Positions 1 through 64,000 of a stretch of 64,000 nucleotides of DNA are shown one piece after another (positions within the stretch are counted from its first letter, which is position 1; each line of letters begins with the position of its first letter). The notes beneath the pieces were generated by a model. The model did not search any database, was not told where the DNA came from, and was given only the letters and a program-made list of their open reading frames with translations. Origin of the DNA: Anaerobacillus isosaccharinicus (GTDB lineage: Bacteria; Bacillota; Bacilli; Bacillales; Anaerobacillaceae). The position numbers and the translations under genes were made by a program. The DNA is taken from positions 248,001 to 312,000 of the forward strand of contig NZ_CP063356.1 of the NCBI RefSeq assembly GCF_001866075.3. Direction: 5' to 3'.

Positions 1-1329
1 TAAACCAAAGGATGCCGCGCTTAACATCATCACAAAACGGAGAATACGTAACGTAATACTCACGTTATAAGCTGGAATTGCAAATGAGGCTATCGCGGTG
101 AGTGCCACGACGATAACCATGATCGGACTGACAATCCCTGCTCTAACTGCTGCCTCGCCAATAACAAGACCACCAACAATGCCAATCGTTTGTCCTACTG
201 CTCTTGGTAAACGGACTCCTGCCTCTCTCAGTAGCTCAATCGTAACTTCCATTATAATAGCTTCAACAAACGCTGGGAAAGGTACTCCTTCCCTTGAACC
301 GGCAATGGATATGGCTAAGTACGTAGGGATCATTCCTTGGTGGTAAGAAACCATCGCAATATAAAGTGCGGGAAGAAAGACGGCAATGAATGCCGCAAGA
401 TATCTAAGCATCCTAATTAATGAACTTATATGCCAACGGTCATAATAATCCTCTGGAGAACGAAACAGCATATGAAATGTCACAGGAGCCATCAGGCTAA
501 AGGGACTTCCATCCTTTAAAACAACCACTTGTCCACTCATTAATGCAGAGACTGTTTTGTCCGGTCGTTCGGTTCTTAGCATTTGTGGAAAAATCGATAA
601 CACATTATCCTCAATAAATTGTTCCAATGTACCTGTTTCAGATACCTGATCGTTATCCACACATGCAATTCGATAGCGCATTTCTTTAATATGTTTCTCA
701 TTTGCAATACCTTTTAAATAAAGAATCGCGAAATCACTTTTTCCACGTCTGCCCAATGTACCAAACTGCACGGTCAGATTTGGATCTCTCACTCTACGGC
801 GAATTTGCAAAATATTCGTGTGTAATGTTTCAACAAATCCATCTCTTGGACCACGAACAACAACTTCACTTTCAGGTTCTGCGATACTGCGCTCATTAAA
901 TTGCCGTGTCTCAAAAAGAATTAATTTTTTGATCCCATCGATAACAAGAATGGTTTCACCTGATAATAACGGAAGCATCGCTTTTTCTAACGAATCTTCT
1001 GTCTTAACTTCACTTAATGTCACTACTTCATTTTGTATATAGGTTAGAAGGTTGTTTTTATTAAGATGATCTTGGTCAACAAAGTACATGAGTGGACGAA
1101 TTATATCTTCTTCTATACTATTTGAATCACAAAGTCCATCAACAAAGAAAAGCGCTGCTTGTATTTTTTTCCCAATTAAAAAATTTCTTTGTAGAATATC
1201 ATCGCTTTCACCGACAATATTTTTTATGGACTTTACCGTTTCTTCTAAATCTCCATTAAGTACCATTGTATAATCATGCCCTTGTCGTACGCTTTTTCCA
1301 TTTAATTTTAAAAAGAGTTTCTTTAGCAT
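1..1329 (-). CDS. GerA-family spore germination protein, A subunit (partial, C-terminus outside window)
   Basis: A subunit of a GerA-type nutrient germinant receptor, which sits in the spore inner membrane and with the B and C subunits senses germinants. The frame reads 443 residues from an ATG at 1329, preceded by an AGGAGA ribosome site, and is open to the window edge. It shows the usual large N-terminal soluble domain (roughly the first 240 residues, with motifs such as VVRGPRDGFVE and NLTVQFGTLGRRG) and then hydrophobic segments (LAAFIAVFLPALYIAMVSYH). The C-terminal end lies left of the window. It is the last gene of a minus-strand operon with gerC and gerB immediately upstream. The receptor's germinant cannot be told from sequence. 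Confidence 0.93.
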   Translation of the reverse strand, partial: MLKKLFLKLNGKSVRQGHDYTMVLNGDLEETVKSIKNIVGESDDILQRNFLIGKKIQAALFFVDGLCDSNSIEEDIIRPLMYFVDQDHLNKNNLLTYIQNEVVTLSEVKTEDSLEKAMLPLLSGETILVIDGIKKLILFETRQFNERSIAEPESEVVVRGPRDGFVETLHTNILQIRRRVRDPNLTVQFGTLGRRGKSDFAILYLKGIANEKHIKEMRYRIACVDNDQVSETGTLEQFIEDNVLSIFPQMLRTERPDKTVSALMSGQVVVLKDGSPFSLMAPVTFHMLFRSPEDYYDRWHISSLIRMLRYLAAFIAVFLPALYIAMVSYHQGMIPTYLAISIAGSREGVPFPAFVEAIIMEVTIELLREAGVRLPRAVGQTIGIVGGLVIGEAAVRAGIVSPIMVIVVALTAIASFAIPAYNVSITLRILRFVMMLSAASFGL

Positions 1330-1338
1330 TATTTTCTC

Positions 1339-2532
1339 CTAGCTCAACCGTTCTTTTGTCATATAATGCCTAATCTTAGCTTTTACATCAATGTTAATAA
1401 CTGCTTTAGAAAAATAGCCATCTTTTCCATCCCACTGATCCTCAATTTTCTTCCAGTATGGATAATTCTTCTTTTTCACGGAAATATATAGTTTAAAAAT
1501 ATCAGCATGAAATTCTTCTTGCATCTTTTTCACTATTTTTTCCGTTACGAACTTTATTTCCTCTTCTAAAGCTTTCTCGAGTTCTTCTATCGTCGCTTGA
1601 TCACCAATCTCAACTCCTTCTAACCAGTTCTCTACGAATGTACCCTCGGTTTTTATTCTAATCTGGAAGTGGTCAGTTTCATTTTTTCGCATATAATCAA
1701 TTTCAGTATCCATACCATCAAGCTCATAAACAAATAGATTCTCTTTAAATCTAACCTCGATAATGGCATTTTCAGCTTGACCTAAAATATAATTATACCC
1801 TTCAAGATCTTCTTCACCTAACCAACCAATTAATTCATTTGTCTTTCCAAGAAATACCCCAGCCCCTGCAATGATAAGGTCTTTTCCTTCTTTTGCAGTA
1901 ATTCGCGGAATAATATAACTTTTTTCACCAATGACAGCCCCTCCTAATTCACCAATCTCTACTGGGAATGGCAACCCTTGATGTGCTGGATAATTTTCTT
2001 GGATCATCTTCATCGATAACGCAGGCATCATTTCTAAAGGCAGTTTCTTTTCTAATACCTCCTCGGCTTTCCCTTTTGAGACATACATTAACGTTCTTCT
2101 GCGCATTTCATGATCTCTAATATATAAGTCAACCATTTTACCAATGGTACCTGTTCGTGCAATTTTTTCATTAATTATGATTAGTTTTAAATGTTCAAAA
2201 TTTAAACGCCGACTTCTTCTTGCAGCTATATTTCGAACGATTTTAAAATTCGTTCGCCCTACCGAACTCACATTAAAATAGGCCTTTTCTTCAGTTTGTC
2301 GGCCTTCAGTTATCGTACTTGGAATAACAATCTGATATGTCGTTTTAAATAGTTGTTCAGGCTCCTTGCCTGTTTCTCTTTTAAATTGGCCTTCGTATTT
2401 TTCCAACTCCTCCTCTTCTAGGGGATCGATAGCTAACGCCATAACAATGCTAAGTTCTTCAATTTCTTTTCGATCCCAGCAAGACGTTAATAGGAGTAGG
2501 CTTACTAATGCTACCAGAACTATTCTAACCAC
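1339..2532 (-). CDS. Ger(x)C-family spore germination lipoprotein
   Basis: C subunit of the GerA-type receptor, a lipoprotein on the outer face of the spore inner membrane. A short hydrophobic signal ends in a lipobox (LLLLTSC, Cys 18 counting from the GTG at 2532), followed by WDRKEIEEL, the classic start of mature Ger(x)C proteins. I chose the GTG at 2532 because it follows the gerB stop (2534) directly and has AGGTGG just upstream. A longer frame from 2586 would overlap gerB and put 18 basic residues before the signal peptide. About 397 residues, normal for the family. The gerA start lies about 10 bases downstream, so the genes are surely co-transcribed. Confidence 0.92.
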   Translation of the reverse strand: MVRIVLVALVSLLLLTSCWDRKEIEELSIVMALAIDPLEEEELEKYEGQFKRETGKEPEQLFKTTYQIVIPSTITEGRQTEEKAYFNVSSVGRTNFKIVRNIAARRSRRLNFEHLKLIIINEKIARTGTIGKMVDLYIRDHEMRRRTLMYVSKGKAEEVLEKKLPLEMMPALSMKMIQENYPAHQGLPFPVEIGELGGAVIGEKSYIIPRITAKEGKDLIIAGAGVFLGKTNELIGWLGEEDLEGYNYILGQAENAIIEVRFKENLFVYELDGMDTEIDYMRKNETDHFQIRIKTEGTFVENWLEGVEIGDQATIEELEKALEEEIKFVTEKIVKKMQEEFHADIFKLYISVKKKNYPYWKKIEDQWDGKDGYFSKAVINIDVKAKIRHYMTKERLS

Positions 2533-2533
2533 C

Positions 2534-3655
2534 TTAGACCACCTCGCTTTTCTCTTTTTTATTGCGTTTCTTTTTAAAGAATACAAATAAATAGCCTGAA
2601 ACTAAGGAAAAACAGGTAAGACCTAGTCCAAAATACGATATATAATCACCTAATAGAAATGCCTCTTGTACAGAGTTAGGTACAAAAGTAATAACATAAG
2701 CAAAACCCGCTAGACAAATTGCAATACTCGACAATCTTCCTTGCTTAACAAACTCATCTTTGACGATTTTGGTGGCTAGAAAATGGATGATTGCCATCGT
2801 ATTAAATATAGACATAATCCAAACCGCAATCATAAATGGCTCAATCCTTTCTACTACCCCTTCAATTATTTCTACTTCCTTTGCCAAAGCAACTAACGGA
2901 AATGTAATTGTTTCTGTAGACTCAAAACCGATGACCGTAAAACTTAACAACGTAATGATTAAATATAAAATCGCAATAAAACCGATGCCAACGTTTAACA
3001 TCGTAGCCTTCAAACCCTGAGGCTTAACGTAAGCTAAAAAGAAAAATAAAATTTCTATGCCTAAAAAGGCAAGTGCAGTTTCTGAAACTCCCATAAAAAT
3101 CGGAGAAAGTCCTTCAGCTGCAATCGGTAAAATCTCATCAATATTTGCTTGGGGAATATTAAAGACAATGATTATAATTAAAATCATCATAACGATAGGG
3201 AAGAACATTAAATTTAAATGAACAATTCCCTGAACACCTTTTGTGACAGCATATGTTGTTGCTAAGAAGATTAATAATACGGAAACTTCCGATGGACTGC
3301 GGTCCAATAAATAAATCTTCACAACGACCGATAAAGTTCTAGCTTCATACGCTATTAAAATGACAAAGTAAAGAAGAAACAAAACACTAAATAGTTTTCC
3401 GACCCACTTTCCAATATGCTTGTCTCCCCAAAAACCGATAAATGTTTTACCAGGGAAATGCCGGTGAAGACGAACAATGAGAAAAACGATGAACATATTA
3501 ATAACTGCTCCAAAAACAATTGAAATCCAACCATCAGAAGTTTCAACTGTTGTTGCTAATGCCCTAGGCAGAGTTAAAATTCCAACACCTATAATCATTG
3601 AGATTAGTGTAATCGTCATTTCCAACTTTGTTATTTCATAACTGTGGGAGTTCAT
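2534..3655 (-). CDS. GerB-family germination protein (APC-superfamily transporter fold)
   Basis: B subunit of the germinant receptor, a polytopic membrane protein of the spore germination branch of the amino acid/polyamine/organocation superfamily. About 373 residues with ten or so hydrophobic helices. The N-terminal MTITLISMIIGVGILTLPRA stretch is typical of GerB, and the C-terminus ends in a short Lys/Glu-rich tail. The start is either ATG 3655 or GTG 3661; both lie at the junction with the upstream small gene, whose stop codon (3661-3663) overlaps. Operon order is small membrane gene, gerB, gerC, gerA. Confidence 0.92.
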   Translation of the reverse strand: MNSHSYEITKLEMTITLISMIIGVGILTLPRALATTVETSDGWISIVFGAVINMFIVFLIVRLHRHFPGKTFIGFWGDKHIGKWVGKLFSVLFLLYFVILIAYEARTLSVVVKIYLLDRSPSEVSVLLIFLATTYAVTKGVQGIVHLNLMFFPIVMMILIIIIVFNIPQANIDEILPIAAEGLSPIFMGVSETALAFLGIEILFFFLAYVKPQGLKATMLNVGIGFIAILYLIITLLSFTVIGFESTETITFPLVALAKEVEIIEGVVERIEPFMIAVWIMSIFNTMAIIHFLATKIVKDEFVKQGRLSSIAICLAGFAYVITFVPNSVQEAFLLGDYISYFGLGLTCFSLVSGYLFVFFKKKRNKKEKSEVV

Positions 3656-3660
3656 AACCA

Positions 3661-3858
3661 CTACTCGCTTTCTTTTCTTTGTTCTAACATTTTTCTTTGT
3701 TGGAGATTTGTTTCTTCCATATATGGTAATTTAAGCTTTTCATTAACCCAGTCATTAACTCGTTGTAATATTAACAAGCAAATCACCATGCTAATCGCGA
3801 TAAGCAAAGTTCCCATTTCGGGTATAAAGCCTAATATCCTATCCTGAACGTCAATCAT
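3661..3858 (-). CDS. Small one-helix membrane protein at head of ger operon
   Basis: A 65-residue protein with one hydrophobic helix (GTLLIAISMVICLLILQRVN) followed by a charged Lys/Glu/Gln-rich C-terminal half. It has a strong ribosome site (AAGGAGAT, 6 bases before ATG 3858), and its stop touches the start of gerB, so it is the first gene of the ger operon. Some Bacillus receptors carry a small D-type subunit, but those usually have two helices; here I see only one clear helix, so I do not assign it to that family. The function is unknown. Translational coupling to gerB is likely from the overlap. Confidence 0.75.
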   Translation of the reverse strand: MIDVQDRILGFIPEMGTLLIAISMVICLLILQRVNDWVNEKLKLPYMEETNLQQRKMLEQRKESE

Positions 3859-3971
3859 CCGTATCTCCTTAATTTAGATTTCTAGTAGTAGTATTTTTCA
3901 CCAACTACGCTAAAATATGTGTATTTGAGGTATACAATAGAAATTTATTGGTAATTTAACTAGTTTTTAAT

Positions 3972-4010
3972 AACAAGAAAAACTCCACGGATTAAAGTGG
4001 AGTTCTTGTT
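3972..4010 (-). terminator. Intrinsic terminator downstream of the class A PBP gene
   Basis: Near-perfect inverted repeat with arms ACTCCAC/GTGGAGT extended by AACAAGAA/TTCTTGTT, loop about 7 bases. It lies 18 bases past the PBP stop codon. The T-rich arm on the minus strand fits termination of the PBP transcript. Confidence 0.8.
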
Positions 4011-4027
4011 ATTCGTCATTCGTCCTA

Positions 4028-6172
4028 TTAATTTGCATTCACAAAAGAAAATTTTACCCTTGCTTGATTAGAAGGATCCCCTTCAAGATTCGTTTGAGGA
4101 TTAAATGGTTTTACAACATACTCATTTAATGAAAATAGATTGACGTCTTTAACAACATACTCCCCGACCCCATCTACTTGACCAACCTTCATCAATCTAC
4201 CACTCTTACTAACTTCATAAATATGATAGCGAAGGCGCTCGTCACTTGATGATGTCCAATTTAATCTAACATTTAAACCAAGACCTTTAAAGCTAAGATC
4301 TGCTTGTAGGTCGGTGATGTCAACAAGGCGTACAGGTGGTTCAAGATCAAGAACATCGTCTGGCTTGATAAATGCTAACGAACTTCCATCACTGTTTATA
4401 ATTTCCTTAAATAATTTAGTCGGATATGAGCTGCCTACTGTTAAATAATGATCAGGATCTGTTCGGTCAAAGCCCATCCATAAAGCTCCTACTAAATTAG
4501 GTGAATATCCTACAAACCACGCATCCCTTGCAGCACCCTTTACTTCAGTGTAAGAAGTTGTGCCCGTCTTCCCGGCTAACGCAACTTCGACATGACCATG
4601 TCGACCTGTTCCATCAGCTACAACCGCCTCTAACATTCTTGTCATATACCACGCTGTTTGTGATGAAAGAACTTGTTGCTCATTATTTATTCTCTTTGCA
4701 ACTAACTTCCCATTACGATCATAAATTTCATTTATAAAATATGGGTCAACCATTTTACCTTCCTTAGCAAATGGACGGTAAGCTGTCGCAAGTTGCAATG
4801 GCGAAATTCCTTCTTTCATCCCACCTAACGCAAGAGCAAGCCCCTCGTCCTCAACTGATATATTCAACTGGTCTAAATAACTTTTCCCTTTTTCAACGGA
4901 TAGCTCATTTAATAACCAAACTGCTGACGCATTTGAAGAGTCTCTTACTGCATCGTACATCGTTACATTGCCTTCATAGCGATTATTAAAATTTCTTGGT
5001 TCATATCCACCGTAATTAATAAGTTCATCTTTTAACAAGCTATACGGCTGATACATCCCTGTTTCTAAAGCCGGGGTATAAACGACTAGAGGTTTTATTG
5101 CAGAGCCTGGCTGTCTCTTCGTATAAACACGGTTTAATCCTTTTCGAACATAATTCCGTCCGCCTTGGGCAACGACGACACCTCCAGATTCGTTATCTAA
5201 TAACACAAGCGAACCTTCAACTTGTTGCTTTGGTCCACCCTCTGGAAAATATTCGGAGTTTTGAAACAACTGGTACGATTTTTCCTGAAGCTTAAGATCC
5301 ATGGGAACAACTATCGTATAGCCACCTCGTAAAATTTCACTACTAGATAATTGATATAGAGCTTCAGCTTCTTCCAAAACCATATCTATATACGTTAAAA
5401 AAGCCGGGTTTTCAGTGATCCGATTAAAATCAATTTTAATTGTTCGTCCTTGAAGTCTTACCGTCTCTTCAGCTGTTAAATATCCTCTTCGTTCCATGAC
5501 ACTTAACGTAAGGTTTCTTCTTTGTTTACTTAACTCAATATTATTGTACGGAGAATAAGTATTTGAAGCTTTTGGCAAACTTGCTAAAAGCGCTCCTTCA
5601 TCAATTGTTAATTCAGTAACTTCTTTATTAAAATAAAGTTTTGATGCTGCTTGAATTCCATATGCGCCGTGGCCAAAATATATTCGATTTAAATACATTT
5701 CAATTATTTCTTCTTTACTATGTCTTCGCTCTAAATTAATGGCAATTAAAACTTCTTTTGTTTTTCTTAGCCAGGACTTTTCATTAGTTAAGAATGTATT
5801 TTTCACTAACTGCTGTGTGATCGTACTTCCACCCTCTACTTTAGCTCTACTTATAATATCACGATAAAGAGCTCTTCCAATCGCACGAAAATCAATGCCA
5901 CGATGATCATAAAATCTAGCATCCTCAATTGCAATAAACGCATTTTGAACATGAAGAGGAACAGATGTAATTGGTACTATTTCACGGTTTTCAACAAATA
6001 ACTTTGTAATCACTTCACCATTTTGGTCAACTAAAGTCGTATTAGCATCCATGACAAGCTTTTTATTATCAATTGCATAGTTTCCAGCAATGATAATAGT
6101 TATATAAAGAGAGAAGCTTAAGATCATCATAATTGAAAATAATAACGCACCTATTAATAACTTGTTTCGCAT
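4028..6172 (-). CDS. Class A penicillin-binding protein (transglycosylase/transpeptidase, PbpG/PBP2D-like)
   Basis: Bifunctional peptidoglycan synthase that polymerises glycan strands and crosslinks peptides outside the membrane. From ATG 6172 (714 residues): membrane anchor about 10-32; glycosyltransferase domain with EDARFYDH (83-90), GGSTITQQ (114-121) and EMYLNRIYFGHGAYG (158-172); transpeptidase with SAIK (357-360), SSN (412-414) and KTGT (534-537); then a fibronectin-type-III-like C-terminal domain. I chose 6172 because GAGGGGGGA precedes it. The frame stays open 28 codons further upstream only because it runs through a heptamer repeat. The closest known group is the PbpG/PbpF type made around sporulation, but paralogues are hard to separate. 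Confidence 0.93.
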   Translation of the reverse strand: MRNKLLIGALLFSIMMILSFSLYITIIIAGNYAIDNKKLVMDANTTLVDQNGEVITKLFVENREIVPITSVPLHVQNAFIAIEDARFYDHRGIDFRAIGRALYRDIISRAKVEGGSTITQQLVKNTFLTNEKSWLRKTKEVLIAINLERRHSKEEIIEMYLNRIYFGHGAYGIQAASKLYFNKEVTELTIDEGALLASLPKASNTYSPYNNIELSKQRRNLTLSVMERRGYLTAEETVRLQGRTIKIDFNRITENPAFLTYIDMVLEEAEALYQLSSSEILRGGYTIVVPMDLKLQEKSYQLFQNSEYFPEGGPKQQVEGSLVLLDNESGGVVVAQGGRNYVRKGLNRVYTKRQPGSAIKPLVVYTPALETGMYQPYSLLKDELINYGGYEPRNFNNRYEGNVTMYDAVRDSSNASAVWLLNELSVEKGKSYLDQLNISVEDEGLALALGGMKEGISPLQLATAYRPFAKEGKMVDPYFINEIYDRNGKLVAKRINNEQQVLSSQTAWYMTRMLEAVVADGTGRHGHVEVALAGKTGTTSYTEVKGAARDAWFVGYSPNLVGALWMGFDRTDPDHYLTVGSSYPTKLFKEIINSDGSSLAFIKPDDVLDLEPPVRLVDITDLQADLSFKGLGLNVRLNWTSSSDERLRYHIYEVSKSGRLMKVGQVDGVGEYVVKDVNLFSLNEYVVKPFNPQTNLEGDPSNQARVKFSFVNAN

Positions 6173-6187
6173 AAAAGTCCCCCCTCT

Positions 6188-6366
6188 TCCTTGAATGTAG
6201 AATGTAGAATGTAGAATGTAGAATGAGTGTAAGTCGCGCTTCGAAGTTTTTTTCAATTCTACATTTTGAATTCTAAATTTTGAATTGTGAATGTTTTTTT
6301 GGGTGATGCTCCGAAGAGAGGCTCAACTAATTTACAATTCATAATTGATAATTCATAATTAGATTT
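6188..6366. repeat. Heptamer-array intergenic repeat element 1
   Basis: Starts with four to five tandem TAGAATG heptamers (about 6195-6226), then a core with GCTTCGAAG, then inverted-type runs (ATTCTACATTTTGAATTCT) and AATTCATAATTGATAATTCA. Member of a family seen at eight or more intergenic sites in this window. Confidence 0.7.
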
Positions 6367-6477
6367 TATCGTAGTTTCGACAAATACTGTAACTAAACGA
6401 CTTTCTTTTCTATACGAAGCAAGATATCATAATGTTACAAAATTGTTTTCAGTTTGTTAACAATTGTCCATGATAAA

Positions 6478-6600
6478 ATAAAGTGTAAAGTTTAGAGTGT
6501 ATAGTGTAAAGTTATGTTTATAACACATAGAGGTCTTATTGTCTGGCCTTAAAGATCCATAAAGCTCTACATTTTAAACTCTAAACTCTAAACTATAATG
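6478..6600. repeat. Heptamer-array intergenic repeat element 2
   Basis: Left part AAGTGTAAAGTTTAGAGTGT, right part CATTTTAAACTCTAAACTCT, in inverted orientation with an unrelated core of about 60 bases. It lies directly before the ccdA ribosome site and is a G-variant of the TAGAATG family (TTTAGAG, GTGTAAA). Confidence 0.65.
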
Positions 6601-6611
6601 AGGTGTTTACT

Positions 6612-7343
6612 TTGGTCATAACAGAATTTACATTTATATCGATTTGGATTGCACTTTTTGCAGGAGTCATCTCTTTTTTATCACCTTGCGTTTTTCCTCT
6701 TGTTCCTGCTTATTTGGCCCAATTAACAGGTACACAAATTTCTAATAATCAACTTGATGTCGATCGAAGAATGATTATCTCAAGGAGCTTAGGTTTTATT
6801 CTTGGGTTCACGATTATTTTCTTACTTTTAGGTGCATCAAGCACATTTTTAGGACAAATATTCATGAAAAACCGCGAACTACTTGAAAAAATTGGTGGCA
6901 TTATCATCGTTGTTTTGGGGTTACAAATGTTAGGTTTATTCTCAATTAAGATGTTAATGAGTGAAAAGCGTTTACAAACAAAGCCAAAAAAATCGATGAG
7001 TTTTATCGGATCAGTCATGTTCGGTTTTGTCTTTGGGGCTGGCTGGTCACCTTGTATTGGCCTTGTATTGTCATCTATCTTAATCTTAGCTGCCCAAAGT
7101 GGATCAATGGCGTCTGGAATGATCTTATTGTTTGTTTATTCTATTGGTATGGGCATTCCGTTTTTATTAGTAGCACTTATTTACTCAAGATCGCTAAACA
7201 AAATTAGAAAAATAAATAAATTTATTCCAATCATTCAAAAAGTAAGTGGAGGAATCATGATTGTCCTTGGTATTCTGTTGTATACTGGTTTATTTGCTAG
7301 ACTTTCTGGTTATCTAGCACAATTTATACCTTTTAATTTCTAA
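6612..7343 (+). CDS. ccdA: Cytochrome c biogenesis protein CcdA (DsbD transmembrane family)
   Basis: Membrane thiol:disulfide carrier that passes reducing equivalents from cytoplasmic thioredoxin across the membrane, for cytochrome c maturation and, in Bacillus, spore cortex synthesis. 243 residues with six hydrophobic helices. The two conserved cysteines are in FLSPCVFPLVPAYLAQLTG (Cys 26) and GWSPCIGLVL (Cys 148), a strong match to CcdA. The start is taken as TTG 6612, which has GAGGTG six bases upstream; GTG 6603 overlaps that ribosome site. Followed by a terminator, so apparently monocistronic. A second, broken CcdA-like gene lies at 51.7-54.2 kb. Confidence 0.92.
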   Translation: MVITEFTFISIWIALFAGVISFLSPCVFPLVPAYLAQLTGTQISNNQLDVDRRMIISRSLGFILGFTIIFLLLGASSTFLGQIFMKNRELLEKIGGIIIVVLGLQMLGLFSIKMLMSEKRLQTKPKKSMSFIGSVMFGFVFGAGWSPCIGLVLSSILILAAQSGSMASGMILLFVYSIGMGIPFLLVALIYSRSLNKIRKINKFIPIIQKVSGGIMIVLGILLYTGLFARLSGYLAQFIPFNF

Positions 7344-7350
7344 AAAAAGA

Positions 7351-7395
7351 TGCCCTAGGTGCTACTGAAAAGTGGTTGCACTTAGGGCTTTTAAA
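7351..7395 (+). terminator. Terminator after ccdA
   Basis: Arms GCCCTAGGTGC and GCACTTAGGGC (one G-T wobble), about 15-base loop, followed by TTTT. It lies 7 bases past the ccdA stop and just before the ribosome site of the next gene. Confidence 0.75.
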
Positions 7396-7410
7396 AACGG
7401 AGGGTTATCC

Positions 7411-8589
7411 ATGAGAGAAAAATTATTTATAGCTATTGATAACAACTACGATGAAATTATTTCTCTACGTCGCCATCTTCACGAAAATCCTGAACTATCA
7501 TTTGAAGAAGTTGAAACACCTAAGCTTATTGCTGATTATCACCGGAATTTAGGACATGAAGTTCGTGAACATGTTGGTGGCCGTGGCGTTGTCGCAATCC
7601 TTAAAGGAAACAAGCCTGGCAAGACAGTAGCATTAAGAGCTGATTTCGATGCGCTACCAATTCAAGATGAAAAAGATGTACCATACAAATCAAAAATTCC
7701 TGGAGCGATGCACGCTTGTGGCCATGACGGACATAGTGCAAGTTTACTAGGATTAGCAAAATCATTAAATTCAATAAAAGATCAACTATTCGGAAAGATC
7801 ATCTTCATCCATCAACACGCTGAAGAATTAGCTCCTGGTGGTGCGATAGCGATGATTGAAGATGGTTGTTTAGACGGCGTTGATTACATTTTCGGAACAC
7901 ATCTTTGGGCTACTGAACCTTTAGGAAAAATTCAATACAAATCAGGGCCAATCATGGCTGCTGCGGATCGTTTTGAAATTACGATACAGGGCCAAGGTGG
8001 TCATGGGGCAAAACCTCATGAAACCAAGGACTCGATTGTTATAGGTTCCCAGATCGTCTTAGCACTACAACAAATTGTTAGCAGACGTGTTAGTCCAATG
8101 GATGCTGCTGTCATATCAGTCGGTTCATTTGAAGCTAAAAACGCTTTTAACGTTATAGCAGATAGTGTCAAAATTGTTGGTACAGCACGCTCTTTTAACG
8201 AAAAAGTTCAAGACCTACTTGAAAATGAAATCCAAAGAGTTGTAAAGGGTATATGTTTAGCTGGAGATGTTACAGGAACAGTCCAATATAAAAGAGGCTA
8301 CCCAGCACTTGTCAATCATCACGATGAAGCTATTCAAGTAGCTGCTTTAGCTGAAGATATCCCGGGGGTAATTGAAGTAGAAGATATGATCCCACAAATG
8401 GGTGGCGAAGACTTTGCCTACTACCTTCACCATGTAAAAGGTGCATTTTTCTTTACTGGAGCCAAAAATCCAACATGGGAAAAAGCGTACCCACATCATC
8501 ATCCAAAATTTGATATCGATGAAAACGCCCTCCTCATCTCCGCAAAACTACTAGGAGATTTGGCGTTGTACTATACTTCTGAAATGTAG
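7411..8589 (+). CDS. M20-family amidohydrolase (N-acyl-L-amino acid amidohydrolase type)
   Basis: Metal-dependent hydrolase of the M20D group (hippurate hydrolase, N-acyl amino acid or acetyldiaminopimelate deacylase type), cytoplasmic, 392 residues. Visible metal-site motifs are ALRADFDALP (74-83), HACGHDGH (101-108), HQHAEE, GTHLW, GGHGAKPHE of the lid domain, and MGGEDFAYYL near the C-terminus. The start ATG 7411 has GGAGGG eight bases upstream; an earlier in-frame start at 7372 lies inside the preceding terminator. The exact substrate cannot be read from sequence. Confidence 0.9.
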   Translation: MREKLFIAIDNNYDEIISLRRHLHENPELSFEEVETPKLIADYHRNLGHEVREHVGGRGVVAILKGNKPGKTVALRADFDALPIQDEKDVPYKSKIPGAMHACGHDGHSASLLGLAKSLNSIKDQLFGKIIFIHQHAEELAPGGAIAMIEDGCLDGVDYIFGTHLWATEPLGKIQYKSGPIMAAADRFEITIQGQGGHGAKPHETKDSIVIGSQIVLALQQIVSRRVSPMDAAVISVGSFEAKNAFNVIADSVKIVGTARSFNEKVQDLLENEIQRVVKGICLAGDVTGTVQYKRGYPALVNHHDEAIQVAALAEDIPGVIEVEDMIPQMGGEDFAYYLHHVKGAFFFTGAKNPTWEKAYPHHHPKFDIDENALLISAKLLGDLALYYTSEM

Positions 8590-8745
8590 AATTTAGAATG
8601 TAAAATGTAGAATTATTATTAGTAGTGCTTCGAAGATTTAAGAAGAGCTAGCTAAAGAGGAATTAACCTCATTAACTAGCTCTTTTTGCTGCGGAGAATA
8701 AACATCAGAAATTTTGCATTCTAAATTTTACATTCTACATTAAAG
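8583..8745. repeat. Heptamer-array intergenic repeat element 3
   Basis: Left array TAGAATTTAGAATGTAAAAT and right array CATTCTAAATTTTACATTCT are inverted relative to each other. The core has GTGCTTCGAAG and a separate terminator. It fills nearly the whole gap between the M20 gene and ecsC. Confidence 0.7.
8642..8688 (+). terminator. Terminator inside repeat element 3
   Basis: AGAGCTAG...CTAGCTCT arms with inner GAGG/CCTC pairing, followed by TTTTT on the plus strand. Serves the M20 gene and probably, in the other direction, ecsC. Confidence 0.7.
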
Positions 8746-9466
8746 TTCTCATCCTATACCCATTTTTCGCTGTTTCGCCGAGGACTTCGAGGAAATGATA
8801 GTTGGCAAAGGCACCTACGATCGCACCAAATCCTGGAATTAGTTGAAGCAACTTTAATAAATCAATATGATCCCGGTATTCGAGCTGGAATACTTTCCAG
8901 TCAATTTCTTCTAAATAGGTATCTTTTTGGGGTAATTGCTCATTGATGTCTTCCCAGTTCTTTAGTTTCTCGAATACTTCTTTTCTTTTTTTATCGCTTG
9001 AAAAAGCGAGCTGAAAAAGATATAAGATATATAATCTTTCCCGATAGTCTTTCACATCAAAACCGTAAAGACTAGCTGCTTCAAATAAAAACTTCATTTT
9101 AATCGATAGAAGTAAAGGAAAGTCAACCATGCCAAGAAGAATTCCTCCAGCACCAGTCCCTGCCCCTTCTATCGCTGCTGTTTTTTTATATAATTTAATT
9201 TTCTCCTGCAACTTTACTTCCCGTTCCTCGAGGGTCGCTTTTTCTAACGGGATAGTTGCCGTCGTATATTCCGAGCCGACCAATGTTGCATAAACCATGT
9301 TTTTTATACTCGTTGTAAATAGGTGGTGAACTTTTTCTGGAATCCGATCATTTATTTTTGTTTGAAGTTTTTTGGCGTATTTTTTTGCAAAGAACCCTTC
9401 CTTACAAACCTTTCGTTCCCAACGCTGAAGTTCAATTCTTGCTTTTTCTTCATAAAGTTCTGACAT
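8735..9466 (-). CDS. ecsC: EcsC family protein
   Basis: Third gene of the ecs locus. EcsC is a conserved soluble or peripheral protein of unknown biochemical role, found next to the EcsAB ABC transporter that affects secretion, competence and sporulation in Bacillus. 243 residues, with the typical glycine-rich segment AIEGAGTGAGGILLGMVDFP in the middle and LLQLIPGFGAIVGAFANYHF near the end. Good ribosome site GGGAGG before ATG 9466. In the ancestral arrangement it followed ecsB by about 20 bases; an IS-A element now sits precisely between them, so its transcription from the ecsAB promoter is likely reduced or replaced. Confidence 0.92.
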   Translation of the reverse strand: MSELYEEKARIELQRWERKVCKEGFFAKKYAKKLQTKINDRIPEKVHHLFTTSIKNMVYATLVGSEYTTATIPLEKATLEEREVKLQEKIKLYKKTAAIEGAGTGAGGILLGMVDFPLLLSIKMKFLFEAASLYGFDVKDYRERLYILYLFQLAFSSDKKRKEVFEKLKNWEDINEQLPQKDTYLEEIDWKVFQLEYRDHIDLLKLLQLIPGFGAIVGAFANYHFLEVLGETAKNGYRMRTLM

Positions 9467-9484
9467 TTCGTTCCCTCCTATCCC

Positions 9485-9488
9485 TTAA
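9485..9488. repeat. Target duplication of IS-A copy 1 (left), TTAA
   Basis: TTAA immediately left of the IS terminal repeat; the matching copy is at 11388-11391. The right copy includes the last three bases of the ecsB stop codon. Confidence 0.8.
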
Positions 9489-11387
9489 ATAGACTCTCGG
9501 CATTTGCCGAGCCTTGTGGCTCAAGGTTTTCTTGAGCCAATTTATTTGTATCCCTCCTATTTCTAGGTGGGATTTTTACTTTAGATTTCTTTTTCAATTG
9601 GGAATTAATTGTTGAAAAATATCATAAAAAAACTAAAAAAACACTTGACTTTTTAGTGCAACCCCAATAATCGCCGAGGAGGAATTGACTTCCTAACAAT
9701 ACGGTGAAATGGGGGATTTAAATGAAACCTGCGCTAATACCACATATCTCATATCAAAACTTCGTTTTAGACCAATTAAATACTCATTACTCAGGCGGTA
9801 TACTGACTCTCGTACGAAAAGATTGGACTATTATCTCAAAGTTATGGATCACGGATCTTTCTTTTACTACTACTTGGCTTCATGATTTATATTCAGTTAA
9901 AGGTCCTGAGCCACGTGATCCTGCTTCCATGCTTCGCTCTTATCTTTTGTGTTTATTGACAAGTCCGACCCTGAGTATTACAGAATGGGTGAACCAACTC
10001 CATCGTGTTCCTCTTTACACGATCCTTAGCGGCTTTGAACCTGGGGATGTTCCAGGTGTCGGTACTTTTTATGACTTCTTCAGACGGCTATCAGGTTTTG
10101 AGAAGGCTAATGTAAAACCTTTTATTAAGCTCAAACGAAAAAAGAAGAAGAAGAAAAAACCGAAAAAGGGTGAAAAAGCAACTCCTAGAAACCCTGGTAT
10201 TATTAGAAAATTAGTGGATCGTCATTTACGCAATGGCTCAAAACAAAAACAATTGCCGGGAGATCAATTATACGCGTTTTTTCAATCTCAATTTCTTGAA
10301 GTTTCAGCGAGATTGGGTTTGCTTGGGGATCCCCATTCCCTTGGTGTTGTTGGAGATGGGACACCCGTGGAAACAGCGAGATACCCAAGAAGCAAACCTA
10401 TTTGTGATTGTAGTGCCCAAGGACTAACGAATTGTACTCATCCTCGTCGATATTCTCAACCTGACATCGACTCAGGTTGGGATAGTTCAAGGGAGAGGTA
10501 CTTCAACGGATATCATCTCTACATGATATCCACTAGCGATAGCCGATTCGACTTACCGCTATATCCACGGCTACATCCTGCTTCCCGGCATGATTCAGTC
10601 AGCCTAGTGGTTAGCTCAATTGAATTTTCGCAACGGTACACCTTGGGCACAATTGATAAAATCCTTCTCGATGCCGCACATGATGCAGAACCGATTTACG
10701 AATTACTGGACCATCATAATGTGGAACCGTTTATTGATCTTAATGTTCGAACAAAGAAAAACTTCAGTACGGAAAGTGATATTCAAATTTCTCCCATAGG
10801 CGTGCCTATTTGTCCAATCGGTAAGGAAATGAAACCCAACGGTTTTGACATATCTCAAAACCGCCAAAAGTGGCGTTGTCCACTAGCTTGCGGATCGAAA
10901 AATACATGTTCCACTCCGTGTTCTAAAGCGAAGTATGGCCGCACATTTCATACGTTTAAGCGAGATAATCTTCGTCTGTTCACTAAAACACCAAGATCTT
11001 CTGAAAAGTGGAAACTCATTTATAAACGAAGAACTTCAGTTGAACGTTCGAACAAAAGAGAAAAAGTCGATTATCACTTAGAAGCTGGGCGCCATCGCTC
11101 TACAAAAATGTGGTATGTCCGCCTATACTCAATCATGATGTGTCAACACATAGATGCTTGGTACAGTAGTCAGAAAGAGACTTTGAACATTCAGGAAATC
11201 ATCTTTACTAAAAGCGCCTAGACAATTTTTAAAAAATAGAATAACTGTAGGCTTATTTGGTGCATACTTTTTTGAAAACACTATGAAAACACTATGAAAA
11301 CACATCATTTTACTGTCCTGTTAATGAATTTTCCAGTGAATTTTTTACAAACTCTCGATAAACTCATCATTTATTCCGAGAGTCTAT
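9489..11387 (+). mobile_element. IS-A copy 1, insertion sequence between ecsC and ecsB (1,899 bp)
   Basis: Ends in perfect 12-bp inverted repeats ATAGACTCTCGG / CCGAGAGTCTAT and is flanked by TTAA. The left end carries several hairpins (CTCGGCATTTGCCGAG; TGGCTCAAG...CTTGAGCCA; ATCCC...GGGAT followed by T's), which would stop transcripts entering the transposase gene from outside. One transposase gene. It differs from copy 2 (30159-32043) by about 14 bp in length, partly from an extra ACTATGAAAAC-type unit near 11280. The IS family is not assigned with confidence; the 4-bp target duplication is seen at both copies. Confidence 0.9.
9722..11221 (+). CDS. IS-A transposase (DDE type)
   Basis: 499-residue transposase, intact frame, ATG 9722 after GGGGGA. 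The N-terminal half has a DUF772-like segment (EPRDPASMLRSYLLCLL), then a lysine tract, and then the catalytic part with LGVVGDGTPVETA, LDAAHDAEPIYELLDHH, a Cys-rich zinc-binding-like patch (CPLACGSKNTCSTPC) and RRTSVERSNKREK near the end, as in IS4/IS1182-type DDE enzymes. Nearly identical to the copy at 30311-31810, with scattered substitutions (for example Arg or Gln at residue 32), so both copies look recently active. Confidence 0.9.
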   Translation: MKPALIPHISYQNFVLDQLNTHYSGGILTLVRKDWTIISKLWITDLSFTTTWLHDLYSVKGPEPRDPASMLRSYLLCLLTSPTLSITEWVNQLHRVPLYTILSGFEPGDVPGVGTFYDFFRRLSGFEKANVKPFIKLKRKKKKKKKPKKGEKATPRNPGIIRKLVDRHLRNGSKQKQLPGDQLYAFFQSQFLEVSARLGLLGDPHSLGVVGDGTPVETARYPRSKPICDCSAQGLTNCTHPRRYSQPDIDSGWDSSRERYFNGYHLYMISTSDSRFDLPLYPRLHPASRHDSVSLVVSSIEFSQRYTLGTIDKILLDAAHDAEPIYELLDHHNVEPFIDLNVRTKKNFSTESDIQISPIGVPICPIGKEMKPNGFDISQNRQKWRCPLACGSKNTCSTPCSKAKYGRTFHTFKRDNLRLFTKTPRSSEKWKLIYKRRTSVERSNKREKVDYHLEAGRHRSTKMWYVRLYSIMMCQHIDAWYSSQKETLNIQEIIFTKSA

Positions 11388-12614
11388 TTAAACATGATTA
11401 TTTCTTTTTCTATGTAAGAGGACAAAAGAATATACATAACTAACCGTCATCCCAATCACTAAAACAAGTAAAGGTTCAATCAGATTTAGCTTGGTTGCTA
11501 AAAGTGTTGCTCCAGTGAATACGACCGTTTTTACAACTAATAAAGAAAATACAACAGTACTAAACGATTTTTTTCTGTCTGTGTAATCAATTGGATACAA
11601 ATCGATCCAAATTTTTAATAAATGGTGATTCCAAAGTGTTGATAATTGGAGTGCTGACATGTACAAGAAGAGTATTGAAATAAATACCTTTCCAAAGTCA
11701 AATTGGACATAAAAGACAAATACAATCCCAATAAGTAATAAGCGTACATAGACGCCAAAATAATCATTTGCTCTTGTAAAAGACTTCAGATATAAATATT
11801 TAAAAGTAGACTTTTGATCAAGCGATAGTAAATTAGGTATCAAACTCCACGGTTTTCGTCTACTTACTTTTGTACTCAATTTCGGTACGTCTGTAAACAT
11901 ATTAGCGATTCGATAAAACGACATCACCATTCGTTCTTCAGTTTCAATTAAGAACTCCCATTTCAAACTATGCTGTCTCTTTAGATGTTGATAGTAAAAA
12001 AACAATAATAGCCCTTTAATTAAAAAGATGGCAATTAAAAAATAAATAGTGGCACCCGCAAACAGTAAATAGGTCAAAGTAACATTAATTAGAAACCTAC
12101 CAAGCATATGATTGAAACGGCCACTTGTGAATAATAGTCTACTCTCTTCCCACTGCGCTAATAGGTTCCATGCCTTACTAATAATCAAAATAACAAGCAC
12201 AAACAAAATTGACTTACCATCATCTAAGATAAAATGGCGATAGAGCGGTGTTAATAGGACGACGACTAGTACAATAACAAAACTTTGTAAAATTAAAGAA
12301 TAGTAATAGGAAGCTCGAAAATAAGCGGCTAGCTTTCCTTCTATAGGTGATAAAAATACAAGATCTCCTTCTTTTATAAACGACCGTAACCGACTTCTTG
12401 TTAAAAGAAGGGCTGTAACAACCGCTAAAAAACTCGTTGCTGGAAACAACTCCGGTAGCCATTTTAATAATTCACTATAATAATAACTTCCGGCAATAAT
12501 CGCAATATAAATAGCGAATAAAAAGCCACTGTTTCCAATCAAACGCAAATAGCGGATGGCCATATTCCAGTATTCTTTGACTCGTTTACCCCATAATTCC
12601 TGAATACTATTCAT
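11388..12614 (-). CDS. ecsB: EcsB, ABC transporter permease
   Basis: Membrane component of the Ecs exporter; in Bacillus it affects protein secretion and intramembrane proteolysis. 408 residues, about 8-10 hydrophobic helices with the charged stretch LLTRSRLRSFIKEGDLVFLSPIEG, characteristic of EcsB. It starts 1 base after the ecsA stop (12616). Its TAA stop lies at the IS-A insertion point: the target duplication TTAA supplies the stop, so the protein is intact. Upstream partner ecsA, former downstream partner ecsC. Confidence 0.93.
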   Translation of the reverse strand: MNSIQELWGKRVKEYWNMAIRYLRLIGNSGFLFAIYIAIIAGSYYYSELLKWLPELFPATSFLAVVTALLLTRSRLRSFIKEGDLVFLSPIEGKLAAYFRASYYYSLILQSFVIVLVVVLLTPLYRHFILDDGKSILFVLVILIISKAWNLLAQWEESRLLFTSGRFNHMLGRFLINVTLTYLLFAGATIYFLIAIFLIKGLLLFFYYQHLKRQHSLKWEFLIETEERMVMSFYRIANMFTDVPKLSTKVSRRKPWSLIPNLLSLDQKSTFKYLYLKSFTRANDYFGVYVRLLLIGIVFVFYVQFDFGKVFISILFLYMSALQLSTLWNHHLLKIWIDLYPIDYTDRKKSFSTVVFSLLVVKTVVFTGATLLATKLNLIEPLLVLVIGMTVSYVYSFVLLHRKRNNHV

Positions 12615-12615
12615 A

Positions 12616-13353
12616 TTAATCTTCCTTTGTTATCTCAATGTAGATATCGTCTAAAGCAGCATTAGGCATGTTTGTTTTCATCCTTAACTCCTCTAACGTA
12701 CCTTCTACAATGATTTTTCCATGATGAAGCATAATAAAGCGATCACAGTATCTTTCTGCTGTTGAAAGAATGTGGGTAGACATTAAAATCCCCGCTCCAC
12801 TTTCTTTCATGTCCACGATATGATTTAGTAATGATTTAATAGCAATAGGGTCTAGGCCAATGAATGGTTCATCTACGATATAAAGAGGTGGATATAGTAA
12901 GAAAGCGCACATAATCATTACTTTTTGCCGCATTCCCTTGGAAAAGTGTCCTGGAAACCAATTTAACATTTTCTCCATGCGAAATTCCTTCAATAAATGA
13001 GCGCTTCTTTCCTTTAACTCTGCTTCTGTTAGTCCATAAGCCATTGCTGTAACATTTAAATGCTCCTGCAATGTTAAATCCTCGTAAAGTATTGGCGTTT
13101 CAGGTATGTAAGAATATGAGCGACGATATTCATTGGGCTCATCAAGAAATCTTTTTCCATTAATACGAATTTCACCTTTTTGCGCTTCCATTAAGCCTAA
13201 GATGTGTTTAATTGTTGTACTCTTTCCTGCTCCATTTAAGCCAATTAACCCAACGATCTCACCTTTATTTACTGAAAGAGAGATCTCGTGCAAAACTGGT
13301 TTCCCTTTATGGTAGCCACCACTAACCCGATCTAACTCTAATAATTTACTCAT
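12616..13353 (-). CDS. ecsA: EcsA, ABC transporter ATP-binding protein
   Basis: Nucleotide-binding subunit that powers EcsB. 245 residues with Walker A GLNGAGKSTT, signature FSKGMRQKVMI, Walker B LYIVDEPFIGLDP and the switch histidine in MSTHILS. Ribosome site AAGGAG before ATG 13353. First gene of the ecs operon; as in Bacillus subtilis it lies divergent from hit, here with an acyl-CoA synthetase gene in between. Confidence 0.94.
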   Translation of the reverse strand: MSKLLELDRVSGGYHKGKPVLHEISLSVNKGEIVGLIGLNGAGKSTTIKHILGLMEAQKGEIRINGKRFLDEPNEYRRSYSYIPETPILYEDLTLQEHLNVTAMAYGLTEAELKERSAHLLKEFRMEKMLNWFPGHFSKGMRQKVMIMCAFLLYPPLYIVDEPFIGLDPIAIKSLLNHIVDMKESGAGILMSTHILSTAERYCDRFIMLHHGKIIVEGTLEELRMKTNMPNAALDDIYIEITKED

Positions 13354-13447
13354 CCGATTTCTCCTTAGTTTGAAAAAATTTACACTACCATAATAGTATC
13401 AGATTTTCTCTATAATTGGTAATTCCCTAAGTATAATTCTGGTTTGA

Positions 13448-13563
13448 CGTCCACCTCGGACGGACAAAACAGTGAAAAAGTCCACGAATGGGGTCAGACC
13501 CCACAAAAGAACAAAAATCAAAAAATGTCCACAAGGGGTGTCTGACACCCAACGTGGACATTA
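13448..13563. repeat. Cluster of three palindromes between ecsA and the acyl-CoA synthetase gene
   Basis: Holds GTCCACCTCGGAC, then GGGGTCAGACCCC, then GGGTGTCTGACACCC flanked by GTCCAC/GTGGAC, all within 115 bases and ending near the stop of the acyl-CoA synthetase gene. The outer GTCCAC...GTGGAC pairs could fold the whole stretch. It may act as a terminator or be a dispersed palindromic repeat; no clear T tract follows the minus-strand gene. Confidence 0.5.
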
Positions 13564-13565
13564 CA

Positions 13566-15149
13566 TTAGTTTACTAACCGGTCTGTTTTCCAAAATTCTT
13601 TACGGATATGAACTTTTTGAATTTTTCCAGATGCTGTTTTTGGTAACTCCTTTGCAAATGAAACGGATTTCGGTGCTTTAAAATGGGCTAGCTTTCCACG
13701 ACAAAATGTTAGGATTTCTGCTTCACTCACAGTATAGCCTTCTCTCTTAACGATGACGGCATGTGGTACTTCTCCCCATTTTTCATGTGGGATGGAAACT
13801 ACCGCGGCTTCTAATACAGCTGGGTGCTCATATAGTACCCCTTCTACTTCAATAGAGGAAATGTTTTCTCCACCACTAATAATGACATCCTTTTTTCGAT
13901 CAACGATGTCAATGTAACCGCGTTCATCGACAGTAGCCATATCGCCTGTATGAAGCCAACCATTACGAATGGTCTCCATTGTTGCTTCGTCATTTTTCCA
14001 ATAACCTTTCATGACTCCATGGGAACGAGTAACAATTTCACCAATTTCTTGACCATTTTTAGCTACTTCAATACCTTCATCGTTAATTACCTTCACCTTA
14101 CAACCAATCATAGAGTAACCTGCTTTTGCTTTTAGACGGTAAATGTCTTCTTTAGGCAAATCAAGATGCTGGCAACGAATTTGCGAAGTTGTTACTAACG
14201 GTGAAATTTCCGTCATTCCATACACTTGAATGAACTCCCAGCCTAAGTTTTCTTCAACTCTACCAACAAACGCTGGAGGTGGAGCAGAGCCTGCAATAAC
14301 GACTCGCATATTTTGCTCAATTTTCGGTTGAAATTGTTTATGATATTCAAGTAATGTATTAAGAACTGTTGGTGCCATATGGGCAATTGTGACACCATAT
14401 TTTTGAATTTTTGCAAAAATGTTTTCAGGCGAAGCTTTACGAAGCATAACCTGGGTTGCACCATTAGCTGTGTAATAAAATGGAGAACCCCACCCGTTTA
14501 CGTGAAACATTGGCAAAATGTGCAATAAAGTATCACGATCGGAAACTCGTAAATGATGCATCGTCGTTAACGCATGTAAATAGTTATTACGATGTGTTAG
14601 CATTACACCTTTTGGATTACCAGTTGTACCACTCGTATATAACAAGCTTGCTACATCTTCTTCTTCAACGATGGCTCGGGGATAATCTAGGTTTTCGTAC
14701 TGACTTAGCCATACATCATAATTGGTAAAGTGACTCTCTTCAGTCTTACAGTTATGGACAAGAATTTTTTCAATCGATTTAAGTTCAGGTACGATAGGTT
14801 CAATTAAATGGAGTAGATCTTGATCAACTAACAAAATCTTGCTTTCGCTATGGTTTAAAATAAATGTATAATCATGTGGTTGTAGGCGGATATTTAAAGG
14901 AACCATTACAGCACCTAATTGAAAAACACCATAAAACCCTTCCAACATTTCCAATGTGTTAGGTGCTAAGTAAGCAACTTTATCCCCCTTTTGCACTCCT
15001 AAATTTGCTAATCCATAGGAAAGTTGATTTACTCGTTCATTTAATTCACGGTAAGTAATTGTTTTATGTTCATCAATAACAGCAACCTTATCTCCATACA
15101 GAGCGACCGCTCGGTCTAGAAAGTCTGTAACTACTAATGGCACATGCAT
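13566..15149 (-). CDS. Long-chain acyl-CoA synthetase (AMP-forming)
   Basis: Activates fatty acids to acyl-CoA through an acyl-adenylate. 527 residues. Motifs of the adenylate-forming family are LLYTSGTTGNPKGVMLTH (P-loop-like A3), QVYGMTEISP (A5), GWLHTGDMA (A7), DRKKDVIISGGENISS (A8) and LPKTASGKIQK with the catalytic Lys (A10). ATG 15149 is preceded by GGGGAGG. The length and sequence match the FadD/LcfB-like medium/long-chain group, but chain-length preference cannot be told. It interrupts the usual ecsA-hit adjacency. Confidence 0.9.
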   Translation of the reverse strand: MHVPLVVTDFLDRAVALYGDKVAVIDEHKTITYRELNERVNQLSYGLANLGVQKGDKVAYLAPNTLEMLEGFYGVFQLGAVMVPLNIRLQPHDYTFILNHSESKILLVDQDLLHLIEPIVPELKSIEKILVHNCKTEESHFTNYDVWLSQYENLDYPRAIVEEEDVASLLYTSGTTGNPKGVMLTHRNNYLHALTTMHHLRVSDRDTLLHILPMFHVNGWGSPFYYTANGATQVMLRKASPENIFAKIQKYGVTIAHMAPTVLNTLLEYHKQFQPKIEQNMRVVIAGSAPPPAFVGRVEENLGWEFIQVYGMTEISPLVTTSQIRCQHLDLPKEDIYRLKAKAGYSMIGCKVKVINDEGIEVAKNGQEIGEIVTRSHGVMKGYWKNDEATMETIRNGWLHTGDMATVDERGYIDIVDRKKDVIISGGENISSIEVEGVLYEHPAVLEAAVVSIPHEKWGEVPHAVIVKREGYTVSEAEILTFCRGKLAHFKAPKSVSFAKELPKTASGKIQKVHIRKEFWKTDRLVN

Positions 15150-15394
15150 AGCTGTAAGCCTCCCCTTTTCAATTTATTATTTGAATATTTTTAATTTTAT
15201 AAAATTATACCATATTTGCAACCAATAAAATTCATTATATTGTACTTTTTGTGAATTTTTAATACATATTTATCCAATTAAAATCGCATTTTCCACGCTT
15301 TTATGATAAAATGTGGAAAAATTAGATAATCTCTCGCGAAATAGGAAACAATGGTCTAATAAGGTTTAATAAAAGTTCTGAAAGGATGATTACA

Positions 15395-15826
15395 ATGTCT
15401 AACCATGACAACTGTATTTTTTGTAAAATAGTAAATGGAGATATTCCAATAGCAAAAGTGTATGAAAACGAACATGTCCTTGCCTTTCTCGATATAAGTC
15501 AAGTTTCAAAAGGACATACCCTTGTAATCCCTAAACTCCATCAAGAAAATATTTTTGAATTGAAACCTGAAACTGCTAAGGAAGTGTTCGGTGTAGTTCC
15601 TAAGATCGCTAATGCTATTAAAGAAGCTTTTCAACCACTCGGTCTTAATATTGTAAATAATAATGGTAAAGCTGCTGGACAAACTGTTTTCCACTATCAT
15701 TTACACCTTATTCCTCGATACGGAAAAGGAGATGGGTTTGGCGCAGTTTGGAAGGACCATAGTAGCCAGTACACAGCTGAAGCTCTGCAGACAATCGCAA
15801 AAGAAATTTCATCTTCTCTTAAATAA
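15395..15826 (+). CDS. hit: HIT family protein (Hit)
   Basis: Histidine-triad nucleotide-binding hydrolase, probably acting on adenosine phosphoramidate-like or dinucleoside polyphosphate substrates. 143 residues with a zinc-type CIFCKI motif at the N-terminus and the triad HYHLHLIPR. I chose ATG 15395 (fourth codon of the frame) because AAAGGA is too close to the ATG at 15386. Located as in Bacillus between ecs and yhaH. Confidence 0.92.
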   Translation: MSNHDNCIFCKIVNGDIPIAKVYENEHVLAFLDISQVSKGHTLVIPKLHQENIFELKPETAKEVFGVVPKIANAIKEAFQPLGLNIVNNNGKAAGQTVFHYHLHLIPRYGKGDGFGAVWKDHSSQYTAEALQTIAKEISSSLK

Positions 15827-15827
15827 T

Positions 15828-15852
15828 TAGCTGGCTTTAAGCTAGCTTTTTT
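15828..15852 (+). terminator. Terminator after hit
   Basis: AGCTGGC-TTTAA-GCTAGCT followed by eight T's, starting 2 bases after the stop region. Confidence 0.85.
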
Positions 15853-16040
15853 TTTCCTAAAAATGACTTTAAGAATGACATAAATGATCTCCAATAAACA
15901 TTCTAAAGGAGCCTACTTTTACTAGAAGGATCTCACAGACTAAAATAAGTAATTACATTAGCATTAATTTTGTGAATAATTCAAAAAATGATAGCTTATT
16001 AGCTAGATCCCATGGTAGGATAAAAATATTATTTTAACCA

Positions 16041-16070
16041 TTTAACGTGTAGATATATTATACGCGTTAA
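16041..16070. promoter_or_regulatory. Palindrome upstream of serC
   Basis: Inverted repeat TTAACGTGTA...TATACGCGTTAA about 20 bases before the serC ribosome site. Could be an operator or an mRNA hairpin near the start; no known regulator recognised. Confidence 0.35.
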
Positions 16071-16087
16071 GCTAAGGAGTGGAAACG

Positions 16088-17179
16088 GTGAAAAGAGCTT
16101 ATAATTTTAATGCTGGGCCTTCTGCATTACCTTTGGAGGTCTTACAACAAGCACAAGAAGAATTATTAAACTATAATGAAACTGGAATGTCTGTCATGGA
16201 GCTAAGTCATCGAAGTAACGAATTTGAAAACGTTCATAACGAAGCCCAAAGCTTATTAAAACAACTTCTTAATATTCCTGATACTTATGAGGTTCTCTTT
16301 TTACAAGGGGGGGCTAGTTTACAGTTTTCAATGATCCCGATGAACTTTTTAAATGATGAACAAATAGGTAATTACGTTTTAACTGGTGTTTGGTCAGAAA
16401 AGGCATTAAAGGAAGCGAAAATATTAGGTCGTTCGACTGCCATTGCTGCTAGTTCAAAAGAAACAAATTATGATCGCATTCCAGATTTATCCGAATTGAA
16501 TTTAACCCCTGACGATGGGTATTTGCACATTACGTCCAGTAATACAATATTCGGTACCCAATGGAGGGAATTCCCAAGAGTAAAAGGTGATTTGTTAATC
16601 GCTGATATGTCCAGTGATATCTTAAGTAAACCTTTGCCAATTGAGAACTTTGCCATGCTTTATGCAGGCGCTCAAAAAAATTTAGGACCGTCTGGAGTAA
16701 CTGTTGTGATCATTCGGAAAGACTTACTTGCAACTGTTCCAAGTCACCAAATACCGACAGTACTACGTTATGATACACATTCAAAAAATAACTCCTTATA
16801 CAACACACCACCAACTTTTTCTATTTATATGTTGAACAAAGTATTGCAATGGGTTAAGGACCGTGGTGGAGTAGCAGAAATAGCAAAAACAAATGAATTA
16901 AAAGCCGCGCTTATTTATGATGTCATTGATGAAAGTAATGGATTTTACAAAGGGCATGCAGTTAAAAATAGTCGTTCACTTATGAACATTACTTTTAATT
17001 TACAAAGTGAAGACCTTAGTAAGAAGTTTTTATCAGAAGCAAAAGAGGCAGGATTTGTTGGCCTAAATGGACACCGCTCAGTTGGTGGTTGCCGAGCATC
17101 AACATACAATGCAGTTCCTTATGAAGCATGTAAAGCACTTCAACAGTTTATGCTAAACTTTAAGCAGGAAAATCAATAA
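16088..17179 (+). CDS. serC: Phosphoserine aminotransferase
   Basis: PLP enzyme converting 3-phosphohydroxypyruvate to phosphoserine in serine biosynthesis. 363 residues. YNFNAGPSALP at the N-terminus, LFLQGGASLQF, and the PLP lysine in YAGAQKNLGPSG; C-terminal HRSVGGCRASTYNA is the family signature. I start at GTG 16088, which has AAGGAG eight bases upstream; GTG 16079 overlaps the ribosome site. No serA or serB nearby. Confidence 0.94.
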   Translation: MKRAYNFNAGPSALPLEVLQQAQEELLNYNETGMSVMELSHRSNEFENVHNEAQSLLKQLLNIPDTYEVLFLQGGASLQFSMIPMNFLNDEQIGNYVLTGVWSEKALKEAKILGRSTAIAASSKETNYDRIPDLSELNLTPDDGYLHITSSNTIFGTQWREFPRVKGDLLIADMSSDILSKPLPIENFAMLYAGAQKNLGPSGVTVVIIRKDLLATVPSHQIPTVLRYDTHSKNNSLYNTPPTFSIYMLNKVLQWVKDRGGVAEIAKTNELKAALIYDVIDESNGFYKGHAVKNSRSLMNITFNLQSEDLSKKFLSEAKEAGFVGLNGHRSVGGCRASTYNAVPYEACKALQQFMLNFKQENQ

Positions 17180-17300
17180 ACCGAATTTCGAACAAAACTG
17201 TGTATGTACCTTTCCAACGACTTCCTTTACTTCGCTGTAGATTAGCCGTAAAGTTTTTTGAAAATTTGTCGTTAGAAATCATAATTTTTTTAAAACTTCC

Positions 17301-17501
17301 TTACCCAACACTGTAGTAGTAAACAAGAATGGCTAAAATACAGCTAATAGAGCCATATAAGCCAAGCAAACTTCCATACCTAATATACTTTCTCTTATCT
17401 TCAACTTGGTTTTTCAACTTTTTCACAAAGTAAAATGTATGAACCATGCCATAAAAAAACAGTAGAGCTAAAGAGAATAAACCAAAGATAAAACCATACA
17501 T
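17301..17501 (-). CDS. Small two-helix membrane protein, function unknown
   Basis: 66 residues with two hydrophobic helices (FIFGLFSLALLFFYGMVHTF and YGSLLGLYGSISCILAILVY) separated by a basic loop (KKLKNQVEDKRKYIRYG). Very strong ribosome site GAGGAGGG before ATG 17501. It lies between serC and yhaH on the opposite strand. I do not recognise the family; the clear ribosome site and clean topology support a real gene. Confidence 0.7.
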   Translation of the reverse strand: MYGFIFGLFSLALLFFYGMVHTFYFVKKLKNQVEDKRKYIRYGSLLGLYGSISCILAILVYYYSVG

Positions 17502-17649
17502 GAAATTCCCTCCTCTTTATGCATCGTTTATTATAATATTATTACTGTGTTAAAAAGAATATTATTGAAATATTATAATTATATTCAAACCTTAGCGAAA
17601 ATGTGATAATCTAATAAAAAAACGGAAACCTCTAATGAGGAAAGGAATG

Positions 17650-18021
17650 GTGAAAAAAATGAGTGGAAAATCTTTATTTTACGGATTTATAACAGGAAGC
17701 ATTATTGGCGGTGCAATTACGTTGTTATCTACTCCAAAGTCTGGGGATGAAGTGCAAAAATTATTAGTTAGTAACGTTAATAACCTCATGCACTCACTTT
17801 CTAATGTAAAAGAAAAAACGGTACAACTTAAAAGTCAAGTTGAATCAGTTGCTAAAGAAGGAGCTTCAACAATAAAAACAGTTTCCACAGACGTGAAAAA
17901 TTCAATTTCAGAGTGGAAAAGGGATGTTGAACCTACAATGAACGATATTCAAAAAAGCATACAGGAACTTCATGAAACAATTGATCAACTTGAGAATGAA
18001 ATTAAGAGACCATTATCCTAA
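17650..18021 (+). CDS. yhaH: YtxH-domain protein YhaH
   Basis: General-stress-type small protein: an N-terminal hydrophobic, glycine-rich helix (SLFYGFITGSIIGGAITLLSTPKSG) followed by a long amphipathic coiled-coil region. This is the YtxH/gas-vesicle-like domain layout, and the position between hit/serC and hpr matches Bacillus yhaH. About 123 residues from GTG 17650, which has GAGGAAAGG upstream; ATG 17659 is possible. Biochemical function is unknown. Confidence 0.85.
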   Translation: MKKMSGKSLFYGFITGSIIGGAITLLSTPKSGDEVQKLLVSNVNNLMHSLSNVKEKTVQLKSQVESVAKEGASTIKTVSTDVKNSISEWKRDVEPTMNDIQKSIQELHETIDQLENEIKRPLS

Positions 18022-18083
18022 AAAGACGTTTCTTTGTTTCAAAGGTTTTACAAACAAGCCTATATTACTAACATAAGAACCAA

Positions 18084-18120
18084 GTTGGCTTCCTACCATC
18101 TTATTGATGGCGGAAGCCTT
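18084..18120 (+). terminator. Hairpin after yhaH, likely terminator
   Basis: GGCTTCC-CCATC...GATGG-GGAAGCC stem with small bulges, followed by TTAGCTTT. Modest T tract. Confidence 0.6.
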
Positions 18121-18400
18121 AGCTTTATCTTTGTAATTCGACATAAATAAAGGAATAAAGTGTTCTAAGTGATATTAGGGCGTTTTTAATTTATTAATGT
18201 TACTATTTCAATAGTATATTTTTCCTTTAGAGCCTTAATGTACTGAATGTTGTCAGAAAAATAAAATAAATTAATATTTTATATTGTTATAGCATTATAG
18301 AATGTGCTATTATAAGAATAACATTTTACTGAAAAAATAATGAATATTCAAAATTGATTTACTTTTTGTATTATAAATTATATTTATACGGAGGTTTTAT

Positions 18401-18985
18401 ATGGATAAGAATGCGCCATACTCCATTAAACAGTCAATAATATTTGCTCATAAAGTTGCCCAATTAAGCAAAGCTTTATGGAAATCCACTGAAAAGGATT
18501 GGCAAAACTGGATTAAGCCGTTCAATTTAAATATTAATGAACATCATATTCTGTTAATTGCTTATCAGCTTGAAGGAGCTTCCATTTCAGATATCGCAAA
18601 ATTTGGAGTTATGCACGTTTCTACTGCATTTAACTTCTCAAAGAAGTTGGAAGAAAGAGGTCTATTAACTTTTTCGAAGAAGCAAAACGATAAGCGAAAT
18701 ACTTACGTTTATTTAACTAGTGAGGGTGAAAAGTTACTTCAAGATACATTAGAAGTGTACGATCCTAAAAGCACTGGGATTTACGAAGGTTCATTACCTA
18801 TTAAAGAATTATATGGAAAATTTCCAGAATTCTCAGAAGTAATGACAATTGTTAGACATATTTACGGTCCAGATTTTATGTTGATCTTTGAAAAGACTCT
18901 GGAAAAAATGGAAGCAGACTTTACTGAGGAAAATGGAAAATTAGTGGCAAAACCTAACGTTAGCCTAAAGAGCGAAACAAACTAA
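18401..18985 (+). CDS. hpr: Transition-state regulator Hpr/ScoC (MarR family)
   Basis: MarR-type DNA-binding repressor that in Bacillus controls protease genes, sporulation and motility in the transition phase. 194 residues. The N-terminus ([22 protein letters not shown]) and winged helix ([26 protein letters not shown], then [12 protein letters not shown]) closely match Hpr. Ribosome site CGGAGG before ATG 18401, with about 380 bases upstream, most of it AT-rich promoter region. Converges with yhaI with a 4-base overlap of the stop codons. Confidence 0.93.
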
Positions 18986-19317
18986 GGATTTCTAATGATT
19001 TTTTTTAATTCTGCCATCAGGTCACGGTAAATATTTTGCTCATAAAGTGCATCAATCGTTTCATGTGGCTCTAACTTATAATTGAGCATACCAACAAAAT
19101 GTGTAAGAAGAGGGAGGAATGTCACAAACCCCTCTTCTTTTTGTTTTTTTAATTCATTATTCAACTTTGTACAAAGCAGGTAAATGTCCTCCACCTCACT
19201 TTTTGAGAGTTCATTATTTATAATAAGGGCATAAAACGGGTAGGCGTTATTCATTACTGTAAGAAGAATTTCCTGATAAAATTCTAGTCGTTGTAGTTTT
19301 TCTTCATTAGATTCCAT
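18982..19317 (-). CDS. yhaI: DUF1878 family protein YhaI
   Basis: About 111 residues, soluble, rich in Leu/Glu; [26 protein letters not shown] and [13 protein letters not shown]-like ending match YhaI (DUF1878). Function unknown. Ribosome site AAGGAG; two adjacent ATG codons (19320, 19317) are possible starts. Its stop overlaps that of hpr. Confidence 0.88.
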
Positions 19318-19624
19318 CATGATCTCCTTTCTAGATTAAGCTATCTTTTTCGTCAACCCATATGTTTTTACTATTTGCTTTATTTTACTTGTGAAACCAA
19401 CTCAAATTCAATCATCAAAAATGCTATTTTCCAAACATTTCTTTCACCTTTCATATTCACACTCCTTTTTATTTTAACGTATTGTCAAAACTTTATATAG
19501 AAATAGGCTATTAAATCCTAGCTTAGAGGGCTTTATAAGCAAAAAACTTGCCACCCCCAGAATTCTAAGGTATTAGTGAGGTAACCACACACACACAAAT
19601 CCCAAAGAAAGAGGAAGTGACAAG

Positions 19625-21058
19625 TTGTTACCTCAAATTATAACCTATTTACTTACTTTTATAAACTACCAAGAACAAGTCATTCGAACATTGCTTACCC
19701 TACTAATCGGGAAAAGCATGTTTGATAAACCGACTGAAGCTCCAGTTAATAAACCTTATCGCAAGCTTCAAGTTGATGATCTACCGATCATTGAAGTTCC
19801 CCAAAAACTAGATTTTAGACTTTTATTATCTGAACACCTGGAGACTAAGGGGAAGCCTCTCAAACCAGTACAAAGACGATCGAAGTCAACACCCGTTCCT
19901 TTATCAATGAAATGTCCTACGTGTGGTGCTCCAGCAGATTACTTGTATGCGAACAATGGAGCGAAAGGACAATATCAATGTAAGGTGTGTTCGTGCCTTT
20001 TCAGTGAGAAAAACCGTTATCTCAAGGAAGCAATCCTGAAATGCCCTCACTGTTCAAAAACACTCGAAAAAGTGAAGGAAAGAAAAGACTTCCATGTGTA
20101 CAAGTGTAAAAACGACGCTTGTTCTTATTACCAACAGAAACGTAATGCGATGACTCAAAAAGAGAAAAATCGGTTCAAAGAAGATCCTCAAGCCTTTAAA
20201 CTTCGCTATATTTACCGCCAGTTTCACATTGATTTTCAACCATTAGCGAAGCATTCACCAAAGAGACCGAGAGTTGATCTATCAAGAATTTATGTGTCTC
20301 CACATACGCTTGGACTGATTTTGACTTATCACGTCAATTATGGACTTTCAGCCCGTAAAACAGCAGCGTTGATGAAAGATGTACATGGTGTATCAATTTC
20401 TCATCAAAGCATTTTAAATTACGAAAATAGTGTGGCATTGTGGTTGAAACCTTATATTGATCACTATCCTTACGAGCTTTCAGATCAATTCTGTGGTGAC
20501 GAAACATACATCCGCGTAAATGGCCGTTGGCATTACCTGTTTTTCTTTTTTGATGCCGTGAAGAAAGTCATTCTCTCTTATCCTGTGTCACCCAATCGAG
20601 ATACAGCTACGGCTATTAAAGCGATAGACGAAGTGTTGTTAAAGCTTAGGAAAATCCCAGAAAACCTAACTTTCGTTGTCGATGGCAATCCCATTTACTT
20701 ATTAGCACAACACTTTTTTGCCCAGCATCAAATCCCGTTTGAGGTGATTCAGGTAATTGGCTTAACCAACGAAGACGAGGTATCAAAGGAATATCGACCT
20801 CTCAAACAAATTATCGAGCGGCTAAATCGTACCTTTAAAGGAAACTATCGATCCACTCATGGTTTCGGGTCAGAACATGGTTCTGTTTCTTTTGTGACCT
20901 TGTTCGTTGCTTACTTTAACTTTCTAAGACCACATTCAGCTTTAGAAGGGAAAGTACCAGTAACGCTTCCTGAGCTAGATAAGCTTCCAAACATGCCTGC
21001 TAGATGGACAACTCTTATTGGTCTTGCCCAGGATTGGATAAGTAAGCAAACTGCCTAA
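19625..21058 (+). CDS. IS-B transposase, copy 1 (IS6-like DDE enzyme with zinc ribbons)
   Basis: 477 residues from TTG 19625. N-terminal region with two Cys4-type zinc ribbons (CPTCGAP...CKVC and CPHCSK...CKNDAC), an HTH-like segment (LSARKTAALMKDVHGVSISHQS), then a DDE core: FCGDETYIRVNGRWHYLFFF (first D), FVVDGNPIYLLA (second D), IIERLNRTFKGNYRSTHGF (E). The core resembles IS6/IS240 transposases, though the whole protein is about twice their length. Intact. About 96-97% identical to the next copy by eye. Confidence 0.88.
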   Translation: MLPQIITYLLTFINYQEQVIRTLLTLLIGKSMFDKPTEAPVNKPYRKLQVDDLPIIEVPQKLDFRLLLSEHLETKGKPLKPVQRRSKSTPVPLSMKCPTCGAPADYLYANNGAKGQYQCKVCSCLFSEKNRYLKEAILKCPHCSKTLEKVKERKDFHVYKCKNDACSYYQQKRNAMTQKEKNRFKEDPQAFKLRYIYRQFHIDFQPLAKHSPKRPRVDLSRIYVSPHTLGLILTYHVNYGLSARKTAALMKDVHGVSISHQSILNYENSVALWLKPYIDHYPYELSDQFCGDETYIRVNGRWHYLFFFFDAVKKVILSYPVSPNRDTATAIKAIDEVLLKLRKIPENLTFVVDGNPIYLLAQHFFAQHQIPFEVIQVIGLTNEDEVSKEYRPLKQIIERLNRTFKGNYRSTHGFGSEHGSVSFVTLFVAYFNFLRPHSALEGKVPVTLPELDKLPNMPARWTTLIGLAQDWISKQTA

Positions 21059-21084
21059 CTTTTGTTTAGCTGAGCCCTTCCTAG

Positions 21085-21233
21085 CCATCGGCGGAGCGCA
21101 CTCTTGACAAACCGAACTTGCCAATGGTTTAAAATGGAAATACCAAGGGCTTATTTAGCTATGCCTTCTTTTGTCCTCTTCGCCCTTGTTAAACCTCTCG
21201 CTAAACCATTGGCGTGTTTGTCAAGAGCGATGG
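21085..21233 (+). other. Long foldable 3' region of IS-B copy 1
   Basis: Nested inverted repeats: CCATCG (21085) with CGATGG (21228), CTCTTGACAAAC (21101) with GTTTGTCAAGAG (21216), CCAATGGTTT (21121) with AAACCATTGG (21203), and AAGGGC (21145) with GCCCTT (21182). Lies between the transposase stop and the right IS end. The same structure is in copy 2 at 22920-23068. Confidence 0.75.
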
Positions 21234-21306
21234 CGGGTGTCTCAGCTAACCAAAATGGTAGTATGTGTCAGAGATCCTTAGTTTTCATAGAACTTTTGAC
21301 ACTACC

Positions 21307-21314
21307 TATTTTAA
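21307..21314. repeat. TATTTTAA shared target duplication between IS-B copies
   Basis: The same 8 bases occur at 19470-19477, here, and at 23142-23149, giving a pattern duplication-IS-duplication-IS-duplication. Confidence 0.8.
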
Positions 21315-21459
21315 CGTATTGTCAAAACTTTATATAGAAATAGGCTATTAAATCCTAGTTTAAAGGGCTTTATAAGCAAAAAACTTGCCACCCCCTGAAT
21401 TTTGTAGATAATTGAGGTTACCACACACCCAACATCCCAAAAGAAAGGAAAGTGACAAG

Positions 21460-22893
21460 TTGTTACCTCAAATTATAACCTATTTACTTACCTTTATAAA
21501 CTACCAAGAACAAGTAATTCGAACGCTCCTTACCCTTTTAATCGGGAAGAGCATGTTTGATAAACCGACTGAGGCTCCAGTTAATAAACCTTATCGCAAG
21601 CTTCAAGTTGATGATCTACCGATCATTGAAGTTCCAAAAAAACTAGATTTTCAAGTTTTATTAACCGAGCATCTTGAGTCTAAAGGTAAACCTCTCAAAC
21701 CAGTACAAAGACGGTCGAATTCAACACCCGTTCCTTCATCAATGAAATGTCCTACGTGTGGTGCTCCAGCTGAGTATTTATATGCGAACAATGGAGCGAA
21801 AGGACAATATCAATGTAAGGTGTGTTCGTGCCTTTTCAGTGAGAAAAATCGTTATCTCAAGGAAGCAATCCTGAAATGCCCTCACTGTTCAAAAACACTC
21901 GAAAAAGTGAAAGAAAGAAAAGACTTCCATGTGTACAAGTGTAAAAACGACGCTTGTTCTTATTACCAACAGAAACGTAATGCGATGACTCAAAAAGAGA
22001 AAAATCGGTTCAAAGAAGATCCTCAAGCCTTTAAACTTCGCTATATTTACCGCCAGTTTCACATTGATTTTCAACCATTAGCGAAGCATTCACCAAAGAG
22101 ACCGAGAGTTGATCTATCAAGAATTTATGTGTCTCCACATACGCTTGGACTGATTTTGACTTATCACGTCAATTATGGACTTTCAGCCCGTAAAACAGCA
22201 GCGTTGATGAAAGATGTACACGGTGTTTCAATTTCTCATCAAAGCATTTTAAACTACGAAAACAGTGTGGCATTGTGGTTGAAACCGTATATTGATCACT
22301 ATCCTTACGAACTCTCAGATCAATTTTGTGGTGACGAAACATACATCCGCGTAAATGGCCGTTGGCATTACCTGTTTTTCTTTTTTGATGCCGTGAAGAA
22401 AGTCATTCTCTCTTATCCTGTGTCACCTAATCGAGATACAGCTACAGCTATTAAAGCGATAGACGAAGTGTTGTTAAAGCTTAGGAAAATCCCAGAAAAC
22501 CTAACTTTCGTTGTCGATGGCAATCCCATTTACTTATTAGCACAACACTTTTATGCCCAGCACCAAATCCCGTTTGAGGTCATTCAGGTAATTGGCTTAA
22601 CGAACGAAGACGAGGTGTCAAAAGAATATCGACCTCTCAAACAAATTATCGAGCGGCTAAATCGTACCTTTAAAGGAAACTATCGATCCACTCATGGTTT
22701 CGGTTCAGAACATGGTTCTGTTTCTTTTGTGACCTTGTTCGTTGCTTACTTTAACTTTCTAAGACCACATTCAGCATTGGAAGGAAAAGTACCAGTAACA
22801 CTTCCTGAGCTAGAAAAGCTTCCAAACATGCCAGCTAGATGGACAACTCTTATTGGTCTTGCCCAGGACTGGATAAGTAAGCAAACTGCCTAA
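21460..22893 (+). CDS. IS-B transposase, copy 2
   Basis: 477 residues from TTG 21460, aligned end to end with copy 1; an open frame upstream to 21412 is not matched in copy 1 and has no ribosome site. Differences cluster near the N-terminus (for example KLDFQVLLTEHLESKG against KLDFRLLLSEHLETKG). All zinc-ribbon cysteines and DDE residues are kept, so it should be active. Confidence 0.88.
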   Translation: MLPQIITYLLTFINYQEQVIRTLLTLLIGKSMFDKPTEAPVNKPYRKLQVDDLPIIEVPKKLDFQVLLTEHLESKGKPLKPVQRRSNSTPVPSSMKCPTCGAPAEYLYANNGAKGQYQCKVCSCLFSEKNRYLKEAILKCPHCSKTLEKVKERKDFHVYKCKNDACSYYQQKRNAMTQKEKNRFKEDPQAFKLRYIYRQFHIDFQPLAKHSPKRPRVDLSRIYVSPHTLGLILTYHVNYGLSARKTAALMKDVHGVSISHQSILNYENSVALWLKPYIDHYPYELSDQFCGDETYIRVNGRWHYLFFFFDAVKKVILSYPVSPNRDTATAIKAIDEVLLKLRKIPENLTFVVDGNPIYLLAQHFYAQHQIPFEVIQVIGLTNEDEVSKEYRPLKQIIERLNRTFKGNYRSTHGFGSEHGSVSFVTLFVAYFNFLRPHSALEGKVPVTLPELEKLPNMPARWTTLIGLAQDWISKQTA

Positions 22894-22919
22894 CTTTTGT
22901 TTAACTGAGCCCTTTCTAG

Positions 22920-23068
22920 CCATCGGCGGAGCGTACTCTTGACAAACCGAACTTGCCAATGGTTTAAAATGGAAATACCAAGGGCTTATTTAGCTATGCC
23001 TTCTTTTGTCCTCTTCGCCCTTGTTAAACCTCTCGCTAAACCATTGGCGTGTTTGTCAAGAGCGATGG
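22920..23068 (+). other. Long foldable 3' region of IS-B copy 2
   Basis: Same nested arms as in copy 1 (CCATCG/CGATGG, CTCTTGACAAAC/GTTTGTCAAGAG, CCAATGGTTT/AAACCATTGG). Only one or two bases differ within the paired arms and spacers, against clear differences in the following tail. Confidence 0.75.
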
Positions 23069-23220
23069 CGGGAGCTACCACCAGATTAATTGGTAGAAAG
23101 TGTCATCAGCCTTTAGTTTTCATAGAACTTTTGACACTACCTATTTTAATGCAAATGCTATCTTTTTTATCAAATATTTGATAAAGTTATAGATGGTATC
23201 CTACTAAATGGAGGTAACTA

Positions 23221-23400
23221 ATGCTGATTTTTTATTTTCCCTTTGCTCTTTTTATTCTATTTATGATTAATTCTATGACAAATACTTTATGTCTTCAAAA
23301 AGAAATTCCTGAAGACAAACAACCTAAAGTGTTTCGTACAATAAACGTATTAATTACAATATTATTAACATCATCATATATAAAAATCCTCTTCACATAA
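23221..23400 (+). CDS. Small hydrophobic membrane protein, unknown
   Basis: 59 codons from ATG 23221 with a strong ribosome site (TGGAGG). Two hydrophobic stretches (LIFYFPFALFILFMI and INVLITILLTSSYIKILF) around a charged middle (QKEIPEDKQPK). The stop codon lies inside the loop of the following terminator, so it is a tight monocistronic unit. No family recognised. Confidence 0.65.
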   Translation: MLIFYFPFALFILFMINSMTNTLCLQKEIPEDKQPKVFRTINVLITILLTSSYIKILFT

Positions 23401-23418
23401 AGTGAAGAGGATTTTTAA
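23384..23418 (+). terminator. Strong bidirectional terminator
   Basis: AAAATCCTCTTCAC-ATAAA-GTGAAGAGGATTTTT, perfect 14-base arms. Ends the small membrane protein gene and probably also the YjcZ micropeptide gene coming from the other side. Confidence 0.9.
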
Positions 23419-23459
23419 TTTCATTAGGAAGATTCTACTTTACTACGCTTTTCTAATTA

Positions 23460-23543
23460 CTAAGCCCAAGAAGCACCTATAATAACTAAAAGAATAAACA
23501 ATACGACTAGTAAAGTGAAACCTCCAGCGTGTGCGTGACCCAT
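23460..23543 (-). CDS. YjcZ-family sporulation micropeptide
   Basis: 27 residues: MGHAHAGGFTLLVVLFIL and then LVIIGASWA. A glycine-rich start followed by a single helix ending in LLVIIG is the hallmark of the YjcZ/TIGR01732 sporulation-associated peptides. GGGAGG ribosome site before ATG 23543. A related peptide lies at 24810. Confidence 0.8.
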   Translation of the reverse strand: MGHAHAGGFTLLVVLFILLVIIGASWA

Positions 23544-23766
23544 GATTGTTTGCCTCCCTTTCAACGTTTACGATATCCTATGCAACAATCCATAAGAACG
23601 AATGGGCGTTTACCTATCAAATTATTATATCTAACTTTATTTATGGTTGTTGGGGGAAGTTGTCACATATTTTTCTAATGTAATATTTTTCATTTTTATT
23701 GTATTTATGCTATAGTAATCATTGTCCCATAATTAGAAGACAAGTTTAAGGAGAGTTGTAAACATT

Positions 23767-24633
23767 ATGAAGAAAATAATCACAGCATTAGCTTTAACAA
23801 GTCTAATTGCCCTTACAGCATGCAATGGTAATGGTGAGACTGATGGAAAAGTAACCGCAGAAATCGAAGGAAAAACAATCACAGAGGCAGAATTTGTTGA
23901 GGCGTTAAAAGAAAAACACGGTGAAACTGTCCTCTTATCACTAGTTCAAGACAAAGTCTTTAGTGCACAAGCTGAAAGACTTAATATTTCTGAAGAAGAC
24001 ATCGAAAGTGAACTAGCTAAAGTTCGAGAAGCTTACGACCTAACTGAAGATGAAGATTTCTTAAACTTCTTAACGATGCAAGGTTTTGCAAGTGAAGAAG
24101 ATTTCCGTGAATTAGTGATGCAGCACTTAGTTGTTCAAAAGGTTGCTGTAGAAGGAGTGGTAGTTACTGAAGAAGAACTACGGGCAGCCTATGATGCTGG
24201 TAAAGAAATTGAAGCAAGCCATATTTTAGTTGAAGATCTTGAAACAGCCCAAGAACTTTTAGCTAAAATTAATCAAGGTGAAGATTTTGCGGAATTAGCA
24301 CAAGAGTATTCAATTGACCCTGGAAGTGGTGCAATGGGTGGCAGTTTAGGTTCTTTTGAACGTGGAAGAATGGTACCTGAGTTTGAAGAAGCTGCTTTCT
24401 CACTTGAAATTGGTAAAATTAGTGAGCCAGTCCAATCTGACTTTGGTTATCATATTATTAAAGTAACAGACCGAAAACCATTTGAAGAATCGTTTGAAGA
24501 CGTAAAAGATGACTTAGAAGAATTGCTTGCAAGAGGACAAGCACGCCCACTTGACGAAGTTCAACGTGAGTTAATGGATAATGCAAAAATTCAAATTAAA
24601 GATGAGCAGTTTAACCATCTTTTTAATAATTAA
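23767..24633 (+). CDS. prsA: PrsA foldase lipoprotein (peptidyl-prolyl isomerase)
   Basis: Membrane-anchored extracytoplasmic chaperone needed for folding of secreted proteins and PBPs. 288 residues: signal peptide with lipobox LTAC (Cys 20), SurA-like N-terminal region, and a parvulin domain from about 150 ([53 protein letters not shown]). Own promoter region and terminator. It sits next to yhaL/yhaM as in Bacillus, and a CssRS-like secretion-stress system lies 2 kb away. Confidence 0.95.
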
Positions 24634-24639
24634 TTTCAA

Positions 24640-24682
24640 TAAAAACAGTGTGTTTCCAGTCGGAAGCATACTGTTTTTTATC
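24640..24682 (+). terminator. Terminator after prsA
   Basis: AAAACAGTGTG-TTTCC...GGAAG-CATACTGTTTTTT with a single internal wobble. Confidence 0.85.
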
Positions 24683-24809
24683 TATTTAGGTAGGTTCCCT
24701 GTTAACGTAATCGAAAATCCATCTTCGCCTAGTACGAAAAAGCATCATCCTACATACAGTGATTAAGAGGATAGTTACCTCATAAAAATATTTGAAAGGA
24801 TGATTAATC

Positions 24810-24911
24810 ATGGCAGGATGTTATCCAGGAACAGGAGCAACAGGTTTTGCGTTAATTCTAGTATTGTTTATTCTATTAGTAATTATCGGTACAGCGTACG
24901 TTGGTTACTAA
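24810..24911 (+). CDS. YjcZ-family sporulation micropeptide
   Basis: 33 residues starting MAGCYPGTGATGFALILV and ending LLVIIGTAYVGY. Same layout as the 23460-23543 peptide (small glycine-rich head, one helix with LLVIIG). GAAAGGATG ribosome site before ATG 24810; a terminator follows. Confidence 0.8.
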   Translation: MAGCYPGTGATGFALILVLFILLVIIGTAYVGY

Positions 24912-24923
24912 TTAGAGGTATGA

Positions 24924-24956
24924 AAAAGGAGCTGATTTTATGTCAGCTCCTTTTCG
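24924..24956. terminator. Terminator between micropeptide gene and yhaL
   Basis: AAAAGGAGCTGA-TTTTATG-TCAGCTCCTTTT, perfect arms, A and T flanks on both sides; serves both converging genes. Confidence 0.85.
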
Positions 24957-25235
24957 CTATTCATTCATTAATTGTTTATTTTCACGGCGCTTACGGATAG
25001 GCTCCATAAACGTTTCTCCCTCTTGCTCGATCCAACGTTGCTCAACTTCTCGATCTTCTTTTGTATACTTAAATGAAAGATACCCACTTACTATAATCCC
25101 ACCAACAATAAAGTAGATCCACCAAGGACTAGCTTGTACTTTTGCTGCTATAGGAGTTACTAACAATAACAACCTTACAATAAATAATATTAAAAAACCA
25201 CCTATTAACGCACCAACAAATTTAACCGGATTCAT
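24957..25235 (-). CDS. yhaL: Sporulation protein YhaL
   Basis: 92 residues. The C-terminal two thirds (WWIYFIVGGIIVSGYLSF, then KEDREVEQRWIEQEGE) match the YhaL family, a sporulation-linked membrane protein in Bacillus. This version has an extra hydrophobic segment at the N-terminus (FVGALIGGFLILFIVRLLLL). GAGGTG ribosome site before ATG 25235. Position between prsA and yhaM as in Bacillus subtilis. Confidence 0.85.
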   Translation of the reverse strand: MNPVKFVGALIGGFLILFIVRLLLLVTPIAAKVQASPWWIYFIVGGIIVSGYLSFKYTKEDREVEQRWIEQEGETFMEPIRKRRENKQLMNE

Positions 25236-25301
25236 ATAATCACCTCTATTAATAGTTTTGTAATAGTAGTCTATTCTACTCTATTAATAGATATGCCTAC
25301 T

Positions 25302-25395
25302 TAATTTAAAATGTAAAATGCAGAATGTAGAATTTATGTAAGAAAAGCTTCGAAGCTAAGGCATACAACATTTTACATCCTACATTCTGCATTAA
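25302..25395. repeat. Heptamer-array intergenic repeat element 4
   Basis: Left array AAATGTAAAATGCAGAATGT, core AAGCTTCGAAGC, right array CATTTTACATCCTACATTCT. The shortest complete example (about 90 bases) and the clearest hairpin: arms pair over about 30 bases. The right arm abuts the yhaM stop codon. Confidence 0.75.
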
Positions 25396-26336
25396 TCTTG
25401 AAAAGTAGGTTTATAGAAACTGCGGTTATCCATTGCGTATACTTTTTCGCTGAATTCGCCTGGTTTCACTCTTTCTAGTGTCCGATCTAGCATATTCATT
25501 TTTGCGTCAATGTTATCAATCATATGAAGCATTTCTGCTTCGCGAATTAATGGTGCTTTAGGGCTGCCCCATTCACCTTTGGAATGATGACTAAGTACAA
25601 GATGCTGTAGGATCATTACTTCTTCACTATCAATTCCTAATTCTTTAGCAACTTGGCCAATCTCATTAACCATAATTGAGATGTGACCGAGAAGCTTTCC
25701 TTCTAGTGTGTAGGTTGTTGCTACCGGTCCTGATAACTCGATTACCTTTCCTAAGTCATGCAAAATGACTCCTGAATATAAAAGATCGGTATCAAGTGTT
25801 GGATATAAATTTGCGAGAGCTTTTGCTAAATCTAACATTGAAACAACATGGTAAGCTAGACCAGACACAAATTCATGATGATTTTTAGTCGCAGCTGGAA
25901 CTTCTATAAATGCCTCACGGTGCTTTTTTAACAAGTGTCTAGTAATTCGTTGAATGTTTGCATTTTTCATTTCAAAAATATACTGAGTGATTTTTTCTAG
26001 CATTTCCTCTGGGGCAAGTGGTGCACATTGTAGGAAATCTGCTAGCTTCACATGGTCCATTGGAGTTGTAGGTCGAATACCCTTAATCTTAAGTTGTTGC
26101 TTTCCACGGTAATCATGGATATCACCTGTGACATGAATAATAACACTACCAACAAATGTAGTTTCATCTTCAGTATTGCAGTCCCATAGTTTTGCTTCTA
26201 CTTCTCCAGTATGATCTCCTAACATCAATGTTAAGAATGGTTTACCGTTACTGGCTAAACCTTTTGTGGCAGATTTTATTAGTAAGTAACCATCAATCTT
26301 TTCTCCTGTTTCATAATGAACGATTCCTTTTCTCAT
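25392..26336 (-). CDS. yhaM: 3'-5' exoribonuclease YhaM
   Basis: RNA exonuclease with an N-terminal OB-fold nucleic-acid-binding domain (about residues 15-100, [22 protein letters not shown]) and a C-terminal HD phosphohydrolase-type domain ([49 protein letters not shown]). 314 residues, family length. GGAGGTG ribosome site before ATG 26336. In Bacillus it adjoins yhaN-yhaO; here the CssRS-like pair lies between. Confidence 0.94.
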
Positions 26337-26440
26337 AAATACACCTCCAAATCTTGGCTATCACTTAAAGATAAATTTCATAATTCTGTGCTATCGCCAT
26401 TAAGTAGTTTTATATGGCTCTTTTTTGATAATTATGAAAT

Positions 26441-27775
26441 TCACTCGGGTAAATAGATTTTAAAACTAACGCCATCTTCCTCGTTTTTCACAGTTGGATA
26501 ACCACCGTGGAGTTCTGCTATTCGTTTAACGATTGCTAATCCTAATCCAAACTGACCTTTATTTCCTTTTCGAAACGGTGTAAAAATATGACTAAGCTCT
26601 TTAGAAGGTATATGCTCGCCGTTGTTTTGGACGGTAATTTCTAGTGTCTCGTTTATGACCTTTGCTTTAATCCATATCGTTGTTTCCGCGTAGCGGAGGG
26701 CGTTTTCTACTAAATTTTCAAGTAATATTTGAATTTGTTCTCTGTCTCCGATGAACTTCACATCCGCACCTTCAACAATAAACTCCAGATCATTTCGTTG
26801 CACTCTATAACGTTCTTGCAATTGATATGCAATAGAGCCAAACACAAGTTGATCACGTTGAATAATTTCTTCTTTCACGGAATCAAGCTTTGTAAAATAA
26901 AGCATGTCTTTCACTCGCTTTTCCATTCGGTTTGTTTCCTCGATAATGACATCCATTGCTTGTTCAATGTTTTCTTGAGGAAATATGCCATCTTTGACAG
27001 ATTTAGCATAACTTTTAACGACCATGATCGGCGTTTTTAATTCATGTGAAGCATGTTGGATAAACGTTTTCTGTGCTTTATCATAATTAATTAAATTTTG
27101 ACGCATTTGTTCAAATTGAAACGATAATTTTTGGAAATCTTGATCACCTCTCCATTCAAAAGGCTCTTGCCAATTACGATTAGAGATCTGCTCAAAATGA
27201 TTTCCTAGTAAGGTCAGTGGTTGTCTTAAATAATTTTTAAGCCAAAACGCTGGGAAAAGTCCTAATATACTAGCTAAAATTAAAATATAAAGAAGTCGTT
27301 CCCAAAGTTGATTTACCATTTGATCACGGTACGAATCCCACATATAGGCGATGTGATAGGCGTCACCAACAACAGTATCTATTTTTAAAGCAACATAAAA
27401 AACAGTTGCACCACTATAGGTAAGTTCGTATCTACCTCGATCTGTCCTTTGCTTATAAGCGCGGTCTTTCATTTCTTCTAATACAACTTTTGGTACTGGG
27501 TCCCCTTGCAATCTTCCAAAATCATTCACAAAGAAAAGGTGACCTACAGAGCGTTCAGCCTCACGTCTAGCGATAAAATCGATTTCGGTCTGTGGTTGTG
27601 ATTGTTCATGTGGTGCCTGATAACGATCTTGTTCCTCTTCAATAATCCGATACGTCTCTTCTGTCAATGTACTTTTTAATGAAATAGGGTAAATAACAAT
27701 TAACAAAAGGGCAACAATTAGAATTAATGAAATAAACGAAAGCCAAATTCGGTGCGTTAAGTTCACATATTTCAT
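26441..27775 (-). CDS. cssS: CssS-like sensor histidine kinase
   Basis: Membrane histidine kinase, probably sensing misfolded secreted protein at the cell surface. 444 residues: helix 1 at about 12-32, an extracytoplasmic domain about 33-155, helix 2 about 157-175, HAMP-like linker, H box HASHELKTPI, N box LLENLVENALRYAE, G box FGLGLAIVKRI. The region around YMWDSYRDQMVNQLW and KTPIMVVKSYAKSVKDGIFP resembles CssS. The ATG overlaps the regulator's stop (ATGA), so the pair is translationally coupled. The family call rests more on the partner regulator. Confidence 0.8.
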   Translation of the reverse strand: MKYVNLTHRIWLSFISLILIVALLLIVIYPISLKSTLTEETYRIIEEEQDRYQAPHEQSQPQTEIDFIARREAERSVGHLFFVNDFGRLQGDPVPKVVLEEMKDRAYKQRTDRGRYELTYSGATVFYVALKIDTVVGDAYHIAYMWDSYRDQMVNQLWERLLYILILASILGLFPAFWLKNYLRQPLTLLGNHFEQISNRNWQEPFEWRGDQDFQKLSFQFEQMRQNLINYDKAQKTFIQHASHELKTPIMVVKSYAKSVKDGIFPQENIEQAMDVIIEETNRMEKRVKDMLYFTKLDSVKEEIIQRDQLVFGSIAYQLQERYRVQRNDLEFIVEGADVKFIGDREQIQILLENLVENALRYAETTIWIKAKVINETLEITVQNNGEHIPSKELSHIFTPFRKGNKGQFGLGLAIVKRIAELHGGYPTVKNEEDGVSFKIYLPE

Positions 27776-28452
27776 GAAGATAAGACCCTGTAGCCAAACC
27801 CGTAAAGTGTTTCGACATGCAAGCGTGGTAATTTCTTTCTTACTCTTCGTACAACGTCATCTACAGCCCGTTCTGAACCGTAATAGTCAGATCCCCAAAC
27901 ATAGTCAATGATTTCCTCTCTAGAAAACGCCTTCCCAATTTTTGAAGTAAGAAGAATGATTACATCTAGCTCTTTTGTCGTCATTTCTAATAATTCATTT
28001 CCATCATAAATATTTCTCGTTGCTGGATCAATAAAGTAACCATTTAGTTCAATTCGCTTTTGTTCTTCTTGTTGTACCGATTGGGTATAAGCCCTTGATA
28101 AAATTCGTTTTACTCGAATAATTAATTCTTCTGGTAAAAATGGCTTCGCTAAATAATCATCACTACCTAACTCAAGACCTAAGACTCTGTCTAAATCCTT
28201 ATCCCTTGCAGAAATGAAGATAACTGGCGTATCATTCTTCGCCTTAATCGCTTTTAACAATTGGTAACCATCCATATTAGGAAGCATAATATCTAAAATC
28301 CATAAATGGGGAGTTGCATGGCTGATCGCGTCGTATGCTTCCTGACCATCAGCAAAATGGTGGACATCCCAACCTTCTCTAATCATATATGCTTTTAAGA
28401 TCTCTGCTAAGTTTTTTTCATCTTCTACTAAATTTATAATATATTTTTCCAA
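27772..28452 (-). CDS. cssR: CssR-like response regulator (OmpR family)
   Basis: 226 residues: receiver domain with phospho-acceptor Asp in PHLWILDIMLPNMDGY, conserved Thr/Ser and Lys (VIFISARDKD, DDYLAKPF), then a winged helix ending ETLYGFGYRVLSS. The receiver stretch PHLWILDIMLP plus RVLGLELGSDDY is very close to B. subtilis CssR, regulator of the htrA/htrB secretion-stress response. TTG start at 28452 with AAGGGTGA upstream. Confidence 0.83.
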   Translation of the reverse strand: MEKYIINLVEDEKNLAEILKAYMIREGWDVHHFADGQEAYDAISHATPHLWILDIMLPNMDGYQLLKAIKAKNDTPVIFISARDKDLDRVLGLELGSDDYLAKPFLPEELIIRVKRILSRAYTQSVQQEEQKRIELNGYFIDPATRNIYDGNELLEMTTKELDVIILLTSKIGKAFSREEIIDYVWGSDYYGSERAVDDVVRRVRKKLPRLHVETLYGFGYRVLSS

Positions 28453-28542
28453 TTATTCTCACCCTTTTACTGAGTATTTGCCATATCTCTATTTTATCGA
28501 AAAAAAGAAAAAATCCTACTAGATTTTATCAAACCTTTGCAT

Positions 28543-30158
28543 TTATGAAAAGGTATTCACTTTTAAAGGCTGAGATGGCTGTTCCGTAACATCTAATGAA
28601 AAATATTCATTTGAAATTTCTTCAGCCATAAATGGATGACAGGTAAAGAAAATAATTTGATGTTGGTTAGACATTTCTTTAAGTAGTTCCATTGCTTTTA
28701 AACGTCTTTTGGCGTCAAAGTTAACAAAAATATCATCTATAAAGATTGGGAAAGGCGTTTGCTTTGAGTGAACTGTCGCTAAAGCTAAGCGTATGGATAA
28801 GTAAAGTTGCTCTTTTGTGCCTTGGCTGAGTTCATTTGGTTGAAATCTCAAACTGTCACTACGCTCAACGACTAAACGTTGTTCATTAATAGGCGCAAAT
28901 AATTGAACATATTCACCATTCGTCATAAAACGAAACATTCTTGTTGCCTCTTTTATAACATGTGGTTGTCGCTCTTTTTCATAAACTTTTTTTGCCTCAT
29001 CAATTAATAACTGTACAGTTCGATGAAATGCCCATTTTTTTACTTCAGCATTTAGAATTCCCTTTTCATTTTCAAAATTATGTAAAGAACTAGAATAACT
29101 GTCTCCTTCTTCTAATTCTTTAATATCTAGATTTATTTTTGCTAACTGCTCTTGTTGGATTTTCCCTTTTGAACGAATTTCATTCATTTGCTTTTCAAGT
29201 TGCTCAAGTTTTTCATCAAAATGATCTTTGTATTGTATCACATCTTTTTCTAATTGTTTTAACTCTGCTTCGCTTTCAACGATTGGTGAAAGCTGACTTT
29301 TACAACCTCGAAGTTGCTCTTTAATTTGCTGACTTTCTAGCCAAGCCTTACCCTTTTGGCGAAACTCTTCTTCTGTTTCAACGTTTGCCATTTGAAATAA
29401 TTTTTGTATTTCATTCTTAAATTGACCATGTTTTGTTTTTGTTGATTCGATATTCTCAACAAGTTGCTGTTGCTGATCTAAAAGCCTATTAAGTTGCGCC
29501 TCAGTTTCCTGTTCTTTTTTTAGGAAAAGAGATAATCGTTCGATCATTTGAAGATAGTTTTTTGAATCTGAAGAGATTGAGTTTTTTCTACACAAGTTGT
29601 CCACTTTGTTTTCAAACTCTTTTACTTCATTATCTAGTATAGCTAACTTTTCATTTAAATAGGTAAGTTGGCGTTGCTTTTGCTTAATTTCCTCCATCAC
29701 CTTTAAAAGCTTTAAGTAGTGCTGCGCCTCTAGATTTAAAGGGTATTTTCCTTCGGTTGCCCAGCTTTGTAAGGCTTCTTGAAACGAAGCATTCATATAA
29801 TCCCACTTATCTAATTCCTGACACATATGTTCATACTGCTCATTAACTTCCTGCAAGCTTTGTTTTTTAAAAAATAGTTGCTCCCGCTTCTGTTGGTCTT
29901 TTTGAAGCAAATTAATATTGGCAGTTTGATTACTGTGCTCTCTAATTTGAAGTTTAGCAAGAATTTCTTGTCTTTCCATACTAAGCTTTTCTTTTTGCTT
30001 CTCTAAATCTGCTATGACCGTTTTAAGCGTGTTTTTACTTTCCCATTTTAAGAAGCCTATAATAATAAGAGTAACGATAACTAGTAGAAAAGCTAAAAAT
30101 GGTTGGGCATTTTGAAGTAAGAAAAATGCGCCAAGAAAACTCAATACTACAGAAGCTA
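28543..30158 (-). pseudogene. yhaN: yhaN, C-terminal fragment (gene split by IS-A)
   Basis: C-terminal half of the large SMC/SbcC-like ATPase YhaN. Begins at the IS-A boundary with the membrane segment SVVLSFLGAFFLLQ, then FLAFLLVIVTLIIIGFLKW, a long coiled coil (about 300 residues of Gln/Glu/Lys-rich helix), and the ATPase C-terminal lobe with signature ELSQGTKEQLYLSIRLALA and Walker B FPIFIDDIFVNFD. The open frame reaches back into the IS to 30252, which would add about 33 IS-encoded residues. Joining it to the 32044-33464 fragment after removing the IS and one GCTA restores one frame of about 1,010 residues. Confidence 0.88.
30155..30158. repeat. Target duplication of IS-A copy 2 (left), GCTA
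   Basis: GCTA at 30155-30158 and again at 32044-32047, directly outside the 12-bp terminal repeats. Confidence 0.8.
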
Positions 30159-32043
30159 ATAGACTCTCGGAATAAATGATGAGTTTATCGAAGATTTGTA
30201 AAAAATTTACTGGGAATTTCATTAACAGGACAGCAAAGTGATGTGTTTTCATAGTGTTTTCAAAAAAGTGTATACCAAATAAGCCTACGGCTGCTATTTT
30301 TTAAAAATGACTAGGCGCTCTTAGAAAAGATGATTTCTTGGATGTTCAAAGTCTCTTTCTGACTACTGTACCAAGCATCTATGTGTTGACACATCATGAT
30401 TGAATATAAGCGGACATACCACATTTTTGTAGAGCGATGACGCCCAGATTCTAAGTGATAGTCGACTTTTTCTCTTTTGTTCGAACGTTCAACTGAAGTT
30501 CTTCGTTTATAAATCAGTTTCCACTTTTCAGAAGACCTCGGTGTTTTAGTGAACAGACGAAGATTATCTTGCTTAAACGTATGAAATGTCCGGCCATACT
30601 TCGCTTTAGAACACGGAGTGGAACATGTATTTTTTGTTCCGCAAGCTAGTGGACAACGCCACTTTTGGCGGTTTTGAGATTTGTCAAACCCATTGGGTTT
30701 CATTTCCATTCCAATTGGACAAATAGGAACGCCTAGGGGAGAAATCTGAATATCACTTTGCGTACTGAAGTTTTTCTTTGTTCGAACATTAAGATCAATA
30801 AATGGTTCCACATTATGATGGTCCAGTAATTCGTAAATCGGTTCTGCATCATGTGCGGCATCGAGAAGGATTTTATCAATTGTGCCCAAGGTGTACCGTT
30901 GCGAAAATTCAATTGAACCAACCACTAGGCTGACTGAATCATGCCGGGAAGCAGGATGCAGCCGTGGATATAGCGGCAAGTCGTATTGGCTATCGCTAGT
31001 GGATATCATGTAGAGATGATATCCGTTGAAGTACCTCTCCCTTGAACTATCCCAACCTGAGTCGATGTCAGGTTGAGAATATCGACGAGGATGAGTACAA
31101 TTCGTTAGTCCTTGGGCACTACAATCACAAATAGGTTTGCTTCTTGGGTATCTCGCTGTTTCCACGGGTGTCCCATCTCCAACAACACCAAGGGAATGGG
31201 GATCCCCAAGCAAACCCAATCTCGCTGAAACTTCAAGAAATTGAGATTGAAAAAACGCGTATAATTGATCTCCCGGCAATTGTTTTTGTTTTGAGCCATT
31301 GCGTAAATGACGATCCACTAATTTTCTAATAATACCAGGGTTTCTAGGAGTTGCTTTTTCACCCTTTTTCGGTTTTTTCTTCTTCTTCTTTTTTCGTTTG
31401 AGCTTAATAAAAGGTTTTACATTAGCCTTCTCAAAACCTGATAGCCGTCTGAAGAAGTCATAAAAAGTACCGACACCTGGAACATCCCCAGGTTCAAAGC
31501 CGCTAAGGATCGTGTAAAGAGGAACACGATGGAGTTGGTTCACCCATTCTGTAATACTCAGGGTCGGACTTGTCAATAAACACAAAAGATAAGAGCGAAG
31601 CATGGAAGCAGGATCACGTGGCTCAGGACCTTTAACTGAATATGAATCATGAAGCCACGTAGTGGTAAACGAAAGATCCGTGATCCATAACTTCGAGATA
31701 ATAGTCCAATCTTTTTGTACGAGAGTCAGTATACCGCCTGAGTAATGAGTATTTAATTGGTCTAAAACGAAGTTTTGATATGAGATATGTGGTATTAGCG
31801 CAGGTTTCATTTAAATCCCCCATTTCACCGTATTGTTAGGAAGTCAATTCCTCCTCGGCGATTATTGGGGTTCCACTAAAAAGTCAAGTGTTTTTTTAGT
31901 TTTTTTATGATATTTTTCAACAATTAATTTCCAATTGAAGAAGAAAACTAAAGTAAAAATCCCACCTAGAAATAGGAGGGATACAAATAAATTGGTTCAA
32001 GAAAACCTTGAGCCACAAGGCTCGGCAAATGCCGAGAGTCTAT
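30159..32043 (-). mobile_element. IS-A copy 2, insertion sequence inside yhaN (1,885 bp)
   Basis: Same terminal repeats ATAGACTCTCGG / CCGAGAGTCTAT as copy 1, opposite orientation in the window, flanked by GCTA. The transposase is intact. The element lies in the same transcriptional direction as yhaN. Its right subterminal hairpins should block read-through from yhaO and the yhaN 5' part into the transposase. Confidence 0.92.
30311..31810 (-). CDS. IS-A transposase, copy 2
   Basis: 499 residues, same length as the copy at 9722-11221 and nearly identical; differences include Gln 32, Ser at the LHDSYSV position, QYDLPLYP for RFDLPLYP, and TQSDIQISPLGVPICPIGME. The DDE-type motifs DGTPVE, DAAHDAEP and RRTSVERSNKR are unchanged. 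ATG 31810 follows GGGGGA. Confidence 0.9.
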   Translation of the reverse strand: MKPALIPHISYQNFVLDQLNTHYSGGILTLVQKDWTIISKLWITDLSFTTTWLHDSYSVKGPEPRDPASMLRSYLLCLLTSPTLSITEWVNQLHRVPLYTILSGFEPGDVPGVGTFYDFFRRLSGFEKANVKPFIKLKRKKKKKKKPKKGEKATPRNPGIIRKLVDRHLRNGSKQKQLPGDQLYAFFQSQFLEVSARLGLLGDPHSLGVVGDGTPVETARYPRSKPICDCSAQGLTNCTHPRRYSQPDIDSGWDSSRERYFNGYHLYMISTSDSQYDLPLYPRLHPASRHDSVSLVVGSIEFSQRYTLGTIDKILLDAAHDAEPIYELLDHHNVEPFIDLNVRTKKNFSTQSDIQISPLGVPICPIGMEMKPNGFDKSQNRQKWRCPLACGTKNTCSTPCSKAKYGRTFHTFKQDNLRLFTKTPRSSEKWKLIYKRRTSVERSNKREKVDYHLESGRHRSTKMWYVRLYSIMMCQHIDAWYSSQKETLNIQEIIFSKSA

Positions 32044-33464
32044 GCTAAAAAAAGGAGGTTTTTCAAACTACTTTTCGCCGAACCAAATTGTTTTAGTTGA
32101 CTAGTAATTAGTTGAAAACGATCATCTACGTATTTCAGTTGCACATGTAATTCTTTTTCTGATGATTGGCTTCTCACGCTTTCTTCTAATTGTAGTTTCG
32201 TGTTTTCATCTAACAATTCCTCATGTATACTTTCTACTTCTTTTTCTTTGTTTTCAAGGGAGATTCTTAGTTGATCTAACTGTGATTTCAGAGAGTATTC
32301 CTGTTGTTTTAGTTTCATTTCCTGTTCAATAAGACTTGTTAGTTTTTGCTCTGTTACAAAACTTGTTTCAAAAGCTGCATTGTTGTAGCCAAGTTTTTCT
32401 TGCATCACTTCTAATTCATGCTCTTCAAACTTTATTTGTTGAAAAAGGAGAACCTTTTCATCTCGCTTTGTCTCGTAGACCTTCCTTGATTCTTTTATTT
32501 GACCTATCGATTCCTCAAGATTGGTGATATTCTCGTTGATTTGGAGTAACCCTTTTTCTCGATCAATAGTTTGAGACTTTTTCTCAAGATCAATGATCTC
32601 CCCTTCAACTAAAACCAAACTGTCGATAAGCTTCTCCAATCGCTGTATGCCATCTTCTGGAAAAGGATCATAAGGGGGCAATAGTGCTAGTCTAGTTTCT
32701 GCTATTTTCTTATTTAAAATAATGGGAGCAATTGTTTGTAGCTTTTCAAAATAACGATAACGACGGTTGAGCTCGCCTTCTTCATTACTCCCTTTTTCGA
32801 TTAAATTAATAATAGAAGTCCGCTCAATAACTAGCTGATTGTGTTGGCTTAGCTTTTGTCTCCACGCATTTAGTTTCTCTTCTTGGGATACTACTTTTTT
32901 TAGTTGCTCATTAATAATCGGCTTTCGACCCGTTGGCTTGTATAAATTTTGGATGATTTTTTCATTTTTTTTCTCAATTTCTAAGAGATTATTACGTCCG
33001 GAAATTCCTACACCGTACATAAATTTATTTAGTTCATCTGAATGTAACTGCTCCATCGTTTGAAGATCCGTTAAACCAAATGAGTAGATTCCCGAAAAAA
33101 TAGTTCGATCGATTTCACTTAGTACATGTTTTAATTCTGCCTCGCCACCGATACTTCCATCAGGAAAATAAACTTTTGCATCTCCAGTCGCTTTTCCATG
33201 TACTCGTTCAATCGTAACCTTACCAAACCTATCTGTCTCAAGAACAATACTTCCCCCATAGCGACCACCAAGCCTTGGTTCGTAGCGAAGTTCACTTTGT
33301 TGTTTTGTAGGAAACCCAAAGAGTATACAACGAATGAACGCCATAATTGTCGATTTTCCAGCTTCATTTTCCCCTAAAAAAATATGTATCGGTTCCGTTG
33401 ATAAATTAATTTGAAAATCTTGAAAACGGCCAAAACCATAAAGATGTAGTTTTGTTAATTTCAT
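32044..33464 (-). pseudogene. yhaN: yhaN, N-terminal fragment (gene split by IS-A)
   Basis: N-terminal half of the AAA/SbcC-like ATPase: KLTKLHLYGFGRFQDFQINL, Walker A FLGENEAGKSTIMAFIRCIL, and GGEAELKHVLSEIDRTIFSGIYSFGL, followed by coiled coil. It stops inside the IS end after about 474 residues (KNLLFLA then a stop). The start ATG 33464 lies 4 bases after the yhaO stop, so yhaO and yhaN were one operon. Without the C-terminal signature and Walker B the fragment cannot form a working ATPase alone; association of two separately made halves cannot be excluded. Confidence 0.88.
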
Positions 33465-33468
33465 AGTA

Positions 33469-34704
33469 TCACTCGTCCCCTTCCTTAATTAATGCTGTTA
33501 GAATATAGCTTTCCGCTTCTACCAGTAGTTGCTTTTGCTCAATCACTGTTAGTGGCGCTAAATATTTTTTTAGCTTTTGATTCCCGTAAACTTCACTTAA
33601 CGCATTTAATAAAGGGGCCTCCTCACAGTTTATCCGTTCTGCGACGGTAACAATATCACTTAGAAGATGCTGTTCTTTTTTCAGTTGTTCTCTATCCCAC
33701 TCACCGATGGTTTCTATTTTTTTATCGACGATATAGATAAAATCATCTTTTTCTTCCTGCCCTAAATTTAGCACTTCAATAAATTCATCTATCCCTTCGA
33801 TGAGATAGTGATGAAGTGGTCCGCTTCCAACAAATTTAAGGATAGCTAATAAATGAACCTCACACTTTTTCACCTCTTGAAAGGCGGCATCACAGCGATT
33901 CTTAAGTTCATCGACCGTTTCTATTTTGTCTATTGAGATAATAAGCTCTTCCCAAGTTAATCGAGAAGTAGGAAGAAATGTTATTGCTGACTGAAGTTTA
34001 CTTAGCTCAACCAAATAACATCCTTTTTCGCCTACCTCTTTTTTATGTCTTCCTTGAACATTACCCGGATAAACAACGAATGGGGCTTCATGTAAAACCT
34101 GACGCTTATGGATATGACCTAAGGCCCAATAATCAAAGTCTTTCTCAACTAACTGTTGAACTGAAAAAGGTGCGTAATGATCATGTCCTTCTTGGCCTTC
34201 TGCTGTTCCATGAAGAATTCCAACATGAAAATTTGCCTCACCTATTCTTTGATACTCAGCAGCAATATTATCTTTAACTATTTTTTGTGGATAGCTATAT
34301 CCGTAGAGATGCACGGACAATTGTTCTTTTGTAAATCTATAAAAATGTACTTCATCTTTAAAGAAGAAGACGTTATCTGGCCAAGAAAGAGATACCCAAT
34401 TTCCTTTTAAATGATCGTGATTTCCATGAATGATATAGCAAGAAATACCATACTGTTGTAGCTTTTCCATGGCTTTTTTTAACTTTGTTTGAGCCTTTAA
34501 ACTTCGATATTCCCCATCAAAAAGATCCCCTGCTAAAATAACAAAATCAACTTGATAATTAATCGCATGTTTGACAAGCTCTTCTAAAGCGTCAAATGTA
34601 CTTTCCTGAACGACCTTAAACATTTTACCAGGTAAATCTCGTAACCCTTGAAACGGACTATCTAAGTGCAAATCAGCAGCATGAATAAAGCGAATTTTTT
34701 CCAT
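33469..34704 (-). CDS. yhaO: Metallophosphoesterase / SbcD-like nuclease YhaO
   Basis: 411 residues; the phosphoesterase domain is at the N-terminus with all core motifs: HAADLHLDSPF, LAGDLFDG, IIHGNHDHL, GILHG, and GHIHKRQVL. Family members pair with YhaN as an SbcCD/Mre11-Rad50-like DNA end-processing complex; YhaO has been described as a DNA-binding protein in Bacillus. First gene of the yhaO-yhaN unit (GGAGGAGAG ribosome site). With yhaN broken by IS-A its partner is probably missing. Confidence 0.92.
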   Translation of the reverse strand: MEKIRFIHAADLHLDSPFQGLRDLPGKMFKVVQESTFDALEELVKHAINYQVDFVILAGDLFDGEYRSLKAQTKLKKAMEKLQQYGISCYIIHGNHDHLKGNWVSLSWPDNVFFFKDEVHFYRFTKEQLSVHLYGYSYPQKIVKDNIAAEYQRIGEANFHVGILHGTAEGQEGHDHYAPFSVQQLVEKDFDYWALGHIHKRQVLHEAPFVVYPGNVQGRHKKEVGEKGCYLVELSKLQSAITFLPTSRLTWEELIISIDKIETVDELKNRCDAAFQEVKKCEVHLLAILKFVGSGPLHHYLIEGIDEFIEVLNLGQEEKDDFIYIVDKKIETIGEWDREQLKKEQHLLSDIVTVAERINCEEAPLLNALSEVYGNQKLKKYLAPLTVIEQKQLLVEAESYILTALIKEGDE

Positions 34705-34939
34705 AACTCTCTCCTCCCCCCGGATTTATGTTTTATATATTATACCATTATTGGCAAAACATTTGTTCTTATTCTTAATTAGTGTTGAGCTCAATGTGTT
34801 TGGTAAAGGAAACTAAGGAAAACTAACAATGACTATTCAGGGGTGTACTATATTTTGTTCATATATGGGTATATTTCACATTAAGAGATACCATAGATGC
34901 TGTACTTCTGCCTTCTCTTCTATTAAAAAAAACAGCATT

Positions 34940-35470
34940 ACCGGGTTCTACTTTTGCGCCTGAGTTTTCCATAAGATAGTAATATCGGGCGCTAATTTAT
35001 GTTTTTATGCCCGGGATTTCCATAAAATGACAATATCGGACGCTAATTTATGTTTTTATGCCCGGAGTTTCCATAAAATGGCAATATTGGGCACTATTTT
35101 ATGTTTTTATGCCCGAGGTTTCCATAAAATAGTAATACCGGGCGCTAATTTATGTTTTCATGCCCGTGATTTCCATAAAATAGTAATATCGGGCGCTAAT
35201 TTATGTTTTTATGCCCGGGATTTCCATAAAATGACAATATCGGACGCTAATTTATGTTTTTATGCCCGGGGTTTCCATAAAATGGCAATATTGGGCACTA
35301 TTTTATGTTTTTATGCCCGAGGTTTCCATAAAATAGTAATACCGGGCGCTAATTTATGTTTTTATGCCCAGAATTTCCATAAAATAGCAATATCGGGTAC
35401 TATTTTATGTTTTTATGCTCGATATTACCTAAAATAGAAATAAAGGGTGCTATTTTCTATTTTTCCGCCT
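34940..35470. repeat. 51-bp tandem repeat array (about 10 units) with 204-bp higher-order period
   Basis: TTTCCATAA recurs exactly every 51 bases: TTCC begins at 34967, 35018, 35069, 35120, 35171, 35222, 35273, 35324 and 35375, with a degenerate unit near 35426. Each unit has CGGGC or a variant, GCTAATTTATG, a T run, and GCCCG, able to form a short hairpin. Units fall into types, and four consecutive types (35018-35221) recur in the same order from 35222. The array lies in the gap upstream of yhaO. Its length in codons is whole, so frames stay open, but nothing suggests a protein. Confidence 0.9.
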
Positions 35471-35495
35471 GCGAATTTTTATTTGCTTAAATGAT

Positions 35496-35538
35496 AAGAA
35501 AAAAGGAGTTGTCTCGTGACAACTCCTTTTTTCTTAAT
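35496..35538 (-). terminator. Strong terminator downstream of Gly/Tyr-rich protein gene
   Basis: AAGAAAAAAGGAGTTGTC-TCGT-GACAACTCCTTTTTTCTT, perfect arms, overlapping the stop codon end of the minus-strand gene. Confidence 0.9.
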
Positions 35539-35920
35539 AGTATGGTAATAATGACAGTGCAGTAATTGCTGCTAGTGGTAAAATAAGACGCTGAAAACGG
35601 CGGCGTGGCCCATATGGATAGCCGAAACCTGGATAACCAAAGCCAGGGTAGCCATAGCCTGGGAAACCATATCCCGGGAAACCATACCCTGGGAAGCCTA
35701 CTCCCGCACCATAACCTAAACCAACTCCACCTAATAAACGTTCTTCACTACCCTCATCTCTTTGCATCGCCTCTCCAGTAGGAACTGCTAAATACAAATT
35801 TGTTTCGTCTACATTTTCAACAATGCCATCAAAAGATTGTTGATCAGCTGTTTGAACCATTACGTATCTGTGCATATGATTTTTGCAAACGTCGTACATA
35901 TTGTTTTGTCTATGATACAT
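35534..35920 (-). CDS. Gly/Tyr/Pro-rich protein, possible spore-coat-associated
   Basis: About 128 residues. The N-terminal part (HMHRYVMVQTADQQSFDGIVENVDETNLYLAVP) looks like a small Sm-like beta fold seen in Bacillus coat-related proteins. The middle has GFPGYG-type pentapeptide repeats, and the C-terminus a hydrophobic segment RLILPLAAITALSLLPYY. I chose ATG 35920 because AAAGGAGAG lies at the right distance; ATG 35926 is also possible. Function unknown; composition and setting suggest a spore surface role, which is inference. Confidence 0.7.
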   Translation of the reverse strand: MYHRQNNMYDVCKNHMHRYVMVQTADQQSFDGIVENVDETNLYLAVPTGEAMQRDEGSEERLLGGVGLGYGAGVGFPGYGFPGYGFPGYGYPGFGYPGFGYPYGPRRRFQRLILPLAAITALSLLPYY

Positions 35921-36125
35921 GCCCATCTCTCCTTTCAACAATATCCTATTCAGGAGCTGGGCGTTTGGTTACGAACTTTTTCAACTCTTTTTTGAAGGAG
36001 TCAGCGCCTGATTACGTTTATGGGTCAGGACCCTCTTTCAATTTCAAAAATTTAAGGCAAAATAATTGATTTTAACCCTTTACGGTCTTTACACTAAAAG
36101 TACCAACTTTGGAGGTGATATACTA

Positions 36126-36311
36126 ATGAAAGTTTATGTTCTTACTGTATTTGATTCAAAAGGTAAACTGCTAGTAGATGAAAAATTCGAAGCAAACAAC
36201 GACAATGATGGAAAAAAAATTGGAGAACAAAAACTAGCTCTGTTAAACTATCAAGGTTACACCAGTAGAGTGACTAGATCATCTGGAGGCTTAGTATTAT
36301 TTCACCAATAA
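36126..36311 (+). CDS. yhzD: YhzD family protein
   Basis: 61 residues starting MKVYVLTVFDSKGKLLVDEKFEA, a match to the small Bacillus protein YhzD (unknown function). GGAGGTGAT ribosome site before ATG 36126. Independent unit with its own terminator; placed next to the HAD gene as in Bacillus. Confidence 0.82.
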   Translation: MKVYVLTVFDSKGKLLVDEKFEANNDNDGKKIGEQKLALLNYQGYTSRVTRSSGGLVLFHQ

Positions 36312-36344
36312 GCGAAGGTGTCGAGTTCTTTTGGAAGCTTAAAT

Positions 36345-36382
36345 AAAACAGGAAGCAACACAAGTGCTTCCTGTTTTGTTAT
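36345..36382. terminator. Bidirectional terminator between yhzD and HAD gene
   Basis: AAACAGGAAGCA-ACACAAG-TGCTTCCTGTTTT. Confidence 0.85.
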
Positions 36383-36387
36383 CATAA

Positions 36388-37230
36388 TTATAATTGCATA
36401 TTCAATTGTTTGCGGAATACCTCTTTTACCATATAGGCGACACCATTTTGATTATTAGAACGAGTTACCCAGTCTGCTTGTTCGCGGATGTGCTTAGGTG
36501 CATTACCCATTGCTACACCTAATCCAACTTCGGTAATCATTTCAAGATCATTGTCAAAAGCGCCAATTGCGACCATTTGATTTAAACTAATTCCTAATTT
36601 TTTCCCAAGAACATGCAACCCTTTTGCTTTTGAAATCCCTTCAGAAACAATTTCCAAGCCACCCTCAGATGAAGAAGTTACATGGATACCAGGTATTTCT
36701 TTCATTAATTCCTCTTTGGCCGTTAAGCGTTCTTTTTCATTAAAAAAGAATGCATGAATTTTTGGCGGCATGATAGGCTCATTTAGTAAGTAATTACTTA
36801 ATGAATCCACAAATGTAACCGGGTAAAAAACCGGATCACCAATCCCAACTGTCATTTTGGCAACAAGGAAGTTCTTTTGCCTTATTTTGTTCCCAATCGC
36901 AAATTTCTCATGCATAACGCGAATATGGCATTTGTGCTTTTCTAAAAGTTCAACAATATGATATGCTTTCTCGTTATTCAACCTTCGTTCAAATATTGGA
37001 GCTTCTAATGAAGATCCAACAAACGCGCCGTCATGAGTAATGATATCCGTTTCTAAATCTAAGGCTTTTGCTACTTTTTGCGCTGAAGGAAATGACCTTC
37101 CAGTTGCAAGCGTAACATAAACACCTTTTCTCTTTGCAAACTCTACTGCTTCTTTTGTTTGTTTGGCTAAACGATGGTTCGACTGTAACAGCGTCCCATC
37201 TATATCTAGTGCTAATAAACGATATGCCAC
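36388..37230 (-). CDS. yhaX: Cof-type HAD-superfamily phosphatase (YhaX-like)
   Basis: 280 residues. HAD motifs: ALDIDGTLLQ (nucleophile Asp), LATGRSF, Lys in SKAKGLHVL, and GAFDNDLEMI (with Phe-Asn rather than the usual GDxxND). Large C2-type cap between about 85 and 190. Such enzymes hydrolyse sugar phosphates or related metabolites; the substrate is unknown. GTG start 37230 with AAAGGGGGA upstream. Order yhaX-yheA-yheB matches Bacillus subtilis, which is why I use the symbol. Confidence 0.82.
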   Translation of the reverse strand: MAYRLLALDIDGTLLQSNHRLAKQTKEAVEFAKRKGVYVTLATGRSFPSAQKVAKALDLETDIITHDGAFVGSSLEAPIFERRLNNEKAYHIVELLEKHKCHIRVMHEKFAIGNKIRQKNFLVAKMTVGIGDPVFYPVTFVDSLSNYLLNEPIMPPKIHAFFFNEKERLTAKEELMKEIPGIHVTSSSEGGLEIVSEGISKAKGLHVLGKKLGISLNQMVAIGAFDNDLEMITEVGLGVAMGNAPKHIREQADWVTRSNNQNGVAYMVKEVFRKQLNMQL

Positions 37231-37307
37231 TCTTGATCCCCCTTTTCATAACATTTCACTGTTTGGTAAAAGCCTATGATAAATTTAGGAACAATAGAAC
37301 AAGTTTG

Positions 37308-37446
37308 AATGTAGAATGTGGAATGTAAAGTGTAGAGTGTGGAATGTAGAGTTATGAAAGTAACTCAAAGATGTATTAAAAAATTCGCATTAAGTTGTTC
37401 GGAATTTATTAAAAGGCTGCCTAGAGCTCCCCCATAACTCTAAACT
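37308..37446. repeat. Heptamer-array intergenic repeat element 5
   Basis: Left array of five to six units (GAATGTGGAATGTAAAGTGT), long core with CCTAGAGCTCCC, short right array (AACTCTAAACTAAA). Lies between the HAD gene and yheA. Confidence 0.6.
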
Positions 37447-37479
37447 AAAAAAATGACCCCTAAAGGTCATTTTTTTTAT
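37447..37479 (-). terminator. Terminator after yheA
   Basis: AAAAAATGACC-CCTAAA-GGTCATTTTTTTT, 5 bases past the yheA stop. Confidence 0.88.
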
Positions 37480-37483
37480 AGTG

Positions 37484-37837
37484 CTATTCGCCTTCGCCTA
37501 ATCCGTAAAGCTCTTCTAGTGGCTCAGCGATGATTCTGTTTAGGTCACCGATTAATTGGCTCATGCGTTGTTCTGCTTCCATAAGCTTCCCAATTACTTC
37601 GTGCTGTTGAACAAGTTCAAAAACGCTTTGAGCTTTTTGAATTTCTTCTTCAGTAAGTTCCATACCTTGCATTTGCTTTTGTTGAAGCTCCATTTGAATA
37701 GCACGGAAGCCATCAAGCATTTGCTTCGCCTGAGCATCAGCATTAACTTTAGCATGAAGTTCTGCTAATTGGTTGAATTCATCACTTTCTTTAAGTACAC
37801 GGCTAAGTTCATGAGCCTTGTCATATGTGTTTGACAT
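37484..37837 (-). CDS. yheA: YheA, YlbF/YmcA family protein
   Basis: 117 residues, almost wholly helical (YDKAHELSRVLKESDEFNQLAEL, QQKQMQGMELTEEE), the DUF964 layout of YlbF/YmcA relatives. In Bacillus some members form a complex with RNase Y; YheA itself has no defined role. AGGAGG ribosome site before ATG 37837. Confidence 0.88.
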   Translation of the reverse strand: MSNTYDKAHELSRVLKESDEFNQLAELHAKVNADAQAKQMLDGFRAIQMELQQKQMQGMELTEEEIQKAQSVFELVQQHEVIGKLMEAEQRMSQLIGDLNRIIAEPLEELYGLGEGE

Positions 37838-37951
37838 AGTTAAAACCTCCTGATTTTGCCTATCACTTAATCAAATAAGCAATGGCTATGTATTAATTAC
37901 TCCTTCACGACTATAACACTTTTACAAACTTAATTCATCTCATATGGGAAA

Positions 37952-39088
37952 TTAGCTCAAAAAAATTATAAAAATTCCTTGAAAAAGTCCAATTAACCCA
38001 CCTAATAAAGCACCTAAATATGTTATTAATTTTAGTTCTCGTCTTGAAATGGAAAGGACCATATCCTCTAGTCGACTGACTGAAAATTGCTCTACTTGAT
38101 CTTTTACAACTTCTTCTAAATGAAGCTTTTTTAAAAGGTGAACTAATTCCTTTGAAACGGCTTGTCCAATTTTATCCAATGCACGTGGCACAACTTCTTC
38201 AACCAAAGGTTTCTCAATAATTGCTGTCCACTCATCAAGCGGCTTATCTAAATAAGCAAGTGGTACGTTTTCCATGATCTTAGCTTGGACATATGTTGCT
38301 ACTTCCTTTAAATTTATATGTTTTTCTACTTCTTCTACTTTTAGTTGTTTTACTTGCTCCCATTCCTTTTTAAGAAATACTTCGATCAGTTGGTGAGTCC
38401 CATCATCACTTAACATTTTCATAATCTCAGGTTGAAGTTTATCAACTAACCGTTCGTTCCCCAAAAACATGGATACCATATTTCCTAATGCGCCTCGTCC
38501 CGCTAAAAAGCGATCAACCATATTACTTAATCTCTCAATCCCTTCAGGACTACTAAAATAATTTTTTCCTTTTTCAATAAAAACAACTGTCAGCTTTGGA
38601 ATATAAGCTTCTACCTTCTCATTTAAATTTTTAGGAATTAGATCGTTTAATGGTAATGGACGAAGCTCATGAATGATTGCATCTGTTCTATTTGTCATCC
38701 ATTCGTCTAATTTAAGCTGCACTTTCTCTTTGCCATGAGTAATTCCAGCCCACTTTTCAAGCACGTCTTCTAAGGTTTCCTTACTTTGCAGGAAATTTCT
38801 TACTTCACCCTGTACCCAAGCTGTCATTTCGTTCATAAAAAACTTATCCTGAAGCTTTTTTTGCAATCCTTCTGGAGTTAATAGGTGATTTACGACGAGC
38901 TTACCAAGTTGATCAGCTAACTCTCCTCTACGCTTTGGAATTAACCCTGGGGTAAATGGAACTCGCCATCCTCCAATATAATAAGCCCGGTAAGGTCGAA
39001 ACAGCATCTTAATTGCCAGAGAGTTTGTAACCCCACCGATTAAGGCCCCAACTAGCACCATAATAACAATAACAATAAAAACTTCCAC
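37952..39088 (-). CDS. yheB: DUF445 membrane protein YheB
   Basis: About 378 residues. An N-terminal helix with GALIGGVTNSLAIKMLFRP, then PFTPGLIPKRRGELADQLG, long amphipathic helices, and a C-terminal helix (YLGALLGGLIGLFQGIFIIF): the DUF445/YheB pattern of two terminal membrane anchors around a large helical domain. GTG 39088 is preceded by GAGGAG; GTG 39097 overlaps that site. Function unknown; sporulation-linked in Bacillus by its neighbourhood. Confidence 0.88.
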   Translation of the reverse strand: MEVFIVIVIMVLVGALIGGVTNSLAIKMLFRPYRAYYIGGWRVPFTPGLIPKRRGELADQLGKLVVNHLLTPEGLQKKLQDKFFMNEMTAWVQGEVRNFLQSKETLEDVLEKWAGITHGKEKVQLKLDEWMTNRTDAIIHELRPLPLNDLIPKNLNEKVEAYIPKLTVVFIEKGKNYFSSPEGIERLSNMVDRFLAGRGALGNMVSMFLGNERLVDKLQPEIMKMLSDDGTHQLIEVFLKKEWEQVKQLKVEEVEKHINLKEVATYVQAKIMENVPLAYLDKPLDEWTAIIEKPLVEEVVPRALDKIGQAVSKELVHLLKKLHLEEVVKDQVEQFSVSRLEDMVLSISRRELKLITYLGALLGGLIGLFQGIFIIFLS

Positions 39089-39176
39089 TAACGTCACTCC
39101 TCTTTCCTTAACAAAGATTCTTCTTCACACATACACCTAAAAATACATAGGATACGATATCAACACATGCCTAATT

Positions 39177-39276
39177 AATGTAGAATGCAAAATGTAAAAT
39201 GTAGAATTATTGAAAGCACTGCCTCGTAGCTCTTCTTTCGCCATTCTACATTCTAAATTCTACATTTTAAATTTAA
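39177..39276. repeat. Heptamer-array intergenic repeat element 6
   Basis: Left array GTAGAATGCAAAATGTAAAA, core ACTGCCTCGTAGCTC, right array CATTCTACATTCTAAATTCT. Fills the gap between divergent yheB and the ATP-grasp operon. Confidence 0.75.
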
Positions 39277-39294
39277 TTAAAATGAGTGGTCTAA

Positions 39295-40665
39295 ATGTTC
39301 ATGAGAAAAGTAATTTTTCAGGTTGATAATAATAGTTGTTTTGATAGTGATCGCATTCAAATATCGCGATCTTTATGTAAGAGTTTTGGATTAAAGAATA
39401 GTGAGATCGTCAAGTTTCAATTCGGTAGTCAGGTAGAAGAGGTAACAATAGTTGAAGTTCACTCGTCTAAAGTACCTACTATCGAAATCACACCAGAGCT
39501 TGCTGAAAAATTAGTCATTCCTTTTGAAATATTGCCAATACATTGTCTATATAAACAGGATGAGAATACACTTAAATTAGGACCAATCATAGCGTGTATT
39601 ACTAACCAAATGTACCACGAAGATTTAAAGTTTGGAAGTATGACAACATTTTTTGAAGAATTAGCAAGATTTGCAAAACGTCATCACATTTTATTTTATG
39701 TGAAACCTTTAATGAAATGGGAAGAACAGTTTTATGGCCATTCTTATCAACATGAACAATGGCAAAGTTATTTATTCCCTAAACCAGATGCCGTTTATAA
39801 CCGAATTGGTTCAAGATCTTTCGAAACATCGGCAGCGTATGAACAATTTGCCCAATTTTTACAACAACAAAAAGTAAATTACTTTAACCACTGTTTTTTA
39901 GATAAGTGGGAAATCCACGAAGCGTTATCTAGTTTTCCCGAAATAACACCTTACTTACCAAACACAACACTTCTAGATGACTATGACACTTTCGCCGAGA
40001 AACTAACACTTTATGATTGTATTTTCGTAAAGCCAGTCAACGGTAGTCAAGGAAGACAAATATTAAAGATTGTAAAAGAAGATGGAGGCTATATTGTTTA
40101 TTATTCTTCATTCTCTCAGGAGATTTCCACTTTTTTCAAATCTAGCTACATTCTACACAAACGTCTAAAGGAGCGCTTAAAGAAAAAAACCTTTATTGTT
40201 CAACAAGGCATTGATCTCATTCGCTTTGATGAAGAGCGTCCTCTCGATTTTCGTATTCTTTGCATTAAGAATGAGGAAAGTCAATGGAAAGTCATTTCTT
40301 CTGTGGCAAGGATTTCACCTAAGGAACGTATGGTTTCGAATTTAGCCCAAGGTGGCGAGCAAAAAAGACCATTTGATGTGCTATCGGAACTGTTTGATGA
40401 AAAGCTGGCAAAGCAATATGTAAGATTAATGGGTGAGCTAGCCGTTGAAGTAGCAAATTTAATTACCGAAAGCCATGATGGTTTGTTTGGTGAGCTTGGT
40501 ATCGACATTGCTCTAGATAAAGAAGGAAAGCTTTGGATTATCGAAGTAAACTCAAAGCCTTCGAAAACAGAGATAGATGAACCTAATGAGCGAATAAGAC
40601 CATCTACTAGAGCTATTATTGCTTATCTAGCTCACTTATCTGGGTATTCTCTGCAAAGAAACTAA
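39295..40665 (+). CDS. YheC/YheD-family ATP-grasp protein 1
   Basis: 456 residues, YheD-like length. N-terminal beta-rich domain (about 1-110), a middle region with PDAVYNRIGSRSFE and FLDKWEIHEAL, then the ATP-grasp fold: CIFVKPVNGSQGRQILKI (nucleotide loop), DFRILCIKNEE, SNLAQGGEQ, and LGIDIALDKEGKLWIIEVNSKPSKTEID with the metal-binding E-x-N. YheC/YheD are endospore coat-associated in Bacillus; their reaction is unknown. First of four tandem paralogues. ATG 39295, with GAGTGG upstream. Confidence 0.85.
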   Translation: MFMRKVIFQVDNNSCFDSDRIQISRSLCKSFGLKNSEIVKFQFGSQVEEVTIVEVHSSKVPTIEITPELAEKLVIPFEILPIHCLYKQDENTLKLGPIIACITNQMYHEDLKFGSMTTFFEELARFAKRHHILFYVKPLMKWEEQFYGHSYQHEQWQSYLFPKPDAVYNRIGSRSFETSAAYEQFAQFLQQQKVNYFNHCFLDKWEIHEALSSFPEITPYLPNTTLLDDYDTFAEKLTLYDCIFVKPVNGSQGRQILKIVKEDGGYIVYYSSFSQEISTFFKSSYILHKRLKERLKKKTFIVQQGIDLIRFDEERPLDFRILCIKNEESQWKVISSVARISPKERMVSNLAQGGEQKRPFDVLSELFDEKLAKQYVRLMGELAVEVANLITESHDGLFGELGIDIALDKEGKLWIIEVNSKPSKTEIDEPNERIRPSTRAIIAYLAHLSGYSLQRN

Positions 40666-40689
40666 AAAGGGAAAAAGGAGAGATAATTC

Positions 40690-41766
40690 ATGGTGACTCT
40701 CGGAGTATTAGTAACGAATCTTCTCCAAGAAGAAGATTATTTTACTGCTATGGCGAAAGCTGCTTTTTTTGAGGACGTAAATCTATTTCTTTTTTTACCT
40801 AGTGACCTTGATCCGAGCGAAAAAAAGGTAAAGGGGAAATTTTTCTGTCATGAGTCTAACAGTTGGCAAGAAAATCTCTTCGAACTACCTATGTTTGTTT
40901 ATGATCGCTGTTTTTACGAAAATGAAGAAATCTTTAAAAACCATTTCCCTCTTGTTTCATGGTTAAAGTCTCAGTCCGATATTTACTTTTTAGGCCACGG
41001 GCTTCCAAATAAATGGGTTGTGCACACTATTTTGAAAGATGATCATTTAATCAATCCTTTTCTTCCAGATACTAAACTTATTACAAAACCGAGTGTAGTA
41101 TTTTCAATGTTAGCTAGAGAAAAGTCTGTTCTCTTAAAACCAATAAGTGGTTCCCAAGGAAAAGGTATATTTGTTTTAACGTGTAAAGACAACGGTTATG
41201 AGCTTTTTGCCAAGAAAAGCGGAGAACCTTTTCATAAACAAATTTCAAAGAGACAAGTAGAACATTTAATAAACAAAGTTACATCAAAACGAAAGTACTT
41301 GGTTCAGCCTTTCTTACAACTAACGAACCAAGATCAACGTCCATTCGATTTACGAATATTTCTACAGAAAAATAAAGAAGGAAAATGGACGGTAGTAGGA
41401 AGAGGTATTCGCACTGGAAAAATTGGTGATTACACATCAAACTTAGGCAGTGGTGGCGAAGTTTCCTCTTTTGATGAATGGCTACACCACCTGCCAATGG
41501 ATGCTTGGCAACCATTTCAACAAACTCTAATAACACTAGTAGAACGTATTCCAAACATTTTAGAAAAAAATGGTCAGCAGCTCTTTGAAGTCGGCCTCGA
41601 TTTTGGCTTCGCTTTAGATGGGAAGCTTTGGCTCTTGGAAGTTAATTCAAAGCCTGGGAGAAAGGTCATCACAACTTGTTTTCCTGACAAAAAAAATAGT
41701 TTGGCAAAAGCACCAATTGACTACTGTTTGTATTTAGATAAGCAAAGAAAGGGAGTTGGAAATTAA
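40690..41766 (+). CDS. YheC/YheD-family ATP-grasp protein 2 (short, YheC-like)
   Basis: 358 residues, lacking the N-terminal beta domain of proteins 1 and 3, so closest to YheC in length. Middle motif MFVYDRCFYENEEIF and GLPNKWVVHTIL; ATP-grasp motifs SVLLKPISGSQGKGIFVL, PFDLRIFLQKN, SNLGSGGEVS, and VGLDFGFALDGKLWLLEVNSKPGRK. AAAAGGAGAG ribosome site before ATG 40690, 25 bases after gene 1. Its stop overlaps the start of gene 3 (TAATG). Confidence 0.85.
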   Translation: MVTLGVLVTNLLQEEDYFTAMAKAAFFEDVNLFLFLPSDLDPSEKKVKGKFFCHESNSWQENLFELPMFVYDRCFYENEEIFKNHFPLVSWLKSQSDIYFLGHGLPNKWVVHTILKDDHLINPFLPDTKLITKPSVVFSMLAREKSVLLKPISGSQGKGIFVLTCKDNGYELFAKKSGEPFHKQISKRQVEHLINKVTSKRKYLVQPFLQLTNQDQRPFDLRIFLQKNKEGKWTVVGRGIRTGKIGDYTSNLGSGGEVSSFDEWLHHLPMDAWQPFQQTLITLVERIPNILEKNGQQLFEVGLDFGFALDGKLWLLEVNSKPGRKVITTCFPDKKNSLAKAPIDYCLYLDKQRKGVGN

Positions 41767-43166
41767 TGATGCAAGAAGCGTTACCATTAAAAATGGAAGA
41801 AAATAATTCAGGAACACTCTACGTTCCTGTCGACTTGTTTAAGCAATACGTGGAACGAGTTCAGTTTCCTAAAGCCATTTCCTTTGGTACAAAAACGATT
41901 CAGTGTGAAGTTGCACCACATCCAGATCAGAAAAATGAATATATGATTTCTAAAAACTTATGGGAAGCGTTAATGATTCCACATGAAGGATTAATTCATT
42001 TACTTCAAAAAGAAGATACAGTGTTTATTGGACCTTTAGTAGGCATATTCACTGCTGGTTTCACTCAATTTAACTTACGACCTATCGGAGAACGATCTTT
42101 ATTCTTTGCTAAATTACTTTCTGTAGAAAAGAAGGTTGGCGCTTTTTACTTTGTCTTTGGTGCACACCAAATTGATTGGGGCAACGGGACAGTGAATGGC
42201 TATTTTTACACAGCTGACGGTTGGAAACAAATTAAAGTACCTATCCCTAATGTCGTTTATGATCGTCTCCCTAATCGAAAAGTGGAAAACCTCGAGTTTT
42301 CTAAACAGGTAAAAGAACGACTTCAAACAGAATATGACATTCCTTGGTTTAATCCAGGCTTCTTTAATAAATGGGATATCCATCAAATGCTAATCAATGA
42401 TGTGAAAGCTAGTAAACATTTGCCTAAAAGCTATTTTCAGCCTGAATTTACTGATATCCAAAATTTACTTGAGACATATAAGCAAGTTTATATTAAACCT
42501 GCTAATGGCAGCCTTGGTTTAGGAATTCAGCAACTAATCCAAAAAAAGGATGAACCTTTCGTCTATTGTAGATTCCGAAACAATGAAGAAAATCGCTTAA
42601 GAAGATATTCTTCATTAAAACGATTAGTTCGACGCCAATTTCCATTTGGTTTGGAAGACATGATCGCTCAGCAAGGAATTAATTTATTAAAGTGGAATAA
42701 CAATCCAATTGATTTTCGAATTCATACGAACAAAGATGAACATGGGAGATGGTGTTTGAGTGCTATCGCAGCTAAAATTGCAGGCACCGGAAGCATTACT
42801 ACACATGTAAAAAGCGGTGGCGAAGTGAAAACTGTAAAAGAAATCCTTCATGATATTGGCGCAAATCCAGCGATAATAAAAAAACTACATGAAACAGCTT
42901 TAATGTTAAGCGAGAGAATTGATCATCATATGCCTGGCTTTATCGGAGAAATCGGGTTTGATATTGGTGTTGACCAGAGTGAACATGTTTGGATGTTTGA
43001 GGCTAATTCTAAACCTGGAAGAACGATTTTTTCACACCCAAAATTAAAAGGGGACGATTTACAATCACGGCGCCTTCCATTGGAGTATGCGATTTTTCTA
43101 TTTAAACAGTCGGTTGAAAAACAGCCAGAACTCGTGAATGCAAATGAACATTTTTTACAATTATGA
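41766..43166 (+). CDS. YheC/YheD-family ATP-grasp protein 3 (YheD-like)
   Basis: 466 residues with N-terminal beta domain and ATP-grasp core: QVYIKPANGSLGLGIQQL, PIDFRIHTNKDEHGRW, THVKSGGEVK, IGFDIGVDQSEHVWMFEANSKPGR. Conserved linker motif FNKWDIHQML just before the ATP-grasp domain, as in the other three. TAATG coupling to gene 2 and a 29-base overlap with gene 4. Confidence 0.85.
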   Translation: MMQEALPLKMEENNSGTLYVPVDLFKQYVERVQFPKAISFGTKTIQCEVAPHPDQKNEYMISKNLWEALMIPHEGLIHLLQKEDTVFIGPLVGIFTAGFTQFNLRPIGERSLFFAKLLSVEKKVGAFYFVFGAHQIDWGNGTVNGYFYTADGWKQIKVPIPNVVYDRLPNRKVENLEFSKQVKERLQTEYDIPWFNPGFFNKWDIHQMLINDVKASKHLPKSYFQPEFTDIQNLLETYKQVYIKPANGSLGLGIQQLIQKKDEPFVYCRFRNNEENRLRRYSSLKRLVRRQFPFGLEDMIAQQGINLLKWNNNPIDFRIHTNKDEHGRWCLSAIAAKIAGTGSITTHVKSGGEVKTVKEILHDIGANPAIIKKLHETALMLSERIDHHMPGFIGEIGFDIGVDQSEHVWMFEANSKPGRTIFSHPKLKGDDLQSRRLPLEYAIFLFKQSVEKQPELVNANEHFLQL

Positions 43167-44295
43167 TGAAAATGAGTGGCAAAGTGATCGTGAGCAATCT
43201 TTAGGTTTCGGGAAAAATCTACTTCCTATTAAAATCGGTAAGTCCGGTACTAGTTCCTGTTTTCTTGTTAAAAAGCAAAATAAGAAAGTCGGCCCTCTCA
43301 TTGGTATTTTGGCGAGTAAAGAAGGACGGAACGATTTTTACGGGAATCGTTCTACCTTTAAAAAAATCCAAAATTACTTACAAAAGCATGGTGGGGTTTC
43401 CTTCGTTATGACTCCTGAAGGCTATAACGGCGAAGAAAAAATTCATGGCTTTCTCTATGATCATGGAAAGTGGCGAAAAGCTATCTTTCCTCTTCCAGAT
43501 ATTATCTATAATCGAGTTGCATCCTATAAAGCTGAACAATATTTAGATGTAATAAAAAAAATGGCGTTCAATAACGCCATTCCTTTTTATAATCCGCATT
43601 TTTTTGAAAAATGGGAAACATTTAAGCAATTGAGTAATAATACATTTTTACTCTCGTATTTACCCAGTACAGCGCTTTTGGAGAATATTGATCAATTGCA
43701 CTACTGGCTTTTGGAATATAATTCCCTTATAGTAAAGCCCGTTCTAAGCAATCGTGGGAAAGGGATTTCCCTGATTAATAAACTAGAAAATCGTTATAAA
43801 GTAAAAACAAATAGTTCGAGTAAGTGTTTCGATAGCATCGAAGCCGTTTGGGAAGACATTAATAAGGATTCAAAGACTATTATCCAACAAAAAGTACAGT
43901 TGAAGCAGTATAACAATCGTCCATACGACTTACGAATTTTAGTTCAACGTCAGAAGGATACTTGGGCAATCTCTGGCATTGGTGTCCGCTGCGCGGGACT
44001 CGGAGCTATCACTACTCACGTACCTCAAGGCGGAGAAATCCTTTCTTTTGAGTCAGTTAATGATGGTTTAAATTTAGAAGAAATTGAGCTTCTTGCCAGT
44101 GAGGTTGCCCACCAACTTGAACTTGCTTACGGCTACTTATGTGAGTTCTCCATTGATTTAGGTGTAGACGAAAATAACCGCTTTTGGATTTTTGAAATAA
44201 ACTCAAAACCGATGAAATTCGACGAACCGCATATCCAAAAAAAGGCTTTAGATACACTGATCCAATGCTTTTACGATGATGCGGGATTTAGTTAG
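43138..44295 (+). CDS. YheC/YheD-family ATP-grasp protein 4
   Basis: 385 residues with a shortened N-terminal domain. Motifs PDIIYNRVASYKAE, FFEKWETFKQL, SLIVKPVLSNRGKGISLI, PYDLRILVQRQ, THVPQGGEIL, FSIDLGVDENNRFWIFEINSKP. The nucleotide loop differs (VLSNRGKG against NGSQGRQ or SGSQGKG), which may mark a different substrate. The start codon lies inside gene 3, so it is probably made by coupled translation. Followed by a heptamer-array element and a terminator. Confidence 0.84.
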   Translation: MQMNIFYNYDENEWQSDREQSLGFGKNLLPIKIGKSGTSSCFLVKKQNKKVGPLIGILASKEGRNDFYGNRSTFKKIQNYLQKHGGVSFVMTPEGYNGEEKIHGFLYDHGKWRKAIFPLPDIIYNRVASYKAEQYLDVIKKMAFNNAIPFYNPHFFEKWETFKQLSNNTFLLSYLPSTALLENIDQLHYWLLEYNSLIVKPVLSNRGKGISLINKLENRYKVKTNSSSKCFDSIEAVWEDINKDSKTIIQQKVQLKQYNNRPYDLRILVQRQKDTWAISGIGVRCAGLGAITTHVPQGGEILSFESVNDGLNLEEIELLASEVAHQLELAYGYLCEFSIDLGVDENNRFWIFEINSKPMKFDEPHIQKKALDTLIQCFYDDAGFS

Positions 44296-44545
44296 TTTAG
44301 AGTTTAAAGTGTAGAGTGTAGAGTCTTTGTGGGGAAGCTCGATGATACAAAACCACACTTTTAATATTGTGATATATTCCATAAAAATATCGTCTACACT
44401 AAAAAAGCTCGAGACTGCCCCACAGTCTTCGAGCTCTTTTACTCATCTCTGAAACACCCTCACAACTTTAAACTCTACATTTTACATTACTTTCTAAACT
44501 CAATCTTCAAATTCTACATTCTACATTTTACATTCTACATTCTAT
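44293..44545. repeat. Heptamer-array intergenic repeat element 7 (composite)
   Basis: Left array GTTTAGAGTTTAAAGTGTAG; right side has two stacked arrays, TTTAAACTCTACATTTTACA and then AATTCTACATTCTACATTTT, running up to the stop of the metal ATPase gene. A strong terminator is in the core. Looks like two elements merged. Confidence 0.7.
44397..44442. terminator. Strong bidirectional terminator
   Basis: AAAAAAGCTCGAGACTG-CCCCA-CAGTCTTCGAGCTCTTTT; stem of about 14 pairs with one bulge. Ends the ATP-grasp operon and the metal ATPase operon. Confidence 0.88.
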
Positions 44546-46634
44546 TCCTTACACGAAAAAGCCTGATCCCGTTTAATGTAACGAGGATCGTTGCACCCAT
44601 ATCTGCGAAAATGGCAAGCCATAATGTAAGCCAGCCTGGAAAAACGAGAAGGATCGCTATAAATTTAATAACGATGGCAAAGGCGATGTTCTGTTTAATT
44701 ATCTGTAAGGTTTTTCGACTTAAGTTAATTGTAAACGGGAGCTTTTCTAGATCATCTGCCATTAAGACAACATCCGCTGTTTCTAAGGCACTATCGCTTC
44801 CAGCTCCTCCCATTGCAATGCCAACATCGGCTAACGCGAGGGCCGGTGCATCATTAACACCATCACCAACCATTGCTGTGAAGCCTTGTTTTTGAAGCAG
44901 TTCCACTTTTTCCACTTTCTCATTTGGCAATAGTTCTGCGAAAAAATGATCTACGCCACTACTTGTCGCAATCGCCTGCCCTACTTTTGGATTATCCCCT
45001 GTTAACATGACAATGTTTCGGACCCCAAGCTTCTTCATTTGCATAATAGCTTTCTTACTTGTTGCTCTTATTGTATCTTGAATAACAATGAGCCCTAATA
45101 CTTGTTCGTTAGTTGCCATGACAATAACAGTGCTACCTTGATTTTGGAGAACACTTATTTTTTCTTGAATTGTTTCATTAATAATTCCTAATTTTTTTAC
45201 AAACTCTGGCTTCACGACAAAGTATTCTTTTCCTTCTACAATTCCTTTTACGCCGTTTCCGATAATTTCCGAAAAATATTCGACATTATGAGTTTTGGTC
45301 TCGATTTGTTGAACGTATTTCACAACAGCCTTGCTAATCGGATGGTTTGACTGTTTTTCAATAGCTGCCGCTATCGCTAACTCTTTGTTTTGTTCTTTTG
45401 TATACCAAGTAACATCAACTACTTTTGGGTTTCCTTCCGTTAGCGTTCCAGTTTTATCAAAAGCAAATTGTTTCACGACGGCTAATTTCTCTAAATAAAT
45501 TCCACCCTTGATCACAACACCTTGTTTTGCGGCATTTCCAATAGCAGAAACAACGGCAACTGGGGTTGAAACGACTAATGCACACGGACATGCTACGACG
45601 AGAAGTGCTAAGCTGTTATAAATCGACTCACTCCAGTTACCTGCTAGGAAAAGCGGTGGTACAATAGCAATGAAAACAGCTAATACTAGTACCACAGGTG
45701 TATAAATTCGTGCAAAGCGATCAACAAACGCTTGTGATGGTGCCTTTTTCCCTTGAGCTTCTTCAACAAGGTTAATGATTTTGGCAATTGTCGTATCTTT
45801 TGCAAGTTTTGTTACTAGTACCTCTAAATAACCTTGCTCATTTAACGTTCCAGCGTATACTTGGTTTCCTATAGTCTTTTCCACTGGGATACTTTCACCA
45901 GTAATAGCAGCTTGATTAATCGTTGATGAACCGCTTTTAACAATGCCGTCCATAGCAATCTTTTCACCAGGTTTCACAACTAAAATATCATCGATTTTAA
46001 TATCAGATACTGCTAATATCTGCTCAACACCTTTTCTTTTGACTGTTGCCTTTTTCGGAGCTAACTCCATGATTGAACGAATTGCGTTTCGCGCTTTATC
46101 AAAAGAGTACGATTCTAGCCATTCAGAGACTGCAAATAAAAAGGCAACTAAAGCTCCTTCACGCCATTCCCCAATTAAAAAAGCCCCCGTAACTGCAATA
46201 CTCATTAATACATTCATATCGAACTGCAGAAGAAAAAGACGTTTATAGCCCTTCTTGAAGATATTAAAGGCACCTAGGAACGTAATCGCTAAGTATAGAG
46301 AAAACAATAGTCCTGCTTGGGCATTAGTAAAAAAATCGAGGAAAAAAGTTAAACTCAGAAGCAGACCAGTAATCATTATGCGATTGTTTCGTTTGTTTTT
46401 CCAAAAAGAGATTTTTTGGATTTCGACTCCTACAGGGATGACGTTAATATTGTCAAAGCTTCCTGCTTTCGTTAACTCTGTCAACGGGACATCTCCCCAA
46501 ACTTTCAACTTTGCTGCCGCGAAATTAACTTCCGCCTTTTCTACATTTGGTAACTCGTTAATGTTCTTCTCAAACTGAGAAGTACACTCAATTCAAGTCA
46601 AACCTTCTAACATATATTCTCGGGGCTGTTCCAC
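44535..46634 (-). CDS. Cd/Zn-type P1B ATPase with in-frame TGA at the first Cys of the CxxC metal site (selenoprotein candidate, or nonsense mutant)
   Basis: Heavy-metal exporting ATPase close to CadA/ZntA, plasma membrane, 699 codons from GTG 46634 (AGGAG 8 bases upstream). N-terminal HMA domain: YMLEGLT, then TGA (46593-46595, codon 14), then IECTSQFEKN; CadA proteins have CxxC here, so TGA replaces the first Cys. The rest is a full P-type ATPase: AITGESIP, CPC motif (349-351), phosphorylated Asp in FAFDKTGTLT (393), MLTGDNPKVG, GDGVNDAPALA. Without TGA read-through the longest frame starts at TTG 46508, with no ribosome site and no complete HMA domain. Partner repressor gene lies directly upstream. 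Confidence 0.8.
46560..46595 (-). promoter_or_regulatory. Candidate bacterial SECIS hairpin after in-frame TGA
   Basis: TGA at 46595-46593. Then stem CTTCTCA (46582-46576), loop GTT (46575-46573), TGAGAAG (46572-46566); the stem extends past one A-A mismatch by five more pairs (46588-46584 with 46564-46560). The loop's first base is G, and it is the 18th base after TGA. This matches the general bacterial SECIS layout (small apical loop starting with G, about 16-37 bases from UGA). Confidence 0.55.
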
Positions 46635-46649
46635 GTTTTTCACTCCTGA

Positions 46650-47000
46650 CTATTTTTTCTCCTTGCTATGGGCAATAGCTTGCTCTAGCAGTACTGTTAC
46701 ATGATGATCATCAATCGTATAAAAAACCATCTTACCTTCTTTACGGGATTTAGCTAGACCATGCTTTTTTAAGTGTCTTAAGTGATGAGAAGCTGCTGCA
46801 GTCGAACTCTCAATAATCGTTGCGACATCACAAACACAAAGCTCACTTTTTGACAAAGCAAAGATTATTTTTAACCGAGTTTCATCGGCTAATGCTTTAA
46901 ATATTTGCGAGACCCCTTCAACTTCATGAAGTTGTTCTCTTACGTCGATTACTTTCTGTTGATCATATTGAAAAACATCACAAACTTCTCTTTCTTTCAT
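46650..47000 (-). CDS. ArsR/SmtB-family metal-sensing repressor (CadC-like)
   Basis: 116 residues. Metal site of the CadC type: CDVF near the N-terminus (Cys 7) and ELCVCDVATII in helix alpha-3, then the recognition helix SSTAAASHHLRHLKKHGLA and wing KEGKMVFYTIDD. CadC binds DNA and releases on Cd, Pb or Zn. GAGGTG ribosome site before ATG 47000. The ATPase gene begins 16 bases downstream, so the two form a cad-type operon. Confidence 0.9.
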   Translation of the reverse strand: MKEREVCDVFQYDQQKVIDVREQLHEVEGVSQIFKALADETRLKIIFALSKSELCVCDVATIIESSTAAASHHLRHLKKHGLAKSRKEGKMVFYTIDDHHVTVLLEQAIAHSKEKK

Positions 47001-47011
47001 AAAAACACCTC

Positions 47012-47063
47012 ATTCAAATTTATGTTTGAATATATCATACTATATTCAAACGTAAATTTGAAT
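47012..47063. promoter_or_regulatory. Two operator palindromes for the CadC-like repressor
   Basis: ATTCAAATTTATGTTTGAAT (47012-47031) and ATTCAAACGTAAATTTGAAT (47044-47063), centres 32 bases apart, directly upstream of the repressor ribosome site. This is the ATTCAAA-n6-TTTGAAT form used by ArsR/SmtB/CadC regulators; autoregulation of the operon is the natural reading. Confidence 0.75.
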
Positions 47064-47139
47064 GTTAATGTTTTAAAAAAATTTTTTTACACAAAATAAA
47101 ACTCGAAAAGGTCATTCTTTCTTTAGGAGGTGATTTATC

Positions 47140-47310
47140 ATGAAGATGAAGAAAGGCTCACAATACGAAGGTAAAGATAAAGCTTATATTGATGTTGACC
47201 GAATAACTAATGAAGGATTAGCAGGAGGAACCGTTACCGATCGCTATGATCACCCGCAAATTGAGAAAGCTCAAGATTTCAAGGAGGAAGAACCGCCAAA
47301 GGAGCGATAG
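47140..47310 (+). CDS. Small charged protein, unknown (YozQ/DUF4025-like)
   Basis: 56 residues, hydrophilic, with KDKAYIDVDRITNEGLAGGT and an acidic/Lys-rich tail ending EEPPKER. Very strong ribosome site AGGAGGTGAT. The AGGTV segment recalls the small Bacillus DUF4025 proteins, a weak match made from memory. Function unknown. Confidence 0.65.
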   Translation: MKMKKGSQYEGKDKAYIDVDRITNEGLAGGTVTDRYDHPQIEKAQDFKEEEPPKER

Positions 47311-47408
47311 AATTCATCGTTCCACACTATCATTTAAAAAAGTTGTTTTATCCTTATCTGTTTGATACCCTTTCAGTTAAAGACATCTTAATTGGAAGGG
47401 TTTTTGCT

Positions 47409-48305
47409 ATGATAGAACAATTAAAAGTTATTTTAAAAGAAGCAATTATTCAAGAAAGGGATATTGGGCAACATAATCAATTTTTGCAATACAAAACAGC
47501 TAAGGATGAAATTCTCTCGTTATCTAAAGAAGCATTAACTGATGAGCAAATAAAATTGTTAGATCTTTTTTTAACACCGTTACAAAAAGAGGGAATGAGT
47601 GAAACAGCAGCTGAATCCTTTTGGAAAAGGTTAACTTCAAGTGGAGATTTAATAGAACCTTCACCCTTTTCACCTTCCTCCTATCGGTTTATTCATTTTT
47701 ACATAAATGGGGCATTACAAGACGAGACTGAATTTTCCCAAGCCCTGCAAGGCTTATTTCAGAGGGAAGTTACCCTTGTTTGGAACAAAGTTAATGAAGG
47801 ATTTATTGTTGAATACATAGCAAACGAAGATGATGAACATGAAGTGGATAGTCTAGTCGAAGCAATCATGACTGATTTTTATGTAAAAGTTTCTATTTTC
47901 CAAGGAAGTAAATTCACAAATTTTCTTGATGCAAAAAAGATATTTAATTGGGAGAAAACGGCTTTTTCCCTTGGTAGAAAAGCACTTCCAAAATTAGCTG
48001 TTATCCGCAAAGAGCAACTCATTCCATTTTTATTAACACACGAAGCTTCAGAAATAACCAAAGACATGCTCCTTCAAACAATTAGTCCTTTACAAGAGGA
48101 TAAAGAGTTACTGAAAACAATCAAAGTATTTTTTGAATCCAATTTAAATACTACATTAGCCGCAAAAACTTTATTTATGCATCGAAATAGTTTGCAATAC
48201 CGTATTGATAAATTTATCGAAAAAACGGGAATTGATATTAAACAATTCCAACAAGCTGCTGCAACGTACATGCTGATCGCGCTTTACGAAACACGTGAGA
48301 AATAG
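47409..48305 (+). CDS. PucR/CdaR-type transcriptional regulator (YxkF-like)
   Basis: 298 residues; the C-terminus carries the PucR-type HTH (FFESNLNTTLAAKTLFMHRNSLQYRIDKFIEKTGID). The N-terminal part is a ligand-type domain without clear motifs. Located directly upstream of msmX, as yxkF is in Bacillus, which supports a role in carbohydrate uptake control. I start at ATG 47409 (GGAAGGG upstream); the open frame back to 47343 lacks a ribosome site. A hairpin ACCCTTTC...GGAAGGGT covers this ribosome site and could affect translation. Confidence 0.82.
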   Translation: MIEQLKVILKEAIIQERDIGQHNQFLQYKTAKDEILSLSKEALTDEQIKLLDLFLTPLQKEGMSETAAESFWKRLTSSGDLIEPSPFSPSSYRFIHFYINGALQDETEFSQALQGLFQREVTLVWNKVNEGFIVEYIANEDDEHEVDSLVEAIMTDFYVKVSIFQGSKFTNFLDAKKIFNWEKTAFSLGRKALPKLAVIRKEQLIPFLLTHEASEITKDMLLQTISPLQEDKELLKTIKVFFESNLNTTLAAKTLFMHRNSLQYRIDKFIEKTGIDIKQFQQAAATYMLIALYETREK

Positions 48306-48422
48306 TTTTTTGCACTATGCACAAATCATTTAGGTAATCTTTGTGCACGCTTACAATTTACGCAAGCCTCCTCTATGGGTACAATAAAGGCATCAAAGAA
48401 ATACTAATTGGAGGCGTAAACA

Positions 48423-49514
48423 ATGGCTGAAATTACTTTAAAAAATATTTACAAAATTTATGAAGGTGGAGTTGAAGCAGTATCTGACTTTAACCTTGAA
48501 ATTAAAGATAAAGAATTTGTCGTATTCGTTGGTCCATCTGGATGTGGTAAGTCGACAACTCTTCGTATGATTGCAGGATTAGAAGATATTTCAAAAGGTG
48601 AACTATATATTGGAGACCGTCTTGTAAACGACGTTGCACCGAAAGATCGTGACATCGCCATGGTATTTCAAAACTATGCACTATACCCACATATGAACGT
48701 TTATGAAAACATGGCATTTGGTCTTAAGCTTCGTAAATTCAAAAAAGAAGAAATTGATCGTCGCGTAAAAGAAGCTGCAAAGATCTTAGGTTTAACAGAA
48801 ATGCTTGACCGTAAACCAAAAGCAATGTCTGGTGGTCAGCGGCAGCGTGTTGCTTTAGGACGTGCAATCGTCCGTGACCCTCAAGTATTCTTAATGGATG
48901 AGCCATTATCAAACCTTGATGCGAAGTTACGTGTACAGATGCGTGCTGAAATAACTAAGCTTCACCAACGTTTACAATCAACTACAATTTACGTTACACA
49001 TGACCAAACAGAAGCAATGACGATGGCAACTAGAATTGTTATTATGAAAGACGGAGTAATCCAACAAGTTGGTGCACCAAAACAAGTTTATGATAACCCA
49101 GATAACGTGTTTGTTGGTGGCTTCATCGGATCTCCATCAATGAACTTCCTAAATGGTAAACTTGACAATGGTTACTTCAACATGGGTGAAGTAAAAGTAA
49201 AAGTTCCTGAAGGTAGACTTAAATCGTTAGAAGCCTACGCAAACAAAGATATCATTCTAGGAATTCGTCCTGAAGACCTTCATGATGAGCCAGTATTCCT
49301 ACAGTCATCTGCTGAAACTAAGATTACAGCAACAATAGATGTAGCTGAATTAATGGGTGCGGAAACATACCTTTACTCAAAAGTTAATGACCAAGATTTC
49401 ATCGCTCGTGTTGACTCTCGTACTGATGTTAAAAACGGACAAGAAATCACTTTAGCATTAGATATGAACAAAGCTCACTTCTTTGATCCAAAAACTGAAT
49501 TACGAATTAAATAA
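48423..49514 (+). CDS. msmX: MsmX-like multi-sugar ABC transporter ATPase
   Basis: 363 residues, CUT1-type ATPase (MsmX/UgpC/MalK group): Walker A GPSGCGKSTT, Q loop MVFQNYALYPHM, signature MSGGQRQRVALGRAI, Walker B VFLMDEPLSNLD, switch THDQTEAM, and a C-terminal regulatory TOBE domain (ILGIRPEDLHDEP). MsmX serves several sugar importers whose permease genes are elsewhere; no permease or binding protein is next to it, as expected for a shared ATPase. TGGAGG ribosome site. Confidence 0.93.
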   Translation: MAEITLKNIYKIYEGGVEAVSDFNLEIKDKEFVVFVGPSGCGKSTTLRMIAGLEDISKGELYIGDRLVNDVAPKDRDIAMVFQNYALYPHMNVYENMAFGLKLRKFKKEEIDRRVKEAAKILGLTEMLDRKPKAMSGGQRQRVALGRAIVRDPQVFLMDEPLSNLDAKLRVQMRAEITKLHQRLQSTTIYVTHDQTEAMTMATRIVIMKDGVIQQVGAPKQVYDNPDNVFVGGFIGSPSMNFLNGKLDNGYFNMGEVKVKVPEGRLKSLEAYANKDIILGIRPEDLHDEPVFLQSSAETKITATIDVAELMGAETYLYSKVNDQDFIARVDSRTDVKNGQEITLALDMNKAHFFDPKTELRIK

Positions 49515-49560
49515 GAAATAGAAGAGGCCCACTACCTAGTGAGCCTCTTCTATTTCTTTT
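49513..49560. terminator. Bidirectional terminator after msmX
   Basis: AAATAGAAGAGGC...GCCTCTTCTATTT with an inner CAC/GTG, followed by CTTTT on plus and by TT-rich sequence on minus. It overlaps the 3' end of the converging zinc-ribbon gene. Confidence 0.9.
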
Positions 49561-49793
49561 ATTAACTCTGTTTTTTCAATGTGGCAGTTGGAACAATAAA
49601 ATATATGTGGACATTGGTTCTCTTTTGCATCGTTCTCAATGCCATCAAATAGTTTCATACCATCAATCTCTAAATAAGCACTGTAATCATCAAAATAGTC
49701 CATTAACCTGCCCTTGTCTTCCAAAATAATGTTACACGTTTCACAAGTCAGTGTTAACGAATGAATTCCATTGCATAAGGGACACATACTCAT
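49536..49793 (-). CDS. Small zinc-ribbon protein, unknown
   Basis: 85 residues with CPLCNG...CETCN at the N-terminus and CPHIFYCSNCHIE near the C-terminus, i.e. two Cys pairs or triplets that should bind one or two zinc ions; the middle is acidic (DYFDDYSAYLEIDG). ATG 49793 with GAAGGAAG upstream. No function recognised; could be a nucleic-acid or protein adaptor. Confidence 0.75.
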   Translation of the reverse strand: MSMCPLCNGIHSLTLTCETCNIILEDKGRLMDYFDDYSAYLEIDGMKLFDGIENDAKENQCPHIFYCSNCHIEKTELIKEIEEAH

Positions 49794-49863
49794 GACATGA
49801 CTTCCTTCGCGTTTAGTTTATAAATAATAGAACAATAAGTAAAGTTCCCGATTTTCTCTATTA

Positions 49864-49890
49864 AAGAAGGGGATGGTTTAACCATCCCCT
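49864..49890 (-). terminator. Terminator after SASP gene
   Basis: AGGGGATGG-TTAAA-CCATCCCCTT, followed by T's on the minus strand. Confidence 0.85.
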
Positions 49891-49923
49891 CAATCCAAAA
49901 ATATTAAATTGTTACTTGCTTAA

Positions 49924-50124
49924 TTACTGACGGCCGCCTAGTTGTTGCTCAGCCATTTGAACAAGACGCTTTGTGATTTCTCCACCAACTGAACCATTTG
50001 CACGTGCAGTTGCATCTGGACCTAATTGTACACCAAACTCAGAAGCGATTTCATACTTCATTTGGTCTAATGCTTGTTGTACACCAGGCACTACTAATTG
50101 ATTTGAGCTGTTGTTGTTTGCCAA
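49924..50124 (-). CDS. Alpha/beta-type small acid-soluble spore protein
   Basis: DNA-coating spore protein degraded at germination by GPR protease. 66 residues from TTG 50124, which has AGGAGG at the right spacing (the GTG at 50133 overlaps the ribosome site). The conserved cleavage region is [13 protein letters not shown], and the second conserved block is [19 protein letters not shown]. Monocistronic with its own terminator. Confidence 0.93.
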
Positions 50125-50233
50125 GATAATCACCTCCTCTTGTAATACTATTTTGTATCATTTTGCTCTGAGTATGTATTTAATTTAATAGTAAATTTTT
50201 ACATATCAGGTCAAGAGAAGTGTGAATGTGAAA

Positions 50234-50902
50234 CTACAAATTCTTGGCTGTTTCGTTTAAATTTTCTGCTGTAGAAGCTACTGTTGTTGTTGCTTGACCA
50301 ATTTCTTCAATAACTACAACTAAATCCTTAAATTCTCCCTCAACTTTAACAACCTCTTGCAAGCTCATTTCTAGGGAACTTACAATTTTTGTGAAGTTTT
50401 CTTTCGTATTGATTGTTTCATTGCCACCTTCATCAATATAATTCTCTACTTGATTAAGCGACTTTGAAACATCGTTCATAAACTGAGAAGATTCTTCAAT
50501 TAACTTTTTAATGTTTTGAACTGAGTTTTTCGTTTGTTCTGACAATTTTCGAACTTCGTTAGCAACAACGGCAAATCCTCGACCATGCTCTCCAGCACGT
50601 GCAGCTTCAATAGCGGAATTAAGGGCAAGTAAATTTGTTTGTTCGGCTATGTTTTGAACAATATTCACGACTTGCTGAATTTGCTCAGACGAATGTATTA
50701 GTTTTTCAACAACAGTGCTCATTTGCATTGCACTATCTTTAATTGAAGCCATTTTCGTTTCTAAATCTGTAATATTTTCATTCCCTTTTTTTGCAAGGTT
50801 TTGTGTTTCTTCTGAGGTACTTGCACTTTGAACGATCCGCTGACTTAGTAACGTTGTGCTTGATACTAATTGTTCAACTTGAGCATTCGTTTGTTGTGAC
50901 AA
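50234..50902 (-). pseudogene. hemAT: HemAT, C-terminal signalling-domain fragment (frameshifted)
   Basis: Methyl-accepting chemotaxis signalling domain: coiled coil with the conserved hairpin tip [40 protein letters not shown] (split here: [18 protein letters not shown] then [15 protein letters not shown]). The frame continues upstream to about 50985 in the register of [20 protein letters not shown], which should join the globin fragment. The nominal TTG start at 50902 has no ribosome site. Confidence 0.82.
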
Positions 50903-50940
50903 TGCAGCTAATTCCTCGCTAATATCAGTAATACTTACCT

Positions 50941-51552
50941 TTAAATCACTTCTAACTTTTTCATATTCCTGTTCACGTTGGGATAAGTTTTATTTTTTTC
51001 ATAAGCTTCAAGAACTAATTGCTGTTCGAAATTTAACAATTTGCTAATAACATCCATAATCTCGGCCTTTTTAACTTGATCAGATATGTTCGTGTTAATA
51101 ACTTTTGACAAAGAACTAAATAAATTTTGAAAAGCGCCCAAATACCATTTAGGTTCTAACCCAATTCGAATATGTACTTTGGCAACTGTAATGCGTTTTT
51201 CAATAAACTCGTAATCAATGATCCCGTTAAACATTTCTAATATATGTTTTTCTAATGTTTGACGAAGTCGATTTGTTGAACTGTTCTGATCAATGATTGC
51301 TTTCAGATTGTCAGCCTTAAGAATTGTTTTATAAAAAGTATCAACTAACCCTTCAAGATTTTCCTTAATTAGTGGTTGAAGTCCTTTAATCGTTTCGAGG
51401 TCTTCAATTGTTAAGTCAATAATTTCTAATTGCTTCAAGATTTCCGCATCGTTCGTTTTAATTGCTCCGTGGAAATTACTATCAACGTTTAATTGGTAGC
51501 CATGTTGTACTTTTTTGCTATTGAAAATATTTGAAATTTTAATAGTAATCAC
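50941..51552 (-). pseudogene. hemAT: HemAT, N-terminal globin-sensor fragment (frameshifted)
   Basis: Globin-coupled oxygen-sensor domain: LNFxxQ-type helices and KVHIRIGLEPKWYLGAFQ with the proximal heme histidine. The frame leaves the family after YEKNKT and ends at 50941; one base near 50985 (AAAACTTATCCC on the minus strand) appears lost. Restoring it joins this part to the signalling domain to give a full-length aerotaxis transducer of about 435 residues. Either a true mutation or a sequencing error. Start codon uncertain: AGGGGTGA overlaps GTG 51552. Confidence 0.82.
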
Positions 51553-51699
51553 CCCTAAATTGTAGTAATTATAATTATACGGGGTATTAACACTGTTTGT
51601 ATAGTTTTATTTATCAAAAATCGACAAAATCTGCATAGTGAATTTCTCCCATATAGGGAAAGTGCAGAGCGCCCAAAAAATTAATGCTTTCTAATCATA

Positions 51700-51728
51700 A
51701 AAAAACGGTCTTATTAAAAGACCGCTAT
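51700..51728 (-). terminator. Terminator after CcdA-like gene
   Basis: GCGGTCTT-TTAA-TAAGACCG followed by seven T's on the minus strand; overlaps the stop codon. Confidence 0.85.
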
Positions 51729-52259
51729 TTCCCAATATGTGATTGTGTCTAAAATCCCTATTAATATAATGATTGCACCAGCAGTTCGTTGGACAATCAT
51801 ACCAATTTTTCTACCCTTTTTCATAAATGTTCCACTTAACCCAAAGTACCAGATTAGAAAAACAGAAATAATAATCGGAATTGACGTCCCTAATGCAAAT
51901 ACAGTTGGAATTACTGCACCATACGGAACTGCTAAAGCCATAGGCATTAATACAATAAAAAACAAGATGAACATAGTCGGGCAGAAACCTAATGAAAAAC
52001 TAAGTCCTAATAAAAACGAACCAATTTTCCCAGTTTTTTCAGTTTTATTTTTCCATAGTGATAGCGTCCACCTCATCGTAAAAACTCCCACTAAGTATAA
52101 ACCAATTATAATTAACATCGGGCCTAAAAGCTTTCTAATCCAAGGAAAGTAAGCAATTAGCGATTGTTGAAACTCCGTCCCCAAAATCCAAACGATCAAG
52201 CCTAGACTAGAAAATGCAACAATCTTTCCTAAAATAAAGAAAAGTGTTTCATTCCAAGC
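51714..52259 (-). pseudogene. CcdA/DsbD-like membrane protein, C-terminal fragment (split by IS-C)
   Basis: Second part of a six-helix thiol-transfer or small-molecule membrane protein. Contains GFCPTMFILFFIVLMPMALA with the second conserved Cys, and a last helix AGAIIILIGIL. Reads in frame from the ATTCCAAGC target duplication (AWNETLFFILGKIVAF) through to 51714. Together with the 53988-54188 fragment it makes a protein of about 245 residues. Confidence 0.82.
52251..52259. repeat. Target duplication of IS-C (left), ATTCCAAGC
   Basis: Nine bases repeated exactly at 53988-53996 on the other side of the element. Confidence 0.85.
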
Positions 52260-53987
52260 GAGACTGCTGAAATTATAAGCATTTTAAAGTTCTCACACTG
52301 AAATTAAAAAGATTAGGAAGTGTTCAAATCACATTTCCTAATCTTTTTTGTATTTTGGCTCTTTAAGAGTAAATTAATGGGCTATTACTAACCCATTAAC
52401 GTGATAATTCGTTTCATATTCACTACGAAGATGGTTGTTGCACTTTGTATGTGCATACCTAAGAGACCATGGGAATGACTTTTTTTAAACCCATGGCGAT
52501 TCTTTAGCTCTGCGTTCTTAGCCTCGATCATATACCTATTTTTCGCTAACTCTTTGAACTCTTCTGTTTCCTGATAGAGTTGGTGTTCCTCATGAAATTT
52601 ATCCTTCTTCAAAGTTACGGTATATGTTTTACTTGCAGATCCTTCTTTATAACAGCCTTCTCTTAGTGGACATACCTTACATTTCTCAATATCAAAGTAA
52701 TGGGTTTCTCGTAATACGGTTCCTTCCGTTGCGTGTTTTTTCTTCCCATGTAAAGCTTTTTTAATTGCCATATGCCCTGCTGTACATACATATCGCCCAG
52801 CATCCTTATTGTAATCAAATTCACCTGTTGCCCTTTTAGTGCCCTCTGATACAGTTTTACTTAATTTCGATACTAACTTAATTTCTTTTTCTTTTGTATA
52901 TTCAATCATATCTTTCTCAGAGTAAGCTCCGTCGCCAATGAATGCTTTCACTTCAATTCCATTTTCAATTGATTTCTCAATTAATTCTTTTGCCTGTTTT
53001 CCGTCATTCTGTTCACCTGTTGTAACAACAGCTGATGTCACAATACGCTCTGGAACCATAGCGATGTGAGTTTTGTATCCAAAAAAGGATGTGTCTGAAC
53101 TCTTATGTCCAACTTTTGCATCTTTTTCTACAGTTGAATTTAAGTGTTCGATATCATCGTTGACAATCTCCTCTAATAAATGAGCTTTTAATCTTACGTC
53201 TTCTTTAACGTATAACTGCTCGTCCTTTTTAATGATATCTACTAATTGATTACAATAGTTAATATGGTCAACTAATTCACTCGTACTTGGCTTAGTAGGC
53301 ATTTTATCTTTATAAGTGTCGTCCTGTTTATAAACGCTCTTCCTTAACTGTTTGGACTGTTCAATCAAGATTTCAATAGGTGATTTAGAGTTAAACATAC
53401 TATTTGTATGAGTGGAATCCGCAATGATTTGGTTGGATTTAATAAGCCCTTCTTTCAAGGCAATCTCAACCGTCTTTTTAATAAGTAAATTTAATAATGA
53501 TTCGTCTTGTAATCGAAGTTTTCTAAATTTAGTTAAGCTTGTTGGATGAACCATTTTATCTTCAGGTGCTACATCTAAAAAGTATTTAAATGACATATCA
53601 AACGTCGCTCTCTCAATCAAATCACGATCAGACATTGGGTACATCACCTTGAGTAATAGTAACTTAAACATCATAATTGGACATTTGGCTGTAGCGCCAA
53701 ATGCCTCATTATACATATCTTTTAATTCGTCATAGATAAATTCAAAGTCAACTAAGTTATTAAACTTCCTCAAGAAATGATTTTCTGGGATTAGTATATC
53801 GTAAAGTTCACTGTACGAACTGAGCATTAGTTCTTTTTTAGGTAGCATAGTTTCACCAATTTTCTAATGATTTTCTATCTCTATAATACCATTTTTCCTT
53901 CACCAGCTAAATAATGCGTATGAAAAAAGGAAGAGTTTCCTCTTCCTTTTCTCACGAAGGCGATATTGAGACTTTTTCAGCAGTCTC
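52260..53987 (-). mobile_element. IS-C, IS1182-like insertion sequence (1,728 bp)
   Basis: Terminal inverted repeats GAGACTGCTGAAA / TTTTCAGCAGTCTC, flanked by 9-bp ATTCCAAGC duplications. Single transposase gene; terminator-type hairpins lie inside both ends (AGATTAGGAA...TTCCTAATCT near 52310-52350; AGGAAGAG...CTCTTCCT near 53925-53950). Confidence 0.9.
52388..53848 (-). CDS. IS-C transposase (IS1182-like, DDE)
   Basis: 486 residues, intact. DUF772 domain at the N-terminus (MMFKLLLLKVMYPMSDRDLIERA, VHPTSLTKFRKL), first Asp in IIADSTHTNSMF, second Asp in FIGDGAYSEKDM, Cys-rich linker (CKVCPLREGCYKEG), and YMIEAKNAELKNRHGFKKSH with the catalytic Glu. This is the IS1182-type order. ATG 53848, weak ribosome site. 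Confidence 0.9.
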   Translation of the reverse strand: MLPKKELMLSSYSELYDILIPENHFLRKFNNLVDFEFIYDELKDMYNEAFGATAKCPIMMFKLLLLKVMYPMSDRDLIERATFDMSFKYFLDVAPEDKMVHPTSLTKFRKLRLQDESLLNLLIKKTVEIALKEGLIKSNQIIADSTHTNSMFNSKSPIEILIEQSKQLRKSVYKQDDTYKDKMPTKPSTSELVDHINYCNQLVDIIKKDEQLYVKEDVRLKAHLLEEIVNDDIEHLNSTVEKDAKVGHKSSDTSFFGYKTHIAMVPERIVTSAVVTTGEQNDGKQAKELIEKSIENGIEVKAFIGDGAYSEKDMIEYTKEKEIKLVSKLSKTVSEGTKRATGEFDYNKDAGRYVCTAGHMAIKKALHGKKKHATEGTVLRETHYFDIEKCKVCPLREGCYKEGSASKTYTVTLKKDKFHEEHQLYQETEEFKELAKNRYMIEAKNAELKNRHGFKKSHSHGLLGMHIQSATTIFVVNMKRIITLMG

Positions 53988-54188
53988 ATTCCAAGCCGCC
54001 TTTTTTTGCAGTGAATGATTCCCGAATAATGTAATGGCACTTAAATTTCCTGTAAATTGGCATGGAGCTAGGGCACCCACAATTCCAAGCAAAAGTGCTG
54101 ATAAGATTGGAATGTGTTCTGTTCCATATGCAGCATTCATAAATGGCTCACTAAAAAAATGACTTATTTGCTGAAAAAATTGATACAT
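53988..54188 (-). pseudogene. CcdA/DsbD-like membrane protein, N-terminal fragment (split by IS-C)
   Basis: First part of the split gene: ILSALLLGIVGALAPCQFTGNLSAITLFGN with the first conserved Cys, up to KKAAWN at the target duplication. In the present sequence the frame runs on into the IS end for 11 or so foreign residues and stops at 53952. AGGGGCG ribosome site before ATG 54188. Confidence 0.8.
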
Positions 54189-54361
54189 ACTTCGCCCCTC
54201 ATTTCTTCTGTTTGTTTCATTGTTTCATAGTTTATACGAAAAATATAGAGGAAGTATGAAGAAACATTGGCAAAGGTATGATAATGGCTTTTGACCCCTG
54301 TAGCTATTGCAAAATCATTGCGACCTGCAGATATGCAAAAAACACAATTTCCGCAGGTCTT

Positions 54362-54395
54362 TTACAATTCATAATTCATAATTCATAATGTATCT
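54362..54395. repeat. Short AATTCATA tandem run (repeat element 8)
   Basis: ACAATTCATAATTCATAATT, three tandem octamers, ending at the pirin gene stop codon. Same sequence type is found at the right end of element 1 (6342-6361). Confidence 0.5.
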
Positions 54396-55096
54396 CAAGG
54401 TAAATCGATGAGTAAGAATCGTGAATTTTCTTTCGCATTAATCACAATCGTTGACGTTTCGTTAATTCGTGCAGTATCTCTTTTTTTTAGCTCATACTGA
54501 TTATTAAAGACGATTTGACCTTCAATAACAAACAAGTATATTTTTCGGCCTTGTTCTTGAGTAAAAGTAATCTCATTTTCCTTTTCTAAATCTGAAAGAT
54601 ACAAAGTGGTATCCTGCTGAATGTGAGCCACGTTTTCTAATGCGTTATGCGAGACAATTGGTAAGAGATTGTTTCTTAATTTTTCTACAGAAAAAGCTGT
54701 TTTTTCGTAAGACGGCTTTAAGTTTTCAGTATCGGGCTGAATCCAAAGCTGTAAAAAACTAACTGGTTTTTCTTTTGAAGGATTTGTTTCAGAATGAAAT
54801 ATTCCTGTCCCAGCTGTCATTCTTTGAATTTCCCCAAACGTTGTCGTTGCCGTATGACCTTCACTATCCTCATGCTCTAATTCCCCATCTAAAACAATCG
54901 AAACAATTTCCATCTCTTTATGGGGATGTCTACCAAAGCCATTATTTGGCTGGACAATGTCATCATTAAATACTCTGAGTGGTCCAAATTGAAGGTTATC
55001 TGGGTCATAATAATTAGCAAAAGAAAAACTAAAACTGCTATTAAGCCAACCATGATCTGCTTTGTATCGCTCATTGTCACGAATTATTTTTATCAT
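54395..55096 (-). CDS. Pirin family protein (YhhW-like)
   Basis: Bicupin protein of the pirin family; some members are quercetin dioxygenases or redox sensors. 233 residues. Metal ligands in the N-terminal cupin: FGRHPHKEMEIVS (His, His), LEHEDSEGH, GTGIFHSETN with EMEI-type Glu. ATG 55096 (MIKIIRD) with AAGGGTGG upstream; four extra codons to 55108 are unlikely. Divergent from the next gene across a 230-base gap. Confidence 0.88.
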   Translation of the reverse strand: MIKIIRDNERYKADHGWLNSSFSFSFANYYDPDNLQFGPLRVFNDDIVQPNNGFGRHPHKEMEIVSIVLDGELEHEDSEGHTATTTFGEIQRMTAGTGIFHSETNPSKEKPVSFLQLWIQPDTENLKPSYEKTAFSVEKLRNNLLPIVSHNALENVAHIQQDTTLYLSDLEKENEITFTQEQGRKIYLFVIEGQIVFNNQYELKKRDTARINETSTIVINAKENSRFLLIDLP

Positions 55097-55327
55097 TACT
55101 ACTACCACCCTTCTTCTATTACTAGTATTATTAATTGAAACTAGTTATAACGCAAATAAATTGCATATATCGGTTAGTTTTATTACTTTTTACTTTAATG
55201 AATTTTATAATTCCATATTATCGTAATTAGGATAAAGCCACTTGCAACTACATTTAAGTTGATATTTTTTTTTTGTATTGATGAAATTCACCCACATAGA
55301 AGCAACTTTGAGGAGGATTACTTTACT

Positions 55328-55957
55328 GTGAGGATATTATTATTAGGCGCAACAGGCAGAGTTGGAAGCAAGCTCTTAACACTTGCATTAGCAGATGGAC
55401 ATCAAGTTACAGCCTTTGTCCGAGACGAAAACAAGCTTAAAACAAATCACCCTGCAATGAAGACTTTTATCGGTAACACACTAAATAAAGAAGATATTGT
55501 TGCTGCCATGCCAAACCATGATATCGTGATAAGTGCAATGGGCACTGATGGAAAAGAAACATTATCAGAAAGTATGCCCTATATCGTTGAAGCTATGATC
55601 GATAATGGCATGAAACGAATTATTACAATAGGAACGGCTGGAATTTTGAAAAGCAGACAATCACCAGAACTTTATCGATTTCAATCATCTGAAACAAAGC
55701 GGAGAAGCCCGAAAGCAACACGAGCTTCTGAAGACCACCGATCCGCATATGAAACTTTAACAATTTCTTCCTTAGATTGGACGGTTGTTTGCCCTACCTA
55801 TTTACCCGATGGCGAAGAAATTGGTACCTACCGCTGCGAAGTTGATTTTCTACCCGTTAACGGCGAAAGGATTTCTGTTCCTGATACAGCTATGTTTGCT
55901 TACAATCAAATTGCCGCTACCCAATACCTTAAGTGCAGAGTTGGACTCGCTTATTAG
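55328..55957 (+). CDS. NAD(P)-binding (NmrA/SDR-like) protein
   Basis: 209 residues, atypical short-chain dehydrogenase fold: RILLLGATGRVGSKLLTLALADGH (nucleotide loop GxxGxxG), TAFVRDENKL, DIVISAMGTDG, RIITIGTAGIL. No classical Tyr-Lys catalytic pair is evident, as in NmrA-like proteins, so it may be a flavin/NADPH reductase or a redox sensor. GTG 55328 with GAGGAGG upstream; the longer frame from 55259 lacks a ribosome site. Confidence 0.83.
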   Translation: MRILLLGATGRVGSKLLTLALADGHQVTAFVRDENKLKTNHPAMKTFIGNTLNKEDIVAAMPNHDIVISAMGTDGKETLSESMPYIVEAMIDNGMKRIITIGTAGILKSRQSPELYRFQSSETKRRSPKATRASEDHRSAYETLTISSLDWTVVCPTYLPDGEEIGTYRCEVDFLPVNGERISVPDTAMFAYNQIAATQYLKCRVGLAY

Positions 55958-56088
55958 TTGGGACTTTAGTTTTGAATGGGATAATTGTTAAGAACATGGA
56001 TGCCAGCAAATTTATCGGACAATTGCTCCATTTTGAAAAACGAAGGCTCTATTGATTGCAAAATAACGGATCTCATGTCCGATACCAA

Positions 56089-56126
56089 AGAAAACCTCCT
56101 TGTGAAAAAATCACAAGGAGGTTTTC
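56089..56126. terminator. Bidirectional terminator between SDR-like gene and bmrD
   Basis: GAAAACCTCCTTGTGA-AAAAA-TCACAAGGAGGTTTTC, perfect 16-base arms. Shared by converging genes. Confidence 0.9.
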
Positions 56127-56185
56127 ATACTTCAAATTACATCGTAGCACTACCCACACAACTCTACACTCTAAACTCCTACCAC

Positions 56186-58207
56186 CTACACAACCTTCGC
56201 ATTCTCAATCTTCTTACCAATCTGAAGTTGATACATTTGATAGTACTTGCCTTTTAGCTGCATAAGTTGATTGTGGTTGCCTTTTTCTATGATCCTACCA
56301 CCATCAAGAACTAAAATTTGATCAGCATTCTTAATCGTTGATAAACGGTGGGCAATAATAAATGTTGTTCGGCCTTGCTTTAAGACTTCCAACGCATCTT
56401 GAATAATTGCTTCCGTTTCTGTATCGACACTAGCTGTTGCTTCATCCAAGATCAAGATCGCTGGGTTAAAAGCAAGTGCTCTAGCAAAGGATATCAATTG
56501 ACGTTCACCTGCTGAAAGAGTGCTTCCCTTTTCGATGACGGGTTCATCTAAACCTTTCTCTAGCCGGTCAAATAATTTATCAGCACCTACATCTCGTATC
56601 GCCTTTTCTACTTGCTCTCTCGTGATCCGTGGATCATTTAAGCTTATATTCGAAGCAATTGTTCCGGTAAATAAAAATGGATCCTGGAGAACGATTCCCA
56701 TATGCTCTCTTAATTCTTGCTTTGATATGTTTAAGATATCAATACCATCAATCGTAATTTTACCGATGCTATGATCATAAAAACGGAACAATACATTCAT
56801 AATTGAACTTTTACCAGATCCGGTATGACCAACTAAGGCTACGGTGTCTCCTTGCATCGCTTCAAACGAAATGTTTTTCAGGACATGATCATTTTCTGTA
56901 TAGGCAAATGAGACGTTTTCAAAACGAACATTCCCTTTATATCTAGGCAATGTTTTATCCGAAACATCGACGCCTGTTTCATCTAGTAACTCAAAAACCC
57001 TTTCTCCTGCAACACGCGCTTGTTCGAGCTGTGCTAATTGATTTACTAATTGGGAAATCGGTTGAAAAAGACGGTTTAAGTAGTCGACAAAGGCATATAA
57101 AACACCTAGTGAAATCACTGTACCTACTCCAAGAGAAGCTCCACCGAAATACCAGATTAGCGCTACGAAAGCTAGGTTCCGAAACACGCCGACCAAGTTA
57201 TGTGAAGTTAACGAGTTTAACTTTAGCAATTTACTTTGGTACGTGAAGTGTTCCTTATTAAGCTTATTAAACTCCTCATTAGATTTCTTCTCTCTTCCAA
57301 ACGCTTGAATAATCCGCATCCCTTGAATTGACTCGTTTATCATTCCATTAATTTCACTTAGTACAGAGCGAATACGGTGATTGTATTTTGATGCATAAAC
57401 TCGGTAAAATTTAATCCAAACGACTAATATAGGGACTAAAATTAAGCAGATAAGAGCTAATTTTGCATCTAGTAAAAATAATGCAATATAAATCCCTGCC
57501 ATGTAAATAATTGAAGTGAAAAAAGTTGCCAGTACTGTTACATACAAATCTCGAATTGCTTCTGTATCATTTGTTACCCTTGATACTATTTTTCCTGCTG
57601 GGAGTCGGTCAAAATAACTGACAGGCAGTTTTTGAATATGAGCAAACACATCAAGACGCATTTTCTGGATGATTTTATTAGCTGATGTTTGTAATAAATA
57701 TTTCTGTCCATAATGTAACACCGAAGCAATACAAATCAATCCGAAATAAAGTAACATAAGCAAAATAAGCTTCGGTACTTCTGGTTTAAAAAAAGCAAAT
57801 GCTTCTTGACTTGATAACTTAACAACTGGATAGATAGCCTCTTCTCCTTGATTGGTAATCCGTAGTTGGTCTTCACTCAATTCTCTTTTTCCATCGAAGG
57901 AAATTGGTTCATCAATAAAATAGTAATCTCGACTAACTTGTAAAATACGAACTTCCTTTAATAGTTCGTGGTTTTCTATCCGATCTTCTCGAATAAAAAA
58001 ACGTTTGTGTAATTGGACCGCATTCTCACTTTCAGCCGTTTCATACCATGGAAACTCTACTCCTAAAATATGAGTATCAATCATTTTCTTGGCAATGAAA
58101 GGACCTGTTAACTCAGCAGCAACAGCTACTGTTAACAATGCTAATGCTACTAGGATCGACTTCTTAAAAGTAAGGGCATATTGAAACAATCGTTTACTTA
58201 CACTCAT
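56186..58207 (-). CDS. bmrD: Multidrug ABC exporter half-transporter BmrD (YheH)
   Basis: 673 residues, same length as B. subtilis BmrD. Six-helix membrane domain with a long extracytoplasmic insertion between helices 1 and 2 (about residues 45-145, typical of this subunit), then an ATPase domain: Walker A GHTGSGKSS, signature LSAGERQLISFARAL (non-canonical), Walker B ILILDEATASVD with the catalytic Glu, switch IIAHRLST. Starts immediately after the bmrC stop (TAAATG). Confidence 0.92.
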   Translation of the reverse strand: MSVSKRLFQYALTFKKSILVALALLTVAVAAELTGPFIAKKMIDTHILGVEFPWYETAESENAVQLHKRFFIREDRIENHELLKEVRILQVSRDYYFIDEPISFDGKRELSEDQLRITNQGEEAIYPVVKLSSQEAFAFFKPEVPKLILLMLLYFGLICIASVLHYGQKYLLQTSANKIIQKMRLDVFAHIQKLPVSYFDRLPAGKIVSRVTNDTEAIRDLYVTVLATFFTSIIYMAGIYIALFLLDAKLALICLILVPILVVWIKFYRVYASKYNHRIRSVLSEINGMINESIQGMRIIQAFGREKKSNEEFNKLNKEHFTYQSKLLKLNSLTSHNLVGVFRNLAFVALIWYFGGASLGVGTVISLGVLYAFVDYLNRLFQPISQLVNQLAQLEQARVAGERVFELLDETGVDVSDKTLPRYKGNVRFENVSFAYTENDHVLKNISFEAMQGDTVALVGHTGSGKSSIMNVLFRFYDHSIGKITIDGIDILNISKQELREHMGIVLQDPFLFTGTIASNISLNDPRITREQVEKAIRDVGADKLFDRLEKGLDEPVIEKGSTLSAGERQLISFARALAFNPAILILDEATASVDTETEAIIQDALEVLKQGRTTFIIAHRLSTIKNADQILVLDGGRIIEKGNHNQLMQLKGKYYQMYQLQIGKKIENAKVV

Positions 58208-59965
58208 TTAGTTCACCTGCCCTTCGTTTGTGCTCGCTTCTAGGAGTTGATGTTCATACTGTTGTTTGTACCAACCATTATTGTTGATCAATTGTTCGTG
58301 CGTTCCTTCTTCAACCACTTCGCCATCTTCCAAAACAAAAATACAAACGGCATGTTTCACAGCAGATAGACGATGTGTGGAAATGAAAGTTGTTTTTCCG
58401 CCTCGTTCACGACGAATATTATCAATAATCTGCGATTCTGTTTTCCCATCAACAGCTGACATTGCATCATCTAAAATAAGAATTTCAGGGTTAACAAGTA
58501 ACGCCCTTGCAATCGAAATACGCTGTTTTTGTCCACCTGATAACGAAACTCCTTTTTCACCAACAAGGGTCTCGAGTCCAAGTGGTAGTGTCGCTACGTC
58601 ATTTTTAAAGCTAGACAATTCCAAGACACGATAAAGCTCATGTTCACTAGCATCTTCTCTACCAAATAAAATATTTTCTTTTATTGTTCTTGAAAATAAG
58701 ATTTGTTCTTGGGGAACATAACCAATCCAGCTTTTTAATGTATTCATATCAATTTGCTCAAGAGAAACGCCGGAGATGGTAATCGCTCCAGATCCAATTG
58801 GATATTCTCTTAATAACTGTTTTAGTAAGGTTGTTTTACCACTACCTGTTTTTCCAACAACGCCTAATGTTTGGCCAGGTTGTAATGAAAAATGAATATG
58901 ACGTAAATTGTCTGTTTGAGAGCTTGGGTAACGGAATGTTACATTTGAAAAAGAAATCGTTTCAGGCTTTTCAATTGTTACCAAAGCACTTCCCTCTGGG
59001 ACATCAGGTTCATAAGTTAACGTTTCAGAAACACGATCTAAAGAAGCATTTCCTCGTTGCATAATATTTATTAGCTCACCAATCGCAAACATTGGCCAAA
59101 TTAACATTCCCAAATAAATATTAAACGTAACTAACTCACCAAGGGTAATTTCATTATGAAAAACGAGAAAGGCTCCGTAACCTAACCCAATTAAATAGCT
59201 AAGTCCAACAAGCACTTTTATCGTCGGATCAAATAAAGCATCGATTTTTGCAACAGAAATATTTTTTTGTAACACATCATCGGTGACATCTTTAAATCGC
59301 TTTTGATCTGGACCCTCTTGTACATAAGCCCGGACAACTCGAACGCCAGCAATGGATTCTAACACTTGATCGTTCATATTTCCGAAAGCGTCTTGCGCTT
59401 TTGTGAAACGTTCATGAATGACTTTCCCATAAACCTTCATGAGTAAAGCCATGATCGGTAAAGGCAATAATGCAGCAATTGTCAGTTTCCAACTGACAAG
59501 AAAGCCCATTGTTAATAAAATAATGAATAAATAAATTGTTGAGTCTACTAATGTTAAAATTCCAAAACCAGCTGTCATCGAGACTGCTTTTAAATCATTT
59601 GTAGCTCGCGCCATTAAATCGCCCGTACGATTTTTTTCGAAAAATGTCGGTGTCATTTTTAACAAGTGGTGCATTATTTTAGAACGGTAGGTTCTTTCTA
59701 AAAGAAAAGCGCCACCAAACAATTTGTTTAGCCAAACGTACGAAAATGCGTACATCATAAGCGTGATTAACCCAAAGATTAATAATAATTGAATGAGCCT
59801 TTCCATCGTCAATGTCCCTTGATGGATAGAATCGATTGAAATTCCAATTAGCTTCGGTGGAATAACCTCTAATAAACTAACAAGACATAAAAATGTGATC
59901 GCAATTGTATACTGTAGCCAATTTTCTTTAAAAAACCAGCTTAATTTTCTTAAAACTGAAAACAA
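58208..59965 (-). CDS. bmrC: Multidrug ABC exporter half-transporter BmrC (YheI)
   Basis: 585 residues, the B. subtilis BmrC length. Membrane domain then ATPase: Walker A GKTGSGKTTLL, signature LSGGQKQRISIARAL, Walker B ILILDDAMSAVD where Asp replaces the catalytic Glu, switch FISTHRLSA. The degenerate site in BmrC and the normal Glu in BmrD mark a heterodimeric exporter with one active ATP site. TTG start 59965 with AAAGGGG upstream. Expression is probably set by the attenuator-like leader at 60.0-60.4 kb. Confidence 0.92.
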   Translation of the reverse strand: MFSVLRKLSWFFKENWLQYTIAITFLCLVSLLEVIPPKLIGISIDSIHQGTLTMERLIQLLLIFGLITLMMYAFSYVWLNKLFGGAFLLERTYRSKIMHHLLKMTPTFFEKNRTGDLMARATNDLKAVSMTAGFGILTLVDSTIYLFIILLTMGFLVSWKLTIAALLPLPIMALLMKVYGKVIHERFTKAQDAFGNMNDQVLESIAGVRVVRAYVQEGPDQKRFKDVTDDVLQKNISVAKIDALFDPTIKVLVGLSYLIGLGYGAFLVFHNEITLGELVTFNIYLGMLIWPMFAIGELINIMQRGNASLDRVSETLTYEPDVPEGSALVTIEKPETISFSNVTFRYPSSQTDNLRHIHFSLQPGQTLGVVGKTGSGKTTLLKQLLREYPIGSGAITISGVSLEQIDMNTLKSWIGYVPQEQILFSRTIKENILFGREDASEHELYRVLELSSFKNDVATLPLGLETLVGEKGVSLSGGQKQRISIARALLVNPEILILDDAMSAVDGKTESQIIDNIRRERGGKTTFISTHRLSAVKHAVCIFVLEDGEVVEEGTHEQLINNNGWYKQQYEHQLLEASTNEGQVN

Positions 59966-60007
59966 GTGGGTTCATCCCCTTTCTTTTTAAGGGAGGCAAG
60001 AGAGTAG

Positions 60008-60088
60008 CTAACCACTCTCCGTCTCTTCTTTTGTTGACTTCTTTACCTTCTCCTCGTAAATAAGAATAAGTTGCAATAATTGCTCCAT
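60008..60088 (-). CDS. Short ORF between attenuator and bmrC
   Basis: 26 codons from ATG 60088 with a strong ribosome site (GGAGGG). Starts MEQLLQLILIYEEK and ends in a charged tail. The stop lies in a hairpin GAGAGT...ACTCTC (60000-60019), 43 bases before the bmrC start. It may be a second leader peptide or couple translation to bmrC. B. subtilis has a small bmrB gene in this place; I cannot claim sequence identity. Confidence 0.6.
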   Translation of the reverse strand: MEQLLQLILIYEEKVKKSTKEETESG

Positions 60089-60121
60089 AATAAATCCCTC
60101 CAAAAATATATTTTTATATAA

Positions 60122-60178
60122 ACACCAAGTTTTGGTGTAAATATCGCAATAAAAAAACACACCACTATTTTGGTGTGC
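60122..60178 (-). terminator. Second terminator-like hairpin and following stem in bmrCD leader
   Basis: GCACACC-AAAATAGT-GGTGTG followed by seven T's (60178-60151), then a second stem ACACCAA-AAC-TTGGTGT (60138-60122). GGTGTG can pair with either CACACC upstream or ACACC downstream, so exclusive folds are possible. Confidence 0.7.
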
Positions 60179-60279
60179 TTTTGTACGCAATTTGCGTCAT
60201 ATCTTATATTTACCGTTCGTGATTCACTGAATTTTTCCATTTTTAATGAAAAAATTAAGTAACTGCCCGAACCAAATAT

Positions 60280-60312
60280 AAAAAGCGCATGTCACACCAT
60301 TGTGACACACGC
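60280..60312 (-). terminator. Candidate attenuator terminator in bmrCD leader
   Basis: GCGTGTGTCACA (60312-60301), loop ATGG, TGTGACATGCGC (60296-60285), then TTTTT: a 12-pair stem with two wobbles. Begins 24 bases after the stop of the 24-codon leader ORF. The 5' arm GTGTGTCACA can pair in nine of ten positions with TGTGACCCAC inside codons 16-19 of the leader. Confidence 0.75.
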
Positions 60313-60335
60313 CTAATTGAATAATTAAAAGTAAA

Positions 60336-60410
60336 TTACTCTATAGAATCCAGGTGGGTCACAGAAGATAATATAAAATTGAATTGGTTTAAATCATTTA
60401 CACGCTTCAT
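60336..60410 (-). CDS. Leader peptide of bmrCD (24 residues, BmrB-like role)
   Basis: ATG 60410 with a very strong ribosome site (AGGGAGGG) and stop at 60336. The peptide begins MKRVNDLNQFNF and ends HLDSIE. Its 3' part overlaps the predicted antiterminator strand (60363-60354). In B. subtilis, bmrCD is controlled by ribosome-mediated attenuation through the leader bmrB, so position and layout fit that mechanism. Confidence 0.7.
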   Translation of the reverse strand: MKRVNDLNQFNFILSSVTHLDSIE

Positions 60411-60585
60411 TGATAACCCTCCCTTTCCAGAAATTTCATAATTTAAGTGCGACTTAATATTACCACCATCAAAAACTTTCTGTCAATAACAATTTTCTAA
60501 ACTATTTTAAAATTTACTTTAACAACTTGTCATACCTGTGGAAAAAAGCTAATTCGGTGACTGACATATTGCGTCACCTTTTTTC

Positions 60586-61212
60586 TTATATCCGTTTCAC
60601 CTTCGCATTAATTAAATCAGCTACAAGGACGTAACGCTGCTTTGCCGGTCCAATATAGGTAAAAGGATAACAGGTGCTAACTGTTAAGGTTGCTTTTGGT
60701 TTCGGTACAATTACAGTTGAATCTTCAGCATCAACGATCCTTACTTTCCTAACTTTATAAGTGAATACTCCGCTACTATTCTCGACCCTGAGCACATCGC
60801 CTCTTGCTACTTCACCTAATTTTCGAAAGACGGTGTCCCGATGCCCGGTCAAGACAGAATTATTATCTTCACCTGGTAAAGCAGTTCCCCTTACATGGCC
60901 AACCCCTTTTAATAATTCATCTTCATTTGTACCGTGGAAAATCGGAATGGCAATACTCAATTTTGGGATTTGTAACTCTCCTATTTCTTCTCCCAAATCT
61001 GGAATGTACTTGTTTGGGAACTGTTTTACTGGTGGCAATGCTAGTGCCTTTTCAGAAATATCACTAGCTTTTGTTACCTCAATTTTTTCAATAGCATTTA
61101 CCCCTTGATAGATAAGGAATATATTAAAAAACAGCACATATAAACCAAAAATAATCAGGATTGCTCCTACAAAGAAGAGCCCGATCTTCCCACTCTTTTT
61201 CGCCGTATTCAA
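60586..61212 (-). CDS. Class D sortase
   Basis: Cell-wall transpeptidase that anchors surface proteins. 208 residues: N-terminal membrane helix (IGLFFVGAILIIFGLYVLFF), then the beta-barrel with LTGHRDTVFRKL (catalytic His), TLTVSTCYPF (catalytic Cys) and KQRYVLVADL (catalytic Arg). Class D assignment from the ELQIPKLSIAIPIFHG start of the domain. TTG 61212 overlaps the substrate gene's stop by 4 bases, so the pair is coupled. Confidence 0.9.
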   Translation of the reverse strand: MNTAKKSGKIGLFFVGAILIIFGLYVLFFNIFLIYQGVNAIEKIEVTKASDISEKALALPPVKQFPNKYIPDLGEEIGELQIPKLSIAIPIFHGTNEDELLKGVGHVRGTALPGEDNNSVLTGHRDTVFRKLGEVARGDVLRVENSSGVFTYKVRKVRIVDAEDSTVIVPKPKATLTVSTCYPFTYIGPAKQRYVLVADLINAKVKRI

Positions 61213-62174
61213 ACGATGACTCTCCTTTTAGCTACAAATAACATGAAAAAACCCGCGATAATGAAGAAGATACTTACTAGAATATTTGTTACAAAATGAC
61301 CTGCTGTTATCGGCAGCTTTGCTACTGTATACATATTTCGATAATCCGTAGCAATTTTTGAAATTTCAGCTAATTGCTCTAGCGACTCGAATATTAAGTG
61401 AGAATGGACCATATCTTCACTAAAACTTAGTGTTGCTAGTACCTCACCGTCTGCGTTGTGAAGGGCGATAAATAAACGAAAATCTTCTAACGCTTCCTCA
61501 GTTAGTAACGTTTCCAGTTTAATTGAGGTCATTTCTTCGTTCTCTACTAAATAATACCTTCCGTCAATCTTTAGTGTTTCTAGTAGTTGATTCCATAAGG
61601 AAAAAACTTCTGCCTTTTCTTCATTTGACAACTCGTCAACACCCTGTAAATATGAAAGTGCCTCTAACGATCGAAAAATACTTTCTAATTTCTGCACATT
61701 AATTTCTACATGACTAATATATTCGAATAAATTTTCCATTTCATTTTCAGTTAATCCAAACAAAGAAAGGAAGTCATTGACTATTGAAAACTCTTCCTGA
61801 TAATTTAGGAAAAATTCAATGTGAAAATCTAGATCTTCAATGAATTTAAAGTCATCTAGTGATTCACCATATTCAGCCAACAAAACTTCTAAATCATGAT
61901 GAGTTAGATTGTATTTTCCAAATAAATTTTGAAGATTTTCATTAGTTATAGGTGTACCTAGAAATGATTTTAATTCTTCGAGGGAATCAAAATCCTCTAT
62001 CGAGTAATCCAAGAACTCTAAATACTCAACCAGTTCTCCAGTTGTCCAATTAAGATTGGTCAAATATTGGTCCAACTGCTCTTCTGTCACTTGAGCTTTA
62101 GCTACTTCCTGTAAACAATTTGTAAAAGACACCGAAACTAAAAAACATATAAAAAACAAAACACTACGCTTCAT
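61209..62174 (-). CDS. Sortase-anchored acidic surface protein
   Basis: 321 residues, strongly acidic: secretion signal (SVLFFICFLVSVSF), repeating Leu/Glu-rich helical segments such as LVEYLEFLDYSIEDFDSLEE and VLLAEYGESLDDFKFIEDL, and a C-terminal sorting signal LPITA followed by a hydrophobic helix and KRR. It matches the 'processed acidic surface protein' type found beside class D sortases in Bacillaceae. Substrate of the downstream sortase by context. GGAGG ribosome site before ATG 62174. Confidence 0.87.
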   Translation of the reverse strand: MKRSVLFFICFLVSVSFTNCLQEVAKAQVTEEQLDQYLTNLNWTTGELVEYLEFLDYSIEDFDSLEELKSFLGTPITNENLQNLFGKYNLTHHDLEVLLAEYGESLDDFKFIEDLDFHIEFFLNYQEEFSIVNDFLSLFGLTENEMENLFEYISHVEINVQKLESIFRSLEALSYLQGVDELSNEEKAEVFSLWNQLLETLKIDGRYYLVENEEMTSIKLETLLTEEALEDFRLFIALHNADGEVLATLSFSEDMVHSHLIFESLEQLAEISKIATDYRNMYTVAKLPITAGHFVTNILVSIFFIIAGFFMLFVAKRRVIV

Positions 62175-62245
62175 TATTTATCCTCCTACTAAATGAGATA
62201 ATAAAGGTAGTGTTTGTTTTATAAAGAAAAATATACCAATCGAAC

Positions 62246-62911
62246 TTAAAATTGGAGCGCTCGATTCCGATTATTCGTATCAAGTATTTGCAGTAAATCT
62301 GCGAGTGTATACTTACCACGATCTTGTATATGCTTTAATAATTCACAAAATAAGTGCGCAGTCGTTAACGCATCCCCTATAGCTGAATGCCTTTGAAAAA
62401 TTTTTGTACTAAATGTCTTAGCGTAATTTTCCAAATCTCTCATATCCCAAGACGGATTTAAATAGCCAATCATATCAAGCGTATCAAAACAAAGGGGAGA
62501 ATCGTACGAATATTTTTCCCTTGCTAACTCCTTTTTCAACACCATGAGATCAAAACTTATATAATGTCCAACTAAACCATCACTACCACATTCCTCGATA
62601 AAACTGAAAAATTCTTCAATCGATTGTAAAGCTTCTGGTGCCTCGTCTACCATATGATTTTCAATCCCTGTTAACTGAATAATATTATCAGGAATTAGGC
62701 GATTAGGATTAACATACGTTTGAAATTGCTTATCCGTCACTGTTAAATTTTCTACATGAACGGCTCCAATCTCGATTAAGCGGTCTTTAGCCCCTATAGC
62801 AAAGCCAGTTGTTTCTGTATCAAATACTGTAAAAGATAGCTTATCTAAGGGTGTATCAAGTGATGGTTTTCGATCTAATTCATAAGTCATTTTTTTACGT
62901 TTCCAAAACAT
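62246..62911 (-). CDS. DnaQ-like 3'-5' exonuclease (DEDDh)
   Basis: 221 residues. ExoI FTVFDTETTGFAIG (Asp, Glu), ExoII GLVGHYISFDLMVLK (Asp), ExoIII HSAIGDALTTAHLF (His, Asp), and LIEIGAVHVE. Similar to the epsilon-subunit-like stand-alone exonucleases of Bacillaceae. I start at ATG 62911 (GGGGAG upstream) since the longer frame to 62980 adds only a non-family hydrophobic stretch. Probably in one operon with the DUF294 gene upstream, a common pairing. Confidence 0.87.
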   Translation of the reverse strand: MFWKRKKMTYELDRKPSLDTPLDKLSFTVFDTETTGFAIGAKDRLIEIGAVHVENLTVTDKQFQTYVNPNRLIPDNIIQLTGIENHMVDEAPEALQSIEEFFSFIEECGSDGLVGHYISFDLMVLKKELAREKYSYDSPLCFDTLDMIGYLNPSWDMRDLENYAKTFSTKIFQRHSAIGDALTTAHLFCELLKHIQDRGKYTLADLLQILDTNNRNRALQF

Positions 62912-63113
62912 CGCCCACACTCCCCTTTTTATTAAAAAATTCGTACTACTTCTTAACAAATAGAACCACAGACCATTCAACCAATTCCTTAGGTCAGCAA
63001 CTTTATTACGCTGTACTCATAAAATTTAGGACCTACGCCATCGTCTAGCCTATAAAACACAAAGCAAATTACTAGTCGCCACTACCTTATACAGTTACTA
63101 AAAATCTAAACTT
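62912..63113. other. Intergenic region between DUF294 gene and dnaQ-like exonuclease
   Basis: About 200 bases without a supported gene. No clear terminator or strong hairpin noticed, so the two flanking minus-strand genes may be co-transcribed. Confidence 0.4.
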
Positions 63114-64000
63114 TTACAGTATTCCAAAGGCCCCTAACAATTGCTGCTGCAATTCTTTAACCGTTTTCAAAGCTTTGATCAACGCTTCTTTATCTCTTGA
63201 TTTAAGATGGGTAAACGTAATTTTCGATGAGCTTTTTTCCCCACGCTGATACTTCGCCCATGCTTGGGTTACCCTTATCCCTAAAATAACTTCAAAAGCA
63301 TCTCTTAATTCTTCGGCAAACGCATCATTAAAAACACCCAAGCGAACTAGTGCTGTAATCCGATCTGAAGGCGTTCCCTCAACAACGCCATGCAATGTTG
63401 ATAACGTTTGCAAGCAATGGTGTAGCGGAAACAATGCGTCTATCTTAATATCAATGGAATTTTTCTCTAAACGAAACATCGCACGAATTGGATGATCTAA
63501 ATTAGGAACAGGCCGCTCCTTTTCTAATTCAGTAAGACGATATAGAATCGTTCCTGATTTTTTAACATGACTTGTAACCATATCTTTAAACCGATCGTTT
63601 AACACCTCATCACCATAAAGCAATCGAAACGAAAAGAAGTTTTGGACTAATAGTAAGTTTTCATTTGTTGCCCGTAATGCCCACCCTTTTAGCCGATCTC
63701 TCCACTTATAAATAGACCCCCGCCAAGTTTCTTCATTAGACATCATTTTTCCGATACATCTCACATAACCTGCTTGTTCTAGAAAAACAACAATTTCTTC
63801 ACCTAATTTTTCAAAATAATGATTTATTTCCTCATCATCTGCACCATTATCAAAAACTAGAAAATGATCTTGATCTGTCAATAAAAACTGCTCGCCCCTA
63901 CCACCACTGCCCATCTGATACCAACAAAATGATACAGGCGGCTTTCCTAAACCTTTTTTTTCTACTGACTTTACTGCAAGATCAATACAATGCTTGACTA
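63114..64000 (-). CDS. DUF294-type nucleotidyltransferase protein (partial, N-terminus outside window)
   Basis: C-terminal 295 or so residues; the frame is open through the window's right edge (…VSFCWYQMGSGGRGEQ). MGSGGRGEQFLLTDQDHFLVF is the GlnD-like nucleotidyltransferase motif (G-S-x10-D-x-D type) of DUF294, followed by the DUF294_C helical domain. Such proteins usually have cAMP-binding-like or CBS domains N-terminally, which would lie outside. They are thought to be signal-transducing nucleotidyltransferases; the target is unknown. Confidence 0.87.
   Translation of the reverse strand, partial: VKHCIDLAVKSVEKKGLGKPPVSFCWYQMGSGGRGEQFLLTDQDHFLVFDNGADDEEINHYFEKLGEEIVVFLEQAGYVRCIGKMMSNEETWRGSIYKWRDRLKGWALRATNENLLLVQNFFSFRLLYGDEVLNDRFKDMVTSHVKKSGTILYRLTELEKERPVPNLDHPIRAMFRLEKNSIDIKIDALFPLHHCLQTLSTLHGVVEGTPSDRITALVRLGVFNDAFAEELRDAFEVILGIRVTQAWAKYQRGEKSSSKITFTHLKSRDKEALIKALKTVKELQQQLLGAFGIL

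Follow-up and report, generated by a model that had tools for sequence, protein, structure and literature searches.

Heavy-metal P-type ATPases have appeared among bacterial selenoproteins before. In the accessible text of a survey that covered over 5200 organisms (PMC5029168), the family (TIGR01525 / COG2217 ZntA; example ABB15669.1) is listed as a selenoprotein, with 32 proteins in 25 organisms, and the accessible parts of three further sources list the same ZntA-type selenoprotein (PMC13188914, PMC9312934, PMC2398784). For Bacillales, an earlier survey gives 3 selenoprotein families with 3 selenoproteins in the part of it that was accessible (PMC1794560). Most known selenocysteines (Sec) are thought to do redox chemistry, according to the accessible text of PMC9312934. 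In the open-licence literature, searched in part, we found no paper devoted to a Sec-containing CadA/ZntA ATPase in Bacillales, and no account of its spread in the order or of two SECIS architectures. The Sec pump type is therefore already known; there is less documentation for how far it has spread in the order, for the repeated exchange of Sec and Cys, and for the occurrence of different SECIS elements at one codon.

The gene examined here lies in a stretch of 64,000 nucleotides of the Anaerobacillus isosaccharinicus genome, hereafter the window, and its features are collected in Table 1. When TGA is translated as Sec (U), the frame from GTG 46634 reads VEQPREYMLEGLT-U-IECTSQFEKN and remains open to 44535, and the TGA at codon 14 (46595-46593) is the only stop (n = 1) inside it before the final one. 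The first-pass annotation had described this reading, an in-frame TGA followed by an open P-type ATPase, and both the sequence and its translation bear it out. The nearest relative, in genome G006, has ATG where the window gene has GTG. We consider it close to certain, on the comparative evidence below, that the organism reads the codon-14 UGA as Sec by means of SelB, tRNA-Sec and the adjacent hairpin, which would give a UxxC-type P1B Zn/Cd/Pb efflux ATPase under an ArsR-type regulator.

Table 1 Features of the predicted selenocysteine-containing ATPase locus (window positions)
Feature	Position	Strand	Remarks
P1B-type Zn/Cd/Pb-transporting ATPase gene (predicted)	44535..46634	−	GTG start; 699 aa with TGA = Sec
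Shine-Dalgarno-like AGGAG	46647-46643	−	8 nt before GTG 46634
In-frame TGA, predicted selenocysteine	46593..46595	−	codon 14; first ligand position of UxxC
HMA domain with UxxC site	46473..46616	−	protein residues 7-54
Candidate SECIS hairpin	46560..46588	−	upper 46582-46576 / 46572-46566; loop GTT 46575-46573; lower 46588-46584 / 46564-46560
ArsR/SmtB-family metalloregulator	46650..47000	−	NF033788, 93.8 bits, cut-off 55; PF01022
Two ATTCAAA-N6-TTTGAAT inverted repeats	47012..47063	−	47063-47044 and 47031-47012; by eye
Terminator-like hairpin 3' of ATPase gene	44412..44428	−	no excess over shuffles

The listed Sec ATPase ABB15669.1 and the window pump belong to the same protein family and share the UxxC motif, a likeness drawn from the description in the accessible text. 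The best solved relative by sequence is the zinc-transporting ATPase (ZntA-type) of 4umv/4umw, aligned over residues 7-695. Sec 14 of the window pump is matched with the first CxxC cysteine of 4umv, which thus has Cys where the window pump has Sec. The earlier suggestion that the TGA takes the place of the first Cys of CxxC agrees with this alignment, and also with the relatives, in which the codon is TGT or TGC in 59 of 114 rows. The two proteins further share CPC, a Lys and an ADxGAT motif near the end, and CPC together with ADxGAT presumably marks the Zn/Cd/Pb group (P1B-2).

The Pfam domains of the ATPase are HMA (PF00403), E1-E2_ATPase and Hydrolase (HAD), with PF00403 scoring 32 bits against a cut-off of 24.8 when C was put in for U. 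Among protein families it fits best in TIGR01525 (heavy metal translocating P-type ATPase; 622.6 bits, cut-off 346.25). Since both the Cd-family P1B model TIGR01512 (535.7 against a cut-off of 313.5) and the copper model TIGR01511 (423.7 against 397) were passed, the metal is not settled by the models; zinc, cadmium or lead would be the presumed substrates. The scores fall below the ZntA equivalog cut-offs (NF033775, 543.5 against 1240 bits; NF008262, 612 against 1005 bits), and the pump is not filed as a ZntA equivalog, although it may still work like ZntA. A weak match to NF041115, a UxxU metal-binding (seleno)protein, covers an HMA-like stretch at window residues 9-45 (19.9 bits against a cut-off of 95); this is a 74-position model and not a pump. 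Eight HMA matches are present in the source genome, and the window's pump is the one of the eight with a TGA. Homologues of the pump occur in 1580 PLSDB plasmid records, all at less than 60% identity.

The hairpin directly after the TGA, CTTCTCA-GTT-TGAGAAG, consists of 7 upper pairs and 5 lower pairs across one A-A mismatch, and the G of its loop is the 18th base after the TGA, just as it was described in the first-pass annotation. The 51 bases from the TGA fold with a minimum free energy (MFE) of −11.8 kcal/mol (z −2.6), and 5 of 200 shuffles were as low. As given in the accessible text of PMC13188914, the bacterial SECIS model has a loop of 3-9 nt with a G among its first two positions, an upper stem of 4-16 bp, 16-37 nt from UGA to loop and an MFE of at most −7.5 kcal/mol. 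The window hairpin, proposed earlier as SECIS-like, lies within all four criteria (loop of 3 nt, GTT; 7-bp stem; 17 nt; −11.8). Both strands of the window hold 2467 TGA triplets, that of the pump included; a SECIS-like geometry with 7 or more stem pairs follows 158 of them, and in 15 of these cases the fold also equals or exceeds the pump's in stability, so that the hairpin by itself is weak and not decisive, and its weight comes from the relatives and the genome.

The machinery for Sec was sought in the whole source genome (5.23 Mb, one contig), and selA (554 bits), selB (357 bits), selC and selD (402 bits) were all present. There are 2 tRNA-Sec genes (58.6 bits against a cut-off of 47) with the anticodon TCA. 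The selD gene itself contains one TGA, at KGG-TGA-GCK, and is a second UGA-bearing gene of the genome. In 14 well-known genomes used as controls, the cut-off was exceeded for tRNA-Sec in 5, selB in 2, selA in 1 and selD in 2; since the tRNA-Sec model passes in 5 of the 14 and SelB in 2, a hit to the tRNA model lacks specificity when taken by itself. Judged by its gene content, the organism is able to decode Sec.

The surroundings of the two tRNA-Sec copies have features of their own. The copies (G000:C1:3587722-3587814 in L001/L022 and 3725088-3725180 in L002/L023) are about 137 kb apart; they have a 100-base identical stretch in common, and a 291-bp alignment that includes the tRNA is 95% identical. 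One copy has a tyrosine recombinase-like ORF, recognized by eye, as its neighbour, and the other has part of a similar ORF next to it, an arrangement that would be expected if tRNA-Sec had served as the integration site of a large element. At L023:2350-4703 is an ORF pair that by eye resembles an IS21-type transposase together with the ATP-binding helper. This pair sits between ORFs 1894-2241 and 5315-6598, which are possibly parts of one ATPase gene.

We examined the codon at this site in relatives from the same order. The order sample comprised 397 genomes, of which 270 had a homologue at E ≤ 1e-190 and 179 had SelB. Rows were taken from among the matches listed in the order search: 49 stop-flagged ones (48 TGA, 1 TAG) were fetched, as were 31 of 32 chosen Cys controls, a subset of the listed Cys rows. 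In the 114 rows read at this codon, the window included, it is TGA in 55, TGT in 40 and TGC in 19; L057, which stands outside this count, reads TGT. The TGA-flagged rows read in the order number 56, and all except that of G372, which has its TGA elsewhere and TGC at the site, have TGA exactly here. SelB-positive genomes account for 54 of the 55 TGA rows versus 23 of the 59 Cys rows, the other 36 Cys rows being SelB-negative. Counted per genome, the ratio of SelB-positive to SelB-negative is 53:1 where a TGA row is present versus 16:31 where there are Cys rows only (Fisher p 4e-13). The 55 TGA rows come from 54 genomes, and at least 53 SelB-positive genomes of the 397 sampled carry the Sec-type pump.

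Within the genus, SelB and tRNA-Sec were found in all 7 genomes. Five of the 6 with a close homologue (G000, G006, G003, G002 and G005) have TGA at the site and G001 has TGT, while G004, which is 62% complete, has no close homologue; in G005 the ATPase gene is broken again further on. The exception in the order is G171, where searches at the thresholds applied found neither SelB nor tRNA-Sec. The TGA gene of this genome (L123, G171:C3:3167-3647) has a type-2 hairpin (see below) and lies on an 8.7-kb contig, and a Cys version is also in the genome; the gene may have been transferred recently or be a contaminant, or the machinery may have been lost not long ago. A sample of the phylum comprised 398 genomes, 65 of them with a homologue at E ≤ 1e-170. 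TGA stands at the site in 9 loci read outside the order (L186-L190, L192-L194 and L200), and L191, also flagged in the phylum search, has TGC; these readings cover the flagged rows other than the TGA-flagged G704, G784, G605 and G527.

The relatives allowed us to examine the conservation of the hairpin. At least 6 of the window's 7 upper pairs are present in 12 of the 55 TGA rows (type 1) and in none of the 59 Cys rows; no more than 3 of the 7 pairs form in the 43 TGA rows that remain, and no more than 4 in any Cys row. Cys relatives with the same hairpin, which would have spoken against the earlier proposal, are thus absent among those read. Indiicoccus explosivorum (L083) has the TGA and the type-1 hairpin. 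In the type-1 set, 6 cells show both-sided changes, which are spread over 3 of the 9 pairs (U-A to C-G, G-C to U-A and A-U to G-C). The covariation score is 0.246 versus 0.126 after shuffling; this score and the number of changed cells were matched by 0 of 500 shuffles, the count of both-sided pairs by 16 and that of further pair types by 147, in shuffles that ignore relatedness. The 93.5% of cells that are paired is an inflated value and not independent evidence, since the type-1 rows were picked by pairing. Cys rows placed on the type-1 structure have 35.2% of cells paired, with no excess. The window and G006 have one both-sided change, which puts Ser and Lys in place of the Ala and Gln of most type-1 rows.

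The remaining 43 TGA rows have a different hairpin (type 2), with an outer stem directly after the UGA and a five-base loop starting GA. Here 86.9% of cells are paired. The 18 both-sided cells and the covariation score were matched by 0 of 500 shuffles, both-sided pairs by 8 and further pair types by 136, again in shuffles that ignore relatedness. Cys rows have 56.2% of cells paired on the type-2 structure, with no excess. The mean MFE is −12.1 for TGA rows (53 distinct) versus −7.2 for Cys rows (47 distinct; p 2e-12). Eight of the 9 TGA rows from outside the order (L187-L190, L192-L194 and L200, not L186) fit neither hairpin type. The proposal of the first-pass annotation that the UGA stands for Sec, giving a UxxC site, is thus supported by the association with SelB, by the relatives and by the conservation of the hairpins, and Sec insertion is strongly supported from sequence.

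Two further observations concern the hairpins. The same eight out-of-order rows by eye have GC-rich arms that are set further apart. In L027 (G001), the TGT version, the downstream bases still look like the type-2 hairpin, with ACCTGGATGG kept, which possibly reflects a recent Sec-to-Cys change within the window's genus.

The history of the site was examined with a quick tree of 134 rows, from which the HMA part was removed, in which 4 identical rows were merged, and which leaves out L184, L199, L263 and L029 (the last with many inner stops). This tree needs 18 Sec/Cys changes, a figure that is approximate and comes from an unrooted tree, and since the root was not inferred, gains and losses of Sec are not told apart. 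An arrangement with type 1 and type 2 on the two sides of one split was not rejected (AU p 0.77). The tree that contains this split is 37.7 log units better than the quick tree, so that the latter is not optimal and its counts, including the 4 changes needed for the type-1 hairpin, are approximate. In the quick tree, the window and G006 group together as a pair, set apart by a long branch. An arrangement with the Sec rows as a single clade was rejected (AU p 6.6e-7). The Sec rows are not one clade, yet they have the same codon in the rows read.

The gene for the ArsR/SmtB-type regulator lies upstream, separated from the start of the ATPase gene by 15 nt, and the two genes probably share one operon. 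The inverted repeats upstream overlap promoter-like hexamers and are a candidate operator of the ArsR protein; such hexamers are no more numerous than expected from shuffling. The regulator and the upstream repeats together form a layout that would suit a metal-induced operon. We propose that SelB and tRNA-Sec decode the UGA at codon 14 under the direction of the hairpin directly 3' of it, and that the selenolate and thiolate of UxxC form the metal-binding pair of the N-terminal HMA domain. At this pair the pump would bind soft divalent metals, with Sec acting as a metal ligand rather than as a redox residue, and when metal is present the ArsR-type repressor would probably release the two-gene operon.

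An alternative that accepts Sec at the UGA is that its role is mainly regulatory, with the pump made only when selenium is available and the hairpin kept for the sake of this control instead of the residue's chemistry. The position of codon 14 would suit such a role because readthrough that fails so early aborts the protein cheaply, and a Cys paralogue exists in the source genome (L031, G000:C1:1739963-1742059) and in 5 of the 53 other TGA-row genomes. Against it, the TGA lies exactly at the metal-ligand Cys in the 55 rows read, the repeated exchange of Sec and Cys suits a functional equivalent of Cys, and no link between the pump and selenium supply was observed. We regard a mainly regulatory role as unlikely, although a selenium-dependent gate is possible as an added role beside the chemistry of Sec.

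The first-pass annotation had also raised the alternative of a nonsense mutation from TGT or TGC to TGA that removes the HMA domain. On this reading a truncated pump would be made from a later start, or no product at all. TGA is indeed one step from both Cys codons, the standard reading (table 11) shortens the gene to an open frame called from TTG 46508, and P1B ATPases of the genus that match the window protein only from residue 70 or later may be without an HMA domain. However, the same TGA stands in 54 other genes, nearly all in SelB-positive genomes, so that an error of sequencing, or a nonsense mutation peculiar to this gene, is very improbable, and the frame is open and conserved on either side of the TGA. 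No Shine-Dalgarno-like stretch was seen by eye before TTG 46508, whereas the GTG has one. In addition, the window and G006 (72% protein identity) show 0 synonymous changes in the 12 codons after the TGA, whereas the remaining 58 codons among the first 70 show 17 (4 in the 14 before and 13 in the 44 after; Fisher p 0.03, with small numbers). Taken with the association with SelB, this argues against the alternative, to which we would assign a very small probability. Readthrough by other means, for instance through a suppressor tRNA or reassignment of TGA, is hardly credible: no observation was found to favour it. It is contradicted since 4 of the 31 window ORFs of at least 250 aa end in TGA, so that TGA also serves as a stop, and since the association with SelB and the hairpin is specific.

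Returning to the decoding of UGA as Sec, selenocysteine would occupy a position at which one expects a metal ligand, and the protein concerned is a pump for detoxification. Annotation with table 11 shortens such genes, which are common in the order: of the 397 genomes sampled, 53 or more that are SelB-positive have one. We tentatively suggest, as a view that we hold with somewhat less than even confidence, that a fixed Sec codon at a metal-ligand position, as opposed to a redox-catalytic one, is widespread in this Firmicutes order and depends on two or perhaps three SECIS elements, if not more, that are unrelated to each other, with many exchanges between Sec and Cys and with the recoding signal exchanged for another or arisen anew while the UGA stayed the same. 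If this is true, the pump would offer a natural series for the turnover of SECIS elements and for what a selenolate gains in the capture of soft metals, the presumed benefit of Sec over Cys. Sec and Cys versions stand side by side in several genomes, including that of the source organism, which makes metal binding by Sec versus Cys and the turnover of SECIS elements directly testable.
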